A stretch of DNA of 64,000 nt from Paenibacillus sp. JZ16 (lineage in GTDB: Bacteria > Bacillota > Bacilli > Paenibacillales > Paenibacillaceae), in NCBI RefSeq assembly GCF_015326965.1, contig NZ_CP017659.1:4840001-4904000 (forward strand), in the 5' to 3' direction. Of the stretch, positions 1 to 64,000 are shown one piece after another; position 1 is the stretch's first letter, and every line of letters starts with the position of its first letter. The notes under the pieces were generated by a model. It made no database searches. It was given only the letters and a program-made list of their open reading frames with translations, and had not been told where the DNA came from. The position numbers were made by a program, and so were the translations under genes.

Positions 1-1141
1 CGTCGTCGCCCCACATCGTGGCGTATACCTCGCGGATTCCTTCCCGCTTGCACACTTGAAGCGCAACATTCGAAGCGTTCAGGGACAACCCGTAGTTGAC
101 GCCGAATGTGTTAAAGATCCAGACGGCTCCGGCAAACACGAGGTTGCAGCCCAGCGGGCGGTGATTGGCGATGAGCTTCTCATAGTCCTCCGGCTCCATG
201 TGGGTGTAATCCCAGTACACCATGTCCACATCCTTCGGGATGCGGCGGGCCATATCCTCCGGAATCGAGGTGTCCTTGTCGTAATACGCCGCATCGCCGC
301 CTCCGCCGGCAGCGAGCTTCAGGAACATGTCGCTCCACATCATCGGCTTCAGGCCGCGCTTGCGGGCGGCAGCCAGGACTTTGTCCAGATGGGCGATCAT
401 AATGTCGAAACGGCTCACATAACCGTTGTGATCCAAATATTTACCACGTCCGAGCTCCTCCGCTTCGTCCATCCCGATATGAATCTTGTTGCTGCGGAAC
501 GGAGCGCTGGCAGCCTCGATCATCCGTTCAATCAGGGAATCGGTCTGCTCGCTGCCGACGAGCAGGGCACCCTTCGTATCGCGGTAATGCTTGATGGGCT
601 CCCACTTCAGAAACTCCTCCAGGTGCGCCAAGGTTTGGATGCTCGGAAAAGCCTCGATGCCGAATTGATCGGCATAATCGTCTATCTCTTTCAGCTCCGC
701 CTGCGTGTAGCGACCGCGCATATAACCGAAATACGGTTCGCCTTCGATCTGGTAGGTGTCCTCCATGTATAACATCACGCTGTTCATCCCCATCAGGGCC
801 ATCTTGTTCAGCATGAGCTTGAAGCTGTCCAAGGTCAGCACGGCGTTGCGGGACAAGTCGAACATCGGGCCAATTTGGTCAAATTGCTGGCGTTCGTGAA
901 GGTGGAACGTATCGTTTTGGCGGCTATGTTGAACCAGCAAGCCGAGTCCCCTGAAAAATTGATGTTTTCGTCCATAACGAATATAGGCGTGGTCTCGGTC
1001 CTTGCCGACCTCCAGATCGCCATCGGACAAGGCTACCTCAACGGGGAAGCCGTTTTCCCCAAGTTCGACGCCAAGCTCATCCAGCAGCAGCTCAATGCCT
1101 GGCATGACATCCGTAACAGCGCCCTCAAAACGAAATTCCAT
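1..1141 (-). CDS. beta-N-acetylhexosaminidase, GH20 family (C-terminus beyond window)
   Basis: The reading frame stays open from the ATG at 1141 to the window edge, giving about 380 residues. It starts MEFRFEGAVTDVMPG behind an AGGGGGA ribosome-binding site. It has an N-terminal GH20b-like alpha/beta domain, then a TIM-barrel part containing HIGMDEAEELG, where D225-E226 would be the catalytic Asp-Glu pair of GH20 enzymes. There is no signal peptide, so it probably acts in the cytoplasm on N-acetylglucosaminides taken up from chitin, glycans or peptidoglycan. It is divergent from the pullulanase gene. A 36-bp perfect palindrome lies just upstream of the start and probably controls it. GH20 is the best family fit; the exact substrate is unknown. 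Confidence 0.85.
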   Translation of the reverse strand, partial: MEFRFEGAVTDVMPGIELLLDELGVELGENGFPVEVALSDGDLEVGKDRDHAYIRYGRKHQFFRGLGLLVQHSRQNDTFHLHERQQFDQIGPMFDLSRNAVLTLDSFKLMLNKMALMGMNSVMLYMEDTYQIEGEPYFGYMRGRYTQAELKEIDDYADQFGIEAFPSIQTLAHLEEFLKWEPIKHYRDTKGALLVGSEQTDSLIERMIEAASAPFRSNKIHIGMDEAEELGRGKYLDHNGYVSRFDIMIAHLDKVLAAARKRGLKPMMWSDMFLKLAAGGGGDAAYYDKDTSIPEDMARRIPKDVDMVYWDYTHMEPEDYEKLIANHRPLGCNLVFAGAVWIFNTFGVNYGLSLNASNVALQVCKREGIREVYATMWGDD

Positions 1142-1171
1142 ATGAAATCCCCCTGCATTCATGATTTTACG

Positions 1172-1207
1172 AACATTAAACATTATATCATTATAATGTT
1201 TAATGTT
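1172..1207. promoter_or_regulatory. 36-bp perfect palindrome, probable operator of the GH20 gene
   Basis: Two 16-base arms (AACATTAAACATTATA and its exact complement) flank a 4-base spacer. The site is 31 bases upstream of the GH20 start and contains a TATAAT on each strand, so a bound protein would cover the likely -10 region. Within each arm AACATTAAACATT is itself a near-direct repeat, which suggests two half-sites. It is too AT-rich and has no T-run, so it is unlikely to be a terminator. The cognate regulator is not in the window. Confidence 0.6.
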
Positions 1208-1293
1208 ATGGGAATCCTCGCGGGAAATCAATCCTAAGTTTGCGATCCCCGCTTGAGCCGAAAAATTCATGATGAAAACAGGTCAAAATGTAG

Positions 1294-1322
1294 TTGACGA
1301 GAAGGAGTCGTGATACTACAAT
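1294..1322 (+). promoter_or_regulatory. sigma-A promoter of the pullulanase gene
   Basis: TTGACG (1294-1299), a 17-base spacer and TACAAT (1317-1322) predict transcription start near 1329, inside the cre site that follows. The untranslated leader to the ATG at 1530 would be about 200 bases. Confidence 0.65.
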
Positions 1323-1327
1323 AATTG

Positions 1328-1343
1328 ATGCAAACGTTTCCAT
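1328..1343. promoter_or_regulatory. cre site (CcpA catabolite repression) at the pullulanase start point
   Basis: ATGCAAACGTTTCCAT matches every position of the consensus WTGNAANCGNWWNCAW. It overlaps the predicted +1, the classical position for repression by CcpA with HPr-Ser-P. This fits a starch/glycogen-degrading enzyme that is switched off by glucose. Confidence 0.75.
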
Positions 1344-1448
1344 TGTAATCGCTTTCGTTTATATTTGTTTCATTCTATATTTCGAACATATTCTCTAACC
1401 ATTGTCAGTAATTGTCGTACTTTACTTGATGGAAGCTCAAACCTGTTT

Positions 1449-1464
1449 ATGCAAGCGTTTGCGC
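1449..1464. promoter_or_regulatory. second, imperfect cre-like site in the leader
   Basis: ATGCAAGCGTTTGCGC fits the cre consensus except near the last conserved positions (CG for CA). It lies about 120 bases downstream of the predicted start point and could act as a road-block auxiliary site. Confidence 0.4.
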
Positions 1465-1529
1465 AATGAGTGGCATCAACATCGTATCAGCTGTACCTAA
1501 TCCAAGAACAGAAGGAGGCTATTTGTTTC

Positions 1530-4500
1530 ATGAGAATGACGGTTTCAAGCAAACGAACGTGGTCCATCTTCATGATTGTTTCGCTGATTTTCTCCATGCT
1601 CAGCATTCCGCCATCAACGGCCAATGCCAATAGCGCGCCAAGCCAGGTTACGCTGGTGGGGACTCTGCAATCCGAATTAGGCCATAGCGGGGATTGGGAT
1701 CCGGCTGCTGCCGCGACAACCATGCACGATATGGGGAACGGAGAATACAGGTTCACCGGCAGCTTGCCCGCGGGATCGTACGAATACAAGATCGCGATCG
1801 ACGGAAAGTGGGACGAGAATTACGGCTCCGCCCATTATTCCAATCCCAGCGGAGCAAACAAGGATGGCAACATCCTCATAACGCTCGCTCAAGATTCCCA
1901 GGTTACCTTTTATTACAATCATGGGACGCACCGGATCGCGGATTCTACATACTATGCTCCGATCGAGGCGGATAAGCTACCCCGAGTGATTGGCAGCTTC
2001 CAATCGGGCATCGGCGAAGCGGCTAACTGGTCGCCTGCGGATGCGAGATTAATCATGCAGGATTCTGATTATGACCATGTATACACGGTGACGGCCGACG
2101 TCTACGAAGGGGATCATGAGTACCAAATCGTTTTGGGCAGCGAAGCGGCAAGCCCGGTTCACCCCGCTAATCGGGAAAAGCTTCAGCTGCCACAGGATGT
2201 TAAGGTTACGTTCAGCTACGATGCGGCCAATCACGGCGTTGCCACTCATTTCACGGTACCCGCTGATCCGGAAACGCCGGTGCCGGCTAACCATCTGCGC
2301 GTCCATTACAACCGGGCTGACGCGAATTATGGCAGCATCGGACTGTGGATATTCGATGACGTCGCATCCCCGTCCGCCAATTGGCCGACTGGCGCAACGC
2401 CATTCCCTGGCGGGCAGCAGGACGGCTACGGGGCCTTCGTCGACATTCCGCTCAAGGACGGCGCCCAAAAAGTCGGCATCGTCGTTGTCGATCGTTTCAA
2501 CGGCAATAAAGACGGCGGCGACAAGAAATTCACCCTAGCCTCGCCGGACATGAACGAAGTATGGCTCAAGGAAGGCTCCGATACGGTATACAGCTTTGAG
2601 CCTGTTGACCTGCCGGCGGATACCGTGCGCATCCACTATCAACGGCAGGATCAGAACTACGATCCGTACGGTTTGTGGATATGGGGCGACGATGTCGCTG
2701 CGCCTTCGAAGGATTGGCCGACGGGGGCTACCATGTTCCCATCAGGCCAAACCGACCGATATGGCGCATACGTGGACGTTCCGATGAAGCCGGGGGCCCA
2801 GAAGATTAACTTCCTCGTGCTGGATCCGGCCAAAGGAGACGTCGGCAAAGACGGAGGCGACAAAGGCTTCACCCTGGTAGACCGATACCAGCATCTGTTC
2901 ATTCAAGAAGGCGACAACACCGTCTACACATCTCCGTATGGGGAAGTGCCTACCGGGTTGGTCTCTGCCGAGGTATGGGCTCCCGGAAAGCTCCAGCTCG
3001 GATTTACAATGACCGATGGTTTGGAAGCGGATACGCTGAAGAATGAGCTGCAGATTAAGGATAAGGACGGCCATACGGTTGCCATTCAAAACGTGAAGAT
3101 TACCGGAAACACGACCATCGAAGTGTCGGCATCATTTCAGCTGGATCAGATACCGCTAAGCGTAACTTACGCCGGAAAAACCGTATCCGCCTCCACCGGC
3201 TGGAGAATGCTGGATGAGATGTACGCTTACGACGGCGATGACCTCGGGGCGACTTATCAGGCTGGAGGAACCGAGCTTAAGCTGTGGGCACCGACGGCGA
3301 CCGACGTCACCGCAAATGTGTACGGCAAGGATGATGCCACGCAGTTTATCGGCAACGTCGCCCTCCAAAAGGGAGACAAAGGGGTATGGTCGGTTCAGTT
3401 GAATCCAGGAGACCTCGGTATCCAAGATTTTAGAGGATATTTTTATCAATACGAAGTGACCAACAACGGCGTGACGAAAACCGTGCTGGATCCATATGCC
3501 AAATCCATGGCGCAATTCAGAGTGAACACCAAGGGCGAAGTTGAACCGGACGGCGATGCCGTCGGCAAAGCCGCGATTGTCGATTTGAGTCAAACGGATC
3601 CCGTCGGATATGATTTTGCGGACATTCCGGACTACGAGCAGCGGGAAGACGCCATCATCTGGGAGATTCACGTCCGGGATTTCACATCCGATCCGACGAT
3701 TGAGAACGACCTGCATAACGCGACTTGGGGATCCTACGATGCATTCAAAGAGAAGCTCGAATACATCAAGTCCCTGGGCGTCACCCATGTTCAGCTGCTG
3801 CCCGTGATGGCTTGGTATTACGGTGACGAAGCGGCCATGAAGAACAGGGAGCTGGATTATTCGGCCAAAGACAATGAGTACAACTGGGGGTATGACCCGC
3901 ACAGCTATTTCTCCCCTGACGGTGCTTACTCCGAAGATCCAACGGATCCCGAGCTTCGCATCAAAGAACTGAAGGCGATGATTAACGCCATTCACGAGGC
4001 GGACATGGGCGTCGTATTGGACGTGGTCTACACCCATATGGCCAAGGCCGATTTCTTGAATGATATCGTGCCGAACTATTATGCGTTCCAGGACGCCAAC
4101 GGCAATTTCATCGGCGGCTTCGGCAACAATCTGGCGACCAACCACAAGATGGCCGAGAAGCTGATGGTGGACTCCGTGAAATACTGGTTCGACGAATACA
4201 AAATCGACGGCATGCGCTGGGACATGATGGGCGACGCCACCTACGAAGCCGTGCAGAACGCTTATGATGCGGCTGCCGCCATCAACCCGAACGCCTTGTT
4301 TATCGGCGAGGGCTGGGTCACGTTCGGCGGTCATCTGTCGGATCCTTCCTTGGCAGGCAAGGGCGCAGACCAGAATTGGATGGATAAAACGGATAACGTC
4401 GGCGTTTTCTCCGATGAGTTCCGAAACGAGCTGAAATCCGGCTTCGGCAATGAAGGCGAGCCACGATTCATTACGAGCGGCGCGCGCGACATCCAAACCA

Positions 4501-6482
4501 TTTTCAACAATATCAAGGCGCAGCCGAGCAACACGAAGGAAGACGATCCGGGTGACATCGTTCAATACATTGAAGCCCATGATAATCTGCCGCTGTACGA
4601 CATCATTGCGCAGTCCATCAAAAAGGATCCGTCGATTGCAGCGAATGACCTCGAGATCCATAAGCGCATTCGCCTGGGCAACCTGCTCACCTTGACCTCG
4701 CAAGGAACGGCGTTCCTCCATGCAGGACAGGAGTACGGGCGGACCAAGCAATGGCTGGGCTCGGGGGTACCCGAGCAGAAATACCACGAATTAGAGGATG
4801 AGGCAGGAAACCGTTTCGGTTATTTCATCCATGACTCCTACGACTCCTCCGATGCCATCAACATGTTCGATTGGGAGAAGGCGACGGATGAAGCCAAATA
4901 TCCGGAGAACAACAAAACGCGGGAATATACGACCGGACTGATACAGTTGAGAAAGTCGTCCGATGCATTCCGCCTTGGCGATCAGTCGATGGTGAATTCG
5001 AACGTGACGCTGCTGCAGATTCCCGAAGTAAAAGCGCAGGATCTGGTCATCGCCTATAAGAATAAAGCGACGGACGGAACCGGCGATTATTATGTGTTCG
5101 TTAATGCCGACAACCAGTCGAGAACGTTGACACTTAATGAAGATCTGACTTCCGGCACGGTGGTGGTCGATAACGATGAAGCAGGCACGACCGGCGTCAA
5201 AGCGAAGTCCGGCTTCACGTTAACCTCCGGCTCGATGACGCTTGAGCCTCTGACGGCCATTGTGATTAAAATGAATGCGAAGATCGATGACGGCGGCAGC
5301 GGCAGCAACCCCGGCAGTGGAAACGGAGGCGGGGGAGCAGGCGGCAATCCGCCAATCGATCCGGGAACGAAGCCAAATCAGGGTCAGCGGATCGTTAACG
5401 AAGAGTCGCTGCGTGGCGGGCAAGAGAAGGTGACAATTCAGCTCGGTGCCGAGGATATCGAAGTTCTCCTGCCGCTGACGGCAGGGGACATCCTGGGGAC
5501 GAAGCCGCTGGAACTGAAGCAGGACGGCGTGATGGTACAGCTTCCGTCCGCTCTGCTCAAAGCGCTGCGCCAGCTCGTACCGGCCGAGCAGGCTAAGGAT
5601 GCAGTCATTTCGTTTAAGCTCGAGGAGGTTGGATCGCAGACAGCTGCCTCTCTCGTAGCCAAAGCAGATGCTGTCGAGAAGGCTAAACTGAAGCAGGGCA
5701 GCAAGATGTACGCATTAGATCTTAACGTCCGCACAAAAGACGGCAAGGCATATAAGCTGGAGTATTTCATAGCACCTGTAACGATTGCTTTTCCTGTCGA
5801 CAGCGTCATTCACGGCAAGCTGGCCGGCATCTACCACATCTCGGATCAGGGGCAATTGAAATATGCTGGCGGCAAGCTGGTAAACGAGTTATTAACGGCT
5901 GAAGTCAGTCAATTGAGCTATTATGCCGTGTTGGAATATGACAAATCGTTTGCCGACCTTGCTGGCCATTGGGCGGAGCAAGCGATAAATGAGCTGGCAG
6001 CCAAGCATATTGTGAATGGCACCAGCGATACAATATTCAGTCCGAGTCAGCAGCTGACTCGTGCACAATTTGCCGCAATGCTCGTTCGTGCCCTGGGCCT
6101 TGAAAGCACGCAAGACACGGCCTTCACGGATGTGGACGGCGATGCATGGTATGCTTCGGCGGTTGCGGCGGCTTACCAGCACGGGCTGGTGAACGGCAGA
6201 GGCAAGGGCACGTTCGCACCGAACGAGGCGATCACCCGCGAGGAGCTGGCTGTCATGCTCTACCGTGCATATGGAACCAAGGGGAGCGCCTCTCCTTCAC
6301 CGGAAGCACCGGATCTGAAGGATAGGAAGCAAATTTCTTCATGGGCACTTCAAGAGGTGAATGAAGCTTTGGCCCTTGGCTTAATGAAGGGGCATGCCAA
6401 TGGCACGTTTACGCCTCAAGCCAAGACCACCCGTGCGGAAAGCGCGCAAGCCATGCTGAATCTGTTGGACCGGCTGCAGTAA
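1530..6482 (+). CDS. secreted, S-layer-anchored type I pullulanase (GH13)
   Basis: This is a 1650-residue extracellular debranching enzyme for alpha-1,6 bonds of pullulan, starch and glycogen. The ATG at 1530 is chosen because GGAGG lies 11 bases upstream and a signal peptide follows directly. In order it has: signal peptide (1 to about 33); two X25-like starch-binding modules (about 37-120 and 150-235); two CBM41/PUD modules (about 256-345 and 365-460, each with GLWI and WPTGAT); a CBM48-like domain; and a GH13 barrel with YNWGYDP near 783, DVVYTH, DGMRWD (nucleophile near 897), GEGW (near 925) and EAHDN. A Gly/Ser linker near 1254 and a spacer domain follow, then three SLH repeats from about 1473 to the end. 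It is thus held on secondary cell-wall polymer. The leader carries cre sites. Confidence 0.95.
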   Translation: MRMTVSSKRTWSIFMIVSLIFSMLSIPPSTANANSAPSQVTLVGTLQSELGHSGDWDPAAAATTMHDMGNGEYRFTGSLPAGSYEYKIAIDGKWDENYGSAHYSNPSGANKDGNILITLAQDSQVTFYYNHGTHRIADSTYYAPIEADKLPRVIGSFQSGIGEAANWSPADARLIMQDSDYDHVYTVTADVYEGDHEYQIVLGSEAASPVHPANREKLQLPQDVKVTFSYDAANHGVATHFTVPADPETPVPANHLRVHYNRADANYGSIGLWIFDDVASPSANWPTGATPFPGGQQDGYGAFVDIPLKDGAQKVGIVVVDRFNGNKDGGDKKFTLASPDMNEVWLKEGSDTVYSFEPVDLPADTVRIHYQRQDQNYDPYGLWIWGDDVAAPSKDWPTGATMFPSGQTDRYGAYVDVPMKPGAQKINFLVLDPAKGDVGKDGGDKGFTLVDRYQHLFIQEGDNTVYTSPYGEVPTGLVSAEVWAPGKLQLGFTMTDGLEADTLKNELQIKDKDGHTVAIQNVKITGNTTIEVSASFQLDQIPLSVTYAGKTVSASTGWRMLDEMYAYDGDDLGATYQAGGTELKLWAPTATDVTANVYGKDDATQFIGNVALQKGDKGVWSVQLNPGDLGIQDFRGYFYQYEVTNNGVTKTVLDPYAKSMAQFRVNTKGEVEPDGDAVGKAAIVDLSQTDPVGYDFADIPDYEQREDAIIWEIHVRDFTSDPTIENDLHNATWGSYDAFKEKLEYIKSLGVTHVQLLPVMAWYYGDEAAMKNRELDYSAKDNEYNWGYDPHSYFSPDGAYSEDPTDPELRIKELKAMINAIHEADMGVVLDVVYTHMAKADFLNDIVPNYYAFQDANGNFIGGFGNNLATNHKMAEKLMVDSVKYWFDEYKIDGMRWDMMGDATYEAVQNAYDAAAAINPNALFIGEGWVTFGGHLSDPSLAGKGADQNWMDKTDNVGVFSDEFRNELKSGFGNEGEPRFITSGARDIQTIFNNIKAQPSNTKEDDPGDIVQYIEAHDNLPLYDIIAQSIKKDPSIAANDLEIHKRIRLGNLLTLTSQGTAFLHAGQEYGRTKQWLGSGVPEQKYHELEDEAGNRFGYFIHDSYDSSDAINMFDWEKATDEAKYPENNKTREYTTGLIQLRKSSDAFRLGDQSMVNSNVTLLQIPEVKAQDLVIAYKNKATDGTGDYYVFVNADNQSRTLTLNEDLTSGTVVVDNDEAGTTGVKAKSGFTLTSGSMTLEPLTAIVIKMNAKIDDGGSGSNPGSGNGGGGAGGNPPIDPGTKPNQGQRIVNEESLRGGQEKVTIQLGAEDIEVLLPLTAGDILGTKPLELKQDGVMVQLPSALLKALRQLVPAEQAKDAVISFKLEEVGSQTAASLVAKADAVEKAKLKQGSKMYALDLNVRTKDGKAYKLEYFIAPVTIAFPVDSVIHGKLAGIYHISDQGQLKYAGGKLVNELLTAEVSQLSYYAVLEYDKSFADLAGHWAEQAINELAAKHIVNGTSDTIFSPSQQLTRAQFAAMLVRALGLESTQDTAFTDVDGDAWYASAVAAAYQHGLVNGRGKGTFAPNEAITREELAVMLYRAYGTKGSASPSPEAPDLKDRKQISSWALQEVNEALALGLMKGHANGTFTPQAKTTRAESAQAMLNLLDRLQ

Positions 6483-6590
6483 TTCCGCCCATCCCGCCGA
6501 TTCGCGCAACGCTGGAATGGGATAGAGCCGGTTGCGGCGGGAATGACATGGGATCGAGTCGCAATATAGCAATCTCTCGGAAACGCAAGG

Positions 6591-6625
6591 AGCCTGGACA
6601 TGGATAATGGCCAGGCTTCTTTTTC
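6591..6625 (+). terminator. rho-independent terminator after the pullulanase gene
   Basis: AGCCTGG pairs with CCAGGCT across a 13-base loop, followed by TTCTTTTTC. It separates the pullulanase from the convergent ECF operon. Confidence 0.7.
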
Positions 6626-6677
6626 GTCGATATGGTCGGGTTTCCAACATTAACTTTGGAGCAGTTTCAATCTTTTC

Positions 6678-7454
6678 CTAGATGACGGCAGAGGGGGATT
6701 GGAGGCGGATGATCTCCTTCATGAGTTTTTTCAGCATGACGGAGGCTTTGACCTTAATGGGCAGGCTGTCCGAGACATGAAGCTGGTAAGCGCCTTGCAT
6801 AATGGCACTTTTAAGCTCGTCGGCGGACACGCAAGGCACGTGCAGCTCGTTATAGACGCTTCCGAATTGAAGGCATTGATGCGTATCGCTTCCCGCCGTA
6901 ACAGGTTTGCCGAGATCGGCAGCGAACCGTTGAACCTGATCTTGATTGGCTTCGCAGCCGTATTGGTACATATCCTTGGCATTGAGATCAAAGGCGTCCA
7001 GGCGGCTCAACTGGCTGCGGGTGAGATGGTGGAGCGGTGTGCTCTCCCGGAACGGATGGGCACCGATCTTGAGCAGCGGGAAGGCTTCGGCTAAGTCCAT
7101 CAGGTCATCAAAGGGAATGAAGGAGCCCTTCTCTGTATATCCATCCAGCTGGCGGCGGGTCTCCAGAATATACTCCTTCCGGCCAATCAGCAGAATGTGA
7201 CCGGTCTCCCGAATGTCCACTTCCATGCCCGGAAAGATTTTCAATCCGTCTGCATCGTAGTATTCGCCATTGTAAGGAAACATCCGGTCAAGCTGCTGGT
7301 ACACTTCTTCAAAATGGCGCGTATTGAAATGCTCGGTCAGAGCGAGCGCATCAAGGCCGTTGTCCAGCGCCTCCCGGATCATCTCCTCATAATAATTTAT
7401 AGAGAAATCGGATGCTTTGGACAATTTGGCATGGGTATGAAGATCAATTTTCAT
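6678..7454 (-). CDS. PHP-domain phosphoesterase
   Basis: This 258-residue protein starts MKIDLHTHAKLSKASDF behind AAGGAG. The PHP metal site is complete: HTH at the N-terminus, TEHF near 40, a Glu in PGMEVD, GAHPFRE and SDTH near 190. PHP proteins hydrolyse phosphomonoesters such as histidinol phosphate, or phosphodiesters; the substrate here is not evident. It is the last gene of the ECF transporter operon, 34 bases after EcfT, so it may dephosphorylate the imported or derived compound. HisK-like histidinol phosphatase is possible, but no his gene is nearby. Confidence 0.8.
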   Translation of the reverse strand: MKIDLHTHAKLSKASDFSINYYEEMIREALDNGLDALALTEHFNTRHFEEVYQQLDRMFPYNGEYYDADGLKIFPGMEVDIRETGHILLIGRKEYILETRRQLDGYTEKGSFIPFDDLMDLAEAFPLLKIGAHPFRESTPLHHLTRSQLSRLDAFDLNAKDMYQYGCEANQDQVQRFAADLGKPVTAGSDTHQCLQFGSVYNELHVPCVSADELKSAIMQGAYQLHVSDSLPIKVKASVMLKKLMKEIIRLQSPSAVI

Positions 7455-7488
7455 ATTCAAACACTCCTTGTATAAGTCAGTGGTAAGG

Positions 7489-8298
7489 TCAGCCGATCCA
7501 GAACAATAATGCGGTATATGCTGCCGTACCGGACAGGAACAGCACATCCCTCGCGGACAGGGTCAGGTGGGACAGCTTCAGCTTCTTGGCGGTCGGATTC
7601 TTCATGCCGTAGGAGAACCCGCGGGTCTCCAGCGCTTCTACCGTCGTGCGGGAACGTTTAGCAGTTGCCAGCATCAAGGGGAAGAAGGATAGCACCAGCA
7701 GCTTTATATAATAGGCTGCGAGCCGCCAGTAGAGAAAACCGGTGCGTTCCGGCGCTTTTCCCCGCAATCGGTAAGAGAGCATTACATTGCGGAATTCTTC
7801 GAATAATACGGGGAGTATCCGATAACCGTATGACAAGCTGAACGAGAAGGCGGCAGGCATGCCGAGCGCAAGCAGGCCGTCGCTGATTTTCTCGGGATCC
7901 ATGCCGGAGAAGACCGTAATGCTCGCAAGCGATACAACCGACAGCTTTAAGGTCAGCTTCAGCAGTGGCAGCGCGGAACTGATGTCCCCACCGAAAAAGA
8001 GGGACACAATAAACAGCCAGCCGACCTGGCCGATCAAGCCCAGGCATAGCACAACGATAATAAACGGCGTTACCCGCGACAGAACGGTGGTAACCACCAT
8101 CATCAGAAACAATCCAGCCAGCACGTTGATGCTGGAGATGAACCAGGGTGCGATAGCGAAGAACAGGTACCAGATCAGCATGCATCGAGGGTCCAACCGG
8201 GAAAGGGATGCATGGCCGCTTCCGTAGGCGGTATTCATCAACTCGAGTTGAATCCGTTCAATCGTAATCTTGTTAAACCAGTTGCGGACTAACTGCAT
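7489..8298 (-). CDS. ECF transporter transmembrane subunit EcfT
   Basis: This 269-residue membrane protein has about five hydrophobic segments. Two Ala-Arg-Gly-type coupling motifs contact the ATPases: SYRLRGKAPERTG, and ALETRGFSYG near the C-terminus. The ATG at 8298 is preferred over the upstream GTG at 8319 because AAAGGAG stands 10 bases before it. It overlaps the 3' end of the ATPase gene by 26 bases, which indicates translational coupling. With the neighbouring S and A components it forms a group I (dedicated) ECF importer. Confidence 0.9.
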   Translation of the reverse strand: MQLVRNWFNKITIERIQLELMNTAYGSGHASLSRLDPRCMLIWYLFFAIAPWFISSINVLAGLFLMMVVTTVLSRVTPFIIVVLCLGLIGQVGWLFIVSLFFGGDISSALPLLKLTLKLSVVSLASITVFSGMDPEKISDGLLALGMPAAFSFSLSYGYRILPVLFEEFRNVMLSYRLRGKAPERTGFLYWRLAAYYIKLLVLSFFPLMLATAKRSRTTVEALETRGFSYGMKNPTAKKLKLSHLTLSARDVLFLSGTAAYTALLFWIG

Positions 8299-10231
8299 GG
8301 TGGTGAAGCTCCTTTCCACTCAGAATGCGGTACATATACTGCGCAAACTCGGCCGGCGAGCTGGTTGGGGGCATGACGCCCAGCCTTGTCGATAAATCCA
8401 TCATTTGGGTCGGTGCAAGCCCGGCCCGGGAAATAAGCTCCGAATCGGCGAAGATCTCGGAGACGGTGCCGTCGCCGGCCACGACGCCTTGATTTAAGAC
8501 GATGACTCTTGTCGCCCATTCGTGAACCAGCTGCATATCATGGGTAGCGATGATAACGGTGCGGACATGGCCCTCCAGCTCTTGCAGCGTATTCAGCAGC
8601 TCCTCGCGAGTGGACATGTCCAGATTGGCCGTTGGCTCATCGAGCAGAATCAGCCGGGGCATCATGGCGGCTCCTATGGCTAGGGAAACGCGGCGCTGCT
8701 GGCCTCCGCTGAGGAGACGGGCGTCCCGTTCCTTGAGAGGCTCAAGCCGGAAATGGGTCAGCATGCGATGAACCCTGTCCTCAGCCTCCGGGTGGCGGCG
8801 GCTCTTTAAGCCATAGGCCACTTCTTTATACACATTATCTTCAATGAACATATCCTCGGGATTCTGGAAGACGTAAGCCACGTTAGCGGATATTTGCTCC
8901 ATCGATAAATCCTTGGTATTCCTACCCATAATCGAGACGGAGCCGCCGGAAGGCTTGGCGATGCCGGCAATCAGCTTCAGGAGAGATGATTTGCCCGCGC
9001 CGTTGTTGCCTACAAGCGCGATGCGCTCCCCTTCATACAGGCGAAGATTAATGCCCTGGAGCACCTCATGCTCCGCCTTATGAATCGTTCGGTAGCGGAG
9101 TACGGATCGGTTAAAATGTACGAGCGTGCTATGCTCCATTTGGCGTTCTGTTTCATGCTCCTGTCGAGGACTGTGCTGGTCGGAATCCGGGTTCTTCACG
9201 GTTGTGTCAGCCGGTGAAGCATCGTCAGCTCTCGCGCCGGTTGGTGTATGATCAAGCAGCAACGGGGTATCCGTGTGCCTGTGCAGAAGCTCTCCAAAAT
9301 AGACTTCTGCTTCCTCAGCCGTAATAGGGTAAGGCTGCATCAGCCGATATCCGGACAATCCCATAGACTGAGAGCCGGAGCCGACCGTTATCGAGTGTCC
9401 ATCCTGCGGACTGTCGGGGGCCATGCCTCCATTCAGCAGAATCGCAGACAGCTGTACCGCTGCTTTGGTCACCTGGGGAGGCTGGATGCCCAGCCGCTCC
9501 AGATCTTGAAGGCTGTTCAGCGCTTCGATGACCGGGCGCTGCCACAGTACTTTCCCCTGCTCCATCAGGCACACTTCCTCGCAGTAGTCGGCAATAAACT
9601 CCGTATGATGCTCAATCACGATAATGGTTTTTCCATGAACCTGATTCAATTGGCGCAGCACATCATACACCTGCCTGGCGTGCTGGGGATCGAGCTGGGA
9701 TACCGGCTCATCCACCACGAGAATATCCGGTTCCAGCGAGAGGGCTCCCGCCAAGGCGAGCAAATGCTTCTGCCCGCCGCTCAGCTCCCAGATATAGCGT
9801 TCCTTCAGATGGGTTAATCCGCACATATCGAGTGCCCTCGCGCCCAAGGCCCGGTAGTCCGGGAGTCCGTAATTGAGCGGAGCGAAGTTGGCTTCATCCA
9901 TGACCGTCGGACGGACAAGCTGGTTATCAAAATCCTGATAGACATACCCCACCATCCGCGACAGCTCGGAGACTGTCCGGTTCTCGGCGGAAACCCCGCA
10001 GATTTCAACGGTTCCTGTGAAGTCGCCTGAATAATAGTGGGGAATCAATCCGTTGAACAGCTTGCAGAGCGTGGATTTGCCGCAGCCGTTTCCTCCGATG
10101 ATCGCCGTAAAGCTGCCGCGGCGAATATGCAGGGACGCCTCATTCAGTACGGGCTGCTCCGAACCGGGATAGACGAAGGTGACGCCTGCGATTCGGATTG
10201 CCGGGTTGTCATGAACGAACGGTTTAGACAT
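8273..10231 (-). CDS. ECF transporter ATPase with two fused nucleotide-binding domains
   Basis: This 652-residue protein carries two ABC ATPase domains in tandem. The first has Walker A GGNGCGKST, signature LSGGQKH and Walker B VVDEPVSQLD. The second begins near 390 with GNNGAGKSS, LSGGQQRR and LLDEPTANLD. A poorly conserved linker (about 260-385) joins them. Both halves look catalytically complete. It resembles YkoD-type fused EcfA proteins of dedicated ECF systems such as YkoEDC, but nothing in the sequence fixes the substrate as HMP or thiamin. The ATG overlaps the stop of the S-component gene by 8 bases. Confidence 0.92.
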   Translation of the reverse strand: MSKPFVHDNPAIRIAGVTFVYPGSEQPVLNEASLHIRRGSFTAIIGGNGCGKSTLCKLFNGLIPHYYSGDFTGTVEICGVSAENRTVSELSRMVGYVYQDFDNQLVRPTVMDEANFAPLNYGLPDYRALGARALDMCGLTHLKERYIWELSGGQKHLLALAGALSLEPDILVVDEPVSQLDPQHARQVYDVLRQLNQVHGKTIIVIEHHTEFIADYCEEVCLMEQGKVLWQRPVIEALNSLQDLERLGIQPPQVTKAAVQLSAILLNGGMAPDSPQDGHSITVGSGSQSMGLSGYRLMQPYPITAEEAEVYFGELLHRHTDTPLLLDHTPTGARADDASPADTTVKNPDSDQHSPRQEHETERQMEHSTLVHFNRSVLRYRTIHKAEHEVLQGINLRLYEGERIALVGNNGAGKSSLLKLIAGIAKPSGGSVSIMGRNTKDLSMEQISANVAYVFQNPEDMFIEDNVYKEVAYGLKSRRHPEAEDRVHRMLTHFRLEPLKERDARLLSGGQQRRVSLAIGAAMMPRLILLDEPTANLDMSTREELLNTLQELEGHVRTVIIATHDMQLVHEWATRVIVLNQGVVAGDGTVSEIFADSELISRAGLAPTQMMDLSTRLGVMPPTSSPAEFAQYMYRILSGKELHHHAVSPQLV

Positions 10232-11114
10232 AAGGCGGGTTCTCCGACATTTTCTTTTCTTGAAGTCCGCGGTTTCTTCTGGCCCGCATGAACGTCAGAA
10301 CCGCAATGGCAACGATGGCGGCTGCACCGATGCTGATCCAGATTGCGCCGATGCCGAACCGGTCTGCAAATCCGCTGTCCCACTCGCCGAAGTTCCAGTC
10401 CGTTTCCGAAAGGGACTCCGCTCCGAAGGCAACCAGCGCCAAAGCGATTCCAGCCAGGATCAGCTTGGGCGAGATGATGCCGGCGGCTTCGTATTTCGTA
10501 AGCTTCTGGCGGGGTTTAATGCCGAGCAGTGGCTCGATTTTTCCATACAACCTTGGAACCAGATATAATGTAGGCAGAAGAGCGAAGAGAATGCCGGAGA
10601 ACAGCACATCGTTCAGGAAACCGATGCCTTCGACAAGCACCACGCTTTGTGCAAGCCCGGGCACGGCTTCGAATTCCTCGACGCCGATCCAGACCTTGCC
10701 GATGTCTACCAGAGAGCTGCACAGCTGATGGATGATGACGCCCGACATGGCGGCGATGCCTACCTGGGCGCGATTGAGGGGATTTTTGACCATACGGCCG
10801 GCGACGTACATGGCGAAGGAGAAGGTAAGAAACTTCTCCAGCTCACCGAGACCGCCGAATTGTCCGAGCATGAGTTCGCCGAAGATGACCTCGCCGAGCG
10901 CAGCCCCCACAGCCGCGTAAAAAGGATGGAACAGCATGCAGAGCGTCAAGGGGATGAACGCGAAGTATTCGACGGAAAGCTCGATCGGACCCAGGCGGAA
11001 CGCGGGGATGAGCTCAGTGAACATGTTGGATAGGCCGTACAGCGACATGGACAACACAAAAATCATCATTTTCTGCGAAGACGTTAGGGTATAGACCCGT
11101 GAATTGCTTGCCAT
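10224..11114 (-). CDS. ECF transporter S component (substrate-binding membrane protein), substrate unknown
   Basis: This 296-residue integral membrane protein has about six to seven hydrophobic helices and a basic C-terminal tail. It is first in the S-A-T-PHP operon and starts behind AAGGAGG (10-base spacer). Position and topology make it the substrate-specific subunit. It is longer than typical 170-200 residue S components and I recognise no BioY, ThiT or RibU signature. The divergent MurR/RpiR regulator, whose family senses phospho-sugars, suggests a sugar-like or nucleoside-like ligand, but that is inference. Confidence 0.7.
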   Translation of the reverse strand: MASNSRVYTLTSSQKMMIFVLSMSLYGLSNMFTELIPAFRLGPIELSVEYFAFIPLTLCMLFHPFYAAVGAALGEVIFGELMLGQFGGLGELEKFLTFSFAMYVAGRMVKNPLNRAQVGIAAMSGVIIHQLCSSLVDIGKVWIGVEEFEAVPGLAQSVVLVEGIGFLNDVLFSGILFALLPTLYLVPRLYGKIEPLLGIKPRQKLTKYEAAGIISPKLILAGIALALVAFGAESLSETDWNFGEWDSGFADRFGIGAIWISIGAAAIVAIAVLTFMRARRNRGLQEKKMSENPPYV

Positions 11115-11163
11115 TAAAAAGAAGCCTCCTTGGAAATGGATTTGTTATCAGTATAGGAGGCGA

Positions 11164-11192
11164 TTATTAAAATGAACGGAGTACTATGTCAA
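11164..11192 (-). promoter_or_regulatory. promoter of the ECF-PHP operon
   Basis: On the minus strand TTGACA (11187-11192), 17 bases, then TAATAA (11164-11169). The start would lie about 45 bases before the S-component ATG, in the region shared with the divergent MurR/RpiR gene. Confidence 0.65.
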
Positions 11193-11310
11193 CGCATTGT
11201 AATATTTTTTACATAGATGTTACCATGGAATAAAATTTACATAACAATCACGGCGTATGATGTACTCATACCGAACGAAGAAGACTGATCGTATAAGGAG
11301 TGCAGCAGCA

Positions 11311-12153
11311 TTGAAAAATTGGTTTCCCGATAAATCCGGATTTTCGCCGAGTCAGCTCAAAATTGCCGATTTTATCGAACGTTATCCCGAGGAGATGCTG
11401 TTCATGACCGAGCAGGAAATCGCCGATCGGCTTGGCACCAGCATCGCGACCGTATCCCGGTTTTGGCGTGCCGTCGGTTACGACAATGCCAAGGCGTTTA
11501 AGCTCAAGCTGCGGGAGTCCTCGGATTCGACGCCTGCGGTGAAACTGGAAAAGACGATATCCCGGCTGGACGCGTCCAGCTTGCCGGTGAAAATGCTGGA
11601 GCAGGCGAAGCATCATCTGCAAGATACGATAAAGAGGATCCATCCCGATGAGCTGGAGGAAGCAGCCGGGCTGATGGCTTCGGCAAGACGCGTCTATATC
11701 TATGCACCAGGTCCATCCCTGTCGCTGGGCGAGCTGTTATCGTACCGCTTATCCCGGTTCGGCATGTCGGTGCGGATCATGGCTGGGAGCGGCCATGAAC
11801 TGCTGGAATCGCTGGCACACCTGGAAAGCGAGGATGTCGTGCTGATCTTCAGCTTCACCCGGATGCTCCCGGAAACGGAGGTCATTCTGGACTGCGTAAG
11901 CCGCGTGCAGAATGCGGCGATCATGATCACTGACCGGGAGGACTTTCGTTATGGAACACCGGCGCGAATCTCGTTTTATGTCAGTCGGGGGGATATGGGC
12001 GAGTTTCATTCCATGGTGACGCCGCTATTGCTGATCGAGCAGCTCATTCTGAGCATCGGCATGCTGAATAAGGAGAAGGTGCTGCGCAAGCTGGATTATT
12101 TAGGTGAACTGCGGACTCGGTATGCGGATAAGCTGCCGCGAGGCAAAGCTTAA
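11311..12153 (+). CDS. MurR/RpiR-family transcriptional regulator
   Basis: This 280-residue regulator has an N-terminal HTH_6 domain (residues 1-80, with EQEIADRLGTSIATVSRFW as the recognition region) and a C-terminal SIS domain (about 115-260), which binds phosphosugars in this family. The TTG at 11311 is taken as the start because TAAGGAG lies 11 bases upstream and no good site precedes the earlier ATG at 11257. It is divergent from the ECF transporter operon and most likely controls it. MurR/RpiR next to an ECF transporter rather than a PTS or sugar ABC transporter is less usual. Confidence 0.88.
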   Translation: MKNWFPDKSGFSPSQLKIADFIERYPEEMLFMTEQEIADRLGTSIATVSRFWRAVGYDNAKAFKLKLRESSDSTPAVKLEKTISRLDASSLPVKMLEQAKHHLQDTIKRIHPDELEEAAGLMASARRVYIYAPGPSLSLGELLSYRLSRFGMSVRIMAGSGHELLESLAHLESEDVVLIFSFTRMLPETEVILDCVSRVQNAAIMITDREDFRYGTPARISFYVSRGDMGEFHSMVTPLLLIEQLILSIGMLNKEKVLRKLDYLGELRTRYADKLPRGKA

Positions 12154-12190
12154 AGCCTGCTCGATAGTTGCCCATCTATTAATAGCAGAA

Positions 12191-12222
12191 GTCTTTCAGG
12201 CAATCCCTGAAGGACTTTTTTT
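12191..12222 (+). terminator. terminator after the MurR/RpiR gene
   Basis: GTCTTTCAGG pairs with CCTGAAGGAC (one G-U pair) over a 5-base loop and is followed by seven T. Confidence 0.85.
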
Positions 12223-12243
12223 GCGTCTTTTGTCGCAGAACCA

Positions 12244-12272
12244 TTGGATTATTTATGTGATTTTGTTATAGT
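12244..12272 (+). promoter_or_regulatory. possible promoter of the XpaC-VWA-TelA operon
   Basis: TTGGAT, a 17-base spacer and TATAGT predict a start near 12280 and a leader of about 300 bases. The rest of the gap up to 12577 holds no convincing gene; a 97-codon open frame at 12287 lacks a ribosome-binding site. Confidence 0.4.
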
Positions 12273-12576
12273 TACCCTGATCTAGCTTGCCTCAGCTCGG
12301 CCTCCTGTTCTTCCAGCAACTCTCTGCGTCTGCACCTGGCGTTCAAGGCACACGACGAAAGTGTGAACGTCATCTTGACCAGGTGAGGTTCTGGATACAA
12401 AAGTTGGAGTGGATTGTAAAATCGGCAGGTCTATCGCGCGAGGAAAATGCATCTAACTTCGATTTGAGACGTAGTATGTGTTATATCCTTATGTATCTAT
12501 GTTTTACGGATGTTTCAAAAGGCGGTTATAGGTCGAATCAGTCATCGCTCTATAGGAGTAGGGGAGGTGTTAATTC

Positions 12577-13320
12577 TTGAATGGCTCGAAATCCGTGAAG
12601 CTGCTCCTGCTTATGGCGGTTATCGCGATCGTGAATATTGTCCTGGTCTCGCCCGGGCTGCTTGGATTCCAAATCGGCGGCGACAGCGCCTTCCAGTCGG
12701 CATTGGTCATCACCGTATGGGTTGTCAGTGTTCTTGCACTCTTTTATGGCAGTTATGTCTTGTTATTCAAGCCTCCGGCTGCGAAGGCGATCCAAACGAT
12801 TCAGACCCGTGAGGATTACATAGACGCGCTTCACCATTATCGTAACGTGAAAGTGCTGAAGAATGATATCGCTCTTGCCCTGGACCAATTGGAACGAATC
12901 GAGAAAAAGAGAAATGCGCTGCTGAATGTCCTGGGTCAGCGTTTTGAACAAACGGAGCTCAGTTACAAGAAATTCATGGCGGTCATCGATGAGGTGGAGA
13001 AGCTATTCTATCTCAATATCCGGGGGATTCTGAACAAGCTGGGCGTCTTCGCCGCATCTGATTTCACCCGCATGGCCGATCAGCCCAAAGCCTCCCAGCT
13101 ATCCGGCAAGGTGGCGCAGAAAAAAACAGCTCTGTACCAAGAGTATCTGGCTTACGTAACCGGTTATTTGGAGGCGAATGAGGAGATCATGCTCAAACTC
13201 GATAAACTGCTGCTGGAGATTTCCTTGCTTGGCAGCACCGATTACCGGGATGTGGAGGAGATGCCCTGCATGAAGGAAATCGATATGTTAATCAAACAAA
13301 CCAAACTATATAAGCAATAA
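12577..13320 (+). CDS. membrane protein with coiled-coil tail, XpaC-like
   Basis: This 247-residue protein starts at TTG behind GGGGAGG. It has two N-terminal transmembrane helices (about 8-28 and 41-62) and a long charged, helical cytoplasmic region (80-240). In Bacillus an XpaC-type membrane protein is encoded beside the TelA homologue YaaN. The same topology and the TelA gene two positions downstream suggest an XpaC relative, but the sequence resemblance is only general. It is the first gene of a three-gene operon, with a 15-base gap to the next start. Confidence 0.6.
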   Translation: MNGSKSVKLLLLMAVIAIVNIVLVSPGLLGFQIGGDSAFQSALVITVWVVSVLALFYGSYVLLFKPPAAKAIQTIQTREDYIDALHHYRNVKVLKNDIALALDQLERIEKKRNALLNVLGQRFEQTELSYKKFMAVIDEVEKLFYLNIRGILNKLGVFAASDFTRMADQPKASQLSGKVAQKKTALYQEYLAYVTGYLEANEEIMLKLDKLLLEISLLGSTDYRDVEEMPCMKEIDMLIKQTKLYKQ

Positions 13321-13335
13321 GAGAGGGAGATGATT

Positions 13336-15024
13336 ATGCGAAGCAAGGGTAGTGCCTTTGTTGTATTAGTGGCCATTGCAGTGGTCGTGTTTGTTCTGGT
13401 GTACGCGGGGATCGCGTTAACCTCGAACCTGGGCAAGAGCGAAGCCGAGGTCGATTCGGAAGGCGCGGCTAAGAAAATCAACAAAATCTACAAGGACATT
13501 ATGGTTACGACGGCGGACCCGATAAAAGGTCAAGTCGATCTGGACCCGGTGGCCGTAGCAGACTCCCTGCCCGATATATCCAAATTCCCGATCTCGGTTG
13601 AGAATACAACGGACTTATACGTCGAAATATTCTCTTCTCCCGAGAAAGCAGGGCCGGGCATTGACGGATGGCTGAATGAAGTGGCAACGGAGTTCAACAA
13701 CTCCAAGCCGGTGGTGAACGGACAGCCGGTATCCGTGAAGATCCGCAATATTGCTTCGGGAACCGCAACCGATTACATAACATCCGGGAAGTACGTGCCG
13801 GACGCTTTTACCCCTTCCAATGAGCTGTGGGGGGAGATGGTTAAGGAATATGGCGTCAAAGCCGAGCTAGTATCCAAGCGTCTCACGGGGAACGTGACCG
13901 GCGTTGTCACCCGAAAGGCCAAATACGACGAGCTGGTGGAGAAGTACGGCTCCTTGAACGTCAAGACGCTGACGGATGCGATATCGAATAATGAGTTGGC
14001 GATGGGGTATACGGATCCTTTTGCCAGCTCGACGGGTCTTAACTTTCTGATCACGGCCCTTGAAACGTTTGACAGCTCGGATCTGCTTAGTGAAAAAGCG
14101 GTACAGGGTTTCGAAAAATTCCAGGCGAACGTCCCTTTCACGGCTTCGACCACGATCCAGATGCGCGATGCGGCGAAGTCCGGTATGCTGGATGCCTTTG
14201 TTCTGGAGTATCAGACCTATGTCAACGCGGCGGATATGAAGAGCGGTTATGTCTTTACCCCGTTTGGCGTAAGGCATGACAGTCCTTTGTATGCGCTCGG
14301 GAAATTGCCGCAGGAGAAGCTGGAGATCATTAAGAAATTCGCGGCGTTTGTCGAGCAGGACAAATACCAGAAGATGGCCGACAAAAAAGGGTTCAATGGT
14401 CTGAATGATTACCAATCCGAGCTTGAAGTTGTTGACAGCAGCCTGCTGCCGTCCGCCCAGAAGCTGTGGAAGGAGAAGAAGGACGGCAACAAGCCGGTTG
14501 CGGCCGTGTTTGTGGCGGATGTGTCGGGGAGCATGGACGGTGAGCCGTTAAACCGCCTCAAGCAATCGCTGTTGACGGGACAGAAATATTTGGGCCGGGA
14601 CAACAGCATCGGCTTTGTATCGTACTCCACGGATGTCACGATTAATCTGCCGATCGGCAAATATGACTTGAATCAGCAATCGATGTTTGTCGGGGCGATC
14701 AACAGTCTTGAAGCCAGCGGGAATACCGCCACCTTTGACGGCATTGCGGTGGCGATGAAGATGCTTCAGGACGAGATGGCGGCGAATCCGGACGTGAAAC
14801 CTCTGATTTTTGTGCTGAGTGACGGAGAGACGAACGTTGGCCACTCCCTTGACGATATTCGGGAACTGATCCAAGCCTACAAAATCCCGGTGTACACGAT
14901 TGGCTATAATGCGAACATCCAGGCGCTTCAAAGTATCTCCAGCATCAATGAAGCCGCCAGCATCAACGCCGATACCGATGATGTCGTATACAAAATCAGC
15001 CAGCTGCTGAATGTGCAGATGTAG
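13336..15024 (+). CDS. membrane-anchored protein fusing a solute-binding-like domain to a VWA domain
   Basis: This 562-residue protein has an N-terminal signal-anchor helix (about 6-30) without a lipobox cysteine. A type-2 periplasmic-binding-like domain follows (about 90-370, with ELWGEM and YTDPFASSTGLNFL), then a VWA domain (about 390-562). The MIDAS is intact: DVSGS with D395, a Thr in YSTDVT and LSDGETN. It should face outside the cell. The ATG at 13336 fits GGGAG six bases upstream better than the one at 13330. It sits between an XpaC-like protein and TelA. VWA plus TelA belongs to the tellurite/stress associations described for Ter-type systems; the role of the binding domain is unknown. 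Confidence 0.8.
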   Translation: MRSKGSAFVVLVAIAVVVFVLVYAGIALTSNLGKSEAEVDSEGAAKKINKIYKDIMVTTADPIKGQVDLDPVAVADSLPDISKFPISVENTTDLYVEIFSSPEKAGPGIDGWLNEVATEFNNSKPVVNGQPVSVKIRNIASGTATDYITSGKYVPDAFTPSNELWGEMVKEYGVKAELVSKRLTGNVTGVVTRKAKYDELVEKYGSLNVKTLTDAISNNELAMGYTDPFASSTGLNFLITALETFDSSDLLSEKAVQGFEKFQANVPFTASTTIQMRDAAKSGMLDAFVLEYQTYVNAADMKSGYVFTPFGVRHDSPLYALGKLPQEKLEIIKKFAAFVEQDKYQKMADKKGFNGLNDYQSELEVVDSSLLPSAQKLWKEKKDGNKPVAAVFVADVSGSMDGEPLNRLKQSLLTGQKYLGRDNSIGFVSYSTDVTINLPIGKYDLNQQSMFVGAINSLEASGNTATFDGIAVAMKMLQDEMAANPDVKPLIFVLSDGETNVGHSLDDIRELIQAYKIPVYTIGYNANIQALQSISSINEAASINADTDDVVYKISQLLNVQM

Positions 15025-15076
15025 CATCAATACAAGCGATATAAGAGTTAACAAGAAACTTGGAGGAGGGGTTATA

Positions 15077-16216
15077 TTGTCATTTACGATGGAAGTCATA
15101 AGTCCCGAGGAGATCAAGACGGCGATTGAGGAGCAGGTGAAGCCTGAGCCGGAAGAAGTCACGCAGCTGAAGGAGCTGGCGGCTAACAATGTGCAGGCCA
15201 TCATGGAACTGGATATTGAATCGCTCGAGAAGCGAAGACAGGTGCTGCAATCCATTGAAAGCTTTGGCATCAGCACGATGAGATCCTCCTCGGAGAAGAA
15301 TGCGCTCCTGCAGGTTCAGGTGGGGAGATTATCGAAAACCGGGGATGAAGGCGGTCAAGTGGCTAAAGGGTTAACGGAGCTGCAGCTGCAGCTGAAGGAT
15401 CTGGATCCGAGCGTTGTGGATTTTGCGAAAAGCGGTCTCCTGGGCATGGTATTTAACCCGCTGCGCCGATATTTTGCCAAATTTCAAAAGGCGGATGCCG
15501 TCATTTCGGACATCATCATTTCTCTTGATAAAGGAAAAACCGTACTAAAGAATGACAACACCACGCTGGAGATTGAACAGCAAACCCTCCGCGAGCTCAC
15601 CAAAAAGCTGCAAAAGGAAATTCAGCTGGGCATGCTCATGGACGCAGAGATCGAATCCCAGGTCGAGGCGGCTAAAATACGGCAGGAGTCGGAGGATAAA
15701 ATCCGGTTTATTACTGAAGAGGTGCTGTTTCCGCTGCGCCAGCGCGTGATGGACCTGCAGCAGATGCTGGTCGTGAACCAGCAGGGGATCATGGCTATTG
15801 AAGTGGTCATCCGGAACAACAAAGAATTGATTCGCGGCGTGGATCGGGCGAGAAACGTAACGGTAACGGCGCTGAAAATCTCGGTCACGGTGGCTAGTGC
15901 CCTGTACAACCAGAAGATTGTCCTGAAGAAAATCGAGCTGCTGAACGAAACCACGAACAACCTGATCAGCGCCACTTCCAAAATGCTGAAGGATCAGGGC
16001 GCGGCGATTCACAAGCAATCGCTGGAAACGAGCATTTCCGTCGATACCTTGAAGCAAGCGTTCACGGATGTGCTGTCAGCGCTTGATTCCATCAGCACAT
16101 ATAAGCAGGAGGCTCTCCCGCGGATGCGTGAGACGATCCACCAGTTCAGTGAGCTGGCGGTAACGGGCGAGCAGCAGATCCAGCGCTTGGAGCGGGGGCA
16201 GAAGCTGGGACTGTAG
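15077..16216 (+). CDS. TelA/YaaN family (toxic anion resistance) protein
   Basis: This 379-residue, largely alpha-helical cytoplasmic protein is without membrane segments and has the TelA/KlaA family layout (FNPLRRYFAKFQKA near 130, then long helices with LRQRVMDLQQMLVVNQQGI). TelA proteins are linked to resistance to tellurite and to cell-envelope agents; the molecular mechanism is unclear. A TTG at 15077 is chosen because GGAGGAGGGG lies just upstream; the ATG at 15089 is a weaker alternative. It is the last gene of the operon, followed by a strong terminator. Confidence 0.88.
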   Translation: MSFTMEVISPEEIKTAIEEQVKPEPEEVTQLKELAANNVQAIMELDIESLEKRRQVLQSIESFGISTMRSSSEKNALLQVQVGRLSKTGDEGGQVAKGLTELQLQLKDLDPSVVDFAKSGLLGMVFNPLRRYFAKFQKADAVISDIIISLDKGKTVLKNDNTTLEIEQQTLRELTKKLQKEIQLGMLMDAEIESQVEAAKIRQESEDKIRFITEEVLFPLRQRVMDLQQMLVVNQQGIMAIEVVIRNNKELIRGVDRARNVTVTALKISVTVASALYNQKIVLKKIELLNETTNNLISATSKMLKDQGAAIHKQSLETSISVDTLKQAFTDVLSALDSISTYKQEALPRMRETIHQFSELAVTGEQQIQRLERGQKLGL

Positions 16217-16241
16217 CGTAGGCGGGGACATCATCAAATAA

Positions 16242-16277
16242 AGAGTGTGCGGTTACGAGACTGCACACTCTTTTTAT
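16242..16277 (+). terminator. terminator after telA
   Basis: AGAGTGTGC and GCACACTCT form a perfect 9-bp stem with a 12-base loop, followed by TTTTTAT. It stands between convergent telA and the TetR gene. Confidence 0.85.
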
Positions 16278-16289
16278 ATGGACAAAGCC

Positions 16290-16913
16290 TTAGGCTCGCA
16301 AATAATTAAGCAGGATCCGCTTGAGAATCGCAAGCTGTTTCTCCGGGGCGAGGTCCGGCTCGACCACCAGGATGTTTTTCTGGAGGGACAGCTTTCTGGC
16401 GAAAATGCCGAATGTATTCACGATGGTGGACAGCGTCTCGGAAATCGGAAGATCGGCTTGAACCGATCCGTCTTCAACGCCTTGCTCCACAATGGTCGAG
16501 AACACCTCGGATATGTTCCGATAGACGGCGTTAAATAGCTCGATGTCCTCAAGAGGCTCCGTGAACTGGGCAGCATAGCTCTCGAAGTTCTCAAGCAGCT
16601 TGACGTTTGAGCTGGCCGGCTGCTCCAGGAGGGAAATGAAGTGGTCGAACAGCAGCTCCAGCTTCTCCATGCAGGAAATCGGCCGTTCCGCGATGGAACG
16701 GAAGGTTTCGAGAACGGTTTCCAGGTTTTTCGTAGCGACGGCAACGACGAGTTTCTCCTTCCGCGGAAAAAATCGAAATATGGTGGCTATGCCCATTTTG
16801 GCCTCGGTGGCGACATCCTGCATCGTGGCTGTTTCAATGCCTTTACGGGTAAATACGCACTCTGCTGCTTCGACGATGCGTTGGGTCCGGGCTTTTCGGG
16901 TTTCGGGATTCAT
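16290..16913 (-). CDS. TetR-family transcriptional regulator
   Basis: This 207-residue protein starts MNPETRKARTQRIVEAA. The TetR HTH lies at about 28-55 (MQDVATEAKMGIATIFRFF). The C-terminal ligand-binding half is helical and has no recognised signature. The ATG at 16913 is chosen for GAAGG seven bases upstream. It converges with telA and has no obvious target next to it; it may regulate itself or a distant locus. Confidence 0.85.
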   Translation of the reverse strand: MNPETRKARTQRIVEAAECVFTRKGIETATMQDVATEAKMGIATIFRFFPRKEKLVVAVATKNLETVLETFRSIAERPISCMEKLELLFDHFISLLEQPASSNVKLLENFESYAAQFTEPLEDIELFNAVYRNISEVFSTIVEQGVEDGSVQADLPISETLSTIVNTFGIFARKLSLQKNILVVEPDLAPEKQLAILKRILLNYLRA

Positions 16914-17007
16914 AATCGGGCCTTCTTTCAAACATGAGAATGTAGTCTATCTCCACCGTATTATAATCCTCCTGCCAATTGGTCCACAACAACTTATACA
17001 TTAGCAG

Positions 17008-17036
17008 AAAAAGCGACCCGTAAATGGTCGCTTTTT
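17008..17036 (-). terminator. terminator of the toxin-antitoxin operon
   Basis: AAAGCGACC and GGTCGCTTT form a 9-bp stem with a short loop. Both sides carry A/T runs, so it could work in both directions; on the minus strand it directly follows the Doc stop codon. Confidence 0.75.
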
Positions 17037-17037
17037 A

Positions 17038-17439
17038 TTACGTTATTTCAATGGAATATTCTTTAATAAGGGACGTAAGTTCTTGAAAGGTGAATTTGTG
17101 ATTAACCATATCGACCGTGAGATTCTCTGCTTGTTTTTGACCCATGATAAATCGATATCCGTTATAGCGTAAAAACAGGAGAAGAGCCGTGAAGGCGGTT
17201 CTTTTATTGGCGTTTTGAAATGGGTGATTTTGTCCCAGTGATTCAAATAATGCAGCTGACTTTTCCCAGATAGATAAATAGGCGTCCTCTCCAAAAGCTG
17301 ACGATTGAGGCCGATGGAGGGCCGACTCAAGCAAATGCGGATTCTTTACACCGATATGCTCGCCGACACTATATTTCTGTATCATAGCGACGTTAATGGC
17401 GATAACCTCTTGGGAGGTTAGATAACGTATAGGGGTCAT
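17038..17439 (-). CDS. Doc-like toxin (Fic/death-on-curing family)
   Basis: This 133-residue protein carries the Fic-fold motif HPFQNANKRT near 72. Doc proteins of this size phosphorylate EF-Tu, whereas larger Fic proteins AMPylate. The acidic residue of the classical HxFx(D/E)xNKR motif is Asn here, so activity might differ. The ATG overlaps the antitoxin stop (ATGA), so the two are translated together. The neighbour antitoxin is AbrB-like rather than Phd. Confidence 0.85.
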   Translation of the reverse strand: MTPIRYLTSQEVIAINVAMIQKYSVGEHIGVKNPHLLESALHRPQSSAFGEDAYLSIWEKSAALFESLGQNHPFQNANKRTAFTALLLFLRYNGYRFIMGQKQAENLTVDMVNHKFTFQELTSLIKEYSIEIT

Positions 17440-17699
17440 CGATCTTTTAACCCTTTTAAGGTCTGGTCGTATTCGCTCATGATCTCAGACAAAGTATCTA
17501 GGAAATCAGGGCTGACGCCGTCAGGAAGGGAGACCTTATTAGCTTTTTTAATGATGATCTCTCCATTTGTTTGATTAACATCAATTTGCACCGTATCACC
17601 TAAATCTAAGCCGATCTGTTTGAGAGCATCCGTCATCGTAATTCCCAAACTGTTACCGAATTTAGTTACTTTCCGTTCCATTTCGTTCACCCTGCTCAT
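17436..17699 (-). CDS. AbrB/MazE-type antitoxin
   Basis: This 87-residue protein starts MSRVNEMERKVTKFGNSLG behind AAGGAGG. The VTKFGNSLGITM segment and the following beta-rich part are the SpoVT/AbrB swapped-hairpin DNA-binding fold found in MazE-type antitoxins. The acidic, helical C-terminus (about 55-87) would wrap the toxin. It overlaps the downstream Doc gene by four bases. Such proteins normally repress their own promoter together with the toxin. Confidence 0.85.
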   Translation of the reverse strand: MSRVNEMERKVTKFGNSLGITMTDALKQIGLDLGDTVQIDVNQTNGEIIIKKANKVSLPDGVSPDFLDTLSEIMSEYDQTLKGLKDR

Positions 17700-17730
17700 A
17701 TAAAGTTTCCTCCTTATCATATTATTCAAC

Positions 17731-17740
17731 TGTTATAACA
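17731..17740. promoter_or_regulatory. palindrome upstream of the antitoxin, possible autoregulation site
   Basis: TGTTATAACA is a perfect 10-base palindrome about 31 bases upstream of the antitoxin start and beside a minus-strand TATAAT. This is where an AbrB-type antitoxin would bind. Placement only; no second copy was found. Confidence 0.35.
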
Positions 17741-17876
17741 ATTATACATTGACTGAGAAATAAGATAAATCTCGATTCTTGTAGTAGCGGTTAAATGAAG
17801 GAGCCGGCTATCCATATGCAGAAATCAATGGTCAATGAATGTTTGATCACCCGAATGGTGAAGGGAGGCGATGCAA

Positions 17877-18824
17877 TTGGAACGAAGAAGGGAACTTATG
17901 GACGCCGCTGTAAGCAGGTTCAGACTCTTGGAGCGGGATCGACTTCAGACGCATTTTTCCGAACACAGCCTTGTCTGTTCTTATCGAAGGGGTGCGGAGA
18001 CCGTGTATGTACGCTTGACCGACGAGTCCCATAAACCGTATGCAAAGATTGCAGGCGAGGTGCAGTGGGTGGAGTTTCTCGGGAGTAACGGCGTTTGCGT
18101 TGCGAGGCCGCACTACTCGGCGGCAGGAAATCTTGCGGAGCGGATTCGGACGGAGGATCATGACTATACGGCGGTCTGTTATGAGGAAGCCAAGGGGCGT
18201 CCGGTCGGGGAGAACGATGCCGATGAGAGCTTACACAGGCGAATGGGCCAATTCATGGGTCGCATGCACGGCATCGCCAAGGGGTACATCCATCTGGATC
18301 CCGTCACAAGACGGCCTGATTGGTCGGATGAGGCGGAAAAAGTCCGGCGTATTGATTTACCGCCATCCGAGAAGGAGATCACCCTTGGTTATCAGGCATT
18401 GTTCCATTATATATCGGACCTTCCGGTTGCTGAGGACGCTTATGGACTGATCCATGCGGATTTCCATTACGGCAATTTTTTCGTGCATGAGGATTCATTG
18501 TGTCTGATTGATTTTGATGCGAGCCGATATTCATGGTTCGTGGATGACATTGCGGTGGCTGCGTTTTTCTCAGGTTTAACCGAAGGAGCCGATTCGGACC
18601 CTGACAGGTTTCTGATCCCGTTCCTGGAAGGATACCGTCTGGAGCATCATCTGGAGGAGAAATGGCTTCGAGAAATCCCGTATTTCATGAAGCTGAGAGA
18701 GATGGGTCGGTATATCAAGCTATTCCATGCCTGCGGCGGAGCATTCGACAAACTCCATCCGTGGGGGCAGTGGTATATGAAAGGGCGTAGGGAAAAGATT
18801 CTGCAAGGCGATCTGCCACTTTAA
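17877..18824 (+). CDS. APH/choline-kinase-like phosphotransferase
   Basis: This protein of about 315 residues has a kinase-like fold. LIHADFHYGNFFV near 195 is the catalytic Brenner-type loop, and CLIDFDAS supplies the metal-binding Asp. Family members phosphorylate aminoglycosides, homoserine, choline, fructosamine or spore-coat targets (CotS type); this substrate is unknown. The TTG at 17877 has the better spacing (8 bases) to GGGAGG; the ATG at 17871 would be only 2 bases from it. It is a single gene with its own terminator. Confidence 0.8.
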   Translation: MERRRELMDAAVSRFRLLERDRLQTHFSEHSLVCSYRRGAETVYVRLTDESHKPYAKIAGEVQWVEFLGSNGVCVARPHYSAAGNLAERIRTEDHDYTAVCYEEAKGRPVGENDADESLHRRMGQFMGRMHGIAKGYIHLDPVTRRPDWSDEAEKVRRIDLPPSEKEITLGYQALFHYISDLPVAEDAYGLIHADFHYGNFFVHEDSLCLIDFDASRYSWFVDDIAVAAFFSGLTEGADSDPDRFLIPFLEGYRLEHHLEEKWLREIPYFMKLREMGRYIKLFHACGGAFDKLHPWGQWYMKGRREKILQGDLPL

Positions 18825-18833
18825 TAAACGCAG

Positions 18834-18867
18834 CCTTGGTTAGAAAGACGGAACCAGGGATTTTTTA
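18834..18867 (+). terminator. terminator after the phosphotransferase gene
   Basis: CCTTGGTT pairs with AACCAGGG (one wobble) followed by six T. The remaining gap to 19138 holds an 8-bp inverted repeat at 18938-18964 (ATTAATTT/AAATTAAT) and the promoter of the peptide transporter. Confidence 0.65.
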
Positions 18868-18986
18868 TATTTAGCGGGAGGGCTGGCTGCGAAGGTTGAT
18901 GCCATGGAGAGGAACGAAATCCTTGCATGTTGAATCTATTAATTTTCGTGAACAGGAAATTAATTCTAGCACGATCAATTATTGCA

Positions 18987-19015
18987 TTGACAGCAAATTC
19001 CGAATCCATTAGTAT
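18987..19015 (+). promoter_or_regulatory. promoter of the peptide ABC transporter operon
   Basis: TTGACA, a 17-base spacer and TAGTAT put the start about 115 bases before the binding-protein ATG. A second TTGACA at 19079-19084 lacks a good -10. Confidence 0.55.
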
Positions 19016-19137
19016 GTGCATAACTTATTAAACCTACCAGATAACTTATAATTTAGGGGTGCGTTCGTTTCACGAGTTTTGACAGAGCATGATGCATACA
19101 TTTCATATGCAAATGTCTACTACATGGGGGGATTACA

Positions 19138-20736
19138 ATGAAAGCCAGAAAGTTAGGTTTACTCTTATCGTCGATCGTGCTGATGCTGTTGATCGCGGCA
19201 TGCGGCAGCGGTTCCGATCAGGCTGCAGAGGGAGCAGCTGAAGACAATGGAAGTGAAAAGCAAACCGAGCAGAAAGAGTACAAAGACGAGCTGAACATCG
19301 CGCTTACGGCTCAGCCGCCTACGTTGGATACGGCCTTGACGGTATCGGCGGTTGCGCTGGATACGGCAGGCAACATCTTCGAGCAGTTGTACACGCTGAA
19401 CGCAAACTATGAGCCTGTACCTGCTCTGGCAGAGTCCGTCGAACGAAGCGAGGATGGATTAACGTATACGTTCGCCCTTCGCCAAGGCGTGAAGTTCCAC
19501 AACGGGAAAGAGATGACGTCCGAGGATGTTGTAGCATCGATGAACCGCTGGCTGGTGACTTCGTCCCGTGCGAAGGTGCTGCTGATGAATGCTAAATTCG
19601 AAGCCGTCGATACGTATACCGTGAAGCTGACCGTAGAGGCGCCTACGTCGGACGTGTTGATTCTTATTGCATCGCAAGCGCAGTTCCCTTCCATCATGCC
19701 GAAAGAGATTGTAGAATCAGCGCCGGCTGACGGGATCAAGGAGTACATCGGTACGGGTCCTTATAAATTCCAGGAATGGAAGCAGGATCAGTACATACAT
19801 TTGGTGCGAAACGACGATTATTATCAGGTGGCGGATACGGAGCCGAGCGGATTTGACGGGCGAAAAGAAGCTCCTACCCAGAATCTGTACTTCCATTTCG
19901 TCACGGACCACTCCACGCGGATTGCAGGCGTGAAGACCGGACAGTACGATGTGGCGGATAGCATTCCGATCGAAAGCTACGATGAGCTTGCTGCCGACAA
20001 CAATATCAATTTGCTTTCGTTCCCTGGTGGTGCACTGACGGCATTTTTCAATACCAGCGAGGGATTGTTACAGGACGTGAAGATTCGCCAGGCCATTCTC
20101 GCCGCGTTTAATAATGAGGAGATCATGTTGGCGAGCTTTGCCAAGCCGGATTTATACTCCTTGGCACCGGGTTACCTGAATACGAACCAAGTCCAATGGT
20201 CGACCGAAGCCGGAGCGGAGTATTACAACCAGTCGAACCCGGAGAAGGCCAAGCAGCTGCTGCAAGAGGCCGGTTATAACGGCGAAGAAATCACGCTGCT
20301 GACGACCAAAGACTATAACGAGATGTACACGGCCACATTGGTCATTCAGGAGCAGCTTCGTCAGATCGGCATGAACGTAAAAGTGGAGAACTTCGATTTC
20401 CCGACGTTCCTGGAAACGAAGAACGACCGCTCCAAGTGGGACATTTTCGTTGCGAGCACGGGCTATCAAATTACGCCGCCGCAGCTGTTGGCCGTCAATC
20501 CGGATTGGGCCGGACTCGACAATGAAACGGTCAAGCAGGCACTGATCGATATTCGCGGGGCAGCCACGCCGGAAGCCGCCAAGCAGGAATGGGAGAAACT
20601 GCAGGGCTTCCTGTACGAATTTGCCTCCTCCACCGTGATCGGACATTATAATGGCGTCGTCGCCACAACGAAGAAGCTTGAAGGCTTCGAGCTGTTTGAA
20701 GCGCCGGTGGTCTGGAATGCCAAAGTAGCGAAGTAA
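19138..20736 (+). CDS. oligopeptide/dipeptide-binding lipoprotein (SBP_bac_5)
   Basis: This 532-residue protein has a lipoprotein signal with lipobox LIAAC (Cys21), followed by an acidic linker. The mature domain shows family 5 signatures: YEPVPALAESVERSEDGLTYTFALRQGVKFHNGKEMTSEDV in pieces near 80-125, and TGPYKFQEW near 200. It delivers short peptides or related nickel/opine-type ligands to the permease encoded downstream. The start follows GGGGGG. A strong hairpin after the stop would leave this abundant subunit in excess over the permease. Confidence 0.9.
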   Translation: MKARKLGLLLSSIVLMLLIAACGSGSDQAAEGAAEDNGSEKQTEQKEYKDELNIALTAQPPTLDTALTVSAVALDTAGNIFEQLYTLNANYEPVPALAESVERSEDGLTYTFALRQGVKFHNGKEMTSEDVVASMNRWLVTSSRAKVLLMNAKFEAVDTYTVKLTVEAPTSDVLILIASQAQFPSIMPKEIVESAPADGIKEYIGTGPYKFQEWKQDQYIHLVRNDDYYQVADTEPSGFDGRKEAPTQNLYFHFVTDHSTRIAGVKTGQYDVADSIPIESYDELAADNNINLLSFPGGALTAFFNTSEGLLQDVKIRQAILAAFNNEEIMLASFAKPDLYSLAPGYLNTNQVQWSTEAGAEYYNQSNPEKAKQLLQEAGYNGEEITLLTTKDYNEMYTATLVIQEQLRQIGMNVKVENFDFPTFLETKNDRSKWDIFVASTGYQITPPQLLAVNPDWAGLDNETVKQALIDIRGAATPEAAKQEWEKLQGFLYEFASSTVIGHYNGVVATTKKLEGFELFEAPVVWNAKVAK

Positions 20737-20744
20737 GCATATAT

Positions 20745-20794
20745 GGAGGGTGTTACAAGTTACCGAAGTAACTTCGATAACACCTTCCTTTTTT
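20745..20794 (+). terminator. intra-operon hairpin (partial terminator)
   Basis: The outer stem GGAGGGTGTTA/TAACACCTTCC encloses an inner hairpin AAGTTAC-CGAA-GTAACTT; six T follow. It lies between the binding-protein and permease genes, which read in the same direction, so it probably allows partial read-through or protects the 3' end of the upstream mRNA. Confidence 0.75.
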
Positions 20795-20835
20795 GAAATT
20801 GGATTCATAGACCATGTACAAATGAGGGATTTGTA

Positions 20836-21786
20836 GTGCTGGCTTATATTACGAAAAGACTTTTGTCGCTGATTCCCGTGCTGGCCGTTGTCACCATCGC
20901 TATTTTTCTGATCATCCACATTACGCCAGGAGATCCGGCAGCGGCGATATTGGGCATGGAGGCGTCGCAGGAGGAAATACAGAAGCTGAATCAAGATCTG
21001 GGCTTAGATCGCCCGATTCTCGAACAGTATACAAGCTGGGTAGCCAACGTATTTAAGGGAGATCTGGGGGATTCGATCTTCATGAATCAGCCGGTTAGCG
21101 AAGCCATCGCGGAGCATATCACCCCAACGCTATCATTAGCCATTCTGGCGCAGGTTATCGCAATTATACTGGCGATTCCCTTCGGGATTATCGCTGCTTA
21201 CAAGCGAGGGTCCATCGCAGATTATACGCTGATGGGGATGTCCTTGCTGGGCATGGCCTTACCCAGTTTTTTGCTGGGATTGTTCCTCATGCTGTTTGTT
21301 GGCGTCAAGCTGCAGTGGCTGCCGGTCGCTGGATATGAACCGCTGAGCAGCGGGCTCTGGGAACATATAAAGTATCTGATTCTTCCCGGTATTTCGCTTG
21401 GGACCATACAGGCGGTCCTGATCACGCGAATGACCCGTTCGTCCATGCTGGAAGTGCTGAATTTGAATTTCATCAAGACAGCCAGATCCAAAGGCCTGCA
21501 TGAAATGAAGGTGCTGTTCAAACATGCGTTCCGGAGCGCGTTTCTGCCCATTCTGACCGTTATTGGACAAACATTCGGCACTTTGGTGACAGGGGCCGTG
21601 GTCGTGGAGGCGATATTCAATATTCCCGGATTGGGTCAATTGATCTTAAATTCCATTGCCAGAAGAGATTTTGCAGTGATCCAAGGCGTGGTGCTTGTCG
21701 TCACACTCATGTACGTCACCATCAACTTGATTATCGACTTGCTGTATGGCGCGGTTGATCCGCGTGTTCGTTTGGAACGCAAATAA
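20836..21786 (+). CDS. peptide ABC transporter permease, DppB/OppB type
   Basis: This 316-residue protein starts at GTG behind GAGGG. It has the DppB N-terminus (MLAYITKRLLSLIPVLAVV), about six transmembrane helices and the EAA coupling loop near 215-235 (TARSKGLHEMKVLFKHAFRS). The C-terminal DPRVRLE is typical of the family. It pairs with the DppC-like permease encoded 15 bases downstream. Confidence 0.93.
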   Translation: MLAYITKRLLSLIPVLAVVTIAIFLIIHITPGDPAAAILGMEASQEEIQKLNQDLGLDRPILEQYTSWVANVFKGDLGDSIFMNQPVSEAIAEHITPTLSLAILAQVIAIILAIPFGIIAAYKRGSIADYTLMGMSLLGMALPSFLLGLFLMLFVGVKLQWLPVAGYEPLSSGLWEHIKYLILPGISLGTIQAVLITRMTRSSMLEVLNLNFIKTARSKGLHEMKVLFKHAFRSAFLPILTVIGQTFGTLVTGAVVVEAIFNIPGLGQLILNSIARRDFAVIQGVVLVVTLMYVTINLIIDLLYGAVDPRVRLERK

Positions 21787-21801
21787 AAGAGGTGTGATTG
21801 G

Positions 21802-22707
21802 ATGGCAACTGTTCAGGAAAAAGAATACGTCGCTCAAGTCAGTAAAAAGCTGAAAAAAGAGCAGCGTGCACTAGGATATCGCCGATTGAGGTCGAACTAC
21901 GGGCTGTTGATCGGAGCGACCATCTTTGTTTTATTGGTAATTCTGGCGCTGATCGGACCGCTCTTGACTACCTACGGCCCGTACGAGATGAAAGTTGTAG
22001 ACCGTTTAACGCCGCCAGGGGCCGAGCATTGGCTGGGTACCGACGAATTTGGCCGGGATTTGTTAACCAGGCTTCTCTACGGTGCCAGGGTATCGATCAG
22101 CGTAGGACTGGCGGTTGCGCTGCTGTCCTCGGCATTGGGGCTCGTGATCGGCGTCTATGCGACGTATTATAAAACGCTGGATCATATTCTTATGCGCATC
22201 TGTGACGGGTTGATCGCGATTCCGGGAATCCTGCTCGCCATTGCCTTAATGGCCGCACTCGGCGCATCCGCCATCAATGTCATCACGGCGCTAACCATCG
22301 TGTTCACGCCGAATATTGCCCGGGTCGTCCGCTCGGCCGCGCTGGTGGTACGCGAGCAAACCTACATCGAGGCGATGCATGTCCAGGGAGCAAGCGCAAC
22401 GCGCATCATATGGCAGCACATCGTGCCGAATGTAATGTCGCCTCTATTGGTACAGGCGACATTCGTATTTGCTGAAGCCATTATATCCGAGGCCGCGCTA
22501 AGTTTTCTCGGAGCGGGCATTCCTGCCCCTGAAGCCAGCTGGGGGAACATTCTGCAAGCAAGCAAACTAGTTATTTATAAGGCATGGTGGATGGTCGTAT
22601 TCCCCGGGGCCACGCTCGTTTTGTCTGTACTCAGTCTGAATTTGCTGGGCGACGGGCTGCGCGACTTGCTGGATCCCCGCGTGAAGCAAAAGTTGAGAAA
22701 GTCATGA
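21802..22707 (+). CDS. peptide ABC transporter permease, DppC/OppC type
   Basis: This 301-residue protein has about six transmembrane helices, the family motif HWLGTDEFGRDLLTRLLYGARVS near 75, the EAA loop (EAMHVQGASATRIIWQHI) and a C-terminal GDGLRDLLDPR. It starts behind GAGGTG and forms the heterodimeric channel with DppB. Confidence 0.93.
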   Translation: MATVQEKEYVAQVSKKLKKEQRALGYRRLRSNYGLLIGATIFVLLVILALIGPLLTTYGPYEMKVVDRLTPPGAEHWLGTDEFGRDLLTRLLYGARVSISVGLAVALLSSALGLVIGVYATYYKTLDHILMRICDGLIAIPGILLAIALMAALGASAINVITALTIVFTPNIARVVRSAALVVREQTYIEAMHVQGASATRIIWQHIVPNVMSPLLVQATFVFAEAIISEAALSFLGAGIPAPEASWGNILQASKLVIYKAWWMVVFPGATLVLSVLSLNLLGDGLRDLLDPRVKQKLRKS

Positions 22708-22728
22708 ATATAAGCTGGAGGTATTTTC

Positions 22729-23751
22729 ATGAATAACGAGCCTCTATTGGAAGTGAGAAATCTAAAAACGCATTTTCATACCGAGCGGGGGAAAGTGACG
22801 GCTGTGAACGGAGTCAGTTTTTCCATGAATAAAGGCGACATCATCGGCATTGTCGGAGAATCCGGCAGCGGAAAGAGCGTCATGTCCCAATCGATCATGA
22901 GGCTGCTGGACCATACGGATGCGATCGAGTACGAGGGGGAGATCCTGTTTGAGAAGCAGGACCTGCTGTCTCTTTCGCCTTCTAAATTACGGGCGGTCCG
23001 CGGCGACAAAATCTCCATGGTTTTTCAGGACCCGCTTACGTCCCTAAGTCCCGTGTATACGATAGGTAATCAAATCGGGGAAGCCATTCGTCTCCATCAG
23101 AGGAAGTCCAAGAAGGAAGCTCGTCAACAAGCCATTGAGATTCTGCGGATGACGGGTATTCCATCTCCGGAGGTGAGGGTGGATGAATATCCCCATCAGC
23201 TGTCGGGAGGAATGCAGCAGCGGGCGATGATTGCCATGGCACTCTCCTGTGAGCCGAACCTGTTGATTGCGGATGAACCGACAACCGCGCTCGACGTAAC
23301 GATTCAGGCGCAGATTCTGGAGCTGATCGCCGATTTGAACCGCAAAATGGGCATGGGCGTGCTGTTTATCACGCATGATCTGGGTGTCGTATCGGAAATT
23401 TGTACGGGCGTGAAGGTGATGTACTTGGGGAAAATCGTGGAAGAAGCCCCCACGGAACAGCTGTTTCATAAACCGCTCCATCCTTATACGCAGGGACTGA
23501 TCCAATCGATCCCCAAGCTGGAGGGGGACAGAAACGATGAGCTTCATGTCATTGAGGGAACGGTGCCCTCTCTGACGGATATTCCGCAGGGCTGCGGCTT
23601 TTCTACGCGATGTCCTTATGCCGATGAATTATGCCGTGCCTCAGAGCCGCCAATGCAAACGGCACATATGGACCATCGAGTGAAGTGCTGGCATTACGAG
23701 GCCATAAACGAGTCGAAAGGGAGGGAGACAACCGTTGGAACAAACAGCTGA
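22729..23751 (+). CDS. peptide ABC transporter ATPase, DppD/OppD type
   Basis: This 340-residue ATPase has Walker A GESGSGKS near 44, signature LSGGMQQR, Walker [13 protein letters not shown] and the oligopeptide C-terminal extension with [14 protein letters not shown], a Cys-rich motif found in this subfamily. It starts behind a short GGAGG and overlaps the next gene by 17 bases, so the two ATPases are coupled. Confidence 0.93.
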
Positions 23752-24736
23752 TCATTCGATTTTAAAGGTAAGCTCCCTTCACAAGCAGTTCCCGGTGTAC
23801 GGATCCTTCGGTAAGTTATGGGGCGCCAAGGGATATGTAAGAGCCGTAACGGATGTTTCTTTTCAATTAAGAGAGGGAGAGACGTACGGACTTGTCGGAG
23901 AATCCGGTTCCGGTAAAACTACCACGGGGCGTACGATCCTAGGATTAACCCCGGCAAGCCAAGGTCAGGTTCTATACCGGGACCGGGATTTGGCTGCGAT
24001 GTCGAGGAAGGAAATCCGGAAATTCCGCAAGGACGTACAGCTTGTTTTTCAAGATCCGTTCTCTTCGCTTAACCCGAGGAAAAGAATCGGCCGAATTCTG
24101 GAGGAGCCCCTGATTATTCATAAAATGGGAGACAAGGCAGAGCGTCGGGAAAAAGTATTTCACATCCTGAAAACCGTGGGCCTGCAGCCGGAGCATTATT
24201 TCCGTTTTCCTCATGAATTCTCGGGCGGTCAGCGCCAGCGTTTGGGCTTGGCGCGCGCGCTTATCATGAATCCGAAGATTATCGTATGCGACGAGCCGGT
24301 CTCGGCACTGGACGTCTCCATTCAGTCGCAAATTTTGAATATGCTCAAGCGCCTGCAGCGGGAATTGAAATTAACGCTATTATTTATTACGCATGATATC
24401 AGCGTGGTTCGGTATATTTCCGATCGGATCGGCATTATGTATCTCGGGAAAATCGTGGAAGAAGCTTTAACGGATGATCTATTCCATGAGCCGTTGCATC
24501 CCTATACGAAGGCGCTGTTCTCAGCGGTACCCGACTTTACCCGCAGCCGATTACAGGACCGGGTGATATTGCGGGGGGAAATCCCGTCCCCTTTATCTCC
24601 GCCGAGCGGCTGTGTTTTTCATACGCGCTGTCCCTTTGCAACGGATATCTGCAAGGCAGAAGTTCCGGCTTTAAGAGAAGTTCGGCCCAACCAGAAGGTA
24701 GCTTGCCATCTTGTTGATGAGAGCCGTTCATCCTGA
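23735..24736 (+). CDS. peptide ABC transporter ATPase, DppF/OppF type
   Basis: This 333-residue ATPase has Walker A GESGSGKTT, signature FSGGQRQR, Walker B VCDEPVSALD and C-terminal CVFHTRCPFATDIC. The start is TTG behind GGGAGG inside the end of the DppD gene. It completes a full A-B-C-D-F peptide importer. Confidence 0.93.
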   Translation: MEQTADHSILKVSSLHKQFPVYGSFGKLWGAKGYVRAVTDVSFQLREGETYGLVGESGSGKTTTGRTILGLTPASQGQVLYRDRDLAAMSRKEIRKFRKDVQLVFQDPFSSLNPRKRIGRILEEPLIIHKMGDKAERREKVFHILKTVGLQPEHYFRFPHEFSGGQRQRLGLARALIMNPKIIVCDEPVSALDVSIQSQILNMLKRLQRELKLTLLFITHDISVVRYISDRIGIMYLGKIVEEALTDDLFHEPLHPYTKALFSAVPDFTRSRLQDRVILRGEIPSPLSPPSGCVFHTRCPFATDICKAEVPALREVRPNQKVACHLVDESRSS

Positions 24737-24766
24737 ACGAAGACAAAAAGAAAAGAGGCTAAGAAC

Positions 24767-25186
24767 ATGACAACGTTAAAAATCGTAGAGGGTCAGGATC
24801 GAATATTCAATGAGGCGGGGGTTCAGCTCGTCGGAAACCACGGTCCGAATCTGGAGGGCGGCTTGTCTCCGAGAGAGCTGCTGGAAGCGTCCCTGGCGCT
24901 ATGCGTGTCCATATCACTCCAAAAAATAATGGCTTACGACGGCGTGGATTATGATAAATCCTCCATTCATATCGAAGTGTCGTCGGTAAAGGCAGAAGAT
25001 AAAAGCAATAAGTTCTCGCATTTTAACGTCCATGTCACGCTGCCGCAAACGCTGGATCCCGCCTACAAGGAGAAGCTGAAATCTGTTGTAGAACGAGCCT
25101 GCACGATCGGCAATACGCTGAAGAGCGAGGCCGTTGTTGAACTGATCGAGGTGAATGAATCCATCGAAACGAGCAGCAATGCGTAA
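24767..25186 (+). CDS. OsmC/Ohr-family peroxide-reducing protein
   Basis: This 139-residue protein has the two family cysteines, one in LALCVSIS near 46 and one in ERACTIGNTL near 110. OsmC-type proteins reduce organic hydroperoxides through this pair. The form here is like the short YhfA-type branch. It is 30 bases after the DppF-like gene on the same strand, so it may be co-transcribed with the peptide importer; a functional link is not obvious. Confidence 0.85.
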   Translation: MTTLKIVEGQDRIFNEAGVQLVGNHGPNLEGGLSPRELLEASLALCVSISLQKIMAYDGVDYDKSSIHIEVSSVKAEDKSNKFSHFNVHVTLPQTLDPAYKEKLKSVVERACTIGNTLKSEAVVELIEVNESIETSSNA

Positions 25187-25223
25187 CTCGTAAGCTTCTG
25201 TGTTCATCTTTTATGCTAATCCG

Positions 25224-25267
25224 ACAACAGCCTTTGTCCAGGATTCATCGTGGACTAAGGCTGTTGT
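25224..25267. repeat. inverted repeat between convergent genes
   Basis: ACAACAGCCTT pairs with AAGGCTGTTGT, with further pairing of TCCA/TGGA inside. It lies between convergent osmC and the flavoprotein gene and has no clear T-run on either strand, so it could be a weak bidirectional terminator. Confidence 0.5.
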
Positions 25268-25290
25268 GTTCTTAGGAACCGTGCAATGCA

Positions 25291-25872
25291 CTATTTTGAA
25301 TCGGCATAATGCAATCCCAGCTGATAAGCTCGTTCGAGCAAACTCTCCATATGCTCCGGTCTGGCCTCTAGCGTATCATAGAAGAATTCCACACGGGAAT
25401 TCTTGATTCCGGAGTAGTCGGCCATTCCAACATTGAGGGAAAGGGATAACATCTGATCATAGCCCCGCTTGGCGAAATGATCCTCCGAAGCCCCTGCTAA
25501 CGCAAGCCATAACACCTGTTGGTGATGAAGCTTTGAGCCGCCGCCGTAAGCGAAGCCATGATTCCAGACACGATCGATATACCCTTTCAGCATGGCAGGG
25601 ACTCCGTACCACCATACCGGGAAGATATAGGCCAGCGCGTCGTGCTCCTTCATCCGTGCGATTTCAGCCTCAACCTCAGGAGAATAGATCTTGGAAGGGT
25701 CAGACCAATCGGGTTCGTCTGCCTCCCACAGGACCGGATCGAAACCGATGCGGTGGAGGTCCAGAATTTCCGCTTCATGCCCGGCGTCCCTAAGCCCTTG
25801 TACAAACTTCTCGGTTACTGCAAATGTAAAGGAATTTTCACGTGGATGTGTAACAACTGTTAATACCTTCAT
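25291..25872 (-). CDS. NAD(P)H-dependent flavoprotein oxidoreductase (quinone reductase-like)
   Basis: This 193-residue protein has the flavodoxin_2/NQO1 fold: VVTHPRENSFTFAV at the N-terminus (flavin phosphate loop), FPVWWYGVPAMLKGYIDRVW near 85-105 and a GGGSKLHHQQ segment. Related enzymes (MdaB, KefF, WrbA-like) reduce quinones by two electrons. Its ATG overlaps the stop of the upstream gene (ATGA). It is divergent from an HxlR regulator, a common pairing for electrophile-inducible quinone reductases. Confidence 0.88.
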   Translation of the reverse strand: MKVLTVVTHPRENSFTFAVTEKFVQGLRDAGHEAEILDLHRIGFDPVLWEADEPDWSDPSKIYSPEVEAEIARMKEHDALAYIFPVWWYGVPAMLKGYIDRVWNHGFAYGGGSKLHHQQVLWLALAGASEDHFAKRGYDQMLSLSLNVGMADYSGIKNSRVEFFYDTLEARPEHMESLLERAYQLGLHYADSK

Positions 25873-26873
25873 GAGGGTTCACCTACTCTTTCTTCTCTTC
25901 GAATTTGAATGCCAAATTGTTCAATACGTGCCATTGCGGTTTCAAGAGGAACCAGCGTTTCCGGTAGATAGAAGCCTCCGGGAGCAGGAGATGAGCCGTC
26001 CCAGCCCAGAATGCGCTCAATGGACAGGAGAATACCGAGGGCCGTAAAATGCGCCTGTCCCTTCGGATCGGTCAACGTGACTCTCCGTTTCGCGTAACGG
26101 CCGTCAAGAAGTACGCCTTCAAGGTCAATGTAGAGGTCTTGGGAGGCTCTGCCTCCAGCCCGTGTTCCTATGGAGTCATGGATGGCGAAGTCGAATCGAA
26201 TATTAGGCGCTCCCGTAACAGACGCGAGGCTTGGAACATCCAATAAACTCATGGGATGGCCTTCTACCCGGAGACCATTAGAAAGACTTATGCTCCTCGG
26301 ATACTTCGCAGCCTCAACCCATTTCCATCTCCCGTTTTCCCGGATAAGGGCACGGTTGATAAACCCTTCGGTATCTTCCAGCGTCATAGGGCCCATCGGA
26401 TCGCGTTCATCGTAGTGACCCGCCAAGTCGATCGATTGGACGCTTTGGAAAGAGTTCGCCTCCTGATATGCGACCAAGGTCAGAATCCCTGCTTGCGAAT
26501 GTCCCAGAGGGACAATGGGTGCTTGAGGGGGATGACTTTGCATGGCGAATAGCATAGGTGTCAGCTCGTCGGCAAGCTTCGTGATTCCGATATGTGCAAT
26601 TCCTTTTGCGAGGGCTTCTTGAATGAGGAAGTCGGCCGGATCCTGAATCGTAGAAACGATGAGGTCGGCTTGATCCAGCTCCCCTGGAGCCAGACCCTGG
26701 CGGATATCTAAAAAAGCGGTGCGGGCGTTTCCTAGCTCCTGTACCAATAAGCTCCCCTTCTCGGGATTCCTTCCGGCGAGAATAATCTCGGTTTCTTGAT
26801 TGATCGTTCGGATATGCCGGGCAACGGCACTCCCGATTACGCCATAACCTCCGGCAATGTAAATACGCTGCAT
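25869..26873 (-). CDS. saccharopine dehydrogenase-like NAD(P)-binding protein
   Basis: This 334-residue protein has an N-terminal Rossmann fold (IYIAGGYGVIGSAVARHI, a GxGxxG motif) with the layout of the saccharopine dehydrogenase/trans-acting enoyl reductase-like family. The substrate is unknown. It starts behind GGGGGTG, is first in a two-gene operon with the quinone reductase, and is divergent from HxlR. Lysine metabolism is unlikely, since no other such gene is nearby. Confidence 0.75.
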   Translation of the reverse strand: MQRIYIAGGYGVIGSAVARHIRTINQETEIILAGRNPEKGSLLVQELGNARTAFLDIRQGLAPGELDQADLIVSTIQDPADFLIQEALAKGIAHIGITKLADELTPMLFAMQSHPPQAPIVPLGHSQAGILTLVAYQEANSFQSVQSIDLAGHYDERDPMGPMTLEDTEGFINRALIRENGRWKWVEAAKYPRSISLSNGLRVEGHPMSLLDVPSLASVTGAPNIRFDFAIHDSIGTRAGGRASQDLYIDLEGVLLDGRYAKRRVTLTDPKGQAHFTALGILLSIERILGWDGSSPAPGGFYLPETLVPLETAMARIEQFGIQIRREERVGEPS

Positions 26874-27052
26874 GTTATTTCACCCCCATGTTTTTATGAT
26901 GCAGTACTGGTATAAGGGGATTATGTAACATATAATGACGGAAAGGAAGTACGCACTTAATTGTTCTATAAGCACCTAAAAGTATCATTAGTACCCCAAA
27001 GTGCCTGTTGTTAGAGATATGCCACTTACGTTCAAAAAGGAGAGAAGTTCTT

Positions 27053-27391
27053 ATGAATGGGGAGCGAGAATACAATATTCCGTCTGAGGCGACCATGGAC
27101 GTCATCGGCGGCAAGTGGAAGGTCATTGTGCTGTGTCACTTAAGTTATGGCCCCAAGCGAACGAGTGAAATTAAGAAGCAGATGCCGGATATTACGCAGA
27201 AAATGTTAACCCAGACGCTGCGTGAGCTGGAGGAGGACGGGATTATCACGCGAACGGTCTTTAATCAAGTGCCGCCTAAGGTCGTGTACGAGCTGAGTGA
27301 AATGGGCGTTTCGCTGCAACCGATCCTTGATCAAATCTGTGAATGGGGCGAGATGTACTTGAATGGGAAAGCGAAGGTAGTCACACCTTGA
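27053..27391 (+). CDS. HxlR-family transcriptional regulator
   Basis: This 112-residue winged-helix regulator shows IGGKWKVIVLCHL, then ITQKMLTQTLRELEEDGIITR. The ATG at 27053 has AAGGAG upstream; the longer frame from 27008 has none. Cys28 lies in the first helix, near where thiol-sensing members such as YodB and HypR carry their redox Cys. It is divergent from the oxidoreductase pair, which it probably controls in response to quinones or electrophiles. The 180-base gap between them must hold both promoters. Confidence 0.88.
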   Translation: MNGEREYNIPSEATMDVIGGKWKVIVLCHLSYGPKRTSEIKKQMPDITQKMLTQTLRELEEDGIITRTVFNQVPPKVVYELSEMGVSLQPILDQICEWGEMYLNGKAKVVTP

Positions 27392-27406
27392 GGACAGACA
27401 AAATAT

Positions 27407-27444
27407 AAGCTGCTGACCTAATAAAGGACCCGCAGCTTTTTTTA
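27407..27444 (+). terminator. terminator after hxlR
   Basis: AAGCTGC pairs with GCAGCTT across an 18-base loop, followed by seven T in total. Confidence 0.75.
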
Positions 27445-27596
27445 TTTTCCAAATAGAGTGTTGTCGCTCATCATTTCTCATAGGGCAGAGGATAAGTCGA
27501 GATACTTGCAGAATAATTTAGTTCTTTAGACTCATCTCGATTCGGGAGCGTTCGAACATTTCTCTGTTTGTCGAGAAATTGAATAGTTACTAAAGA

Positions 27597-27765
27597 TATA
27601 ATATGGATATGGTGCAGGGCTGTGAAGCCGCGGAAATAAACATTGCTTTTTTCTGATATGCACCGGGGCGAGTCACCGTGAATTAATAGAAACGTTATCC
27701 GCTAGGAAACGTATGATCTTCATAGGGCTTAAGAATTACTCACAAAAGGGGTGTGTGCAGCTCAG
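27597..27765 (+). promoter_or_regulatory. promoter and possible structured leader of the MHYT-GGDEF-EAL gene
   Basis: A TATAAT at 27597-27602 predicts a start near 27610 and a leader of about 155 bases. At its 5' end GGTGCA (27611-27616) can pair with TGCACC (27659-27664), enclosing a GGCT-GTGA-AGCC hairpin with a GNRA-type loop; GGATA and TATCC could close the whole. It does not fit the c-di-GMP-I or -II riboswitch consensus that I know. The -35 region is poor. The stretch 27445-27596 shows nothing else. Confidence 0.35.
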
Positions 27766-29784
27766 ATGGACGGCAATTATAACTATTATATTGTTGGGCT
27801 CTCAATTGCGATTGCTATACTTGCTTCATACTCGGCTTTAAATATTACGTCGAAAATTTCAGATGCGAACGGTAAATCCAAGTTTTTTTGGCTTTTCGGC
27901 GGGGCCATGGTCATGGGAAGCGGCATTTGGTCCATGCATTTTGTCGGCATGCTGGCGATGCACATGAATATGAATGTGAGATACGATGTCTTTCTGACCA
28001 TCATGTCGATGCTCGTCAGCGTGGTTTCCTCCTTCATCGCGTTTTATATTACGATGCCCAGAAATATTAACTGGTTCAAAATCGCCATTGGCGGCTTCAT
28101 TATGGGAAGCGGCATCGTTATCATGCATTACACGGGAATGGAGGCCATGGTCATACATGCCGAAATTAGTTATGATCCCGGCATTTGGGTACTGTCCGCC
28201 ATCATTGCATTGGTAGCCTCCTATGCGGCTTTGCTATTGTTTCTCCGTTTTCGGAATCATCCCAAATCCAGCTTTCTCAAGTGGGGTTCGGCGGTTGTCA
28301 TGGGCTTCGCCGTATGCGGAATGCATTATACAGGAATGAAAGCTGCACGGTTTGAGGCTCATGCCGCTATGCTTACGCAGCAGCCGCAGTCTGTCGATTT
28401 TCTGCTTCTGTATGGTGTAACGGTCGCGATTTTTGCCATCCTGCTGATCTCCTGGGGGGCGATGTTCTTTGATCGGCATGTGCTGGAAAAGCTGGCCTAT
28501 CAGGATACGATCACGGGATTGCCTAATCGCAATGAAATGAACCGATTCTTCGAGACGAATTCCGAGACAGAGCAGATTACGATCCTGTTTCTGGATTTGG
28601 ACCAATTTAAGGCGATCAACGATACGCTGGGTCACAATGTTGGGGATTTGCTGGTCCAGGAAGTAGGTAAGCGACTGCGTCAATTCATTGGAAACGGCCA
28701 GCAGGTATTCCGGATCGGCGGGGACGAATTTCTGATTATTCTGAAGCAAAGCGACCCGGTATACGCCCAGCATTTAGCTGATGATATACTCCAACGAATA
28801 AAAAACGTGTACTATATTGACGGTAACGAGTTGTATGTGACGGCAAGTATCGGAATCAGCATCGGTTCCGTCCATAGCTCTGACCGTACGACGCTGCTCA
28901 AGAATGCGGATACCGCCATGTATAAAGCGAAGGGACTCGGCAAGAATCAGCAGTGCCTCTATGACGAGGAGATGGGTCTTCAAGAGGTTCGCAAAATGGA
29001 ATTGGAGAAGGACCTGCAACGAGCGCTTGAACTGAAGGAGTTCTTCATTGTGTATCAGCCCAAATGGAATGTGCAAAGTGATCGCTTGGTCGGATTCGAA
29101 GCGCTGCTCCGCTGGAAACACCCCCGCTTGGGCGTGATATCCCCGCTTGAATTCATTCCGATTGCCGAAGAGACGGGGCTCATTATACCGATGACCCGAT
29201 GGACGCTTGAGGAAGCTTGCAAACAGTGCAGAATTTGGCAGGAGAGAGGGATTGTCCAGCCGGTCTCGGTGAATTTATCGGTTCGTTTATTCCATGGCGA
29301 CAATCTGCTGGAGCTTATTCAAAACGTGCTGGATAAGGCGAATCTGGAACCTCGCTTATTAGAGCTTGAGATAGCGGAGTCCATGGTGCTGCACGATGTC
29401 AATGATATTATCCGCCAGCTTGGGAATATCAGGTCCTTGGGGGTTAAGGTCTCCATGGATGATTTCGGAACCGGCTATTCCTCGATTGGGCTCCTGGACC
29501 GGATTCCAATTGATGCTTTAAAGCTGGACAGACAGTTTACCAATGATTTGGACACGCCCAGCAAGCGTGCCATCGTTAACGCCATCGTTCTTATGGCGGA
29601 GAATTTGAATCTGGATGTCATTGCGGAAGGTGTAGAGAACAAGGAGCATATCGACTTTTTGACCGGACTTGGCTGCCATGTCATGCAAGGTTATTATTAC
29701 GGAAAGCCGATGGATATCAATGAGATTAAGGTTTGGATGTACGAGCAAGATCACAAGAACGAAGAGATTGTGACCCTGCGATGA
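27766..29784 (+). CDS. MHYT-sensor GGDEF-EAL protein (c-di-GMP synthesis/degradation)
   Basis: This membrane protein of about 672 residues has seven helices (1 to about 235) with MHYT-type motifs SMHFVGM, IMHYTGM and GMHYTGM, proposed to bind metal and sense O2, CO or NO. A diguanylate cyclase domain follows with intact RIGGDEF (318-322) but no RxxD inhibitory site. The EAL domain keeps EALLRW (near 445), DDFGTGYSS and AEGVEN, so both activities look possible. The ATG at 27766 is preferred although the AAAGGGG spacing (14) is long; GTG at 27751 is an alternative. It may set the c-di-GMP level read by the receptor encoded at 43844. Confidence 0.9.
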   Translation: MDGNYNYYIVGLSIAIAILASYSALNITSKISDANGKSKFFWLFGGAMVMGSGIWSMHFVGMLAMHMNMNVRYDVFLTIMSMLVSVVSSFIAFYITMPRNINWFKIAIGGFIMGSGIVIMHYTGMEAMVIHAEISYDPGIWVLSAIIALVASYAALLLFLRFRNHPKSSFLKWGSAVVMGFAVCGMHYTGMKAARFEAHAAMLTQQPQSVDFLLLYGVTVAIFAILLISWGAMFFDRHVLEKLAYQDTITGLPNRNEMNRFFETNSETEQITILFLDLDQFKAINDTLGHNVGDLLVQEVGKRLRQFIGNGQQVFRIGGDEFLIILKQSDPVYAQHLADDILQRIKNVYYIDGNELYVTASIGISIGSVHSSDRTTLLKNADTAMYKAKGLGKNQQCLYDEEMGLQEVRKMELEKDLQRALELKEFFIVYQPKWNVQSDRLVGFEALLRWKHPRLGVISPLEFIPIAEETGLIIPMTRWTLEEACKQCRIWQERGIVQPVSVNLSVRLFHGDNLLELIQNVLDKANLEPRLLELEIAESMVLHDVNDIIRQLGNIRSLGVKVSMDDFGTGYSSIGLLDRIPIDALKLDRQFTNDLDTPSKRAIVNAIVLMAENLNLDVIAEGVENKEHIDFLTGLGCHVMQGYYYGKPMDINEIKVWMYEQDHKNEEIVTLR

Positions 29785-29806
29785 AAAATAGATACAGATC
29801 ATACGA

Positions 29807-29834
29807 ATAACGGGCACCGTGAGGTGTCCGTTAT
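29807..29834 (+). terminator. hairpin after the GGDEF-EAL gene
   Basis: ATAACGGGCACC and GGTGTCCGTTAT form a 12-bp stem (one G-U) with a GTGA loop. The T-run is poor (GTTGTTG), so termination may be weak. Confidence 0.55.
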
Positions 29835-29886
29835 GTTGTTGAAGGAACATTATAAACCCTGCTTCGGGTCCCTCAAGTTTCTGCCA

Positions 29887-30225
29887 TTAAACAAAATAGG
29901 CAATTTTCGCAAAAGGAAAATATTCCCTGATCCCCTTCTCGAACAACTGCTGAAACTCCTCGACGGTTTCGGCCTTATAGACATATTTGAACTTCCCGTA
30001 GCTCCCCCATTTTAACTGCCGATCTTCCTCGTCCATATTCAGTTTGGTTTTGGAGTAACGTTTTAAAATCATGTTTTTGGCCGTTTTGGTAAAGCGGTGC
30101 TGAATGAGCTCGAACGTCAGATCCTTGACCTCCACATGGCTCAATCGCGCATGAAGCTTCTCTAATCGGCAATCATGCATTGTCGAAGTAAGCAAAAGGC
30201 TTGACGGCTGCGCAGTCTTAAACAT
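29887..30225 (-). pseudogene. splB: remnant of spore photoproduct lyase (C-terminal quarter)
   Basis: From about residue 20 the 112-residue frame reads like the C-terminus of Bacillus SplB: LTFELIQHRFTKTAKNMI, then YSKTKLNMDEEDRQLKWG, and AKIAYFV at the end. The first ~17 residues do not match, and the radical-SAM core with its CxxxCxxC cluster is absent here and upstream. This is best read as what is left after deletion of about three quarters of splB. A ribosome-binding site (AAAGGG) precedes the ATG, so a peptide could still be made, but it cannot repair DNA. The match is from memory of B. subtilis SplB, not from a search. Confidence 0.75.
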
Positions 30226-30343
30226 GAATTTGAAAGCCCTTTCTTAAAACTGTGATATACTACGACAAAACAGGTATACCATTATAACAACCTATATTTC
30301 CCTATATCAGCCCCATACTTTCACCAGCAAAGGAGATTGTCTG

Positions 30344-31096
30344 ATGTTTAATGTTCTTATTGTTGACGATGAGTCCATTCAAAGAGAAGGCATTAAGGAT
30401 TTGATCTTTCAGTACCGCTTCCCCTTTCAGGTATTGGAAGCCGAGAACGGAATGAGTGCAAAGCGAATTCTGCTGCAAAACGCGATTGACATCCTGATCA
30501 CCGACGTCAGAATGCCTCTTATGGACGGACTGGAACTGAGCAAGCAAGCCCGAAAGACCCAGCAGGATTTAAAAATTGTCATCTGCAGCGGGTATGACGA
30601 ATTTGAGTATGCCCGCAGCGCTATCCGATTGGGCGTGGTAAATTACTTGCTCAAACCGCTTGTCAGGGAAGAGTTTCTGCAGGTGATGGAGGATATTACA
30701 CAGATCAGTCCTTATGGCGGGGAGCTTGAACAGGTTACGATCGAATCGAAGGTCATCCGTCAGGTTAAAGACTATGTGAAGGATCATCACCAGCGGGATA
30801 TTTCGTTGTCGGATGCCGCCGAGGATGTGTACCTGTCTCCGGGGTATTTGAGCATTTTATTTAAAAAAGAAACCGGGGAGAACTTCTCGAAGTATTTGAC
30901 CGACTACCGCCTGCGGAGGGCAAGCTATCTACTGAAACACTCAAATATGAAAGTCAATGATATTGCAGGAGCGGTGGGTATCGACAACCACTCTTATTTT
31001 GCCAAGCTGTTCAAGAGCAAGTTCGGCGTAAGTCCCTTACAATACAGAGAGTGCGGGGTGCTCCATGATCGGATGGATAAAGAGCAAGTTCAATGA
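30344..31096 (+). CDS. response regulator with AraC-type DNA-binding domain (YesN-like)
   Basis: This 250-residue protein has a receiver domain (1 to about 120) with the acidic pair DDE near 9-11, the phospho-acceptor in LITDVRMP near 54 and Lys in LLKPL. An AraC/XylS double HTH follows (about 145-245; LYIL-type helix SPGYLSILFKKETGENFSKYL). It is shorter than classical YesN (about 370) because the middle linker is missing. The start follows AAAGGAG. It overlaps the kinase gene by 32 bases. It probably activates the sugar ABC genes downstream. Confidence 0.92.
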   Translation: MFNVLIVDDESIQREGIKDLIFQYRFPFQVLEAENGMSAKRILLQNAIDILITDVRMPLMDGLELSKQARKTQQDLKIVICSGYDEFEYARSAIRLGVVNYLLKPLVREEFLQVMEDITQISPYGGELEQVTIESKVIRQVKDYVKDHHQRDISLSDAAEDVYLSPGYLSILFKKETGENFSKYLTDYRLRRASYLLKHSNMKVNDIAGAVGIDNHSYFAKLFKSKFGVSPLQYRECGVLHDRMDKEQVQ

Positions 31097-32714
31097 TATC
31101 CGGTTCCGCAACAAGCTGCTGTTGTCCCATCTCATCATTGCACTCATTCCGATTCTATTGCTAGGACTGCTCTCCTTTATCCAGTCCTACCGCATTCAGA
31201 TGAAGGAATTACGGAGCGAAGCGGAAGCCAGCCTGGAACAGGTGGCCAACATAATGGATTATAAGATCAACCGGTACAATACGCTGAGCGAGTTCATGGT
31301 ACTGAACCGGGAGTTATCGCAAATTTTCATTAAGGACTATGAAGAGAACTATTTTAACATGTACCTGGATTTCCGGGACATTCTGGAGCCGTTGATCTCG
31401 AACATTCGGCTAATGGATGATGATATTGAAGCCATTACCTTTTATACATCCGGAGAACTGCTCGGGATTCGCGATAATATTTTGCCCATCGGGGAACTCA
31501 AGAGCAAGTCTTGGTACGATGGATTTCGCGGAAGGCGCTGGATTGTGGACGGGGAGAAGCTGTATCTCGTCCAGGAATTGATCAGCAATCCCAAGGACAG
31601 CAATTTCATGGTGATTTCCATTCAGCATGACAGCATCTTTGCTGATATGGACAAACTGTCGGAGCATGTAGCGGTTCATATCGAGGATGCTGAGCAGCGT
31701 GTGATTTTCAAGGAAAGGAAGGAGTCCGATGCTTCAGCCGATTTGGAGAGTGGGGAGACGGGCGGTCTGAACCTAAGCCGGTCGCTCGCCAATAATGGAT
31801 GGACGATTCACTATAATCTGCTGAATACGAATGCATACGCAAATGCGCTGGGTATTTTTCAAATTACGTTGTTTGTCATGATCCTCAGCTTGATCATTAC
31901 ATTTCTGCTCATTTATGTGATCTCCAACAACTTTACACGCCGAATTATCCATATCAAGAACAAGGTAGACAAGGTGGAGCAGAACAACCTCGAGGTGATC
32001 ATCCAGAGCTCATCTCGGGACGAATTCGGCGAGTTGACCAATGGCATCGGCAAAATGCTGAAACGGATTAACAGTCTAATCTCCCAGGTGTATCAAGCGG
32101 AAATCGCCAAGAGGGAAAGCGAATATAACAAGCTGATTAATCAGATTAATCCGCACTTCCTATACAACACCCTCTCCTTTATACGGTGGAGGGCCGAGAA
32201 GAAAGCGGATATCGAAACGAGTTATATGGTATCGGCATTGGCCCGGTTCTATAGAACGACGCTGAATCAGGGGAGGCATATGGCTACGATCAAGGATGAG
32301 GTGCAGCACATCAAGGCTTATCTGGATTTGCAGCTTATCATGAACGATGGCCGATTTGACGTGGATTACCAGATCGATGAGGAAGTATTAGATACCGAGA
32401 TCATTCATTTTATTCTGCAGCCGATCGTGGAGAATGCCATCAAGCACGGTTTTGTGGAGGCTGGAGGGGCAGATTACCACATTCATATTGGGGTTAGCCG
32501 GGTCGAAGGGGGCATGAAACTTATCGTCAGCGATAACGGGGTGGGCATGACTCCCGCGCAGGCGGCGAGGCTGCTGGCCGGAGAGAGCGGCGGCTGCGGC
32601 GTTCGGAACGTGAACGACCGGATCAAGCTGTATTATGGACTGGATTACGGACTCGATATTCATAGCGAACCAGGCAGCGGAACGGAAGTATCCATGGTTA
32701 TTCCAGCCTCCTGA
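31065..32714 (+). CDS. sensor histidine kinase, YesM/LytS-type
   Basis: This 549-residue membrane kinase has a first helix near 22-40, an extracellular sensor (about 45-265), a second helix (about 268-290), a HAMP segment and the His_kinase domain with INPHFLYNTL (phospho-His). The ATPase domain has ENAIKHGF, DNGVGM and GVRNVNDRI. It pairs with the overlapping YesN-like regulator. Such pairs sense sugars or oligosaccharides, often with help from the binding protein. Confidence 0.93.
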   Translation: MIGWIKSKFNDIRFRNKLLLSHLIIALIPILLLGLLSFIQSYRIQMKELRSEAEASLEQVANIMDYKINRYNTLSEFMVLNRELSQIFIKDYEENYFNMYLDFRDILEPLISNIRLMDDDIEAITFYTSGELLGIRDNILPIGELKSKSWYDGFRGRRWIVDGEKLYLVQELISNPKDSNFMVISIQHDSIFADMDKLSEHVAVHIEDAEQRVIFKERKESDASADLESGETGGLNLSRSLANNGWTIHYNLLNTNAYANALGIFQITLFVMILSLIITFLLIYVISNNFTRRIIHIKNKVDKVEQNNLEVIIQSSSRDEFGELTNGIGKMLKRINSLISQVYQAEIAKRESEYNKLINQINPHFLYNTLSFIRWRAEKKADIETSYMVSALARFYRTTLNQGRHMATIKDEVQHIKAYLDLQLIMNDGRFDVDYQIDEEVLDTEIIHFILQPIVENAIKHGFVEAGGADYHIHIGVSRVEGGMKLIVSDNGVGMTPAQAARLLAGESGGCGVRNVNDRIKLYYGLDYGLDIHSEPGSGTEVSMVIPAS

Positions 32715-32757
32715 ACAGCGAGCGTTATTCCCATCCATTATCCATCGTGTTGTTAAT

Positions 32758-32788
32758 GAAAGCGGTGTGCTGAAGCAGCCGCTTTTTT
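32758..32788 (+). terminator. terminator after the two-component genes
   Basis: AAAGCGG pairs with CCGCTTT over a 13-base loop with a T-run. The following 130 bases up to 32920 must contain the promoter of the binding-protein gene. Confidence 0.7.
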
Positions 32789-32919
32789 GGGGTTTGAAGT
32801 TGAGAACGAAGAAGGTCATGAAAAAAGTGATACATATCCAAAAAATGTTGCATATACGCCAATTATGAAACCGCATACAATTTGGTTATCAACCAAAACG
32901 AGAAAAAGGGGATGACAGG

Positions 32920-34557
32920 ATGAACAAGCGTAAAAAGATGGCTTCGCTGCTGCTCGGGTGCATGATGCTGACTGTATTCAGCGGCTGCGGCGGGAGCGCT
33001 AGGGACAGCGCACAGCCGCAAATTTCAGAACAGGACTATGAACCTTACGGGAAATACGAAACGCCGGTGGAATTTACGATCGGCCGGAATACCAATCATG
33101 TGAACAACCTGCCTCCCGGCGATACGATTGAGGACAATTTGGCTACCCGCTATGTGGAAGACCGGGTGAACGTAAAAGCTAAGGTGGCTTGGGAGACGGA
33201 CGATATGGATCAGAAGCTGTCGCTATCGATGACAACGGGCGATCTGCCGGATGTTATGCTGGTCAGCCGCGATATTTTCAACCAGCTGGTGGATAACGAC
33301 CTGATTGCCGATATGACGGAGGTGTACGAGAAGACCGCATCCGACGGCGTCAAGAATATCTACGCTTCTTATGGCGACTTGCTGCTGGACCAAGTCAAGG
33401 TGGACGGTAAGATCATGGGCCTTCCGATGACGAATATCGGAAACCAGCACCAGCTGCTGTGGGTACGGAAGGACTGGGTGGATAAAGTCGGCGCACAGAT
33501 GCCGGAATCCGTTGAGGATGTATGGAATCTCGCCAGAACGTTCGTAGAGAAAAACGCCTCGGGAACAGGCAAAACGGTTGGGATGGTGATGGATTCCAAT
33601 GCCATGAACTTTACACCCGTTTTTGCTGCACGCGGTGCTTTTCCAATGAACTGGATCGAGAAGGATGGCCAGGTTGTGTATGGATCGGTTCAGCCCGAGA
33701 TGAAGCAAGCGTTGGCGGAGCTGAGCGCCATGTACAAAGAAGGTCTGATTGATAAACAGTTCGCCGTCCGAACGAATGAAGAGAAGGAAGCGCTTGTGAT
33801 CAACGGGCAGGTAGGGATACTGTTTAACCCATGGTGGATCGGCTACACCAACTACAAGGATTCCATCAAGCAGGATCCCGATGCTGTCTGGGTTGCTGTA
33901 TCGGCACCCGTGGATGAGAACGGCAAGTTCAAGACCATCCGTCAGGATCCTGTGGGCGGCGGTATCGTCGTAGTCAAGAAGGATTTCGCCCATCCCGAAG
34001 CGATCATGAAATCGGTCAATCTAACAACGGATTTCCTGTACTCCTTAACCGATGATGCGGTCAATTATAAGAAAGAGCACCCCGATGAGATGCTGACAGA
34101 CGCAAGCCGCTGGAATAATGATCCGACACAAATTCCAATGCAAGTGGATTATGACGATGTGTTGAAACGTTATTACGAGGATCTTATGAAGGCGGATGAA
34201 TCCGGTGATGCTTCCTCCGTGCAGGAAGATCGGGTGGTGTCCTTCAAGGCGTATCAGGAATTCAAGGAAAAAGGAAATGCCATCGACGTGAACACATACG
34301 GCGAATACCTCTCCCGCATTGAAGGCCAGCGCGAAGCGAACAATCCGAATCTGGAAGTGATTCCTGCCGGCTTCTATGGAACCACCGAGACGATGAAGCT
34401 GAAGTGGGCCAACCTCCAAAAGCTCGAAGAGGAGACCATATTGAAAATTATTATGGGACAAGCTCCCGTCGATGAATTCGATAAGTTCGTGGACACATGG
34501 AAGCGTACCGGAGGCGATGAGATTACGGAAGAGGTCAACGAGATGAGCAGCAGATAA
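32920..34557 (+). CDS. extracellular solute-binding lipoprotein (LplA/YtcQ-like, sugar type)
   Basis: This 545-residue lipoprotein has lipobox FSGC (Cys22 region). The mature part resembles large family 1 binding proteins of Paenibacillus: GDLPDVMLV, LPMTNIGNQHQLLWVRKDW and GILFNPWWIGY. It is expected to bind oligosaccharides for the LplB/LplC-type permeases encoded downstream. No ATPase gene is present; these systems normally share a general MsmK/MsmX ATPase. No glycosidase adjoins, so the sugar cannot be named. Confidence 0.9.
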   Translation: MNKRKKMASLLLGCMMLTVFSGCGGSARDSAQPQISEQDYEPYGKYETPVEFTIGRNTNHVNNLPPGDTIEDNLATRYVEDRVNVKAKVAWETDDMDQKLSLSMTTGDLPDVMLVSRDIFNQLVDNDLIADMTEVYEKTASDGVKNIYASYGDLLLDQVKVDGKIMGLPMTNIGNQHQLLWVRKDWVDKVGAQMPESVEDVWNLARTFVEKNASGTGKTVGMVMDSNAMNFTPVFAARGAFPMNWIEKDGQVVYGSVQPEMKQALAELSAMYKEGLIDKQFAVRTNEEKEALVINGQVGILFNPWWIGYTNYKDSIKQDPDAVWVAVSAPVDENGKFKTIRQDPVGGGIVVVKKDFAHPEAIMKSVNLTTDFLYSLTDDAVNYKKEHPDEMLTDASRWNNDPTQIPMQVDYDDVLKRYYEDLMKADESGDASSVQEDRVVSFKAYQEFKEKGNAIDVNTYGEYLSRIEGQREANNPNLEVIPAGFYGTTETMKLKWANLQKLEEETILKIIMGQAPVDEFDKFVDTWKRTGGDEITEEVNEMSSR

Positions 34558-34567
34558 AGATAGCATG

Positions 34568-34616
34568 GGCCTTGGCGCGGAGGGCTATGGTGGTCAGCCG
34601 CGCGGGCTTTTTTATT
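34568..34616 (+). terminator. hairpin between binding-protein and permease genes
   Basis: An imperfect GC-rich hairpin (CGCGG...CCGCG, with an inner GGCT/AGCC stem) is followed by six T. As in the peptide operon, it should lower permease expression relative to the binding protein. Confidence 0.6.
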
Positions 34617-34662
34617 CCATAAGGCTTGTCCTGACAGGGACATGATGGAGGTGAAGCGGACG

Positions 34663-35613
34663 ATGGCGCAAGTGGAAACAACCGTCAATCAAGAGCCGGA
34701 AGTACGATACCGGAGGAAAAAGAAACGTAAAACCTTTGACGAAATGACCTATCATGCGATGCTGCTGCCTGGCATGGCCATGCTGTTCATTTTCTCGATT
34801 GTGCCGATGTTCGGGGTGGTCATGGCTTTTCAGAAGTTCATCCCCGCGAAAGGAATACTCGGTTCCGCATGGGCAGGTCTCGACAATTTCACGTATATGT
34901 TTCAATTGCCGGATGCCAAGCAGATCTTCGTCAATACGCTGGTCATCGCGGTCGGGAAAATTGTTCTCGGATTGATTGTGCCGATCGTATTCGCCCTGCT
35001 GCTGAATGAGGTGCGTCTGAAGCTCTCCAAAAGCACGATTCAAACCATTGTGTATTTGCCGCATTTTATGTCATGGGTGGTCCTGGGCACGATGCTGACC
35101 ATGATCTTTTCCTTTGATGGCATGATTAACAATTTCCTTGAGTTTCTGGGGCTGGAGCGGATCATGTTTCTGGCAAGCAACGACTGGTTCAGGCCGCTGC
35201 TCATCGTGACGGATACCTGGAAGGAATTCGGTTACGGGACGATTGTGTACTTGGCTGCATTGACGGCGATTAATCCGGCTTTGTATGAATCCGCCGCAAT
35301 GGACGGCGCAAGCCGCTGGAAGCAGACCCTGAATATCACGCTGCCGGGCATGTTTCCGACGATCATCCTGCTGGGCACGCTGAGTCTCGGCAATGTGCTC
35401 AATGCGGGATTTGACCAGGTGTTCAACCTGTATAATCCGCTGGTCTACGAGACGGGTGATATTATCGATACGTTTGTGTACCGCATGGGTCTGATCAATA
35501 TGCAGTATTCGTTCGCAACGGCCATTGGACTGATGAAGTCGGTCATCAGCTTTGTTCTGATCGTTATATCCTACAGGCTGGCCTCAAGGTATGCGGGGTA
35601 CAAGATTTTCTAG
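34663..35613 (+). CDS. sugar ABC transporter permease, LplB-like
   Basis: This 316-residue protein has about six transmembrane helices and an EAA loop near 220 (ESAAMDGASRWKQTLNITLPG). The ATG at 34663 is chosen over 34642 because GGAGG lies 11 bases before it. The basic N-terminus RYRRKKKRKTFDEM is typical of LplB/YtcP-family permeases. It forms a heterodimer with the next gene product. Confidence 0.92.
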   Translation: MAQVETTVNQEPEVRYRRKKKRKTFDEMTYHAMLLPGMAMLFIFSIVPMFGVVMAFQKFIPAKGILGSAWAGLDNFTYMFQLPDAKQIFVNTLVIAVGKIVLGLIVPIVFALLLNEVRLKLSKSTIQTIVYLPHFMSWVVLGTMLTMIFSFDGMINNFLEFLGLERIMFLASNDWFRPLLIVTDTWKEFGYGTIVYLAALTAINPALYESAAMDGASRWKQTLNITLPGMFPTIILLGTLSLGNVLNAGFDQVFNLYNPLVYETGDIIDTFVYRMGLINMQYSFATAIGLMKSVISFVLIVISYRLASRYAGYKIF

Positions 35614-35623
35614 GAGGGTTAGC

Positions 35624-36511
35624 ATGATTCAATCCAAAACGCTGGGCTCAAGGCTGTCCCGCCTGATGATTATGCTCGCGCTCGTTCTAATTACATTTGT
35701 GTCGCTGGCTCCCATCGTCAATACGATTATGGTGTCCGTCAGCAGCAGCACGGCTGTGAATGCCGGCCGGGTCTACTTTTTTCCGGTGGAGCTGAACTTC
35801 TCATCCTACGGACAGATACTGAATGACACGAAGTTTTGGAAAGCGTTCCTCATATCCGTGGAACGGGTGCTGCTTGGGGGAGCGATCAACATGATCTTAA
35901 CCATCCTTATGGCTTACCCATTGTCACGGAGCGTCACGCAGTTCCGATCGAGAAACAAATACATGTGGATTATCGTGTTTACGATGCTCTTCAGTGGAGG
36001 GATCGTCCCCTGGTATATGGTGATCAGCAAGCTGGGGTTGATCAACAGCATCTGGGCGTTGGTTCTTCCAGGTGCGGTTCCAGTCTTCAACGTGATTCTC
36101 CTTATGAACTTCTTCAAGGGAATTCCGAAGGAGCTGGAGGAGGCCGCATTCATTGACGGTGCCGGTCCGCTGAAAATCCTGCTCAAGATCTTCATCCCGA
36201 TCTCCATGCCCAGTCTGGCGACCATTACGCTATTTGTCATCGTCGGTCACTGGAACAATTTCTTTGACGGGATCATCCTGATCAATGACAGCGAGAAAAT
36301 ACCGCTTCAGACCTATCTGCAGCAGCTCAGCCTGACGCGCGACCAGATGCAGAATCTCTCGGTCGAACAGCTTCAGCAGTTCAATAAAATCTCCAACACG
36401 ACCCTAAATTCTGCCAAAATTCTGGTCTCCATGATTCCAATTCTGCTCATCTATCCATTTTTGCAGCGTTATTTAATCCACGGAATCGTCCTGGGGGCCG
36501 TGAAGGAATAG
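35624..36511 (+). CDS. sugar ABC transporter permease, LplC-like
   Basis: This 295-residue protein has about six helices and an EAA loop (EEAAFIDGAGPLKILLKIFIP). The ATG at 35624 follows AGGAGGG ten bases after the LplB stop. It ends with the family-typical HGIVLGAVKE and completes the importer. Confidence 0.92.
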   Translation: MIQSKTLGSRLSRLMIMLALVLITFVSLAPIVNTIMVSVSSSTAVNAGRVYFFPVELNFSSYGQILNDTKFWKAFLISVERVLLGGAINMILTILMAYPLSRSVTQFRSRNKYMWIIVFTMLFSGGIVPWYMVISKLGLINSIWALVLPGAVPVFNVILLMNFFKGIPKELEEAAFIDGAGPLKILLKIFIPISMPSLATITLFVIVGHWNNFFDGIILINDSEKIPLQTYLQQLSLTRDQMQNLSVEQLQQFNKISNTTLNSAKILVSMIPILLIYPFLQRYLIHGIVLGAVKE

Positions 36512-36541
36512 TTCAATACACGGAGTAGGTAGTCGACAGGG

Positions 36542-36596
36542 AACAGCGCTATTGCATGAATCTTTCGGAGCGAAAGATCATGCGGCGCTGTTTTGT
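36542..36596 (+). terminator. strong terminator after the sugar ABC genes
   Basis: AACAGCGC/GCGCTGTT forms the base of a long hairpin with inner stems GCATGA/TCATGC and TCTTTCG/CGAAAGA, followed by TTTTG. Confidence 0.85.
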
Positions 36597-36731
36597 CATG
36601 AATGGGACTGTTTAGGGAAGGATGATATTTTTCTAAACCGGTTATCCGCGCAACATGGACAAATTAAATATATCATGTTATATTGTTATATGAATTAGCA
36701 TGTTTTGGAGTACCGTTGGAGGGATATCAAT

Positions 36732-37895
36732 TTGAAAGACGCAGCTTCCGCAAAGCCGATGTATGAACAGATTTTTAACGAGATGAAGCGAAAGATCTCC
36801 ACACATATTTTCCGCATTGGCGATAAAGTCCCTTCGGAGAAGGAACTCGCGGACGAATACGGAGTTAGTCGAATCACAAGCAAGAAGGCATTAGATATGC
36901 TGGCGGCTGAAGGCGTGATTGTGCGTAAGCCGGGCAAGGGATCCTTCGTAGCTGACCCGGATGAGCCCGTGGCACAGAGGGAAACATTTTCCTCGGAGGG
37001 CGGAGTTGTCAGAGCAGCTAGCCAAGAGAAGATGATCGGTCTTGTCATTACAGACTTTTCGTCAAGCTACGGAACACGCCTTGTTTACAGCATGGAGCAG
37101 TATTCGAGAGAGAATGACTGTTTTCTGGTACTGCGCAGAACGTTTGGAGACCAGGATAATGAGGAATTATCCATTCAGAAGCTGCGCAATCTCGGCGTGA
37201 ACGGTCTCATCGTTTTTCCCGCTCAGGGGGAATATTTCAATGCCGAAATATTAAAGCTGGTCATTGCCCGTTTTCCGCTTGTCCTGATTGATCGCAAGCT
37301 GAAGGGAGTCGCAGCCGCTTCCATCAGTACAGATAATCTGGGAGCAGCCGTTCAGGTAGTGGAGCATTTATTTGATTTGGGACATCGTTATATATCCCTG
37401 CTGTCTCCTCCACCTAGGGACACGACAGCGGTGGAAGAGCGGATTGAAGGGTTCGTGCAGGCTCATGCCGCTCGGGGCATCGCGTTTGATAAGGAGATCT
37501 GGATTAGTGACGTGACGGCTACTTTGCCTAATGCCTTCTACGAGAGCAATATTGAACGGGAAATCCAGCGGATCGTTCAGCACTTGCAGGATCACCCGGC
37601 AATTACTGCCTTTTTTGCGATCGAATATAACATTGCTTTGCTGGCCAAGGTCGCGGCAGAGCGCCTCGGTTTGCGGGTACCGGAGGATTTATCCATCGTA
37701 TGCTTTGACAGTCCGCAGCTGAATATCGGTGAGGGCTATTTGTTTACCCATATGCGGCAGAACGAGGAAGAAATGGGGAGGCTGGCGATTGAGACGGTAC
37801 TCGGCATCATGAATCACGATGATGTAGCAGTTGAGAAGCGATTGCCTGCGGAATTGGTGGTTGGAGCATCTACCGGTCCTGTAAAGAGTCGGTGA
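36732..37895 (+). CDS. GntR-type regulator with LacI-like sugar-binding domain
   Basis: This 387-residue protein has a GntR winged helix (1 to about 70; VPSEKELADEYGVSRITSKKALDML) fused to a periplasmic-binding-type sensor (about 95-380; LIDRKL, HLFDLGHRYISLL, FFAIEYNIALL). The architecture is that of AraR. The TTG at 36732 has GGAGGG 8 bases upstream. It lies just after the LplBC-type genes and may repress them or a distant sugar operon; the arabinose link of AraR should not be assumed. Confidence 0.88.
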   Translation: MKDAASAKPMYEQIFNEMKRKISTHIFRIGDKVPSEKELADEYGVSRITSKKALDMLAAEGVIVRKPGKGSFVADPDEPVAQRETFSSEGGVVRAASQEKMIGLVITDFSSSYGTRLVYSMEQYSRENDCFLVLRRTFGDQDNEELSIQKLRNLGVNGLIVFPAQGEYFNAEILKLVIARFPLVLIDRKLKGVAAASISTDNLGAAVQVVEHLFDLGHRYISLLSPPPRDTTAVEERIEGFVQAHAARGIAFDKEIWISDVTATLPNAFYESNIEREIQRIVQHLQDHPAITAFFAIEYNIALLAKVAAERLGLRVPEDLSIVCFDSPQLNIGEGYLFTHMRQNEEEMGRLAIETVLGIMNHDDVAVEKRLPAELVVGASTGPVKSR

Positions 37896-37937
37896 AGGCG
37901 ATATATTTGTATTATTGTCCGCTATAGATGTACAAGA

Positions 37938-37988
37938 ACAAACCATGCGCGCGCGTAAATGCTAGCGCATGGTTTGTTGTTTTTCTTT
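37938..37988 (+). terminator. terminator after the GntR/LacI gene
   Basis: ACAAACCATGCGC and GCGCATGGTTTGT form a perfect 13-bp stem with a 14-base loop, then TGTTGTTTTTC. Confidence 0.85.
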
Positions 37989-38100
37989 TGAATGGATAAC
38001 TGCTTCGATATTCAAGTAGAGATCGCAGTTAATATGATATAACATTTCGTTGTTTTATATATTTACTCAAAGTGGTGTTTCTTTGCCATTCGCTTCACAT

Positions 38101-39348
38101 TTATTTTTCTACTTCAATATCGCTCAAATGAATAGCTCTTGTATGCTTTGTAGGATTCCAATTCACGTTCTTCATCGTAATGAGTGACCAAAGGAACAGC
38201 GGGACGTAAGTTAGATTGAAGAAGTACAGGTATGCATAGCTCCGAAAGAGGCTTACTTTATTTTTCGAGTCAAGAAACTGTGCGTATCCTACATAAATGA
38301 ATTGGAATAACAAGCACATCACCCAAACTTGCCAAGGAATCAAATGATGAGCATCTAATAAGTCGGTAGCCATAGACATGAGAACAAGGAGACCAGTGGT
38401 TGCACTCAAAACAATTTTGCCAGGATTAATAAGGTACATAAAACCATCAAAAGCTTTGAAGTCCAGCTTGCTAATGAATCTCCAAATTAATTTGTGAGCG
38501 TATTTGAAGCAGACATCCCAATGCCCTCTTGCCCATCGGAGACGTTGAATGCAGGAAGATTTGAAGCTTTCCGGCTTTTCATCGTACACGCGCGCAAAGT
38601 GACACCATTTAGCTGGTACCCCTTCAAGCAAACACTGCATAGTAAACTCAAGGTCTTCCGTTAAGGATCGAGCGGTCCAACCGATCGTTTTGAATAGAGT
38701 CGTGTCTACGCAGAACCCGGTTCCACCGATCGCGTTTCCTAACCCCAATCTGGACTTGGCAAGCTGCCAAGAGCGGTTCATGAAAATGTAGCTTACGGAG
38801 TAACCTATGGTCACCCAGTTGTCATCTGGATTCTTGGAATCCAGGTAACATTGTATTAATTGATCCCCGTTCAACAAGTGGTTATTCATTTCCCTTAAAT
38901 AGTTCAACGAGACGAGGTTGTCGGCATCGAAGAAGGCGATACCGTCAAAATCATCGATTAACCTGTCGCCATACTGCTCAATTGCGTATTTGATTCCATA
39001 TGGTTTCCCCTTTTGCTCTCCTGGCAGGTATGTATGTTCAATAACGGTAGCACCAAGTTTTCCAGCGATTTCACTTGTTTTATCCTTACATCCATCAGCA
39101 ATAACGCACACTTCATAGAGCTCTTTCGGGTAGTCCATGTTATGAAGATTCTCTACAAGGTGTCCGATAACCGCTTCCTCGTTGTGTGCAGGAATCATCA
39201 GAAGAAATCTTTTCAAAGGCTTATGTTCTTTCAGTTTCTTGGGTTTTCCAAAGCCAAAGAGACTGATCAGCATCCAATATGCCCAGAAGAACAGTAGGAG
39301 GTATTGAATAAAGGTCAATCCAACACCAAATGCATACTCAAAATTCAT
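38101..39348 (-). CDS. membrane GT2 glycosyltransferase (processive polysaccharide synthase type)
   Basis: This 415-residue protein has N-terminal helices, then a GT2 domain with PAHNEE, FFDADN (DxD metal site), TEDLEF (catalytic base) and QRLRWARGHW (QxxRW). Three to four C-terminal helices follow. This layout is shared by cellulose-, hyaluronan-, PNAG- and chitin-type synthases. The ATG at 39348 has GGGTGGGG upstream. Codon use is more AT-rich than in the neighbours, which may reflect horizontal gain. A 20-base sequence upstream is shared with the GT2 operon at 42-44.7 kb. Confidence 0.88.
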   Translation of the reverse strand: MNFEYAFGVGLTFIQYLLLFFWAYWMLISLFGFGKPKKLKEHKPLKRFLLMIPAHNEEAVIGHLVENLHNMDYPKELYEVCVIADGCKDKTSEIAGKLGATVIEHTYLPGEQKGKPYGIKYAIEQYGDRLIDDFDGIAFFDADNLVSLNYLREMNNHLLNGDQLIQCYLDSKNPDDNWVTIGYSVSYIFMNRSWQLAKSRLGLGNAIGGTGFCVDTTLFKTIGWTARSLTEDLEFTMQCLLEGVPAKWCHFARVYDEKPESFKSSCIQRLRWARGHWDVCFKYAHKLIWRFISKLDFKAFDGFMYLINPGKIVLSATTGLLVLMSMATDLLDAHHLIPWQVWVMCLLFQFIYVGYAQFLDSKNKVSLFRSYAYLYFFNLTYVPLFLWSLITMKNVNWNPTKHTRAIHLSDIEVEK

Positions 39349-39390
39349 TACTAGCCCCACCCTTTTTACAATTTCCTTGCTGGATTGATA

Positions 39391-39410
39391 TCGATAGAAT
39401 AATCGAATGT
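39391..39410 (-). promoter_or_regulatory. upstream motif shared by the two GT2 loci (copy 1)
   Basis: Read toward the gene it is ACATTCGATTATTCTATCGA, 43 bases before the GT2 start. Copy 2 (44802-44821) differs at two of 20 positions. The core TCGAT-N6-ATCGA is an inverted repeat. It could be an operator or a promoter for a special sigma factor. Confidence 0.5.
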
Positions 39411-39445
39411 AGTACAGAAGATGAATATGAATGGGCAAGGATATA

Positions 39446-39490
39446 GAAAAAGGCAACCCCATTCGCCCCCAGTGGCGATGAGATTGCCTT
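39446..39490 (-). terminator. terminator of the NSS transporter gene
   Basis: On the minus strand AAGGCAA pairs with TTGCCTT, with an additional inner CATCGCC/GGGCGAATG stem, followed by TTTTTC. Confidence 0.75.
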
Positions 39491-39499
39491 GGCTGCCAA

Positions 39500-40855
39500 T
39501 TAATCGAACTTGATCACGCCCGTGGTATGGAGCAGCACCAGTAATACGAGAACCGGCGCGATGTAACGGAGCATGAACAGCCATACCCGGAACCAGCCGG
39601 CTTTAAGGCCGGCGGCATCTGCCGCTCTCTTCCAGAAGTACCCTGCAAAGATAGTGGTGATCAGCCCCCCGAGCGGAAGCAGAATGTTCGATGTGACGAA
39701 ATCCAGCCAGTCAAAGAAGTTTTTGCCGCCGATATCAGTAAGCCCGGGTACGATGCCGAATGACAACGCGGAGGGTAGACCGACCAGCATAACCAGCGCG
39801 CAGATGACCAATACAGCTTTGGTACGTCCCCAATTCCAGCGGTCCATGACATAAGAGGTTGGGACCTCCATCAATGAGACGGAAGAGGTTAAGGCGGCGA
39901 TGGCTAGAAGTATGAAGAACAATCCCCCGAAAAAAGAACCCAGCGGCATGGCCGAGAAGGCAGCCGGCAAGGCAATGAAGACAAGAGAAGGGCCGGCATT
40001 GGGCTCGATCCCGAAGGAAGCGGTTGTCGGGAATATAATAAGCCCGGCAATAAACGCATAAATCAGGTCGCCCGCGCCGATGGCGAGGGTTGCCGGACCT
40101 AGCGATTGCCGCTTATCCACATAAGCGCCGTAGGTCAACAGAATCCCCATCCCCAGCGAGAGGGAGAAGAAGGCATGTCCCAACGCGACCAGCGCCGCTT
40201 CCGGGCTCAGCTTCGAGAAATCAGGATTTAAGAAGAAGGATATGCCTTCGCCGGCTCCAGGCAAGGTTACCGCGCGGATCATTAATACGATCAACAGAAT
40301 GATCAGGCCCGGGATCAGAACCTTGTTGAATTTTTCGATTCCTCCGGAGATGCCTTTAGCTACCACCCATCCTGAGATCGCAATAGCGACGATTTGCCAT
40401 ATAATCGGCATGTAACCTTCCGTAAACGCAGTAAATTGGCCACCGAAATCGGTGTTGTTGTACAGATTGCCGCTAAATGACATGACCGCATAATGAAGCG
40501 TCCAGCCTGCCACAATGACATAGAAGGTCAGAATGAGAAATGGTGCAATAACCTGGAGCAATCCCAGGTGCCCGAAGGCTTTCGGTCCGCCCGCTTTGAC
40601 AAAGGAAGTTGCGGCACTCCCGCGGCCAGCTCGTCCAATGGCGAGTTCTGCCAGCAGGACAGGCAAACCGATCACGATGAGGCAGACGATAAAGAGCAGG
40701 AAGAATGCTGCACCGCCATGTTCTCCCGTAATGTAAGGGAACTTCCACATGTTTCCGAGGCCGACAGAGCTCCCGATCGCGGCCAGAATAAATCCAGCAG
40801 AGGAAAACCGATCATTTTTTCCTGTTGAAGCTGGGTTGTTGAGCTGAGATTTCAT
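39500..40855 (-). CDS. sodium-dependent transporter of the NSS/SNF family
   Basis: This 451-residue protein has about eleven to twelve helices. SSVGLGNMWKFPY in helix 1 is the Na+-binding signature of neurotransmitter:sodium symporters (MhsT/LeuT class). Prokaryotic members import amino acids such as Trp, Tyr or branched-chain residues; this substrate is unknown. The start has GGGGGAA upstream. It is a monocistronic unit with its own terminator. Confidence 0.93.
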   Translation of the reverse strand: MKSQLNNPASTGKNDRFSSAGFILAAIGSSVGLGNMWKFPYITGEHGGAAFFLLFIVCLIVIGLPVLLAELAIGRAGRGSAATSFVKAGGPKAFGHLGLLQVIAPFLILTFYVIVAGWTLHYAVMSFSGNLYNNTDFGGQFTAFTEGYMPIIWQIVAIAISGWVVAKGISGGIEKFNKVLIPGLIILLIVLMIRAVTLPGAGEGISFFLNPDFSKLSPEAALVALGHAFFSLSLGMGILLTYGAYVDKRQSLGPATLAIGAGDLIYAFIAGLIIFPTTASFGIEPNAGPSLVFIALPAAFSAMPLGSFFGGLFFILLAIAALTSSVSLMEVPTSYVMDRWNWGRTKAVLVICALVMLVGLPSALSFGIVPGLTDIGGKNFFDWLDFVTSNILLPLGGLITTIFAGYFWKRAADAAGLKAGWFRVWLFMLRYIAPVLVLLVLLHTTGVIKFD

Positions 40856-41019
40856 AGATGTTCCCCCAGTTGATTAAAGTTAAGTTCCTCTATTATATTT
40901 CATGTTCTGTCAGAAAGGGATAAGTAATTTTTCCTAAGGAATCAGAACCCGTATTTTTATTATGCTGCGAACGCAAAGTTTTCAATACTAACATTAACCA
41001 CGATTTGTAAATAAATAAA

Positions 41020-41040
41020 CCTTAAACACCAAGTTTAAGG
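41020..41040. repeat. 8-bp inverted repeat in the NSS/UPF0291 intergenic region
   Basis: CCTTAAAC and GTTTAAGG flank five bases. No T-run follows. It could be an operator. The rest of 40856-41107 shows only AT-rich sequence that must include the NSS promoter. Confidence 0.35.
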
Positions 41041-41107
41041 AAGTGAAGAGACTTTGGGTAGGGAAAAAATCACAAATGCGCCTGTTGATCATGAAAGCTG
41101 GCAGGGG

Positions 41108-41136
41108 TTGACAAATATCTTTGTTTATTATATCTT
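41108..41136 (+). promoter_or_regulatory. promoter of the UPF0291 gene
   Basis: TTGACA, a 17-base spacer and TATCTT place the start near 41143, about 45 bases before the ATG. Confidence 0.6.
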
Positions 41137-41185
41137 TATATTAAGATAATTGATAAATCAAAATCATATGGAAAAGAGGGATATC

Positions 41186-41413
41186 ATGATTCAAAGCTTA
41201 ACCCGGATTAATGAATTGGCTAAAAAACAGCGGGAGGGCACACTCACTGCTGCGGAAAAAGCCGAACAGCAAGTTTTGCGCACGGACTATCTGCATGAAA
41301 TTCGCGGACAGGTGCTAAGCACCTTCTCGGGATTAAGCATCGTGGATCCCGCCGGAAATGACGTGACACCTGAGAAACTTCGTAATGAGCAGAAGAAGCT
41401 GAGAGAAAACTAA
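41186..41413 (+). CDS. UPF0291 (DUF896, YnzC-like) small protein
   Basis: This 75-residue helical protein has the family pattern RINELAKKQREGTLTAAEKAEQQ and DPAGNDVTPEKLRNEQ. The ATG at 41186 follows AAGAGGG. B. subtilis YnzC is an SOS-operon member, and the family fold is a two-helix hairpin of unknown function. No LexA box was recognised upstream here. Confidence 0.9.
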   Translation: MIQSLTRINELAKKQREGTLTAAEKAEQQVLRTDYLHEIRGQVLSTFSGLSIVDPAGNDVTPEKLRNEQKKLREN

Positions 41414-41531
41414 GTAAGACATCGAAGTTTTGAAGAATGTAGACACAGAGATTGATTTTAGGATTAACTATGGGGTGCGCACTCCAGCATGCCACGAGAA
41501 TTTCACGTATCAAATATAACTAACCAATTGT

Positions 41532-41567
41532 CTCCCGTGAGTTCACTGAACTTGCGGGAGTTTTTTA
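41532..41567 (+). terminator. terminator after the UPF0291 gene
   Basis: CTCCCGTGAGTTC pairs with GAACTTGCGGGAG (two wobbles) over a 3-base loop and six T follow. Confidence 0.8.
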
Positions 41568-41687
41568 TTACTTCGTTATAATACATACATCATTTGTAAC
41601 CTTTTGGAAGTCCTGACTATCTAATTATTGAATCCAACAATCATAAAATGCGTTAAGATGATGCCTTGAAGGGAGGTAGGTTATTCC

Positions 41688-42253
41688 TTGGAAGTGCAGC
41701 ATGAGCAAGAATTAGAGGTCAAACTCGCCAAGAAGGGAAACCATGAAGCGTTTATCAAGCTTATAAAGCCATTAGAACTGCAAATGTACAACATAGCGAA
41801 AGCCATACTCCGACACGACGAGGATTGTGCAGATGCCATGCAGGAAGCCATATTAAAAGCATACAAGTCACTCCCGAGTCTAAGACAAGCGCCCCTATTT
41901 AAAACTTGGTTGCTTCGCATCCTGATCAATGAATGCAACATGATCCTGCGTAAAAAAAGCCATGTGATCCCTTTGCTCAACCTGGATCAAGCCGAACATA
42001 TTACACCAAGCCTTGATGTCAATATCGATTTGCGAGAGGCGGTTTACCGGTTGGAGGAAGTATCCCGTACCATCATTATCCTGCACTATTTTCGTGACCT
42101 GCCAGCGGCTCCGGCAGCACTCTTAAATACACGTACATGTATGAGCCGTTCCCAACTAAACCGAAATCCATCACGATTAGACCCTTTGTGTATAGTGCAG
42201 AGCATAAAATATATATACCGGAACTTGAATTCCATTTGCCTGTAGAAAAATAA
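41688..42253 (+). pseudogene. ECF-type sigma factor fused by deletion to an anti-sigma tail
   Basis: The frame starts at TTG behind GGGAGG and reads a normal sigma-70 region 2 (FIKLIKPLELQMYNIAKAILRHDEDCADAMQEAILKAY in pieces) up to IILHYFRDLP at about 42100, where region 4 should begin. The sequence then no longer resembles a sigma factor. In the +2 frame the next 145 bases read as a plausible protein end (LKYTYMYEPFPTKPKSITI, then IPELEFHLPVEK, stop at 42253), like the C-terminus of a DUF4179-type anti-sigma protein. An internal deletion of about 1.5 kb or more, joining sigF-like 5' and anti-sigma 3' ends, explains both. The product lacks region 4 and should not recognise -35 boxes. Confidence 0.65.
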
Positions 42254-42275
42254 GCACGTCATAGGCAAACGTGCA

Positions 42276-42335
42276 TGAAAAAAGAGCGAGTTGAGGACGT
42301 TGGCAGCATGGCCATCCAGTCCTATCTCGCTCTTT
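42276..42335 (-). terminator. terminator of the GT2/c-di-GMP receptor operon
   Basis: AAAGAGCGAG and CTCGCTCTTT form a perfect 10-bp stem with a long 35-base loop; on the minus strand a six-T run follows. Confidence 0.75.
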
Positions 42336-42367
42336 CTCCATTATCATAAATTAAATGCACAACTCTC

Positions 42368-43663
42368 CTATCCAAACCGCTCCGTCTTGTACCACTTGGA
42401 CTCCCTGCCCGTGATCTTATCAACAATCATGGAGTAGAAGGCTTTGACAGATATGATGAGGAACAGCTGGGCGTAGGTGAAGTACGACACGCAGGATAGA
42501 ATGAAATTGCGTGTGTTGCTCTGGCCGATGTCCGTTGCGAGCGCCAGGTTAATCTGCAGGACGTAGATGTAATACATTAAGGCCCAGGCAATAATGAGAT
42601 ACATATAGACATCGCCCTCGAACCTGAAGGGAGAGACGACGGCCGGATTAAACAGCGCGATGATCTGATATACAATATTGGTCACAAATATAATATCCGA
42701 GATGATGATGGCAATCATAAACCAGAAGTAACTGGCCGCGTAATACAGCACATGCAGCTTAATCCGCCAGCTTGTCCGATCGAACAGATGATGAATGTTA
42801 TCCGTGACGACGCTGTAGTTGCCTTTGGCCCAGCGTTCGCGCTGCTTCATGTACACCTTCAGGTCCTCGGGCTCTTGCTGATAAGCTTCAGCTTGGGGTG
42901 CCAGTGCAATCAGCTGGCCTCTTGTCAGGATCTCGAACGAAATTGCGGTATCTTCGGTGATCGCATGCTCATCCCATCCGCCGATGTCCTGAATGAGCGC
43001 GGTTTTCACGATAAAGTTCGTGCCGGGGATGGTACCCAGCTTAAACAGCTGCCATAACCCGGTATGATGCACGCGCTGAATGGTCACCAACTCCAGATTG
43101 ATACAGCGGGACAGAAAATTCTGTCCGCGGTTCCGGGCCTTGTTGCGGCCGAAGACGGCCCCATAGCGTTCGGGCTGCTCCATCGCTTTCTGCGTCAGGA
43201 ATAGCAGCGCATTTTTCTCGGGTGCGGCATCCGCGTCGTAGACACAGATCCATTCGCCTGTTGCCAGTTTGAGCGCATCATTCAGGGCGCCCGATTTGCC
43301 GCCGGTTCCGGTTCTCTCCAGAATAAGAAAGTCGCGGTCTCGGTAGCGTTCATTGGCTTGCAGCGCTCTTAAGCGCTCGGCCGTATGATCCTTGCAATTG
43401 TCGGCGATGACAATCACCTGCATTTTGTGATGCGGGTAATTCATCTGCAGAATGTGTTCTACCGTTGCCTGGATGACCAATTCCTCGTTATGCGCGGGCA
43501 CCATGACCGTCACGGTGGGGAAATCCTCCAGATTGCCCGGATTCACCAGCTTCTGCCGGTTTTGTTTATGAATGAACACGATGGCCCCGGCCATAATAAT
43601 GATCGATTCCAGCACGGCAATCCATATACTGATAATGGAGACGACCAGGAAAAAGTCAGTCAC
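42368..43663 (-). CDS. membrane GT2 polysaccharide synthase (PgaC/YdaM-like)
   Basis: This 431-residue protein has an N-terminal helix (5-30), a GT2 domain with PAHNEE, YDADA (DxD), TEDTA (base) and QRERWAKGN (QxxRW), and four C-terminal helices. It starts at GTG behind GGGGGAA and overlaps the stop of a small membrane-protein gene. The first gene of the operon encodes a degenerate GGDEF protein. This mirrors the B. subtilis yda EPS locus, where YdaM (GT2) is controlled by the c-di-GMP receptor YdaK. The polymer is unknown. Confidence 0.9.
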   Translation of the reverse strand: MTDFFLVVSIISIWIAVLESIIIMAGAIVFIHKQNRQKLVNPGNLEDFPTVTVMVPAHNEELVIQATVEHILQMNYPHHKMQVIVIADNCKDHTAERLRALQANERYRDRDFLILERTGTGGKSGALNDALKLATGEWICVYDADAAPEKNALLFLTQKAMEQPERYGAVFGRNKARNRGQNFLSRCINLELVTIQRVHHTGLWQLFKLGTIPGTNFIVKTALIQDIGGWDEHAITEDTAISFEILTRGQLIALAPQAEAYQQEPEDLKVYMKQRERWAKGNYSVVTDNIHHLFDRTSWRIKLHVLYYAASYFWFMIAIIISDIIFVTNIVYQIIALFNPAVVSPFRFEGDVYMYLIIAWALMYYIYVLQINLALATDIGQSNTRNFILSCVSYFTYAQLFLIISVKAFYSMIVDKITGRESKWYKTERFG

Positions 43664-43799
43664 TGAACTTCCCCCGATCGTATTTTCGTTTGACTTTTGA
43701 ACGGAAGCTTAAGGTGGCCATCGTCAGAATTACGATGGCTATGGAGAACATGATGCTGACCCCGATGCACAGAGGGATAAACCAGTTGGTATACGACAT
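43656..43799 (-). CDS. 47-residue single-span membrane protein coupled to the GT2 synthase
   Basis: Read directly from the sequence: MSYTNWFIPLCIGVSIMFSI, then AIVILTMATLSFRSKVKRKY, DRGKFSD, stop. One transmembrane helix (about 7-32) is followed by a basic cytoplasmic tail. The ribosome-binding site AAAAGGAGG stands 10 bases before the ATG, among the best in the window, and the stop codon overlaps the GTG of the GT2 gene. It sits where small accessory subunits (IcaD/PgaD-like) occur in other systems, but no similarity to those is evident. It is probably an accessory subunit of the synthase. Confidence 0.75.
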   Translation of the reverse strand: MSYTNWFIPLCIGVSIMFSIAIVILTMATLSFRSKVKRKYDRGKFSD

Positions 43800-43843
43800 C
43801 GGCTGCAAGCCTCCTTTTGATTGATGGTGGCAACTTAACTTGA

Positions 43844-44719
43844 TTAAATGTATTCCCCGATGAGATCGGTTTCGGTATTCCGTTCTAATGCAGAGATGAC
43901 GTCATCGATATTTTCGTATCGGCTGAATTGCTCCTTCTGGAACACAAGGCCGCCGGCACGGACCACAAGCTTGAGGGACATGCCTTTCTTGTCACGGAAG
44001 GGTACGTTCATCATGGCGACTTTGATGCGGTCCATGAGGCTTTTGAGGTACTCCGGCTTGGTGAGCGGGCACAGAATGATAAAGCGTCCTTCGCCAATAG
44101 AGAATTTATAGTCCTCGTAACGAATCTGCTTCTGAATTGTGCTCGACAGTTCCATAATCAGCTTGGCAAAACGGTGGGATCCGACAGACTCCCTGGTCAG
44201 GGGGAGAAAATCGAGCTTAAACATCATGATGCAGAAGCTGTACTGATCCGCATACCGATTGGCCAGATTGGCTTGTTTCACCAGCGTGCTTTCAAAAGCA
44301 TCCTTGCTGCCAAGCGAGGTGTCGATGTCGATATCCGGGTTGGTTTTCCTCAATTGCTCGAGACGCCGGATGAACCTCCGGCTTCTCACCAGAGCCAGCT
44401 TGATGAAGATGGCAATGGCGGTATTGGCGGGCAGCAGCAGAATCCAGGCCAGCGTGAGTGCATTGACCGGGGCCAGCGTGGACAACCATACGAAATAAGT
44501 GACCAGATACACAAAAACCGCCACCGTCGACACGCCTACCGGAAGAAAGAAACCGATCAATAAGGCGGCTAGTGTGCCAACGCTGAACAGGAATTCCGTG
44601 AAAGTAAAACTTTGGTTTACATAGATGTTCCAAAATATGAACAACTGCTGGACGATGGCGAGGGCAATCAGCAGAAAATAACCGAATTCGACGCGACGTA
44701 AAGGGGTGGATTTTTTCAT
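43844..44719 (-). CDS. membrane-bound degenerate GGDEF protein, probable c-di-GMP receptor (YdaK-like)
   Basis: This 291-residue protein has four to five transmembrane helices (about 12-110), a linker and a GGDEF-fold domain (about 135-285). The catalytic motif is replaced by GEGRF (209-213), so cyclase activity is unlikely. RYED (200-203) stands exactly five residues before it, the position of the RxxD I-site that binds c-di-GMP in diguanylate cyclases. Intact I-site plus dead active site is the hallmark of effector proteins such as PelD and YdaK. It is the first gene of the operon with the small membrane protein and GT2 synthase. The ribosome-binding site is weak (AGTAGGT). Confidence 0.85.
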   Translation of the reverse strand: MKKSTPLRRVEFGYFLLIALAIVQQLFIFWNIYVNQSFTFTEFLFSVGTLAALLIGFFLPVGVSTVAVFVYLVTYFVWLSTLAPVNALTLAWILLLPANTAIAIFIKLALVRSRRFIRRLEQLRKTNPDIDIDTSLGSKDAFESTLVKQANLANRYADQYSFCIMMFKLDFLPLTRESVGSHRFAKLIMELSSTIQKQIRYEDYKFSIGEGRFIILCPLTKPEYLKSLMDRIKVAMMNVPFRDKKGMSLKLVVRAGGLVFQKEQFSRYENIDDVISALERNTETDLIGEYI

Positions 44720-44801
44720 GTTTTACCTACTTTCTAAACTCTTCAACCTTTTATCGCTGTAGTTAAGCCATTCCATATGTTATTTAAAAATTACCCAAAT
44801 G

Positions 44802-44821
44802 TCGATAGATTTATCGAATGT
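44802..44821 (-). promoter_or_regulatory. upstream motif shared by the two GT2 loci (copy 2)
   Basis: Read toward the operon it is ACATTCGATAAATCTATCGA, 83 bases before the degenerate-GGDEF gene. It contains the perfect inverted repeat TCGATA-N4-TATCGA. Copy 1 lies before the GT2 gene at 39348. Confidence 0.5.
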
Positions 44822-44940
44822 TGTCATAATCTGCATATTGGATGACGAACGCTGTGTTGGTTGACCTTCAAACTCTCTGATAAACTGACCCTTCCGGGAA
44901 TCCGGGGATATGGGGTAGAGTAGAGAATAACATCTTCAGA

Positions 44941-44967
44941 TGTCACAGGCAGTATGGCTCATTTGTC
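44941..44967 (+). promoter_or_regulatory. ECF41-type promoter of the sigma factor gene (autoregulation)
   Basis: TGTCACA (44941-44947), 16 bases, TGTC (44964-44967). The reported ECF41 target promoters have TGTCACA at -35 and CGTC at -10. The identical arrangement precedes the CMD gene on the other strand. The start would be about 50 bases before the ATG at 45023. Confidence 0.7.
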
Positions 44968-45022
44968 TTATAAGTGGTGTAGCTTTCATGCCGAAAATAT
45001 ACAGAGTAAGAAGGTGTGTCTG

Positions 45023-45922
45023 ATGTTATTGGATCAAATCTATACCGAATACAAGCCGATGATGTTCGGCCTGGCTTACCGGATGCTGGGGAGTGCAGCG
45101 GATGCGGAGGACATCGTACAGGATGTTTTTTCCCAATTCGTGCAGATGGATCGGGGAGAAGTGCTGAACGAGAAAGCGTATTTGGCCAAAATGACAACGA
45201 ACCGCTGCATCAACCTGTTGAAATCGTCCAGACGCCAGCGCGAGACGTATACCGGTCCCTGGCTCCCGGAGCCGATGCCGGATTATGACATGCTGACGCG
45301 GTCCGATCCTGCGGAACGCCGCGAAACGATTGGTTACGCCTACCTCGTGCTGCTTCAGCGGTTAACGCCGCTGGAGCGTGCCATTTATATCGCCAAGGAT
45401 ACGCTGGGTCTTGAATACCCGATCATAGCGGAGATGCTTGGAAAGACGGAGATCAGCTGCCGCAAAACCTTCAGCCGTGCCAAGCAGAAAATGGGCCAGG
45501 CCACGGAAAGGGCTAATGGAGAAACCGCCCGGACGGAAACGCAGGAACGCTTCGTTGAAGCATTCCTGCGGGCGTCCGATATGGGCAATTTTAAGCCGCT
45601 GCTGTCTTTTTTGAAGGAAGAGGTTACGCTGCTATCGGATGGCGGCGGCAAAGCGAAGGCTGCCATTAATCCGATACTGGGCGTGGAACGGGTACGTGCG
45701 TTTTTCGAGGGGTTGTCTGCCAAAGGCTCGTTCCGAGAAGGCTTTGAGCCTGTTTCCGTAAACGGAGAGCCCGGCTTATTGCTGAAGCGGGACGGCAGGG
45801 TCTCCATGGTGCTAACGGTAGAGTGGGAACCCGACTTATCCCGCATCAGCCAGATTTTCCTTGTGGTGAATCCGGATAAATTGCAGCTATTTAATCAAAA
45901 CAGCCCGGGAACAGCCCTGTAG
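45023..45922 (+). CDS. ECF41-family RNA polymerase sigma factor with SnoaL-like C-terminal domain
   Basis: This 299-residue protein has sigma regions 2 (about 5-70; DAEDIVQDVFSQF) and 4 (about 105-165), then a C-terminal regulatory domain. All three ECF41 signatures are visible: WLPEP near 80, DGGGK and NPDKL near the end. In this group the fused extension replaces an anti-sigma factor. The ATG at 45023 follows GAAGG. The last 32 bases overlap the 3' end of the convergent CMD-like gene, the usual genomic partner of ECF41. Confidence 0.92.
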   Translation: MLLDQIYTEYKPMMFGLAYRMLGSAADAEDIVQDVFSQFVQMDRGEVLNEKAYLAKMTTNRCINLLKSSRRQRETYTGPWLPEPMPDYDMLTRSDPAERRETIGYAYLVLLQRLTPLERAIYIAKDTLGLEYPIIAEMLGKTEISCRKTFSRAKQKMGQATERANGETARTETQERFVEAFLRASDMGNFKPLLSFLKEEVTLLSDGGGKAKAAINPILGVERVRAFFEGLSAKGSFREGFEPVSVNGEPGLLLKRDGRVSMVLTVEWEPDLSRISQIFLVVNPDKLQLFNQNSPGTAL

Positions 45923-46337
45923 CGACACCGATCCGGTTCCAGGCATTGATCGTTGTGATCGCCATGACCAAATCGACGAATTGTTTCTCGTCAAAATGCT
46001 TGCGGACGCGTTCGTATACCTCTACAGGAACGCCAGCCTCGGACAGCTTGGTCACGCACTCCGTCAGTTCGATGACAGCCCGTTCTTCGTCTGAATATAT
46101 CGGGACTTCGCGCCACATGGGCAGAAGGAGGAGGCGGTCCACGCTTTCGCCCATGGAGAGCAGATCCTTGGAATGCATATCCACGCAGAAGGAGCAGCCG
46201 TTGATCTGGGATGCCCTGAGCTTAATGATCTCGTACAGCTTGTGATCGAGTCCGCTTTTTTGGGCCGCTTGCTCCAGGGCAAGCAGGGTTTTGAAGGCTT
46301 CGGGATTGGCTGATCGGTAATTCATTCGCAGTTCCAT
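45891..46337 (-). CDS. carboxymuconolactone decarboxylase/AhpD-like protein
   Basis: This 148-residue helical protein has CSFCVDMHSKD near 48-58, the CxxC plus His redox site of AhpD-type members. It starts behind AAGGGGAA. ECF41 sigma factors are typically linked to a CMD, oxidoreductase or epimerase gene whose promoter they read; here the gene is convergent with the sigma gene and has a matching upstream promoter. It probably acts in peroxide or electrophile detoxification, but its substrate is not known. Confidence 0.9.
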   Translation of the reverse strand: MELRMNYRSANPEAFKTLLALEQAAQKSGLDHKLYEIIKLRASQINGCSFCVDMHSKDLLSMGESVDRLLLLPMWREVPIYSDEERAVIELTECVTKLSEAGVPVEVYERVRKHFDEKQFVDLVMAITTINAWNRIGVATGLFPGCFD

Positions 46338-46380
46338 GTTCAGTTCCCCTTTACGTATTATTTTGGATGTTCACCCATAT

Positions 46381-46407
46381 GACAGTTAGCCGTGCAGAAT
46401 TGTGACA
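46381..46407 (-). promoter_or_regulatory. ECF41-type promoter of the CMD-like gene
   Basis: On the minus strand TGTCACA (46401-46407), 16 bases, TGTC (46381-46384). It is the same pattern and spacing as in front of the sigma gene; the start would be about 35 bases before the ATG. Confidence 0.7.
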
Positions 46408-46427
46408 TGTTCAAACGGAAAAAAGAA

Positions 46428-46532
46428 AGAAACCCTCAAAAGGTGGAGAACGGAAGACAGAAAAAGGAATGGCGCTTCTTGGCAGAAGCGCCATTCCGGG
46501 TACTGTTTATGTCCATCCAGAGGGTTTCTTTT
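46428..46532 (-). terminator. nested double terminator of the sigma/anti-sigma operon
   Basis: An inner hairpin (46466-46497, GGAATGGCGCTTCT over TGGC) has a perfect 14-bp stem and a minus-strand TTTTTC run. It sits inside an outer 10-bp stem AGAAACCCTC/GAGGGTTTCT (46428-46437 and 46520-46529) that is followed on the minus strand by another T-rich run. It ends just short of the CMD promoter. Confidence 0.8.
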
Positions 46533-46551
46533 ATCGTTTATTCCGTATATG

Positions 46552-48201
46552 TTATTTTCCGGCCTTAAGCGGAACGCGCAGGACATCGTCCCGTTTATGG
46601 GTGGTATAGTTCCAAGCGTAAATGTTGAGCTCGGTCTTGTCGAAATTCTCATACACGTCCATATGTTTATTGTTGTCATCGCCGAGCAGGCCGATCATGG
46701 CCGGCATGCCATAATTTCGGTCTTCACCGTCAAGATAATAGGTTTGGTTGACGCCGCCGAACGTCGGGTCGGAGCTGAAGGATTCCACATAGAGATTATT
46801 GTCCTTCATGTAATAGGTCCATGTGATCGGATAACCTGCAATGTTGGACGTTAAGCTTTGATGCTCAGCTGAGATGCCGGTCAAGCGGATTGGATTCTTG
46901 TCTCCGGCATGTTCATCAACGCGGTGCTTGGCGATCAGGGACACCGGCTGGTTCGCCAGGGAGGCCGCATTCAGTCCGGCCATTTCAAAGCGCAGCTCCG
47001 TTGTTCTGGGTTGCCCCTGAACAAACCACATACCTCCGTCCAACAGCGTCCCGCCTACATCCAGTTGATAATTCATGTAAGGAACACGGGTATACTTTTC
47101 TTCATGGGTCAGGATCAGCCTTACTTGGGTCGGCGTAACAATCATTTCATGGACTTTTGTTCCTCCAGGAACTTGATCAACAGGGATATTCAGCGCTTCT
47201 TTAAATGTGCCGTTGTCCATTTGCTTCTTGGACAAGGCCATATTTAAGCTCCAAGTACCCTCTGCGGTTTCAAGCGTGCGATCGTAAGCAAGCTGGAACC
47301 TCGTTCCCTCAGAACGTAGGGAGTCAGACTTGAATACTTGCTGGCTCAGGTATTCTCCGGAGGCTGCCGGGGTTCCAAAAGTAGGGGGTTTAACCTCCTT
47401 AATCATCTCTTTCTTGTCATCGATCGCCTGAATTCGTACCCAGCTTCTGCTATTCATTTCGGGATCCATAAATGTAATGGCCGATTGGAGCAGGACATTT
47501 CCTTCGGCTTGTTCGAAAGATTGCAGGGTTACGCTGTCGATGCCATCCTTCTGAATAGGGAATACCTGTGTATTTTGATCGTTAGGGTCGTAGTTGATGG
47601 ACTGTATTCCATCGCCGGTAAAGTGGATATTCTCCATGGCAAACTCAATATCCGCCGATTGGCCGTCAGCCACCCAATCGGTCTCAAAATACCCCTGGAA
47701 TACGCCTGCATCCGCGTTCCACTGATGGGAATAATGGCCCTCGATAGAGTTCCCTTCCTTATCTTTAAGTCCAATATGATCAAAGGCTACTTGCTCGCCA
47801 GCTCGTGATGAACCTGGATCCAGACTGTAGAGCAGGAACGTTCGGTTCTCATCGATAAACGCCGTGTGCACTGTTAAGGTTATGCCATCCTTTGTAACGG
47901 ATTGCTCAATCGTCTGGCCAAGCCCCTGCTCCAATGCAGTCTGGATACCGGCCCTGTAAGACAGGAGATTGGACCAATCATAGTTCAGGGCTGCATAGAC
48001 CGGCGTTGCCATCAAGGCGACGGATATCCCGGTAATGATTGCAATCCGCTTTCGTTTTCGCGGACGAAGCGGAATCGATTCACCTCCGGCCACCTTCAGT
48101 TCATTGTGCTGGATACTGCTCCACATCCGGTCAAAATCAGGATAAGACACGTTATTCGCCGTTTTCATCTGGTTTTTCAAATTGCCCTCAAAACGTTCCA
48201 A
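46552..48201 (-). CDS. DUF4179-type membrane anti-sigma factor
   Basis: This 549-residue protein starts at TTG behind GAAGGGAG. A cytoplasmic N-terminus (about 1-50) that should bind the sigma factor is followed by one transmembrane helix (RIAIITGISVALMATPVYAAL) and a large extracellular part: DUF4179 (about 70-260, with GITLTVHTAFIDENRTFLLYSL in pieces) and DUF5643-like beta-rich domains. It overlaps the sigma gene by 14 bases. The stimulus is not evident. Confidence 0.88.
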   Translation of the reverse strand: MERFEGNLKNQMKTANNVSYPDFDRMWSSIQHNELKVAGGESIPLRPRKRKRIAIITGISVALMATPVYAALNYDWSNLLSYRAGIQTALEQGLGQTIEQSVTKDGITLTVHTAFIDENRTFLLYSLDPGSSRAGEQVAFDHIGLKDKEGNSIEGHYSHQWNADAGVFQGYFETDWVADGQSADIEFAMENIHFTGDGIQSINYDPNDQNTQVFPIQKDGIDSVTLQSFEQAEGNVLLQSAITFMDPEMNSRSWVRIQAIDDKKEMIKEVKPPTFGTPAASGEYLSQQVFKSDSLRSEGTRFQLAYDRTLETAEGTWSLNMALSKKQMDNGTFKEALNIPVDQVPGGTKVHEMIVTPTQVRLILTHEEKYTRVPYMNYQLDVGGTLLDGGMWFVQGQPRTTELRFEMAGLNAASLANQPVSLIAKHRVDEHAGDKNPIRLTGISAEHQSLTSNIAGYPITWTYYMKDNNLYVESFSSDPTFGGVNQTYYLDGEDRNYGMPAMIGLLGDDNNKHMDVYENFDKTELNIYAWNYTTHKRDDVLRVPLKAGK

Positions 48202-48721
48202 ATTGGTTCTCTCCCTTCAGCCAGAAGCCGTTATGGTGTTCAAGTTTTTTGCGCATGATTTTCAATGCTTTGTGAAGCCTTGATTTAACCGTCCCGACGG
48301 GAATCTTCAGCGTTTCGGCGATTTCCGCCAACGACAGTTCACCGATATAGCGGAGCGTGACAACCGCCATCAGCTTGTCCGGAAGCTGCCGCAGCAGTTT
48401 CTCCCATTCCGCCGCTGCTGCCTTTTCCAATACGATGGTATCTACGGATTTAACCGATGCCGTGGTCTGCTCGTGGAGCCACTCGACCTGGCTTTGCTTG
48501 TCTCGCTGGGTCTGATTCCTTCTAAGCAGGTTCAAGCAATGATTCATCGCGATGCGCATGATCCAGGCGCGCGTATGTTCAACGTTTCTCCAATCCTGGC
48601 GAAATACAGTGACGAATACATCGTGGCAGAGGTCTTCCGCATCTTGGGCGTTCCGCAGCATATAGTAGCAGGTGCGGTACACATCCTTGTTATAAGAATC
48701 GAATAACTCGCGTTCCGTCAA
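48188..48721 (-). CDS. ECF-type RNA polymerase sigma factor (partner of the DUF4179 protein)
   Basis: This 177-residue protein has region 2 (DAEDLCHDVFVTVFRQDWRN) and region 4 (LAEIAETLKIPVGTVKSRLHKALKIM). A TTG at 48721 is chosen because AAAGGAG lies 9 bases upstream and the sequence begins with a typical sigma start (LTERELFDSYNKDV); the ATG at 48838 has no ribosome-binding site. It is translationally coupled to the anti-sigma gene. It is the intact counterpart of the decayed pair at 41688. Confidence 0.9.
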   Translation of the reverse strand: MTERELFDSYNKDVYRTCYYMLRNAQDAEDLCHDVFVTVFRQDWRNVEHTRAWIMRIAMNHCLNLLRRNQTQRDKQSQVEWLHEQTTASVKSVDTIVLEKAAAAEWEKLLRQLPDKLMAVVTLRYIGELSLAEIAETLKIPVGTVKSRLHKALKIMRKKLEHHNGFWLKGENQFGTF

Positions 48722-48861
48722 TCCGAGGCACTCCTTTCTTCGCGTTATGTCTAATAAACAAATGACTCTAGGAAAGGGTTCATCTTTTTTTGCTCTCTTA
48801 AGCAACGAAGGCCTGAGTCCTTCTCTGTAACGGTTCATGATTTAATTGATTTCATTCTAAC

Positions 48862-48908
48862 AAAAAAAGAACATCTGCCCTCAGTATAAAAAGAAGGGCA
48901 GATGTTCT
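48862..48908 (-). terminator. terminator of the GH3 gene
   Basis: AGAACATCTGCCCT and AGGGCAGATGTTCT form a 14-bp perfect stem with a 13-base loop; on the minus strand a seven-T run follows. Confidence 0.85.
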
Positions 48909-49010
48909 ATGGAACATCGGTAAGTTTAGAAGACGCTGACAGAAAGGCGCAATGGAATCTGGCGACTAAGCAAACTTATATATGAGTCATCGCTAAGATA
49001 TGAGTTATCG

Positions 49011-51815
49011 CTAAGCTATGCGGAACCAGCTGATTTGCACTTCGCCTTGCATGATGAGGAAGACGTCAGACCGTCCTGTTAATCCCGTCAATTCGGACTG
49101 GACTGTCGTCCAGGCTTGGCGACCCCCAGTCGGCAGAACCTTGCAGCTTCCAGCTGCAGGACCATCCGGGCTGCCGGTCGTAATGACGATTTCGCCGCCC
49201 TTGATATGTCCGCTCACCCTAGCTTGGAACGTTACCGAAGCGTCGCCGAGATCCACGTCATGGAAAGCGATCCAGCCCGTTTCACCGGTTAAACGGATGC
49301 TTTCGCCGCCTTCACGGCATTCATCCAGGAAGACACCCTGGTAGTCGTCATAATTCACCGCTCGAGCAGGCTCGCGCAGCGTGCGTGGTGGGATCGTCTC
49401 CCCTTCGACTTGAAGGGCTGCGGTGACCGGCAATTGGCTGGAGGACGGTCCAGCCATGAGCGTATAGGTTCCCTTTTCAACGCAATAGCGATCCCGGGTG
49501 ACATCCCAGAAGGCCAGATCCTCCGCTTTGAGCTCAAAGCTTACCGTTTCCGAAGCGCCCGGGGCCAGATGGATGCGACGGAAGCCTTTCAACGATTTGA
49601 GAGGACGGATGACGCGGGAGGAACCAGCCTTCACATACAGCTGAACCACCTCATCCCCAGCCAACTGGCCCTCATTCTTGACGGCAACGGTGACGGTTAC
49701 GCTGCCTTCAGCCGTGATTTTCGGCTGGCTTAGCGACAGACCGCTGTAATGGAAGCGGGAATAGCTGAGACCATGACCGAACGGGTACAGCACATCCCCG
49801 TCGAAATATTGATAGGTCCGCTTCCCTTTGATGATGTCGTAATCCATCAGATCCGGAAGCTGTTCGGTCGACTTGTACCACGTCATGTTTAAGCGGCCGC
49901 CCGGATTGTAATCTCCGTACAGAACGTCGGCAACTGCATGGCCCAGCTCCTGCCCGGCGTGAGATGTGAAGAGGATGGATGGCACATGCTCCTGTTCCCA
50001 GTTCACGGAGAACGGATACCCGCCTACGATGACAACCACCGTATTGGGATTAGCTTCGTACACCGCCTGAATTAAGGCTTGCTGGGCGGGCGGGAGCGTA
50101 ATGTCGGGACGGTCGATCGTTTCCTTGCCGTTAATGAACGGACTGTTCCCCACGAATACCAGGGCGGTTTCAGCCGATGCTGCCGCTGCGACGGCTTCAG
50201 CGATGCCGTCCTGAACCGTCTCGATGACAAATGGCGTTCCCGTATCCTCGGTACCGCCAACGACAAGCCGTCCATGCTCATCCAGCAGGATCGGTTTGCC
50301 TTCCCAATTCTTCATCATAAAGCTTCCATCCAGTAACGCCTCAAAGCTGAAAGCCTCTTTTACGAACCAGCCACGAGCTTCGTCGGCCGTTGCGTGCAGT
50401 CCCGTTTCGGTTTCGGTTACGAATTTGCCGCTGCTGGCGAGCCGGAGCGTGACGGAACCCCAGCCCCAGTCGTTCCGCTCGAACACCGCTGCATTGGTAG
50501 ATTCAGCCGTGTTTGCAAGCAGCCGGCCATTCTCTTCCGAAGATAGGGCTACATATTGGCCGCTAACAGCAGAACGAAGACGTACCTGATCTAATCCCGT
50601 ATGAAAATGGACGCTGCGGTCCTGCATTTTCTCCTGCACGCCCTGAAGCGGCTTAATCCGGTATGGAGGCGTGCCGCTGTACCAATCCGTAAATGCTTCG
50701 TTAGCCAGGGGCCCGATGACAGCAGCGGATTTCAACTGATCGCGCTGAAGGGGCAGCAATCCGTCGTTTTTCAGCAGCACGATCGATTCCCGGGCGGCCC
50801 GCAGAGATAGTTCGGCATGCTCGGACGTGCAGAGCTTTGACTCCGGAACATGGCTGTAAGGATTCCGTTCTTCCGGATCGAACTCGCCGAGGCGGAACCG
50901 GACACGGAAGGAATTGCGGATGGCATGATCGAGATCCTGCTCTTCCAATAACCCTTGCTCCAATGCGTCACGGAGCGCGCGGAAGGAGATGTCCTGGTCG
51001 TCGGTGATGCTGTCGATTCCGGCTTTAACGGAGCCGGCAACGGCCTCTGCATAGGAAGAGACATAATGATGGTCCATAACGGTGCCCAGAACGTCACCCG
51101 CGTCTCCAACCACGAATCCGTCCATGCCCCATTCCTGTTTGACGATGTCGTTTACTTCATGGTTCAGGTTGCACGGCGTGCCGTTGATGCCGTTATACGC
51201 GGTCATCATGGAACCGGCTTTCCCTTCCCGGAACGGTGCCTCGAAAGCCTTCAGATAATACTCGCGCTTGTTTCTCGGATCGATGCTTACCGAGGCGCTG
51301 CCGCGGTCAACTTCGTTGTTATTGCCGTAGAAGTGTTTCAGCGTAGCTACGGTTTTATAGTAGAAGGGATGGTCTCCCTGCATGCCCTTCACAAGCTCGG
51401 TGGCGAGTTTCCCGGTCAGATGCGGGTCTTCCCCGTAGGCTTCTTCCGTGCGTCCCCAGCGAGGGTCGCGTTCCAGATCCACCGTGGGCGCCCAGATGGT
51501 CAATCCGTTGATGGCCCGGTCGCGCTGGTAATAGACGCGGGCTTCCTCCGCGATGACGGATCCGATCTCCCGCATTAGCTCGGGATTCCAGGTGCACGCA
51601 AGCCCGGTATTTTGCGGGAACACGGTTGCTTCGCCAAGCCATGCCACGCCGTGAGCGCCTTCGGTGCCATGTTTATATTTTTGCACGCCGAGACGGGGGA
51701 TTTCCGCCTGGTATTGGCACATTAATTCGATTTTCTCGTCCAAGGTAAATCGGGATACAAGATCGTTAACCCGTTCTTCCAGCGGAAGATCCGGATTCTG
51801 GAATGGATATTTCAT
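49011..51815 (-). CDS. GH3-family beta-glycosidase with inserted and appended domains
   Basis: This 934-residue enzyme lacks a signal peptide and so is probably cytoplasmic. The GH3 N-domain contains KHFYGNNNEVDRG and the nucleophile in VVGDAGD (D238). The C-domain is split by an insertion (about 400-530; SGQYVALSSEENGRLLA, SSGKFVTETETGLHA) that reads like beta-trefoil/fascin-type repeats, where PA14 sits in other GH3 enzymes. A fibronectin-III-like domain (about 715-800) and a C-terminal CBM6-like domain (about 820-934) follow. It probably removes glucosyl or xylosyl units from imported oligosaccharides. The ATG at 51815 has GAGG upstream; a cre-like site lies just behind it. Confidence 0.9.
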   Translation of the reverse strand: MKYPFQNPDLPLEERVNDLVSRFTLDEKIELMCQYQAEIPRLGVQKYKHGTEGAHGVAWLGEATVFPQNTGLACTWNPELMREIGSVIAEEARVYYQRDRAINGLTIWAPTVDLERDPRWGRTEEAYGEDPHLTGKLATELVKGMQGDHPFYYKTVATLKHFYGNNNEVDRGSASVSIDPRNKREYYLKAFEAPFREGKAGSMMTAYNGINGTPCNLNHEVNDIVKQEWGMDGFVVGDAGDVLGTVMDHHYVSSYAEAVAGSVKAGIDSITDDQDISFRALRDALEQGLLEEQDLDHAIRNSFRVRFRLGEFDPEERNPYSHVPESKLCTSEHAELSLRAARESIVLLKNDGLLPLQRDQLKSAAVIGPLANEAFTDWYSGTPPYRIKPLQGVQEKMQDRSVHFHTGLDQVRLRSAVSGQYVALSSEENGRLLANTAESTNAAVFERNDWGWGSVTLRLASSGKFVTETETGLHATADEARGWFVKEAFSFEALLDGSFMMKNWEGKPILLDEHGRLVVGGTEDTGTPFVIETVQDGIAEAVAAAASAETALVFVGNSPFINGKETIDRPDITLPPAQQALIQAVYEANPNTVVVIVGGYPFSVNWEQEHVPSILFTSHAGQELGHAVADVLYGDYNPGGRLNMTWYKSTEQLPDLMDYDIIKGKRTYQYFDGDVLYPFGHGLSYSRFHYSGLSLSQPKITAEGSVTVTVAVKNEGQLAGDEVVQLYVKAGSSRVIRPLKSLKGFRRIHLAPGASETVSFELKAEDLAFWDVTRDRYCVEKGTYTLMAGPSSSQLPVTAALQVEGETIPPRTLREPARAVNYDDYQGVFLDECREGGESIRLTGETGWIAFHDVDLGDASVTFQARVSGHIKGGEIVITTGSPDGPAAGSCKVLPTGGRQAWTTVQSELTGLTGRSDVFLIMQGEVQISWFRIA

Positions 51816-51847
51816 GGAGCAAAACCTCATTTCTATGCATAGTTGGA

Positions 51848-51863
51848 ATGGAAACGCTCTCAG
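51848..51863. promoter_or_regulatory. cre-like site upstream of the GH3 gene
   Basis: ATGGAAACGCTCTCAG fits the cre consensus in 14 of 16 positions and lies 33 bases before the ATG, a position for catabolite repression. Confidence 0.55.
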
Positions 51864-51879
51864 TTATACATGCGATAAA

Positions 51880-52287
51880 TTCTTGCTTCTCTTATTTCGG
51901 TTAGTCCAATATCATCATAGCGCGCACAGCGGAGTTGTAATACACCGAGAATTAGCGCAGTTTTCATGTGGAAATTTCGAATTCGAAGACAAAAATGAAG
52001 AGCTCGACCAATTAATGAGCATTTTAGATTCCGTTTCGTATACGAGATCGCCGCGATCGTTTTTCAACAGAAACATAAGAAATGATGGAGGTCCTACGTT
52101 TGCATTCATTATTTTTTACCGTGATCGTGACGGAGAAATGAATGATTATTTTTTGGATATGAATCAAGGGGGCTATGTTTTAAGGGGAGGAAAGAAAATG
52201 TATAAGATGGTCGATAGGGAAAAGGAGGTTTTTGATCAGCTATCTACATGGCTTTTTGAAAAAGCGGTTAGAATGCCTGTAACCTAG
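51880..52287 (+). pseudogene. probable 5'-truncated gene of unknown function
   Basis: The frame from about 51880 to the stop at 52287 has protein-like composition (FEFEDKNEELDQLMSILDSV, FAFIIFYRDRDGEMNDYFLD, then YKMVDREKEVFDQLSTWLF). No ATG, GTG or TTG with a ribosome-binding site begins it: the in-frame ATGs lie inside the GH3 start region, and the next is in the middle. It is probably the 3' part of a gene whose start was lost. I do not recognise the family. Confidence 0.4.
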
Positions 52288-52328
52288 AAGCTGAAAAAAA
52301 TGAACCGCGGAATGAACGCATGAAATAT

Positions 52329-52392
52329 GAAACCTCTCCGATGAAAAGGGATGCTTATGCGCCTTTCGTTTCTTCGTGAGAGGTTTCTTCTC
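52329..52392. terminator. hairpin between the gene remnant and fnr
   Basis: GAAACCTCTC and GAGAGGTTTC (10 bp) enclose a secondary stem AAAGG/CCTTT. T-rich sequence follows on the plus strand (TTCTC), and the minus strand has ATATTTC. It probably ends transcription from both sides. Confidence 0.55.
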
Positions 52393-52401
52393 ATTTGTCC
52401 G

Positions 52402-53151
52402 TTACATTCGGCAAATCTCTCGGGGACAGTCCTCACAGTGGCAAATATTCCTTAAATAGTCGGGATCATTGAGAACGATGCGTCCCCGTTCGGTAGAAAT
52501 GACGCCAAGATCCTTAAGCTCGTTCAATATCCGGTTAACGCTTTCACGGGTAGAACCAATCATCTCCGCCATTTCCAGATTCGTAATCCGCTTGCCGATG
52601 ATGGCTCGTGTTTCCTTGTTTGTCCCGCTCGTCCCGTACATATTGTACAGCCGCAGCAGCAGAGAGCACAGGGCGCCGGATTTACCATGCAGCAGCAGAT
52701 CGCGTAATTTGCTTTGCGCGGTGCGCTGCATGAGTGCCATCCAGCCCATATACTCCACGGCAAAGTCACCGTTGGTTCGGATGACTTTATCCAGTTCGGC
52801 CTGCGGCACAATTCCGACTTCACTATCCTCCAAGGCTTTGGATTCGAATTGATGAACGGCTCGTCCGAACGGATCGGGTTCACCAAACAGATCGCCGGGA
52901 ATGTGAAGCGATAAGGTGGCCGACGATCCGTCTTCCAGCAGCTTGGATACCTTCAGGCTTCCACGATTTACAAAGTACAGCCGGTCTGCAGGATCATTCT
53001 CCTGGTATAGATAATCACCTGCAAACAAACGGACAGGCTCGGCCAATTCCCGGATCAGAGCGAGATGCGGTTGTGAATAGACGGAGGAAGTGCCTGCTGG
53101 AAACAGCCCTCCATCCCATGCATCGGATCTTACAGCACGATTCTGTTTCAT
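52402..53151 (-). CDS. fnr: Fnr-type (Crp/Fnr family) oxygen-responsive regulator
   Basis: This 249-residue protein has a cNMP-binding-type beta-roll (about 30-150), a dimer helix and an HTH (ITNLEMAEMIGSTRESVNRIL). The C-terminus NICHCEDCPREIC holds C239-x2-C242-x4-C247 plus C237. B. subtilis Fnr binds its [4Fe-4S] cluster with C-terminal cysteines of exactly that spacing, unlike the N-terminal cysteines of E. coli FNR. The ATG at 53151 has GGAAGGAG upstream. It lies 22 bases after apbE in the same operon. It probably activates anaerobic or respiratory genes. Confidence 0.82.
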   Translation of the reverse strand: MKQNRAVRSDAWDGGLFPAGTSSVYSQPHLALIRELAEPVRLFAGDYLYQENDPADRLYFVNRGSLKVSKLLEDGSSATLSLHIPGDLFGEPDPFGRAVHQFESKALEDSEVGIVPQAELDKVIRTNGDFAVEYMGWMALMQRTAQSKLRDLLLHGKSGALCSLLLRLYNMYGTSGTNKETRAIIGKRITNLEMAEMIGSTRESVNRILNELKDLGVISTERGRIVLNDPDYLRNICHCEDCPREICRM

Positions 53152-53173
53152 ACCATCTTCTCCTTCCATAAGT

Positions 53174-54238
53174 TTATTTGGCAAGCTGGTAATCGCCATT
53201 GGTCAGTTTAAATGTTTGGGTCAGACCTGAGGTGAGATAGATTTGATGATCGGTGGTGACGAAAATAGCCTCGGCATCGCCGCGGCTCTCTACCAGTTTC
53301 CGCCCTTCCGTTAGTCCAAGCGAGAAGACGGAGGTCGACATGGCGTCAGCATCCATGGACGTGTCGGTCACTATGGTAACGCTGAGTAGGTCATTGTCGA
53401 CCGGATAACCGGTGAAAGGGCTCAGGATATGATGATACACTTTTCCCTCTGCTTCAAAGAAACGCTCGTACACGCCGGAGGTCACGATGGTCTTATTGAT
53501 GACTTCAAGCGTACCTAGGGATTGCCCGCGATCTTTACCAGGATCCTGGATGCCGATATTCCACGGCGAACCGTTCGGTTTTGATCCCATGGCAAGGATG
53601 TTACCCCCAAGGTCGATGATGGCCGAATGAAACTCCTGCTGCTGCAAATAATCTGCGATGACGTCCGCCGCATACCCTTTGGCGATGGCCCCCAGATCCA
53701 GCGACATTCCTCCTTTCTTCAGCAGGATGGCATGGGATGCCGGATTTAAAATGACATCCTTATAGTTCATTCGCTTCATGGCAGCATCCAGTTCATCCTC
53801 TTCCGGCACAATGGGGTGTTCACCGCCAATGCCCCAGAGGTCTACAAGCGGACCTATGGTCGGTTCGAAATGTCCACCTGAAGCCGCTGCGTAATCGATG
53901 GCGGTTTGGACAACCTTGAAGGTTTCCTCGGATACGCTCACTTCGGATTGGCCCGCCGCTTGATTGACCCGATCGATCTCGCTGCCCGCCAGCTTCCGGT
54001 TCATGCGTTGGTCGATACGCTCTAGCAGTGCGCCTATCTCATCGAAATGCTGGGACGTCATCCGTTCATCGTAAACGCGGAGACTTACAATGGTATCGAA
54101 TATAAAGTAACGTTCGGTTGCCGGCTCGTTACTGGCGGCTACCTTCTGATCTGCTGTGGTTGTGCAGCCAATCGATCCCGTCATCAACAGGGTGAGCATG
54201 ATCAACAGGCTGCTGTAGGAAAGAAGCTTCCTATACAT
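53174..54238 (-). CDS. apbE: FAD:protein FMN transferase (ApbE) lipoprotein
   Basis: This 354-residue protein has a lipobox (SIGC, Cys25), so it acts outside the membrane. Family signatures are present: FDTIVSLRVY, the flavin site SLDLGAIAKGYAADVI near 175, and the metal site near 280-310 (TDTSMDADAMSTSVFSLG). ApbE attaches FMN covalently to Thr/Ser of partner flavoproteins such as RnfG/NqrC or PplA. The divergent genes encode NusG-II/Gx/ECF proteins, and the gene is followed by fnr. No FMN-accepting substrate protein is seen in the window. Confidence 0.93.
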   Translation of the reverse strand: MYRKLLSYSSLLIMLTLLMTGSIGCTTTADQKVAASNEPATERYFIFDTIVSLRVYDERMTSQHFDEIGALLERIDQRMNRKLAGSEIDRVNQAAGQSEVSVSEETFKVVQTAIDYAAASGGHFEPTIGPLVDLWGIGGEHPIVPEEDELDAAMKRMNYKDVILNPASHAILLKKGGMSLDLGAIAKGYAADVIADYLQQQEFHSAIIDLGGNILAMGSKPNGSPWNIGIQDPGKDRGQSLGTLEVINKTIVTSGVYERFFEAEGKVYHHILSPFTGYPVDNDLLSVTIVTDTSMDADAMSTSVFSLGLTEGRKLVESRGDAEAIFVTTDHQIYLTSGLTQTFKLTNGDYQLAK

Positions 54239-54322
54239 GACAGTGCCTCCTCTTTTCAGTTCTGGTGCTGTTCTAAATCGACTTCCGATGATCCCAGCGT
54301 ATCAGACCCGTACCTTGCTGAA

Positions 54323-54338
54323 TGTGAGAAAAATCATT
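54323..54338. promoter_or_regulatory. Fnr/Crp-like box between apbE and the NusG-II gene
   Basis: TGTGA-N6-TCATT matches the TGTGA-N6-TCACA consensus in eight of ten positions. It lies in the divergent promoter region of apbE-fnr and the Gx/ECF operon, so one site could control both. Confidence 0.45.
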
Positions 54339-54397
54339 TCTGGCACTTGGTGCAGCCCTGATAATGAAGATAAGCAAAGCGAAGTGGAGAGATGCTG

Positions 54398-54778
54398 ATG
54401 AAACGCGGAGATATTGGAATAGCGCTCGTGCTGATTGCGGTTGTCGCCTGGTTTGGAATATCCAAGTTTATGGGAGAAGACGGAGCGACGGAGGGAACCT
54501 ATGCCATGATCGAGGTGAATGGAAAGCATTATGATACGGTGGCGCTTACGGAAGAGCCCCGAGATATAGAAATCCGGACGGAGCGGGGATATAACCTCTT
54601 GCGGGTCTCCCGCGAGGGTATCGAGATGGTGGAGTCGGATTGTCCGGATCAGCTCTGCGTGGGGTTCGGCCACGTTCACGACATTCATGACACCATCGTA
54701 TGTTTGCCTAATCGCGTGTTCGTCGAAGTGACCGGAGATCAAGATGAAGGAAGTGAGCCGGATGCCGTTGTCTCCTGA
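54398..54778 (+). CDS. NusG domain II-containing membrane protein (EetA-like)
   Basis: This 126-residue protein has one N-terminal helix (about 6-23) and an external small beta domain with IEVNGKHYDTVALT, ESDCPDQLCVGFGHV and a C-terminal IVCLPNRV. Such proteins stand beside Gx-transporter and ApbE genes in many Firmicutes; EetA of the Listeria electron-transfer locus is, to my knowledge, of this type. The ATG at 54398 suits the GGAG site. It overlaps the Gx gene by 35 bases. The CxxxxC/C pattern may have a redox role. Confidence 0.8.
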   Translation: MKRGDIGIALVLIAVVAWFGISKFMGEDGATEGTYAMIEVNGKHYDTVALTEEPRDIEIRTERGYNLLRVSREGIEMVESDCPDQLCVGFGHVHDIHDTIVCLPNRVFVEVTGDQDEGSEPDAVVS

Positions 54779-55307
54779 TCCCTATGCTCTCCGCAAGCTG
54801 GTCGTGATTGCCATCTGCGCCTCCTTATCGGTGGTGCTTGGCATTGTGGAGGCCCTGATTCCATTCGCGGTCACGATACCCGGTGCCAAGCTGGGACTTG
54901 GCAATATTTTGGTGCTGACCTGTTTAGTTTGCCTGGGGGGCAGGGATGCCCTATGGCTTATTGTTTTAAAGACACTGCTGACAGCCTTTATACTCGGAAG
55001 CTTCTCGACCTTCCTGTTCAGTATGTTCGGGGCGCTGGCAAGTTATCTGGTGATGTATGTCATGCTTAGGCTCGGGGGCCATAATTTCAGCTTAACGGGT
55101 GTGAGCATTGCGGGCGGCATCGCTCATAATATTGGTCAATTAACGGCAGCCTCGCTGGTATTGGGAACAACCAAAATTTATTATTACCTGCCATTTCTGC
55201 TCGGGGCGGGTGTCGTGACAGGGATCTTTGTGGGATGGGCTGCAAAACATCTGATCGAATCCCTGCGACGTATCGATCCGTTTGGCATGTTTCATACGGA
55301 AACTTAG
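54744..55307 (+). CDS. Gx transporter/HepS-like membrane protein (EetB-like, ECF S-type)
   Basis: This 187-residue protein has five to six helices and the Hpre_diP_synt_I pattern VEALIPFAVTIPGAKLGLGN near 37 and GGIAHNIGQLTAA near 130. It was once called heptaprenyl diphosphate synthase component I, but topology and the ECF genes right after it indicate an S component of an ECF importer. Homologues (EetB) lie in Gram-positive flavin-based electron transfer loci. The start follows GGAG; the ATG at 54762 is an alternative. Confidence 0.85.
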   Translation: MKEVSRMPLSPDPYALRKLVVIAICASLSVVLGIVEALIPFAVTIPGAKLGLGNILVLTCLVCLGGRDALWLIVLKTLLTAFILGSFSTFLFSMFGALASYLVMYVMLRLGGHNFSLTGVSIAGGIAHNIGQLTAASLVLGTTKIYYYLPFLLGAGVVTGIFVGWAAKHLIESLRRIDPFGMFHTET

Positions 55308-55323
55308 GGAGGAGGCGTTAGGC

Positions 55324-56196
55324 ATGGGCACAATGGATAAGTCAGAGCATGCAGTAAAGCTCAAGCATGTATATTACGGCCAGGGCTGCACGAACGTGCT
55401 CAAGGACATCTCGCTAACGATTCCCCATGGGCAGTGGGTATGCATCGCCGGAAAGAACGGGGCAGGCAAGTCTACGCTGATTCGGCTGTTAAACGGTTTG
55501 CTCCTCATGAGCCGGGGGCGCATCCTTATCGATGGCATAGAACAGAACGGCTGTACGCTGGGGGAGATTCGCCGGCATATAGGCATGGTGTTTGCCAATC
55601 CCGATGATCAGTTTGTCGGCTTGACCGTAGAGGATGACATTGCGTTCGGTTTGGAGAATCTGTGCTTGAGCCGGGAAGAGATGCTGCGGCGGATTCGGGT
55701 ATACGCGGAGCGGCTGGACATTGTCCATCTGTTAGACCGACATCCGGCAACCCTGTCCGGCGGACAGAAGCAGCGCGCTGCTATTGCTGCCGTGCTGGCC
55801 ATGGAGCCTTCTATCATTGTCTTGGACGAGGCAGCTTCCATGCTGGATGAGAAGGCTAAGCATGAGCTGCTGGATTTCATGCGAACGATGCATGCCGAAG
55901 GCCGATACACCATCATCTCCATCACCCATGATGTAGAGGAGATGGCCGAAGCAGACCGAATGATCGTGCTGGATGGCGGAATGGTGACGGCGGACGGAAG
56001 TCCAAGGGAGCTGCTGCTGCAGGAAGAGCTGCTCCAGCGTTGCAGGCTAAAGGTGCCTTTTGCCCTCCAGCTGTGCAGGGAGCTCAAAGCGCGGGGAATT
56101 GATATCGGCGAGCTGGTTAGGGAGAAGGAGGTGCTGGAGGCGTTATGGTCATATCATTCGAAGAGGTTTCTTACCGCTACCGGGACCGGGGGATGA
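55324..56196 (+). CDS. ECF transporter ATPase EcfA1
   Basis: This 290-residue ATPase has Walker A GKNGAGKST, signature LSGGQKQR and Walker B IIVLDEAASMLD (Ala in place of Pro, as usual for EcfA1). The ATG at 55324 follows GGGAGGAGG; the track frame from 55282 reaches back into the Gx gene. It overlaps the next gene by 52 bases and forms the heterodimer with EcfA2. Confidence 0.93.
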   Translation: MGTMDKSEHAVKLKHVYYGQGCTNVLKDISLTIPHGQWVCIAGKNGAGKSTLIRLLNGLLLMSRGRILIDGIEQNGCTLGEIRRHIGMVFANPDDQFVGLTVEDDIAFGLENLCLSREEMLRRIRVYAERLDIVHLLDRHPATLSGGQKQRAAIAAVLAMEPSIIVLDEAASMLDEKAKHELLDFMRTMHAEGRYTIISITHDVEEMAEADRMIVLDGGMVTADGSPRELLLQEELLQRCRLKVPFALQLCRELKARGIDIGELVREKEVLEALWSYHSKRFLTATGTGG

Positions 56197-57002
56197 GCCC
56201 GATTCTTGGACTCGACGGCCTTCATCTGGAGCTGGAGAAAGGCAGAATGATTGCCGTTCTCGGTGCGCCGGGTTCGGGAAAATCAACGCTTCTCCAGCAT
56301 ATGAACGGATTGATACGGGCTGATGAGGGCTTGATTCGCATAATGGATTTCCGCCTTGAACCGGGTGACAGCAAGAAGGTCCCTGCCGGTCTGCGGCAGC
56401 GCGTCGGCCTTGTTTTTCAATACCCGGAACAGCAGCTGTTTGAAGAAACGGTGGAGAAGGATTTGCTGTTCGGGCCGCTTAATTTCGGGATGAGCCCAGC
56501 CGAAGCCGCCGAGGCGGTCCGCAGAGCGGCATCCTTCGTCGGATTGGACGAGGAGCTGCTGGCACAGAGTCCCTTCAAGTTAAGCTCGGGTCAGATGCGA
56601 AAAGCGGCCGTAGCTGCCGTACTGGCGGCTGACCCCGACATTTTGGCTTTGGATGAGCCTACCGCCTCCCTTGATCCTGCCAGCCGCGAGGATTTGCTGG
56701 AACGGCTGCATGGATTAACGAGGACCCAGGGCAAGACGGTTCTCCTCGTCTCCCACCGGTTAGAGGAAGTCGCGGCCTATGCGGACGAATTCGTTGTCAT
56801 TAAAGATGGCCGAGTCGTATTTCAAGGAACGGCCAAGGAACTGGTACACCGGCAGGAGGTGCTGGAGCAGGCAGGATTGATGGCTCCGTCGTCTGTGCGG
56901 ATGGCGGGCAAGCTGGCATCGCAGCTTGGAGTACAGCCTCCGGAGATGCCACCGGATGCGGCTGCGCTGGCGGACTGGTACGCAGGGCAGCTTGAAATGT
57001 AG
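56145..57002 (+). CDS. ECF transporter ATPase EcfA2
   Basis: This 285-residue ATPase has Walker A GAPGSGKST, the Q-loop YPEQQLFEETVEKD, a slightly degenerate signature LSSGQMRK and Walker B LALDEPTASLD. It starts at ATG behind GGAGG within the end of the EcfA1 gene. The S-for-G change in the signature is tolerated in this family but notable. Confidence 0.93.
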   Translation: MVISFEEVSYRYRDRGMSPILGLDGLHLELEKGRMIAVLGAPGSGKSTLLQHMNGLIRADEGLIRIMDFRLEPGDSKKVPAGLRQRVGLVFQYPEQQLFEETVEKDLLFGPLNFGMSPAEAAEAVRRAASFVGLDEELLAQSPFKLSSGQMRKAAVAAVLAADPDILALDEPTASLDPASREDLLERLHGLTRTQGKTVLLVSHRLEEVAAYADEFVVIKDGRVVFQGTAKELVHRQEVLEQAGLMAPSSVRMAGKLASQLGVQPPEMPPDAAALADWYAGQLEM

Positions 57003-57038
57003 GGCAGAGCGAAGCAGAGGCGAAAGGAGGAAGCATGG

Positions 57039-57830
57039 ATGAAACGAAAAATCATCCTGGGCCGGTATATGGAAGGCGATTCATGGGTTCACCGCCTGGA
57101 TCCGCGTGCCAAAACGGCTGCCATGCCGCTCTTTATGGTGTCTGTGTTCCTGGTAGACGGATATATGGGGGTGCTCGCGCTGCTGCTGTTCACTGCGGCG
57201 GTGATCCGGGCTACGGGTATCCCGTACCGCTATTTCATCAGAGCCATGAAGCCGCTGATGTTCCTGCTATTGTTTATCCTGGTATTTCACATTGTATATG
57301 ATGCGGGAGGCGGGAAACTTCTGGATATGGGCGCGTTCAAGGTGTATGCAGGCGGATTGGAAAAAGGTATCGTGTCCGCCTCCCGGATGGCGCTCTTCAT
57401 CATGTTGGCGGCGGTGCTGACCTTCACGACCCAGCCGGAGCAGTTGGCCCAGGGTCTTGGTAGCCTCCTGCGGCCTCTGACCTATATCGGCGTGCCGACC
57501 GATCGGCTGGTGCTGATGCTCGGCATTGCCCTCCGGTTCATTCCGACCATCTTCGAGGAAGCGGAGCGGCTGTGGAAGGCACAGCAGTCCAGGGGACTTG
57601 ACTTGTCATCGCGGCCGCTGAAGGAGAAGGCACGGCTGATCATTGCCCTGCTGGTGCCAGTAACCACAGGCGCGTTCCGGCGCGCCATCGGGCTTGCCGA
57701 TTCCATGGAAGCCAGAGGCTACCGGCTGGGTGCTCGGCGAAGCAGGTTCAGGGCCTTTGTATGGAAGCGGGCGGACACGCTGTTTGTTGCTTTGTTCCTG
57801 CTGCCCGTGGCCGCGGCCGCGCTGCTGTAG
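57039..57830 (+). CDS. ECF transporter transmembrane subunit EcfT
   Basis: This 263-residue protein has about five helices with the two coupling motifs QQSRGLDLSSRP and MEARGYRLGARR. It starts behind AAAGGAGG (the ATG at 57035 is in another frame). It completes an A1-A2-T module with the Gx-type S component upstream. This is the second ECF transporter of the window; it is not closely like the one at 7.5-11 kb. Confidence 0.93.
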   Translation: MKRKIILGRYMEGDSWVHRLDPRAKTAAMPLFMVSVFLVDGYMGVLALLLFTAAVIRATGIPYRYFIRAMKPLMFLLLFILVFHIVYDAGGGKLLDMGAFKVYAGGLEKGIVSASRMALFIMLAAVLTFTTQPEQLAQGLGSLLRPLTYIGVPTDRLVLMLGIALRFIPTIFEEAERLWKAQQSRGLDLSSRPLKEKARLIIALLVPVTTGAFRRAIGLADSMEARGYRLGARRSRFRAFVWKRADTLFVALFLLPVAAAALL

Positions 57831-57854
57831 TTTGTGGCTTGAAGGAAATGAAAA

Positions 57855-57876
57855 CCGCAGTCTTTCAGGACTGCGG
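57855..57876. terminator. hairpin after ecfT
   Basis: CCGCAGTC and GACTGCGG form a perfect 8-bp stem. T-rich sequence follows only on the minus strand, so it may serve both convergent units. Confidence 0.55.
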
Positions 57877-57896
57877 TGTAACAACCTTTGCACGTT

Positions 57897-57929
57897 ACAA
57901 AAAAGCAGCCGATCATCGTGATCAGCTGC
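57897..57929 (-). terminator. terminator of the winged-helix/epoxide hydrolase operon
   Basis: GCAGCCGATCA pairs with TGATCAGCTGC over three bases; on the minus strand a six-T run follows. Confidence 0.7.
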
Positions 57930-57941
57930 GTCTCTTCCCAA

Positions 57942-59096
57942 CTAAGCTATGGTTTGCCGTCCCTCGGTTTCACTGGCGAATTGTATGTCGTGCACCGCTG
58001 CTTCCACAGCTGCAAACTGAAGAAGCTTCATTCCCTCCTCCGTCAGTGCGTTTTTTTCCTCCAAGTTTAGCTTTCCAAAAGGTTCAACAACCAATGTGGC
58101 TGAGCTGCGTTCGGGGACAATTTTCCACGTGCCGCAAACGAAACCATCCAGGAGGAAGGTAGCTTTCATACCGTTCTTCATCATAACTAGCTTACGATGC
58201 TGATCCGCAATAATGCGAGTACGATTAGCATGCGAAGCAAGCACGTTGTCGTACTTCGGCAGAAAGCGCGGCGGGGCAGGTGTATCAGAATCTGGTTGAG
58301 GGGCTTCCGGGACGTCGAATAACTCTTGGCCATCTTCATCCCGATAGACTAACAGGTTCGGCCGAAGACCCTCGACGACTTCCTTAAGCTTGGTAAGTCC
58401 AGACCAAGTCTGCATGTCTTGGGTAGTGGCAGGACCGAACGCCTCCAGATACCGCACGATCATTTCCCCGAGCGTTGTATTGTCGTTCAGCGAACGTCCT
58501 ATCCAATGTGTTGCCGTTGTGCATCTGGTTTGTCCGCCCACTCCCCAAATTCCCCGAGGCGGAACTTGAACGAGCGGCAATAGGTTTCGCAGTGAATAGG
58601 CCAGCGATGAAGGGGGATGCTCCGGCCACCGATGATTCATAAGCTCTCCTATCTCTTTGATGGTACGGGGGGCTTCCTCCAGAAGCGCCCGTCCATAGGC
58701 AACAACATCTCCCATATCTAATCCTGTGATCCCTTTGGCATGCGTACTGTTCTTATACAAGTCACGATCAAGTACAGGCTGAACCAGAGGACGCAATCTC
58801 AAAGCATCTTGTTCCGTGGTCAGATGGATGGTTGACCGCATTAAAGCCATGCGAACTGCCCGTCGATCCAGGAGCATTTGTGCCAAATCGTCATGCATAA
58901 AGTTCTCAAGCCTCGTCCAAAGACCAATATATGCAGCTTCCGGGACTTGCGCCTGCATCCCGACCAAGTGCTCCAGCGTCTGAGTAACCGTGAGGCTCGA
59001 TCGGCGAAGCAGCAGCTGCCGATCGAGTAAACTTCGGTTCAAGGCACGCCTGCTCAATAAGCCCATATTGCGTGAGCGCCCCGGTAACGGCATCAT
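57942..59096 (-). CDS. winged-helix DNA-binding protein, AlkZ/YcaQ-like (HTH_42)
   Basis: This 384-residue protein has the HTH_42 layout: SRRALNRSLLDRQLLLRR, LVGMQAQVPEAAYIGLWTRL and the C-terminal FLLDGFVCGTW. AlkZ/YcaQ members are DNA glycosylases that unhook interstrand crosslinks or remove alkyl adducts, using a QxQ or QxD active site; QAQ near 48-50 could be that site. The ATG overlaps the epoxide hydrolase stop; an ATG at 59066 is an alternative. Functions of many relatives are unknown. Confidence 0.75.
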   Translation of the reverse strand: MMPLPGRSRNMGLLSRRALNRSLLDRQLLLRRSSLTVTQTLEHLVGMQAQVPEAAYIGLWTRLENFMHDDLAQMLLDRRAVRMALMRSTIHLTTEQDALRLRPLVQPVLDRDLYKNSTHAKGITGLDMGDVVAYGRALLEEAPRTIKEIGELMNHRWPEHPPSSLAYSLRNLLPLVQVPPRGIWGVGGQTRCTTATHWIGRSLNDNTTLGEMIVRYLEAFGPATTQDMQTWSGLTKLKEVVEGLRPNLLVYRDEDGQELFDVPEAPQPDSDTPAPPRFLPKYDNVLASHANRTRIIADQHRKLVMMKNGMKATFLLDGFVCGTWKIVPERSSATLVVEPFGKLNLEEKNALTEEGMKLLQFAAVEAAVHDIQFASETEGRQTIA

Positions 59097-60268
59097 CCTC
59101 GGAACTGACGGAAGAACTTCCGCAAATCTTCCGTAAGGATATCCGGTACTTCCATGGCTGCAAAATGCCCGCCGCGTTCATATTCGCACCAGTGAACGAT
59201 GTTGGTGTTATCCCGTTCGGCAAAACGCCGGATCGATTGAAAATCGTTCGCGAATACCGCGATCCCTGTCGGTGCGTGGCTTACTTCATGCTGCACCCCG
59301 GAATGGGCGTCTTCATAATACTGCCGCGCGGAGGATCCTGCCGTACCTGTCAGCCAATACATCATCACTTGTGTCAAGACTTGATCTTGCGTAAGCAAAT
59401 TGCTTTCTCCCATTCCCATAAGCAGCTCATTCCAAGCAAGCTGGCCGACTGGCGAATCCGTCAAGGCATACGCCAAGGTCTGGGGCCTGGTGGATTGGAT
59501 GGCTGAAAATCCTGCCTTCTCGCTGAAGTTCGACAGGACTTGAAGACGCCGCATCTCCTCCTCGCTTAAATCTGCCATTTCTGCTGGATCCCCCGATGGA
59601 AACGAAAACAACTGCAGCATATGCACACCGACAACATGCTCCGGATCCACCATTCCCAATGCGCGGGTAATCAATGCCCCCCCGTCGCCGCCATGAGCGG
59701 CATATTGCTCGTATCCCAAGCGGTTCATGAGTGTTGCCCATGCGCGGGCAATGCGGTGAGAGCTCCACCCTTTATCGCGGGTCGGGCCTGAGAAGGTATA
59801 CCCGGGTACAGAAGGAATAACGACATGGAAGGCATCTGCTGCATCGCCGCCATGCTTGCGAGGATCTGTTAAGAGATCGATCATATCGATAAACTCGGCG
59901 AACGAACCCGGCCATCCGTGTGTCAGAATTAGTGGCATTGCGTTCGGTTCTTCTGAACGGACATGAATGAAGTGGATATTCGCTCCATCAATCTCCGTCA
60001 TATACTGCGGATATTGATTGAACTTTTCTTCATATTTACGCCAGTCGAAGTCGTTTAGCCAATAGTCGGCCATTTCCTTTACCACTTGAAGCGGCGTTCC
60101 GTATGACCACTCGACCCCAGGGAGCTCATCCGGCCAACGTGTGTGGACAAGGCGGCGCTCCAAATCGTCCAATTCCGCTTGCGGGATCTCGATCCGGAAT
60201 GGGCGAATCGCCTCCCCCAAGTTCTCCGTATGATTTCTTTCTTTTACTCGTGTGTTGTAGTTATTCAT
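59093..60268 (-). CDS. epoxide hydrolase (alpha/beta-hydrolase with EHN domain)
   Basis: This 391-residue protein has the N-terminal EHN domain (about 20-125; FRIEIPQAELDDLERRL, TRWPDELPG), HGWPGS (117-122, oxyanion), nucleophile D195 in HGGDGG, and His in RGGHFAAMEVP near 375. It hydrolyses epoxides to diols. It starts behind AGGAGG and shares a four-base overlap with the winged-helix gene, so a detoxification-plus-DNA-repair pair is possible. Confidence 0.92.
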   Translation of the reverse strand: MNNYNTRVKERNHTENLGEAIRPFRIEIPQAELDDLERRLVHTRWPDELPGVEWSYGTPLQVVKEMADYWLNDFDWRKYEEKFNQYPQYMTEIDGANIHFIHVRSEEPNAMPLILTHGWPGSFAEFIDMIDLLTDPRKHGGDAADAFHVVIPSVPGYTFSGPTRDKGWSSHRIARAWATLMNRLGYEQYAAHGGDGGALITRALGMVDPEHVVGVHMLQLFSFPSGDPAEMADLSEEEMRRLQVLSNFSEKAGFSAIQSTRPQTLAYALTDSPVGQLAWNELLMGMGESNLLTQDQVLTQVMMYWLTGTAGSSARQYYEDAHSGVQHEVSHAPTGIAVFANDFQSIRRFAERDNTNIVHWCEYERGGHFAAMEVPDILTEDLRKFFRQFRG

Positions 60269-60371
60269 TGTAATTTCCTCCTGATCGTTTACTAGAATGT
60301 ATGGCTAGCGAATGCTATGTTCCTACTGATAACGCGCAGCATTTACCTTTCTGATATCAGGATATTAAAAA

Positions 60372-60397
60372 AAGTATGACAGCAGCGTGTCATACTT
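60372..60397 (-). terminator. terminator of the MORN-protein gene
   Basis: AAGTATGACA and TGTCATACTT form a perfect 10-bp stem around GCAGCG, with a seven-T run on the minus strand. The rest of 60269-60579 shows only the epoxide hydrolase promoter region and no gene. Confidence 0.8.
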
Positions 60398-60579
60398 ACA
60401 GATACCGTTTCGACATTATTTTTGAGACCACCCTTTGGGGCTTTTTTTTGTCTCAATAAACAAGTTTAGGCATTAATCATTTTTTAGGATCGTTTATAGT
60501 TTTACGGGCCGTATCCATCGCCCGTTTATATCGAAGATAGACGACATGCTGTGAAAGGCTCAGGCGCGGCAGGTTATTT

Positions 60580-61515
60580 TTACTCGAAGTTTATAGGGAA
60601 GGCTTCACAAACACTCGTGGATGAATTGCTGCAGCTTATCGGCTCTGGGTCGTTTTCAAAGTCTTTTAATAGCTTTGAGAACTCACCTAGATAAGGCTGA
60701 AGGACATGCTTCTTGTTATTGATTTTCCCTTGAACGATCCCGGCAAACCGTCCGTTCTCCGGTACTTCTTTTGCAGAAACGAGTCTCCCGTTCTTGTAAT
60801 TCTCTACTCTATAGGATTCTTCATCCTCGAAACGTTGGTTCACCCCGGTATAGAGCTCCATCACCCCATAGTCACCTGTTCGATATACGCCTTCGCTGAT
60901 AGAACTCCCGAAATCCTCCATCTCGCTTGCATATTCGAACCCTTTGTAGTCAGGCGTGGACTTATCCCGTTTGTAATAATTCAGCAGTTGAATATGACCG
61001 CGAGCCAATTTGGATTGCATCAGTTCATTTGCCTGCTCCCGATCCGATACAGAAAACTCCAAGAGAGTATTCCCATTCCGATATTCAAACCAAAGGGAGT
61101 CTATGGATTGCATCACGGTATAACCTGACAGCAAGTCATGATCCTTGAAAATGCCCTTCGAGATTACATAAAATTCAAAATCAGGGTTGCTTTCGCTCCG
61201 AATTCCCGTTCCGTTAGGACGATCGTTTCGCCATTCACCCTCATACACGATTTTCATATCCTCTGGAAGCCTGTCCGATATGTATTTGCCTGTGCCGGAT
61301 CTTTGTCCATTGTGCCAATCGCCGCTGTATACTTTGGAAGGTCCCCAATTCATGGTGCCTTTTCCGTGGGGTTTATTGTTCTTCACTTCTCCGTAGTAGG
61401 TGGCCCCGTTAGGGAGGGTCAAGCTGACTTTCTGGTTCGAAGCTTCGGTCTCCTTATGGGTGAACATAAGAAACAGCAATGCTAGTGTAAGAAAGCTTAG
61501 GTATTTTCTGATCAC
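60580..61515 (-). CDS. secreted MORN-repeat protein
   Basis: This protein of about 311 residues starts at GTG (MIRKYLSFLTLALLFLMF) behind GGAG, with a signal peptide (to about 26). Three MORN repeats follow: YYGEVKNNKPHGKGTM, YSGDWHNGQRSGTGKY and YEGEWRNDRPNGTGI. The C-terminal 200 residues have no recognised domain. It acts outside the membrane or in the wall; function unknown. It stands alone between two terminators. Confidence 0.75.
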   Translation of the reverse strand: MIRKYLSFLTLALLFLMFTHKETEASNQKVSLTLPNGATYYGEVKNNKPHGKGTMNWGPSKVYSGDWHNGQRSGTGKYISDRLPEDMKIVYEGEWRNDRPNGTGIRSESNPDFEFYVISKGIFKDHDLLSGYTVMQSIDSLWFEYRNGNTLLEFSVSDREQANELMQSKLARGHIQLLNYYKRDKSTPDYKGFEYASEMEDFGSSISEGVYRTGDYGVMELYTGVNQRFEDEESYRVENYKNGRLVSAKEVPENGRFAGIVQGKINNKKHVLQPYLGEFSKLLKDFENDPEPISCSNSSTSVCEAFPINFE

Positions 61516-61708
61516 GTTGTAATACGTCTCCTCTAATCTGCCGATTTTTAATTTCTGATGTATACCGTCGATGGATGATATACCAGTCAAATCATAGATT
61601 ACACTCATACACGCCGTAAAGGTATAATATGGGAAATACATCAGTAAACTGGGTAATCGCCTCTTCTTTTTTGTGATTTTTTAAAACACAGCTTGTAGAG
61701 AACGAATA

Positions 61709-61742
61709 TAAAAAACACCGATCCTTGACGGAACGGTGTTTT
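61709..61742 (-). terminator. terminator of the thioredoxin-GerMN-PCYCGC gene
   Basis: AAAACACCG pairs with CGGTGTTTT around a 13-base loop; on the minus strand six or more T follow. Confidence 0.8.
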
Positions 61743-61749
61743 GTCATAC

Positions 61750-62931
61750 CTATTCATTCATTGGCATCGGCGTATCCGTCGGCTCGATCCCCTCGTAGGC
61801 CCGGTCCACGGACTGCCGGATTTCCTTCAGGCTGAGCCCCTGCTGCCTGCCGTCCAGGTACATGTTCGTGATGTCCAGGCAGGTTTGGCAGAATTTCGCG
61901 TGCGTGGTTGGCGTGAGTCTGCCGTCTTCCTCTTGAGCATAGTAGCAATTGAGGTTGCTGCTATGGCCAGCATCGCCGCATCCGCAGAAGCAGGGCATGT
62001 AGGCCAAGTGGCTGGCATGGAGGATGGCTGCATTGTATTCCTGCACGCTGGAGATATGCGGAAGAGGCGTATCGGGATGCAGCAGGTAGTCGGTTTTTCC
62101 GTCGGAACGGCCAGCAAGAGCTTCCGCATAGAGGATGTCGCTGCGATACGCCCCGCTTACTACTTGAACGCCGTTCACGCCTTCAAAGGTTTGCAGCGTA
62201 AGCGCGATGGCTTCTTCCGCCCGTTCTCCCTGCTTAGAGCCGGTAAAGGCACGAAACGATGGGGAGAGCTCTACCACGGTCACCCCGTGCTCGGTTCGGA
62301 TTTCCACGAAGGTTACGCCATCAGGGATGGCGCTTTCAAGTTCAGGTGGCAACAGATCTCCCAGTTGGGTCAGCATCGTCATGGCACTGACCTTGGGATA
62401 GCGGACGGAGGTATCTGTCTGCACGTACTGGGATACGGGCGTGAATAAACCGGAAAACGGGTCATAGGCATGGAGGGTTACGCTGGGCATCGTGCTGGGG
62501 ATGGCGGAAAGAATCGTCCCCTTGGGCGGACGTGCACCGTTCGCAGCGATATCTTCCAGTTCGCGCAGGATCCTGTCGCTTGATATGTCCTCGGTCAGTC
62601 TCCCGAGTTCTTCATCCTGAGCGTTCAGGAACAGGATGGTCGGGTGCTCCGTAATGCCGTACCGGTTAACGGCTTCCGTATCCTCCGAAATGCTGAAATA
62701 CTGGTAACGGTAGGCTGGCGAGGTTGCTTCCATCTGTTCCATGACACCCAGCGCTTTGGAGCAGCCGCCGCAGCCCTTGAGCGCAAAGATGGCGATGGAG
62801 CTCACTTGCGTGTCACCAGTCCTCTGTTCTTCGACTGGAGATGTCTTGAACAGCATGAAGCCCCCCGCACCAAGCAGGATCAGGAAGGTCGCCAGCGCAA
62901 TTCTCCACCGCCAGATTCGTGTGCGATTCAT
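61750..62931 (-). CDS. membrane-anchored thioredoxin-like/GerMN/PCYCGC fusion protein
   Basis: This 393-residue protein has a signal anchor (about 8-28). A thioredoxin-like domain follows (about 44-130) with CGGC (54-57) and cis-Pro in EHPT (97). A GerMN-type domain covers about 155-260 (KVSAMTMLTQLGDLLPPEL, VTVVELSPSF). The C-terminal PCYCGC domain holds PCFCGCGDAGHSSNLNCYY from 313 and CQTC near 348. The last contains six clustered Cys that could bind metal. It should face outside. The ATG at 62931 is preferred (AAAGGATG upstream). It follows the polyprenyl synthase gene on the same strand. I do not know this three-domain arrangement from characterised proteins. Confidence 0.8.
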   Translation of the reverse strand: MNRTRIWRWRIALATFLILLGAGGFMLFKTSPVEEQRTGDTQVSSIAIFALKGCGGCSKALGVMEQMEATSPAYRYQYFSISEDTEAVNRYGITEHPTILFLNAQDEELGRLTEDISSDRILRELEDIAANGARPPKGTILSAIPSTMPSVTLHAYDPFSGLFTPVSQYVQTDTSVRYPKVSAMTMLTQLGDLLPPELESAIPDGVTFVEIRTEHGVTVVELSPSFRAFTGSKQGERAEEAIALTLQTFEGVNGVQVVSGAYRSDILYAEALAGRSDGKTDYLLHPDTPLPHISSVQEYNAAILHASHLAYMPCFCGCGDAGHSSNLNCYYAQEEDGRLTPTTHAKFCQTCLDITNMYLDGRQQGLSLKEIRQSVDRAYEGIEPTDTPMPMNE

Positions 62932-62955
62932 GTCTATAAAACATCCTTTCATAAT

Positions 62956-62994
62956 CGAACAGGGATGCGTCCATGATGGACGTATCCCTGTTCG
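62956..62994 (-). terminator. long hairpin between polyprenyl synthase and fusion-protein genes
   Basis: CGAACAGGGATGCGTCC and GGACGTATCCCTGTTCG form a 17-bp stem (one wobble) around ATGAT. The T-run is weak on both strands, so it may be a partial terminator or an mRNA-stabilising element; it ends close to the ribosome-binding site of the next gene. Confidence 0.6.
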
Positions 62995-63022
62995 TTTGGA
63001 GTATATGGCTTCATGTCTGTCT

Positions 63023-64000
63023 TTAGGGCAGGAAATAATGGAGCAATGCCTGCAAATCACGCTGAGCGGGGTGATCCGCGAAGTCGCCGATCATCCGCTG
63101 AGCCTGTTCCGCATACGATCGGGCAAGCTCCTCGGTTTGCTTAATGGCGCCGCTTGCGGCGATACGCTGGATGACCTCGTCCATGTCAGCCTCCGCAGAG
63201 TGGGGGCCAAGCTGCCTGATTCCAGGTGCAAGGGCTGGATCGTTGAGGGCGTATAGCACCGGAAGCGTAATGTTGCCGTTTCGCAGGTCTGCGCCAGCCG
63301 GCTTGCCGATGGCCTCCTTGGGCTTCGTGAAATCGAGCAGGTCATCCCGGATTTGAAATGCCATGCCGAGCGACTCCCCGAATTGAAAGAGCCGCTCAGC
63401 AGTTCCGGCATCCGCATGAGCTGCTTCCGCGCCCGCTTTCAGGCAGTGAGCCATCAGCAGGGCGGTTTTGCAGCGTGTTTTCTCTAAATACTGCTCCATC
63501 GTCAGTCCGAAGTCGAAGCGGTGATGCAGCTGATCGTATTCTCCCATGCAAAGCTCGGTCACCAACGCCGCAAGCTCGGCTAATCGGTAGGCCTCGTCTT
63601 CGGAGATGTCTTCACTGCTCTTGTCGGACTCGTCATTCGGATGACCCGCGGCCCATTCGATGGCGCGGGCAATCATGTAGTTGCCGATGTGCACGGCCGT
63701 CTGGACATCCGTCGTTTCATGCAGGGTCGGCATGCCGCGCCGCATATCGGATTGATCGATAATGTCATCGTGCACCAGCGAGGCCATGTGTAAGTATTCA
63801 AGCAGTACAGCGGTTTTCATGACGGCCCGCTCATGACCGCTTTTTCCGAAACGGCTGCCGAGCACGACCATAAGCGGGCGCAGCCGCTTGCCGCCGGCGT
63901 TAATGAGATCCATGACGCTGCTCAGAACAACGGAGGGGGGAGTGAGGTCACGGTCTGAGGTGACTACCTCCCGGAGCAGGCGGTCGAAGGAAGCGAGATC
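63023..64000 (-). CDS. polyprenyl (heptaprenyl-type) diphosphate synthase, N-terminus beyond window
   Basis: The frame is open past 64000; the visible part is 325 codons. It contains both Asp-rich motifs, LVHDDIIDQSDMRRG and QIRDDLLDF, plus GGKRLRP. It makes the isoprenoid tail of menaquinone or demethylmenaquinone. In Listeria, DmkB of the electron-transfer locus is such an enzyme; here the gene is near ApbE, NusG-II, Gx and ECF genes, which suggests the same role. An ATG at 63913 is internal to the conserved domain and is not the start. Confidence 0.9.
   Translation of the reverse strand, partial: DLASFDRLLREVVTSDRDLTPPSVVLSSVMDLINAGGKRLRPLMVVLGSRFGKSGHERAVMKTAVLLEYLHMASLVHDDIIDQSDMRRGMPTLHETTDVQTAVHIGNYMIARAIEWAAGHPNDESDKSSEDISEDEAYRLAELAALVTELCMGEYDQLHHRFDFGLTMEQYLEKTRCKTALLMAHCLKAGAEAAHADAGTAERLFQFGESLGMAFQIRDDLLDFTKPKEAIGKPAGADLRNGNITLPVLYALNDPALAPGIRQLGPHSAEADMDEVIQRIAASGAIKQTEELARSYAEQAQRMIGDFADHPAQRDLQALLHYFLP

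What the first reader, a model, noticed from the sequence alone, without database searches (positions are those of the whole stretch)
44941..46407. ECF41 sigma factor and CMD partner, each with TGTCACA-N16-TGTC
The sigma factor keeps all ECF41 marks (WLPEP, DGGGK, NPDKL). Identical -35 elements, identical 16-base spacing and identical -10 elements precede both its own gene and the convergent CMD-like gene. This defines a two-promoter self-contained regulon. The -10 is TGTC rather than the reported CGTC, so this sigma may have a slightly shifted specificity. The 32-base 3' overlap of the genes adds possible antisense control.
Basis: partly seen in the sequence, partly recalled or inferred. Interest (0 to 1): 0.72.

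Follow-up and report, generated by a model that had tools for sequence, protein, structure and literature searches.

The report
ECF41 sigma factor with dispersed regulon
A soil bacterium's self-regulating gene switch and its redox-enzyme partner carry matching on-signals; one amino acid of the switch tracks one DNA letter of the signal in related switches, and that letter points to a further, distant target gene.

Summary
Observation correct. In a Paenibacillus lautus-group genome an ECF41 sigma gene (45023-45922 +) and a convergent CMD/AhpD-like gene (45891-46337 -) are each preceded by TGTCACA-N16-TGTC. In the ten orthologous loci aligned, GTCACA, N16 and TGTC are invariant at both promoters.

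TGTC fits a relation found here: sigma residue 64 (region 2.4; aligns with Mtb SigH N92, which contacts the neighbouring base pair) is Asn where the -10 begins with T and Asp where it begins with C. This held in 87 of 87 scorable genus loci, then at all 75 strict sites with N or D in later loci from other genera and phyla (159 of 159 loci). Looser sites gave 5 misfits of 32, and there are only 7 switches, so shared ancestry is not excluded.

The 'self-contained two-promoter regulon' is probably wrong: the same site precedes an unlinked azoreductase-like gene at 28.4 kb, is kept in relatives, and that gene sometimes sits beside an Asn64 ECF41 sigma. Of eight ECF41/SigJ-like sigmas in the genome only the window's has Asn49 and Asn64. 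Nothing is shown experimentally. A general ECF specificity code is published but not held, so novelty of the Asn/Asp rule is unverified.

The parts
44941..44967 (+). Promoter of the sigma gene: -35 TGTCACA (44941-44947), 16-base spacer, -10 TGTC (44964-44967); 55 bases before ATG 45023
   Evidence: GTCACA/N16/TGTC in 10 of 10 orthologous loci
45023..45922 (+). ECF41 sigma factor, 299 aa: sigma2, sigma4 and C-terminal extension
   Evidence: Pfam PF04542 and PF08281; WLPEP, DGGGK, NPDKL; best fold match SigJ 5xe7 from a weak model
45167..45169 (+). Codon of Asn49 (aligns near the Mtb SigH specificity-loop residue N77, by my reading of the alignment); tracks the last base of the -10 imperfectly
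   Evidence: SigH loop described in PMC6411747
45212..45214 (+). Codon of Asn64 (region 2.4; SigH N92 equivalent); tracks the first base of the -10
   Evidence: mapping from the SigR alignment and the residue labels in PMC6411747
45260..45274 (+). WLPEP linker motif
45638..45652 (+). DGGGK motif of the C-terminal extension
45869..45883 (+). NPDKL motif of the C-terminal extension
45891..46337 (-). CMD/AhpD-like protein, 148 aa, with CxxCxxxH (C48, C51, H55; 46173-46196)
   Evidence: PF02627 67.9 bits, cut-off 23; TIGR00778 57.3 bits, cut-off 27.8; residues read
45891..45922 (.). 32-base 3' overlap of the two genes
46381..46407 (-). Promoter of CMD: TGTCACA-N16-TGTC, 43 bases before the ATG
   Evidence: GTCACA/N16/TGTC in 10 of 10 orthologous loci
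46466..46497 (-). Terminator-like hairpin that would separate CMD from the upstream same-strand gene 46552-48201
   Evidence: 1 found in the region; 2.2 expected in shuffles, so weak

Best explanation
The window sigma is an ECF41 factor of the 'Asn64' type. When its C-terminal NTF2/SnoaL-like extension releases it (mechanism taken from studied ECF41 proteins, not shown here), it directs RNA polymerase to TGTCACA-N16-TGTC. It thereby raises its own gene and the convergent CMD/AhpD-like redox protein, and most likely also an unlinked FMN-azoreductase-like gene at 28.4 kb of the contig. Asn64 in region 2.4 goes with T at the first -10 position, where Asp64 goes with C; this would keep its promoters apart from those of the Asp64 paralogues in the same genome. 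Shown: sequences, conservation, covariation. Inferred: binding, direction of regulation, base contact, function of the enzymes.
For: Two-promoter conservation. -10 type sorts by sigma clade: 8 changes on the tree of the genus set against a shuffled mean of 41.2, 0 of 200 as low. Residue 64 versus first base: 87 of 87 loci in the genus, 1.00 bit against 0.78 for the next best column; outside the genus and on plasmids, 58 of 58 strict sites with D have C and 17 of 17 with N have T; 159 of 159 loci together, 7 changes of each trait on a tree built without column 64, and 5 of 5 independent supported pairs agree. Azoreductase-like gene: exact TGTCACA-N16-TGTC before 12 of 27 genus homologues; the other 15 have no site even with one -35 mismatch; 9 of the 18 new loci outside the genus, out of 49 matches listed there; all 21 are TGTC. 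In G021, G047 and G067 that gene lies directly upstream of an Asn64 ECF41 gene, likewise L344 outside the genus. In the own genome a CMD-azoreductase pair lies opposite another SigJ-like sigma. CMD orthologues of 73% identity or more occur in 11 genomes, the same 11 that have the window-type sigma.
Against: No expression data. Three divergent loci (L179, L181, L194) have Asp64 sigmas whose own gene is preceded by TGTC although the partner has CGTT. In G021, G047 and G067 the unlinked CMD relative keeps TGTCACA-N16 but -10 is AGTC, AGTC and GGTC, not TGTC. Looser sites in the 31 later loci without a strict site gave 5 misfits among 32 with N or D: L240, L255, L266 (two) and L286. Only 7 switches on the tree; the sign test on 5 pairs gives p 0.0625. 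The genus labels passed hand-set filters. Wecke 2012 found single targets in two species.
Confidence: 0.68

Rival explanations
1. Classic ECF41 local regulon: the sigma controls only CMD and itself; the azoreductase site is used by another factor or not at all.
For: Wecke 2012 (sections 20, 21 and 25 and passages read) reports the neighbouring COE gene as the only detectable target in two species. The genome pattern count is near expectation.
Against: The azoreductase site is exact in 21 loci of the family, 34-82 bases before the start codon; in four loci the gene is linked to an Asn64 ECF41 sigma.
Confidence: 0.2
2. Cross-talk: the ECF41 paralogues of this genome share targets, and the -10 difference has little effect in vivo.
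For: Most share TGTCACA-N16, with -35 variants at two loci; Wecke's logo is one motif for the whole group. Three loci of the genus carry two -10 types.
Against: The -10 letters are held within sigma clades over many species, and residue 64 agrees with the first letter in all 159 N/D loci with a single scored first base.
Confidence: 0.25
3. The Asn64-T / Asp64-C relation is clade history, not recognition.
For: Only 7 switches on the tree; sign test p 0.0625 on 5 supported pairs; many other columns also carry clade signal.
Against: Residue 64 is the single best column in the genus set and in the set tested later (0.75 of 0.753 bits against 0.46 for the next). Its Mtb SigH equivalent N92 contacts the base pair next to the varying one (PMC6411747, sections 10 and 11 read).
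Confidence: 0.2
4. The two sites are chance matches and both genes use other promoters.
For: Sigma-70-like sites exist nearby (4 found, 2.2 expected).
Against: 0.12 expected in the window and invariance of GTCACA, N16 and TGTC in 10 of 10 loci at both promoters while spacers differ.
Confidence: 0.03

Closest known systems
ECF41 of Bacillus licheniformis (Ecf41Bli and ydfG), Wecke 2012, PMC3426412
   Same: ECF41 group, CMD partner, -35 TGTCACA, 16-base spacer, -10 beginning with T (TGTT)
   Different: Here convergent, promoters before both genes, -10 TGTC, and a likely unlinked third target. Residue 64 of Ecf41Bli was not read
ECF41 of Rhodobacter sphaeroides (Ecf41Rsp and RSP_0606), PMC3426412
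   Same: CMD partner, -35 TGTCACA
   Different: -10 CGTC. Residue 64 was not read
Convergent >ECF> <COE< loci in Wecke's Table 4
   Same: Gene arrangement (9 of 373 there)
   Different: There 3 had a promoter before ECF and 4 before COE, and 'usually only either'; here both, in all 10 orthologous loci aligned
M. tuberculosis SigJ (5xe7)
   Same: Best sequence and fold match
   Different: Asp at the position of Asn64
Azospirillum brasilense RpoE10, an ECF41 factor said to control motility and lateral flagella (seen only as a mention and a reference title in PMC8999054)
   Same: An ECF41 factor credited with targets beyond a neighbouring COE gene
   Different: Other targets; paper itself not read
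General ECF promoter-specificity code (Todor 2020 PNAS; not held, known only from passages of PMC8103513 and PMC10880074)
   Same: Predicts ECF promoters from residues in sigma2 and sigma4
   Different: Whether it already contains the Asn/Asp-T/C pair could not be checked

Membership tests
ECF41 | sigma2 and sigma4, as in group 4 factors | tested here: met
   PF04542 46.4 bits (cut-off 24), PF08281 39.2 bits (cut-off 25.7)
ECF41 | WLPEP motif in the linker | tested here: met
ECF41 | SnoaL/NTF2-like fold of the extension | tested here: inconclusive
   No Pfam SnoaL_2 hit; fold matches to SigJ, SigG1 and NTF2-like proteins, but the model is weak, mean pLDDT 67.7, pTM 0.45
ECF41 | Promoter TGTCACA, spacer 16 +/- 1, -10 of the kind reported (consensus CGTC; TGTT mapped in B. 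licheniformis) | tested here: met
   -35 and spacer exact; -10 is TGTC, not the consensus but inside the reported range
ECF41 | COE gene next to the sigma gene | tested here: met
   CMD, PF02627
ECF41 | NCBIfam SigX4 / SigJ model cut-offs | tested here: not met
   TIGR02957 303.3 bits against 323.25; PRK09636 261.1 against 271. These are annotation cut-offs, not a definition of ECF41
ECF41 | Activity controlled by the C-terminal extension | not testable with these tools
   Needs expression of truncated forms
AhpD-like CMD proteins | CMD domain with CxxC | tested here: met
FMN-dependent NADH-azoreductases (unlinked gene) | Flavodoxin_2 domain and the NCBIfam azoreductase model cut-off | tested here: inconclusive
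   PF02525 142.1 bits, cut-off 27; PRK13556 115.2 bits, below its cut-off of 188

The most novel reading that the evidence does not exclude
In genomes with many ECF41 paralogues the factors are kept apart, and sometimes wired in series, by the -10 letters: residue 64 sets the first (Asn-T, Asp-C) and the specificity loop around residue 49 largely sets the last. The window sigma runs a dispersed redox regulon (itself, CMD, azoreductase). In three genomes of the genus an Asp64 ECF41 gene carries a TGTC promoter while its partner has CGTT, and each of these genomes also has an Asn64 sigma, so one ECF41 factor would switch on another.
Probability: 0.45. Interest if true: 0.72.

Novelty: new variant of a known kind. 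Interest (0 to 1): 0.58.

Why it matters
ECF41 is a widely distributed ECF group whose signals are unknown and which was described as controlling one neighbouring gene (Wecke 2012). A one-residue, one-base relation gives a direct two-by-two test of ECF promoter choice, lets targets be assigned to particular paralogues from sequence, and points to targets away from the sigma gene that neighbourhood analysis misses.

Tried and rejected
Genome-wide pattern as evidence by itself: rejected, 6 exact copies against about 3.5 expected. The other three own-genome copies: 486288 lies upstream of a DedA-like ORF (name by recall from its sequence) and nothing like it is among the exact matches in nine relatives; 2836794 is inside an ORF; 4710819 is a palindromic element near an ABC transporter gene.

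Last -10 base and residue 49: near-complete in the genus (N-C 51 of 52, E with T or G 25 of 25) but weaker outside (N-C 30 of 34, E-T 15 of 16, D-C 6 of 8), so kept as a secondary lead.

B. licheniformis test: its published ydfG promoter was sought in the genus of G149, a guess at the right genus (7 genomes), to read that sigma's residue 64; no match, so Ecf41Bli and Ecf41Rsp remain untested.

Structure model: weak, used only for fold class.

Rows and sites dropped: of 97 genus loci, 4 had no promoter assigned, 3 had mixed -10 types and 3 had short or interrupted sigma translations (L043, L143, L144), leaving 87. The genus labels used hand-set filters: first base C or T, last base C or T (5 CGTG loci were added from a looser scan), and selected one-mismatch -35 forms. 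Sites so dropped include TTTCACA with TGTT near L129 and L135, TGTCATA with TGTT at L175, and an exact TGTCACA-N16-TGTT near L048 that precedes a different ECF-type gene. The later scan accepted any first base; 31 of its 105 loci had no strict site. Loci were a part of the matches: 80 of 127 non-orthologous loci outside the own genome (paralogue-rich genomes first, then down the list), 89 of the matches outside the genus, and 16 of 60 plasmid hits listed (420 records matched).

Not in print: the listings (titles and starts of abstracts of the held library) announce no Asn/Asp rule for ECF41 and no azoreductase target; the paper most likely to hold the rule (Todor 2020) is not held.

Full report
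What is there. The window is a stretch of a 7.42 Mb single-contig genome. Its sigma protein is 98% identical to one of Paenibacillus lautus NBRC 15380, so the organism is in or near that species group; 'the genus' below is the tool's code g1, taken to be Paenibacillus. The sigma gene is best read from ATG 45023 (299 aa); the CMD gene is 45891-46337 on the other strand; they overlap by 32 bases at their 3' ends. Both are preceded by TGTCACA-N16-TGTC, 55 and 43 bases before their start codons.

Is it more than chance. In shuffles of the window 0.12 matches of the looser pattern are expected and 2 are seen. More telling, a search of 100 genomes of the genus found the sigma orthologue at E below 1e-90 in 10, own genome included. 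Aligning the upstream regions of these 10 loci shows GTCACA, the 16-base spacer and TGTC in 10 of 10 at both promoters. The first -35 base varies (TGTCACA in 8 of 10 and 6 of 10) and spacers differ. An eleventh genome, G010, has a more distant copy (61%) with both exact sites. CMD orthologues of 73% identity or more occur in 11 genomes, the same 11; the next CMD is at 59%.

What was already known. Wecke and colleagues (PMC3426412; sections 20, 21 and 25 and passages read) described ECF41, its WLPEP and C-terminal motifs, the CMD, oxidoreductase or epimerase (COE) partners, and TGTCACA-n16-CGTC, with mapped -10 elements 'TGTT or CGTC'. Both genes often carry the promoter in divergent loci. Convergent loci were 9 of 373, with a promoter before ECF in 3 and before COE in 4. 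So the locus is an ECF41 member in a rare arrangement, with a -10 inside the reported range. Passages of PMC8999054 and PMC7730460 describe the C-terminal extension as inhibitory through the linker motif; PMC8999054 also names an ECF41 factor of Azospirillum credited with motility genes, so targets beyond a neighbour have been claimed.

Paralogues. The own genome has eight ECF41 or SigJ-like sigmas, one of them split. At their loci I find -10 TGTC (window), CGTC (658 kb twice, once with a 17-base spacer; 693 kb with -35 TGTCACG; 4050 kb), CGTT (885 kb, -35 TGTTACA), TGTT (1085 kb) and CGTG (1324 kb); none was assigned for 4297 kb.

The -10 letters follow the sigma. I read 97 ECF41 loci of the genus (10 orthologues, 7 others of the own genome, 80 of 127 further loci); 93 were given a promoter under hand-set filters: TGTC 38, CGTT 26, CGTC 19, CGTG 5, TGTT 2, mixed 3. 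On a sigma tree the five single types need 8 changes, against 41.2 in shuffles. Comparing every alignment column with the first -10 base, residue 64 separates them completely: Asn with T in 40 of 40, Asp with C in 47 of 47. With that rule in hand I scored 105 further loci: 89 from other genera of the class and 16 from plasmids of Actinomycetota and Pseudomonadota. Sites counted had exact TGTCACA and N16, any first base allowed: D-C 58, N-T 17, E-C 2, S-C 1, no exception among N and D. Two of the Asn-T loci are actinobacterial (L289 Streptomyces lavendulae, L293 Tsukamurella). Thirty-one loci had no strict site. With looser sites they gave 21 D-C, 6 N-T, 1 E-C and 5 misfits: L240 (D; TTTCACA, TGTT), L255 (D; exact TGTCACA but -10 AGAC, before a 443-aa ORF at the usual partner distance), L266 (D; TTTCACA with GGTC and TGTCCCA with TGTT) and L286 (N; CGTCACA with CGTC, 1.4 kb away on the other strand). 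L255 in particular may be a real departure. Among loci with a single scored first base, 159 of 159 with N or D agree. On a tree without column 64 each trait changes 7 times, and 5 of 5 independent pairs on supported branches agree, too few for p below 0.05.

Why residue 64 makes sense. Mtb SigH opens its promoter with N88; N92 hydrogen-bonds the template base of the -11 G:C pair; the specificity loop with T76 and N77 reads -9 (PMC6411747, sections 10 and 11). The window's N60-R-C-I-N64 aligns with the matching N-T-F-I-N of a SigR structure, and SigW and SigJ have Asp at the second position. The varying base is one step upstream of the contacted pair. Asp accepting a hydrogen bond from cytosine, and Asn suiting T:A, is my inference.

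A third target. Of six exact TGTCACA-N16-TGTC sites in the genome, one (28398) is 36 bases before a Flavodoxin_2, azoreductase-like gene. Of 27 homologues in the genus (E up to 1e-50, 21 of 100 genomes), 12 have the exact site 35-44 bases before the start and the other 15 have none. The 12 genomes all have an Asn64 ECF41 sigma: the window orthologue in seven, a CMD-linked one in G065 and G001, an azoreductase-linked one in G021, G047 and G067. Outside the genus 9 of 18 new loci (of 49 matches listed) have the exact site, 8 with no WLPEP-like frame within 1.5 kb and one beside an Asn64 sigma; whether the 8 genomes have an Asn64 sigma was not searched. In the own genome only the window sigma has Asn at both 49 and 64; the 1085 kb sigma has Glu49 and Asn64 with TGTT, the other intact ones Asp64, the split one Asp by its N-terminal piece. 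A CMD gene overlapping an azoreductase-like gene, facing a SigJ-like sigma at 658 kb, links the two enzymes.

Results against. In G021, G047 and G067 the CMD relative (57-59%) is unlinked and has TGTCACA-N16 with AGTC, AGTC and GGTC: the reciprocal arrangement is there, but the first base is not T. In L179, L181 and L194 the Asp64 sigma gene has TGTC while its partner has CGTT; each genome also has an Asn64 sigma (L180, L182, L196), which suggests a cascade but can also be read as a failure of the rule.

How it likely works. Signal unknown; the C-terminal extension releases the sigma (from studied ECF41 proteins); holoenzyme starts at the TGTC promoters; the sigma itself, a thiol-type CMD protein and a flavin reductase are made. 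No terminator-like element was found between the convergent genes, so antisense overlap is possible; nothing here tests it.

Verdict. Observation confirmed; interpretation partly supported; an ECF41 member with TGTC promoters that fit its Asn64, and a regulon that probably reaches beyond the locus.

Noticed in passing
G000:C1:4710819-4710845 (L052): Palindromic element (arms TGTCA / TGACA) about 86 bases before an ABC-transporter ATPase-like gene; near-identical copies are among the exact matches in 7 of the 9 relatives searched, twice in two of them. Looks like an operator or repeat rather than an ECF promoter.
   Followed up: partly
G000:C1:693704-694559 (L043): ECF41 sigma read in two frames (split gene) behind a FAD oxidoreductase-like frame; promoter TGTCACG-N16-CGTC still present.
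   Followed up: partly
L179, L181, L194: Divergent ECF41 loci in which the Asp64 sigma gene has TGTC and the partner CGTT; a possible sigma-to-sigma cascade.
   Followed up: partly
L312, L313, L314 (G067, G047, G021): Unlinked CMD genes with TGTCACA-N16 and -10 GGTC, AGTC and AGTC.
   Followed up: partly
L048 (G000:C1:4293500-4302500), site at locus 2735 (-): Exact TGTCACA-N16-TGTT 31 bases before a 192-aa ORF that looks like an ordinary ECF sigma; TGTT would fit the Asn64/Glu49 sigma at 1085 kb.
   Followed up: no
window 48188-48838 (-) and 46552-48201 (-): A separate ECF-type sigma gene next to a long ORF on the same strand, beside the ECF41 locus.
   Followed up: no
G000:C1:4297656-4298291 (L048): SigJ-like sigma with a sub-cut-off SnoaL_2 match, Asp64, and no ECF41 promoter assigned.
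   Followed up: no
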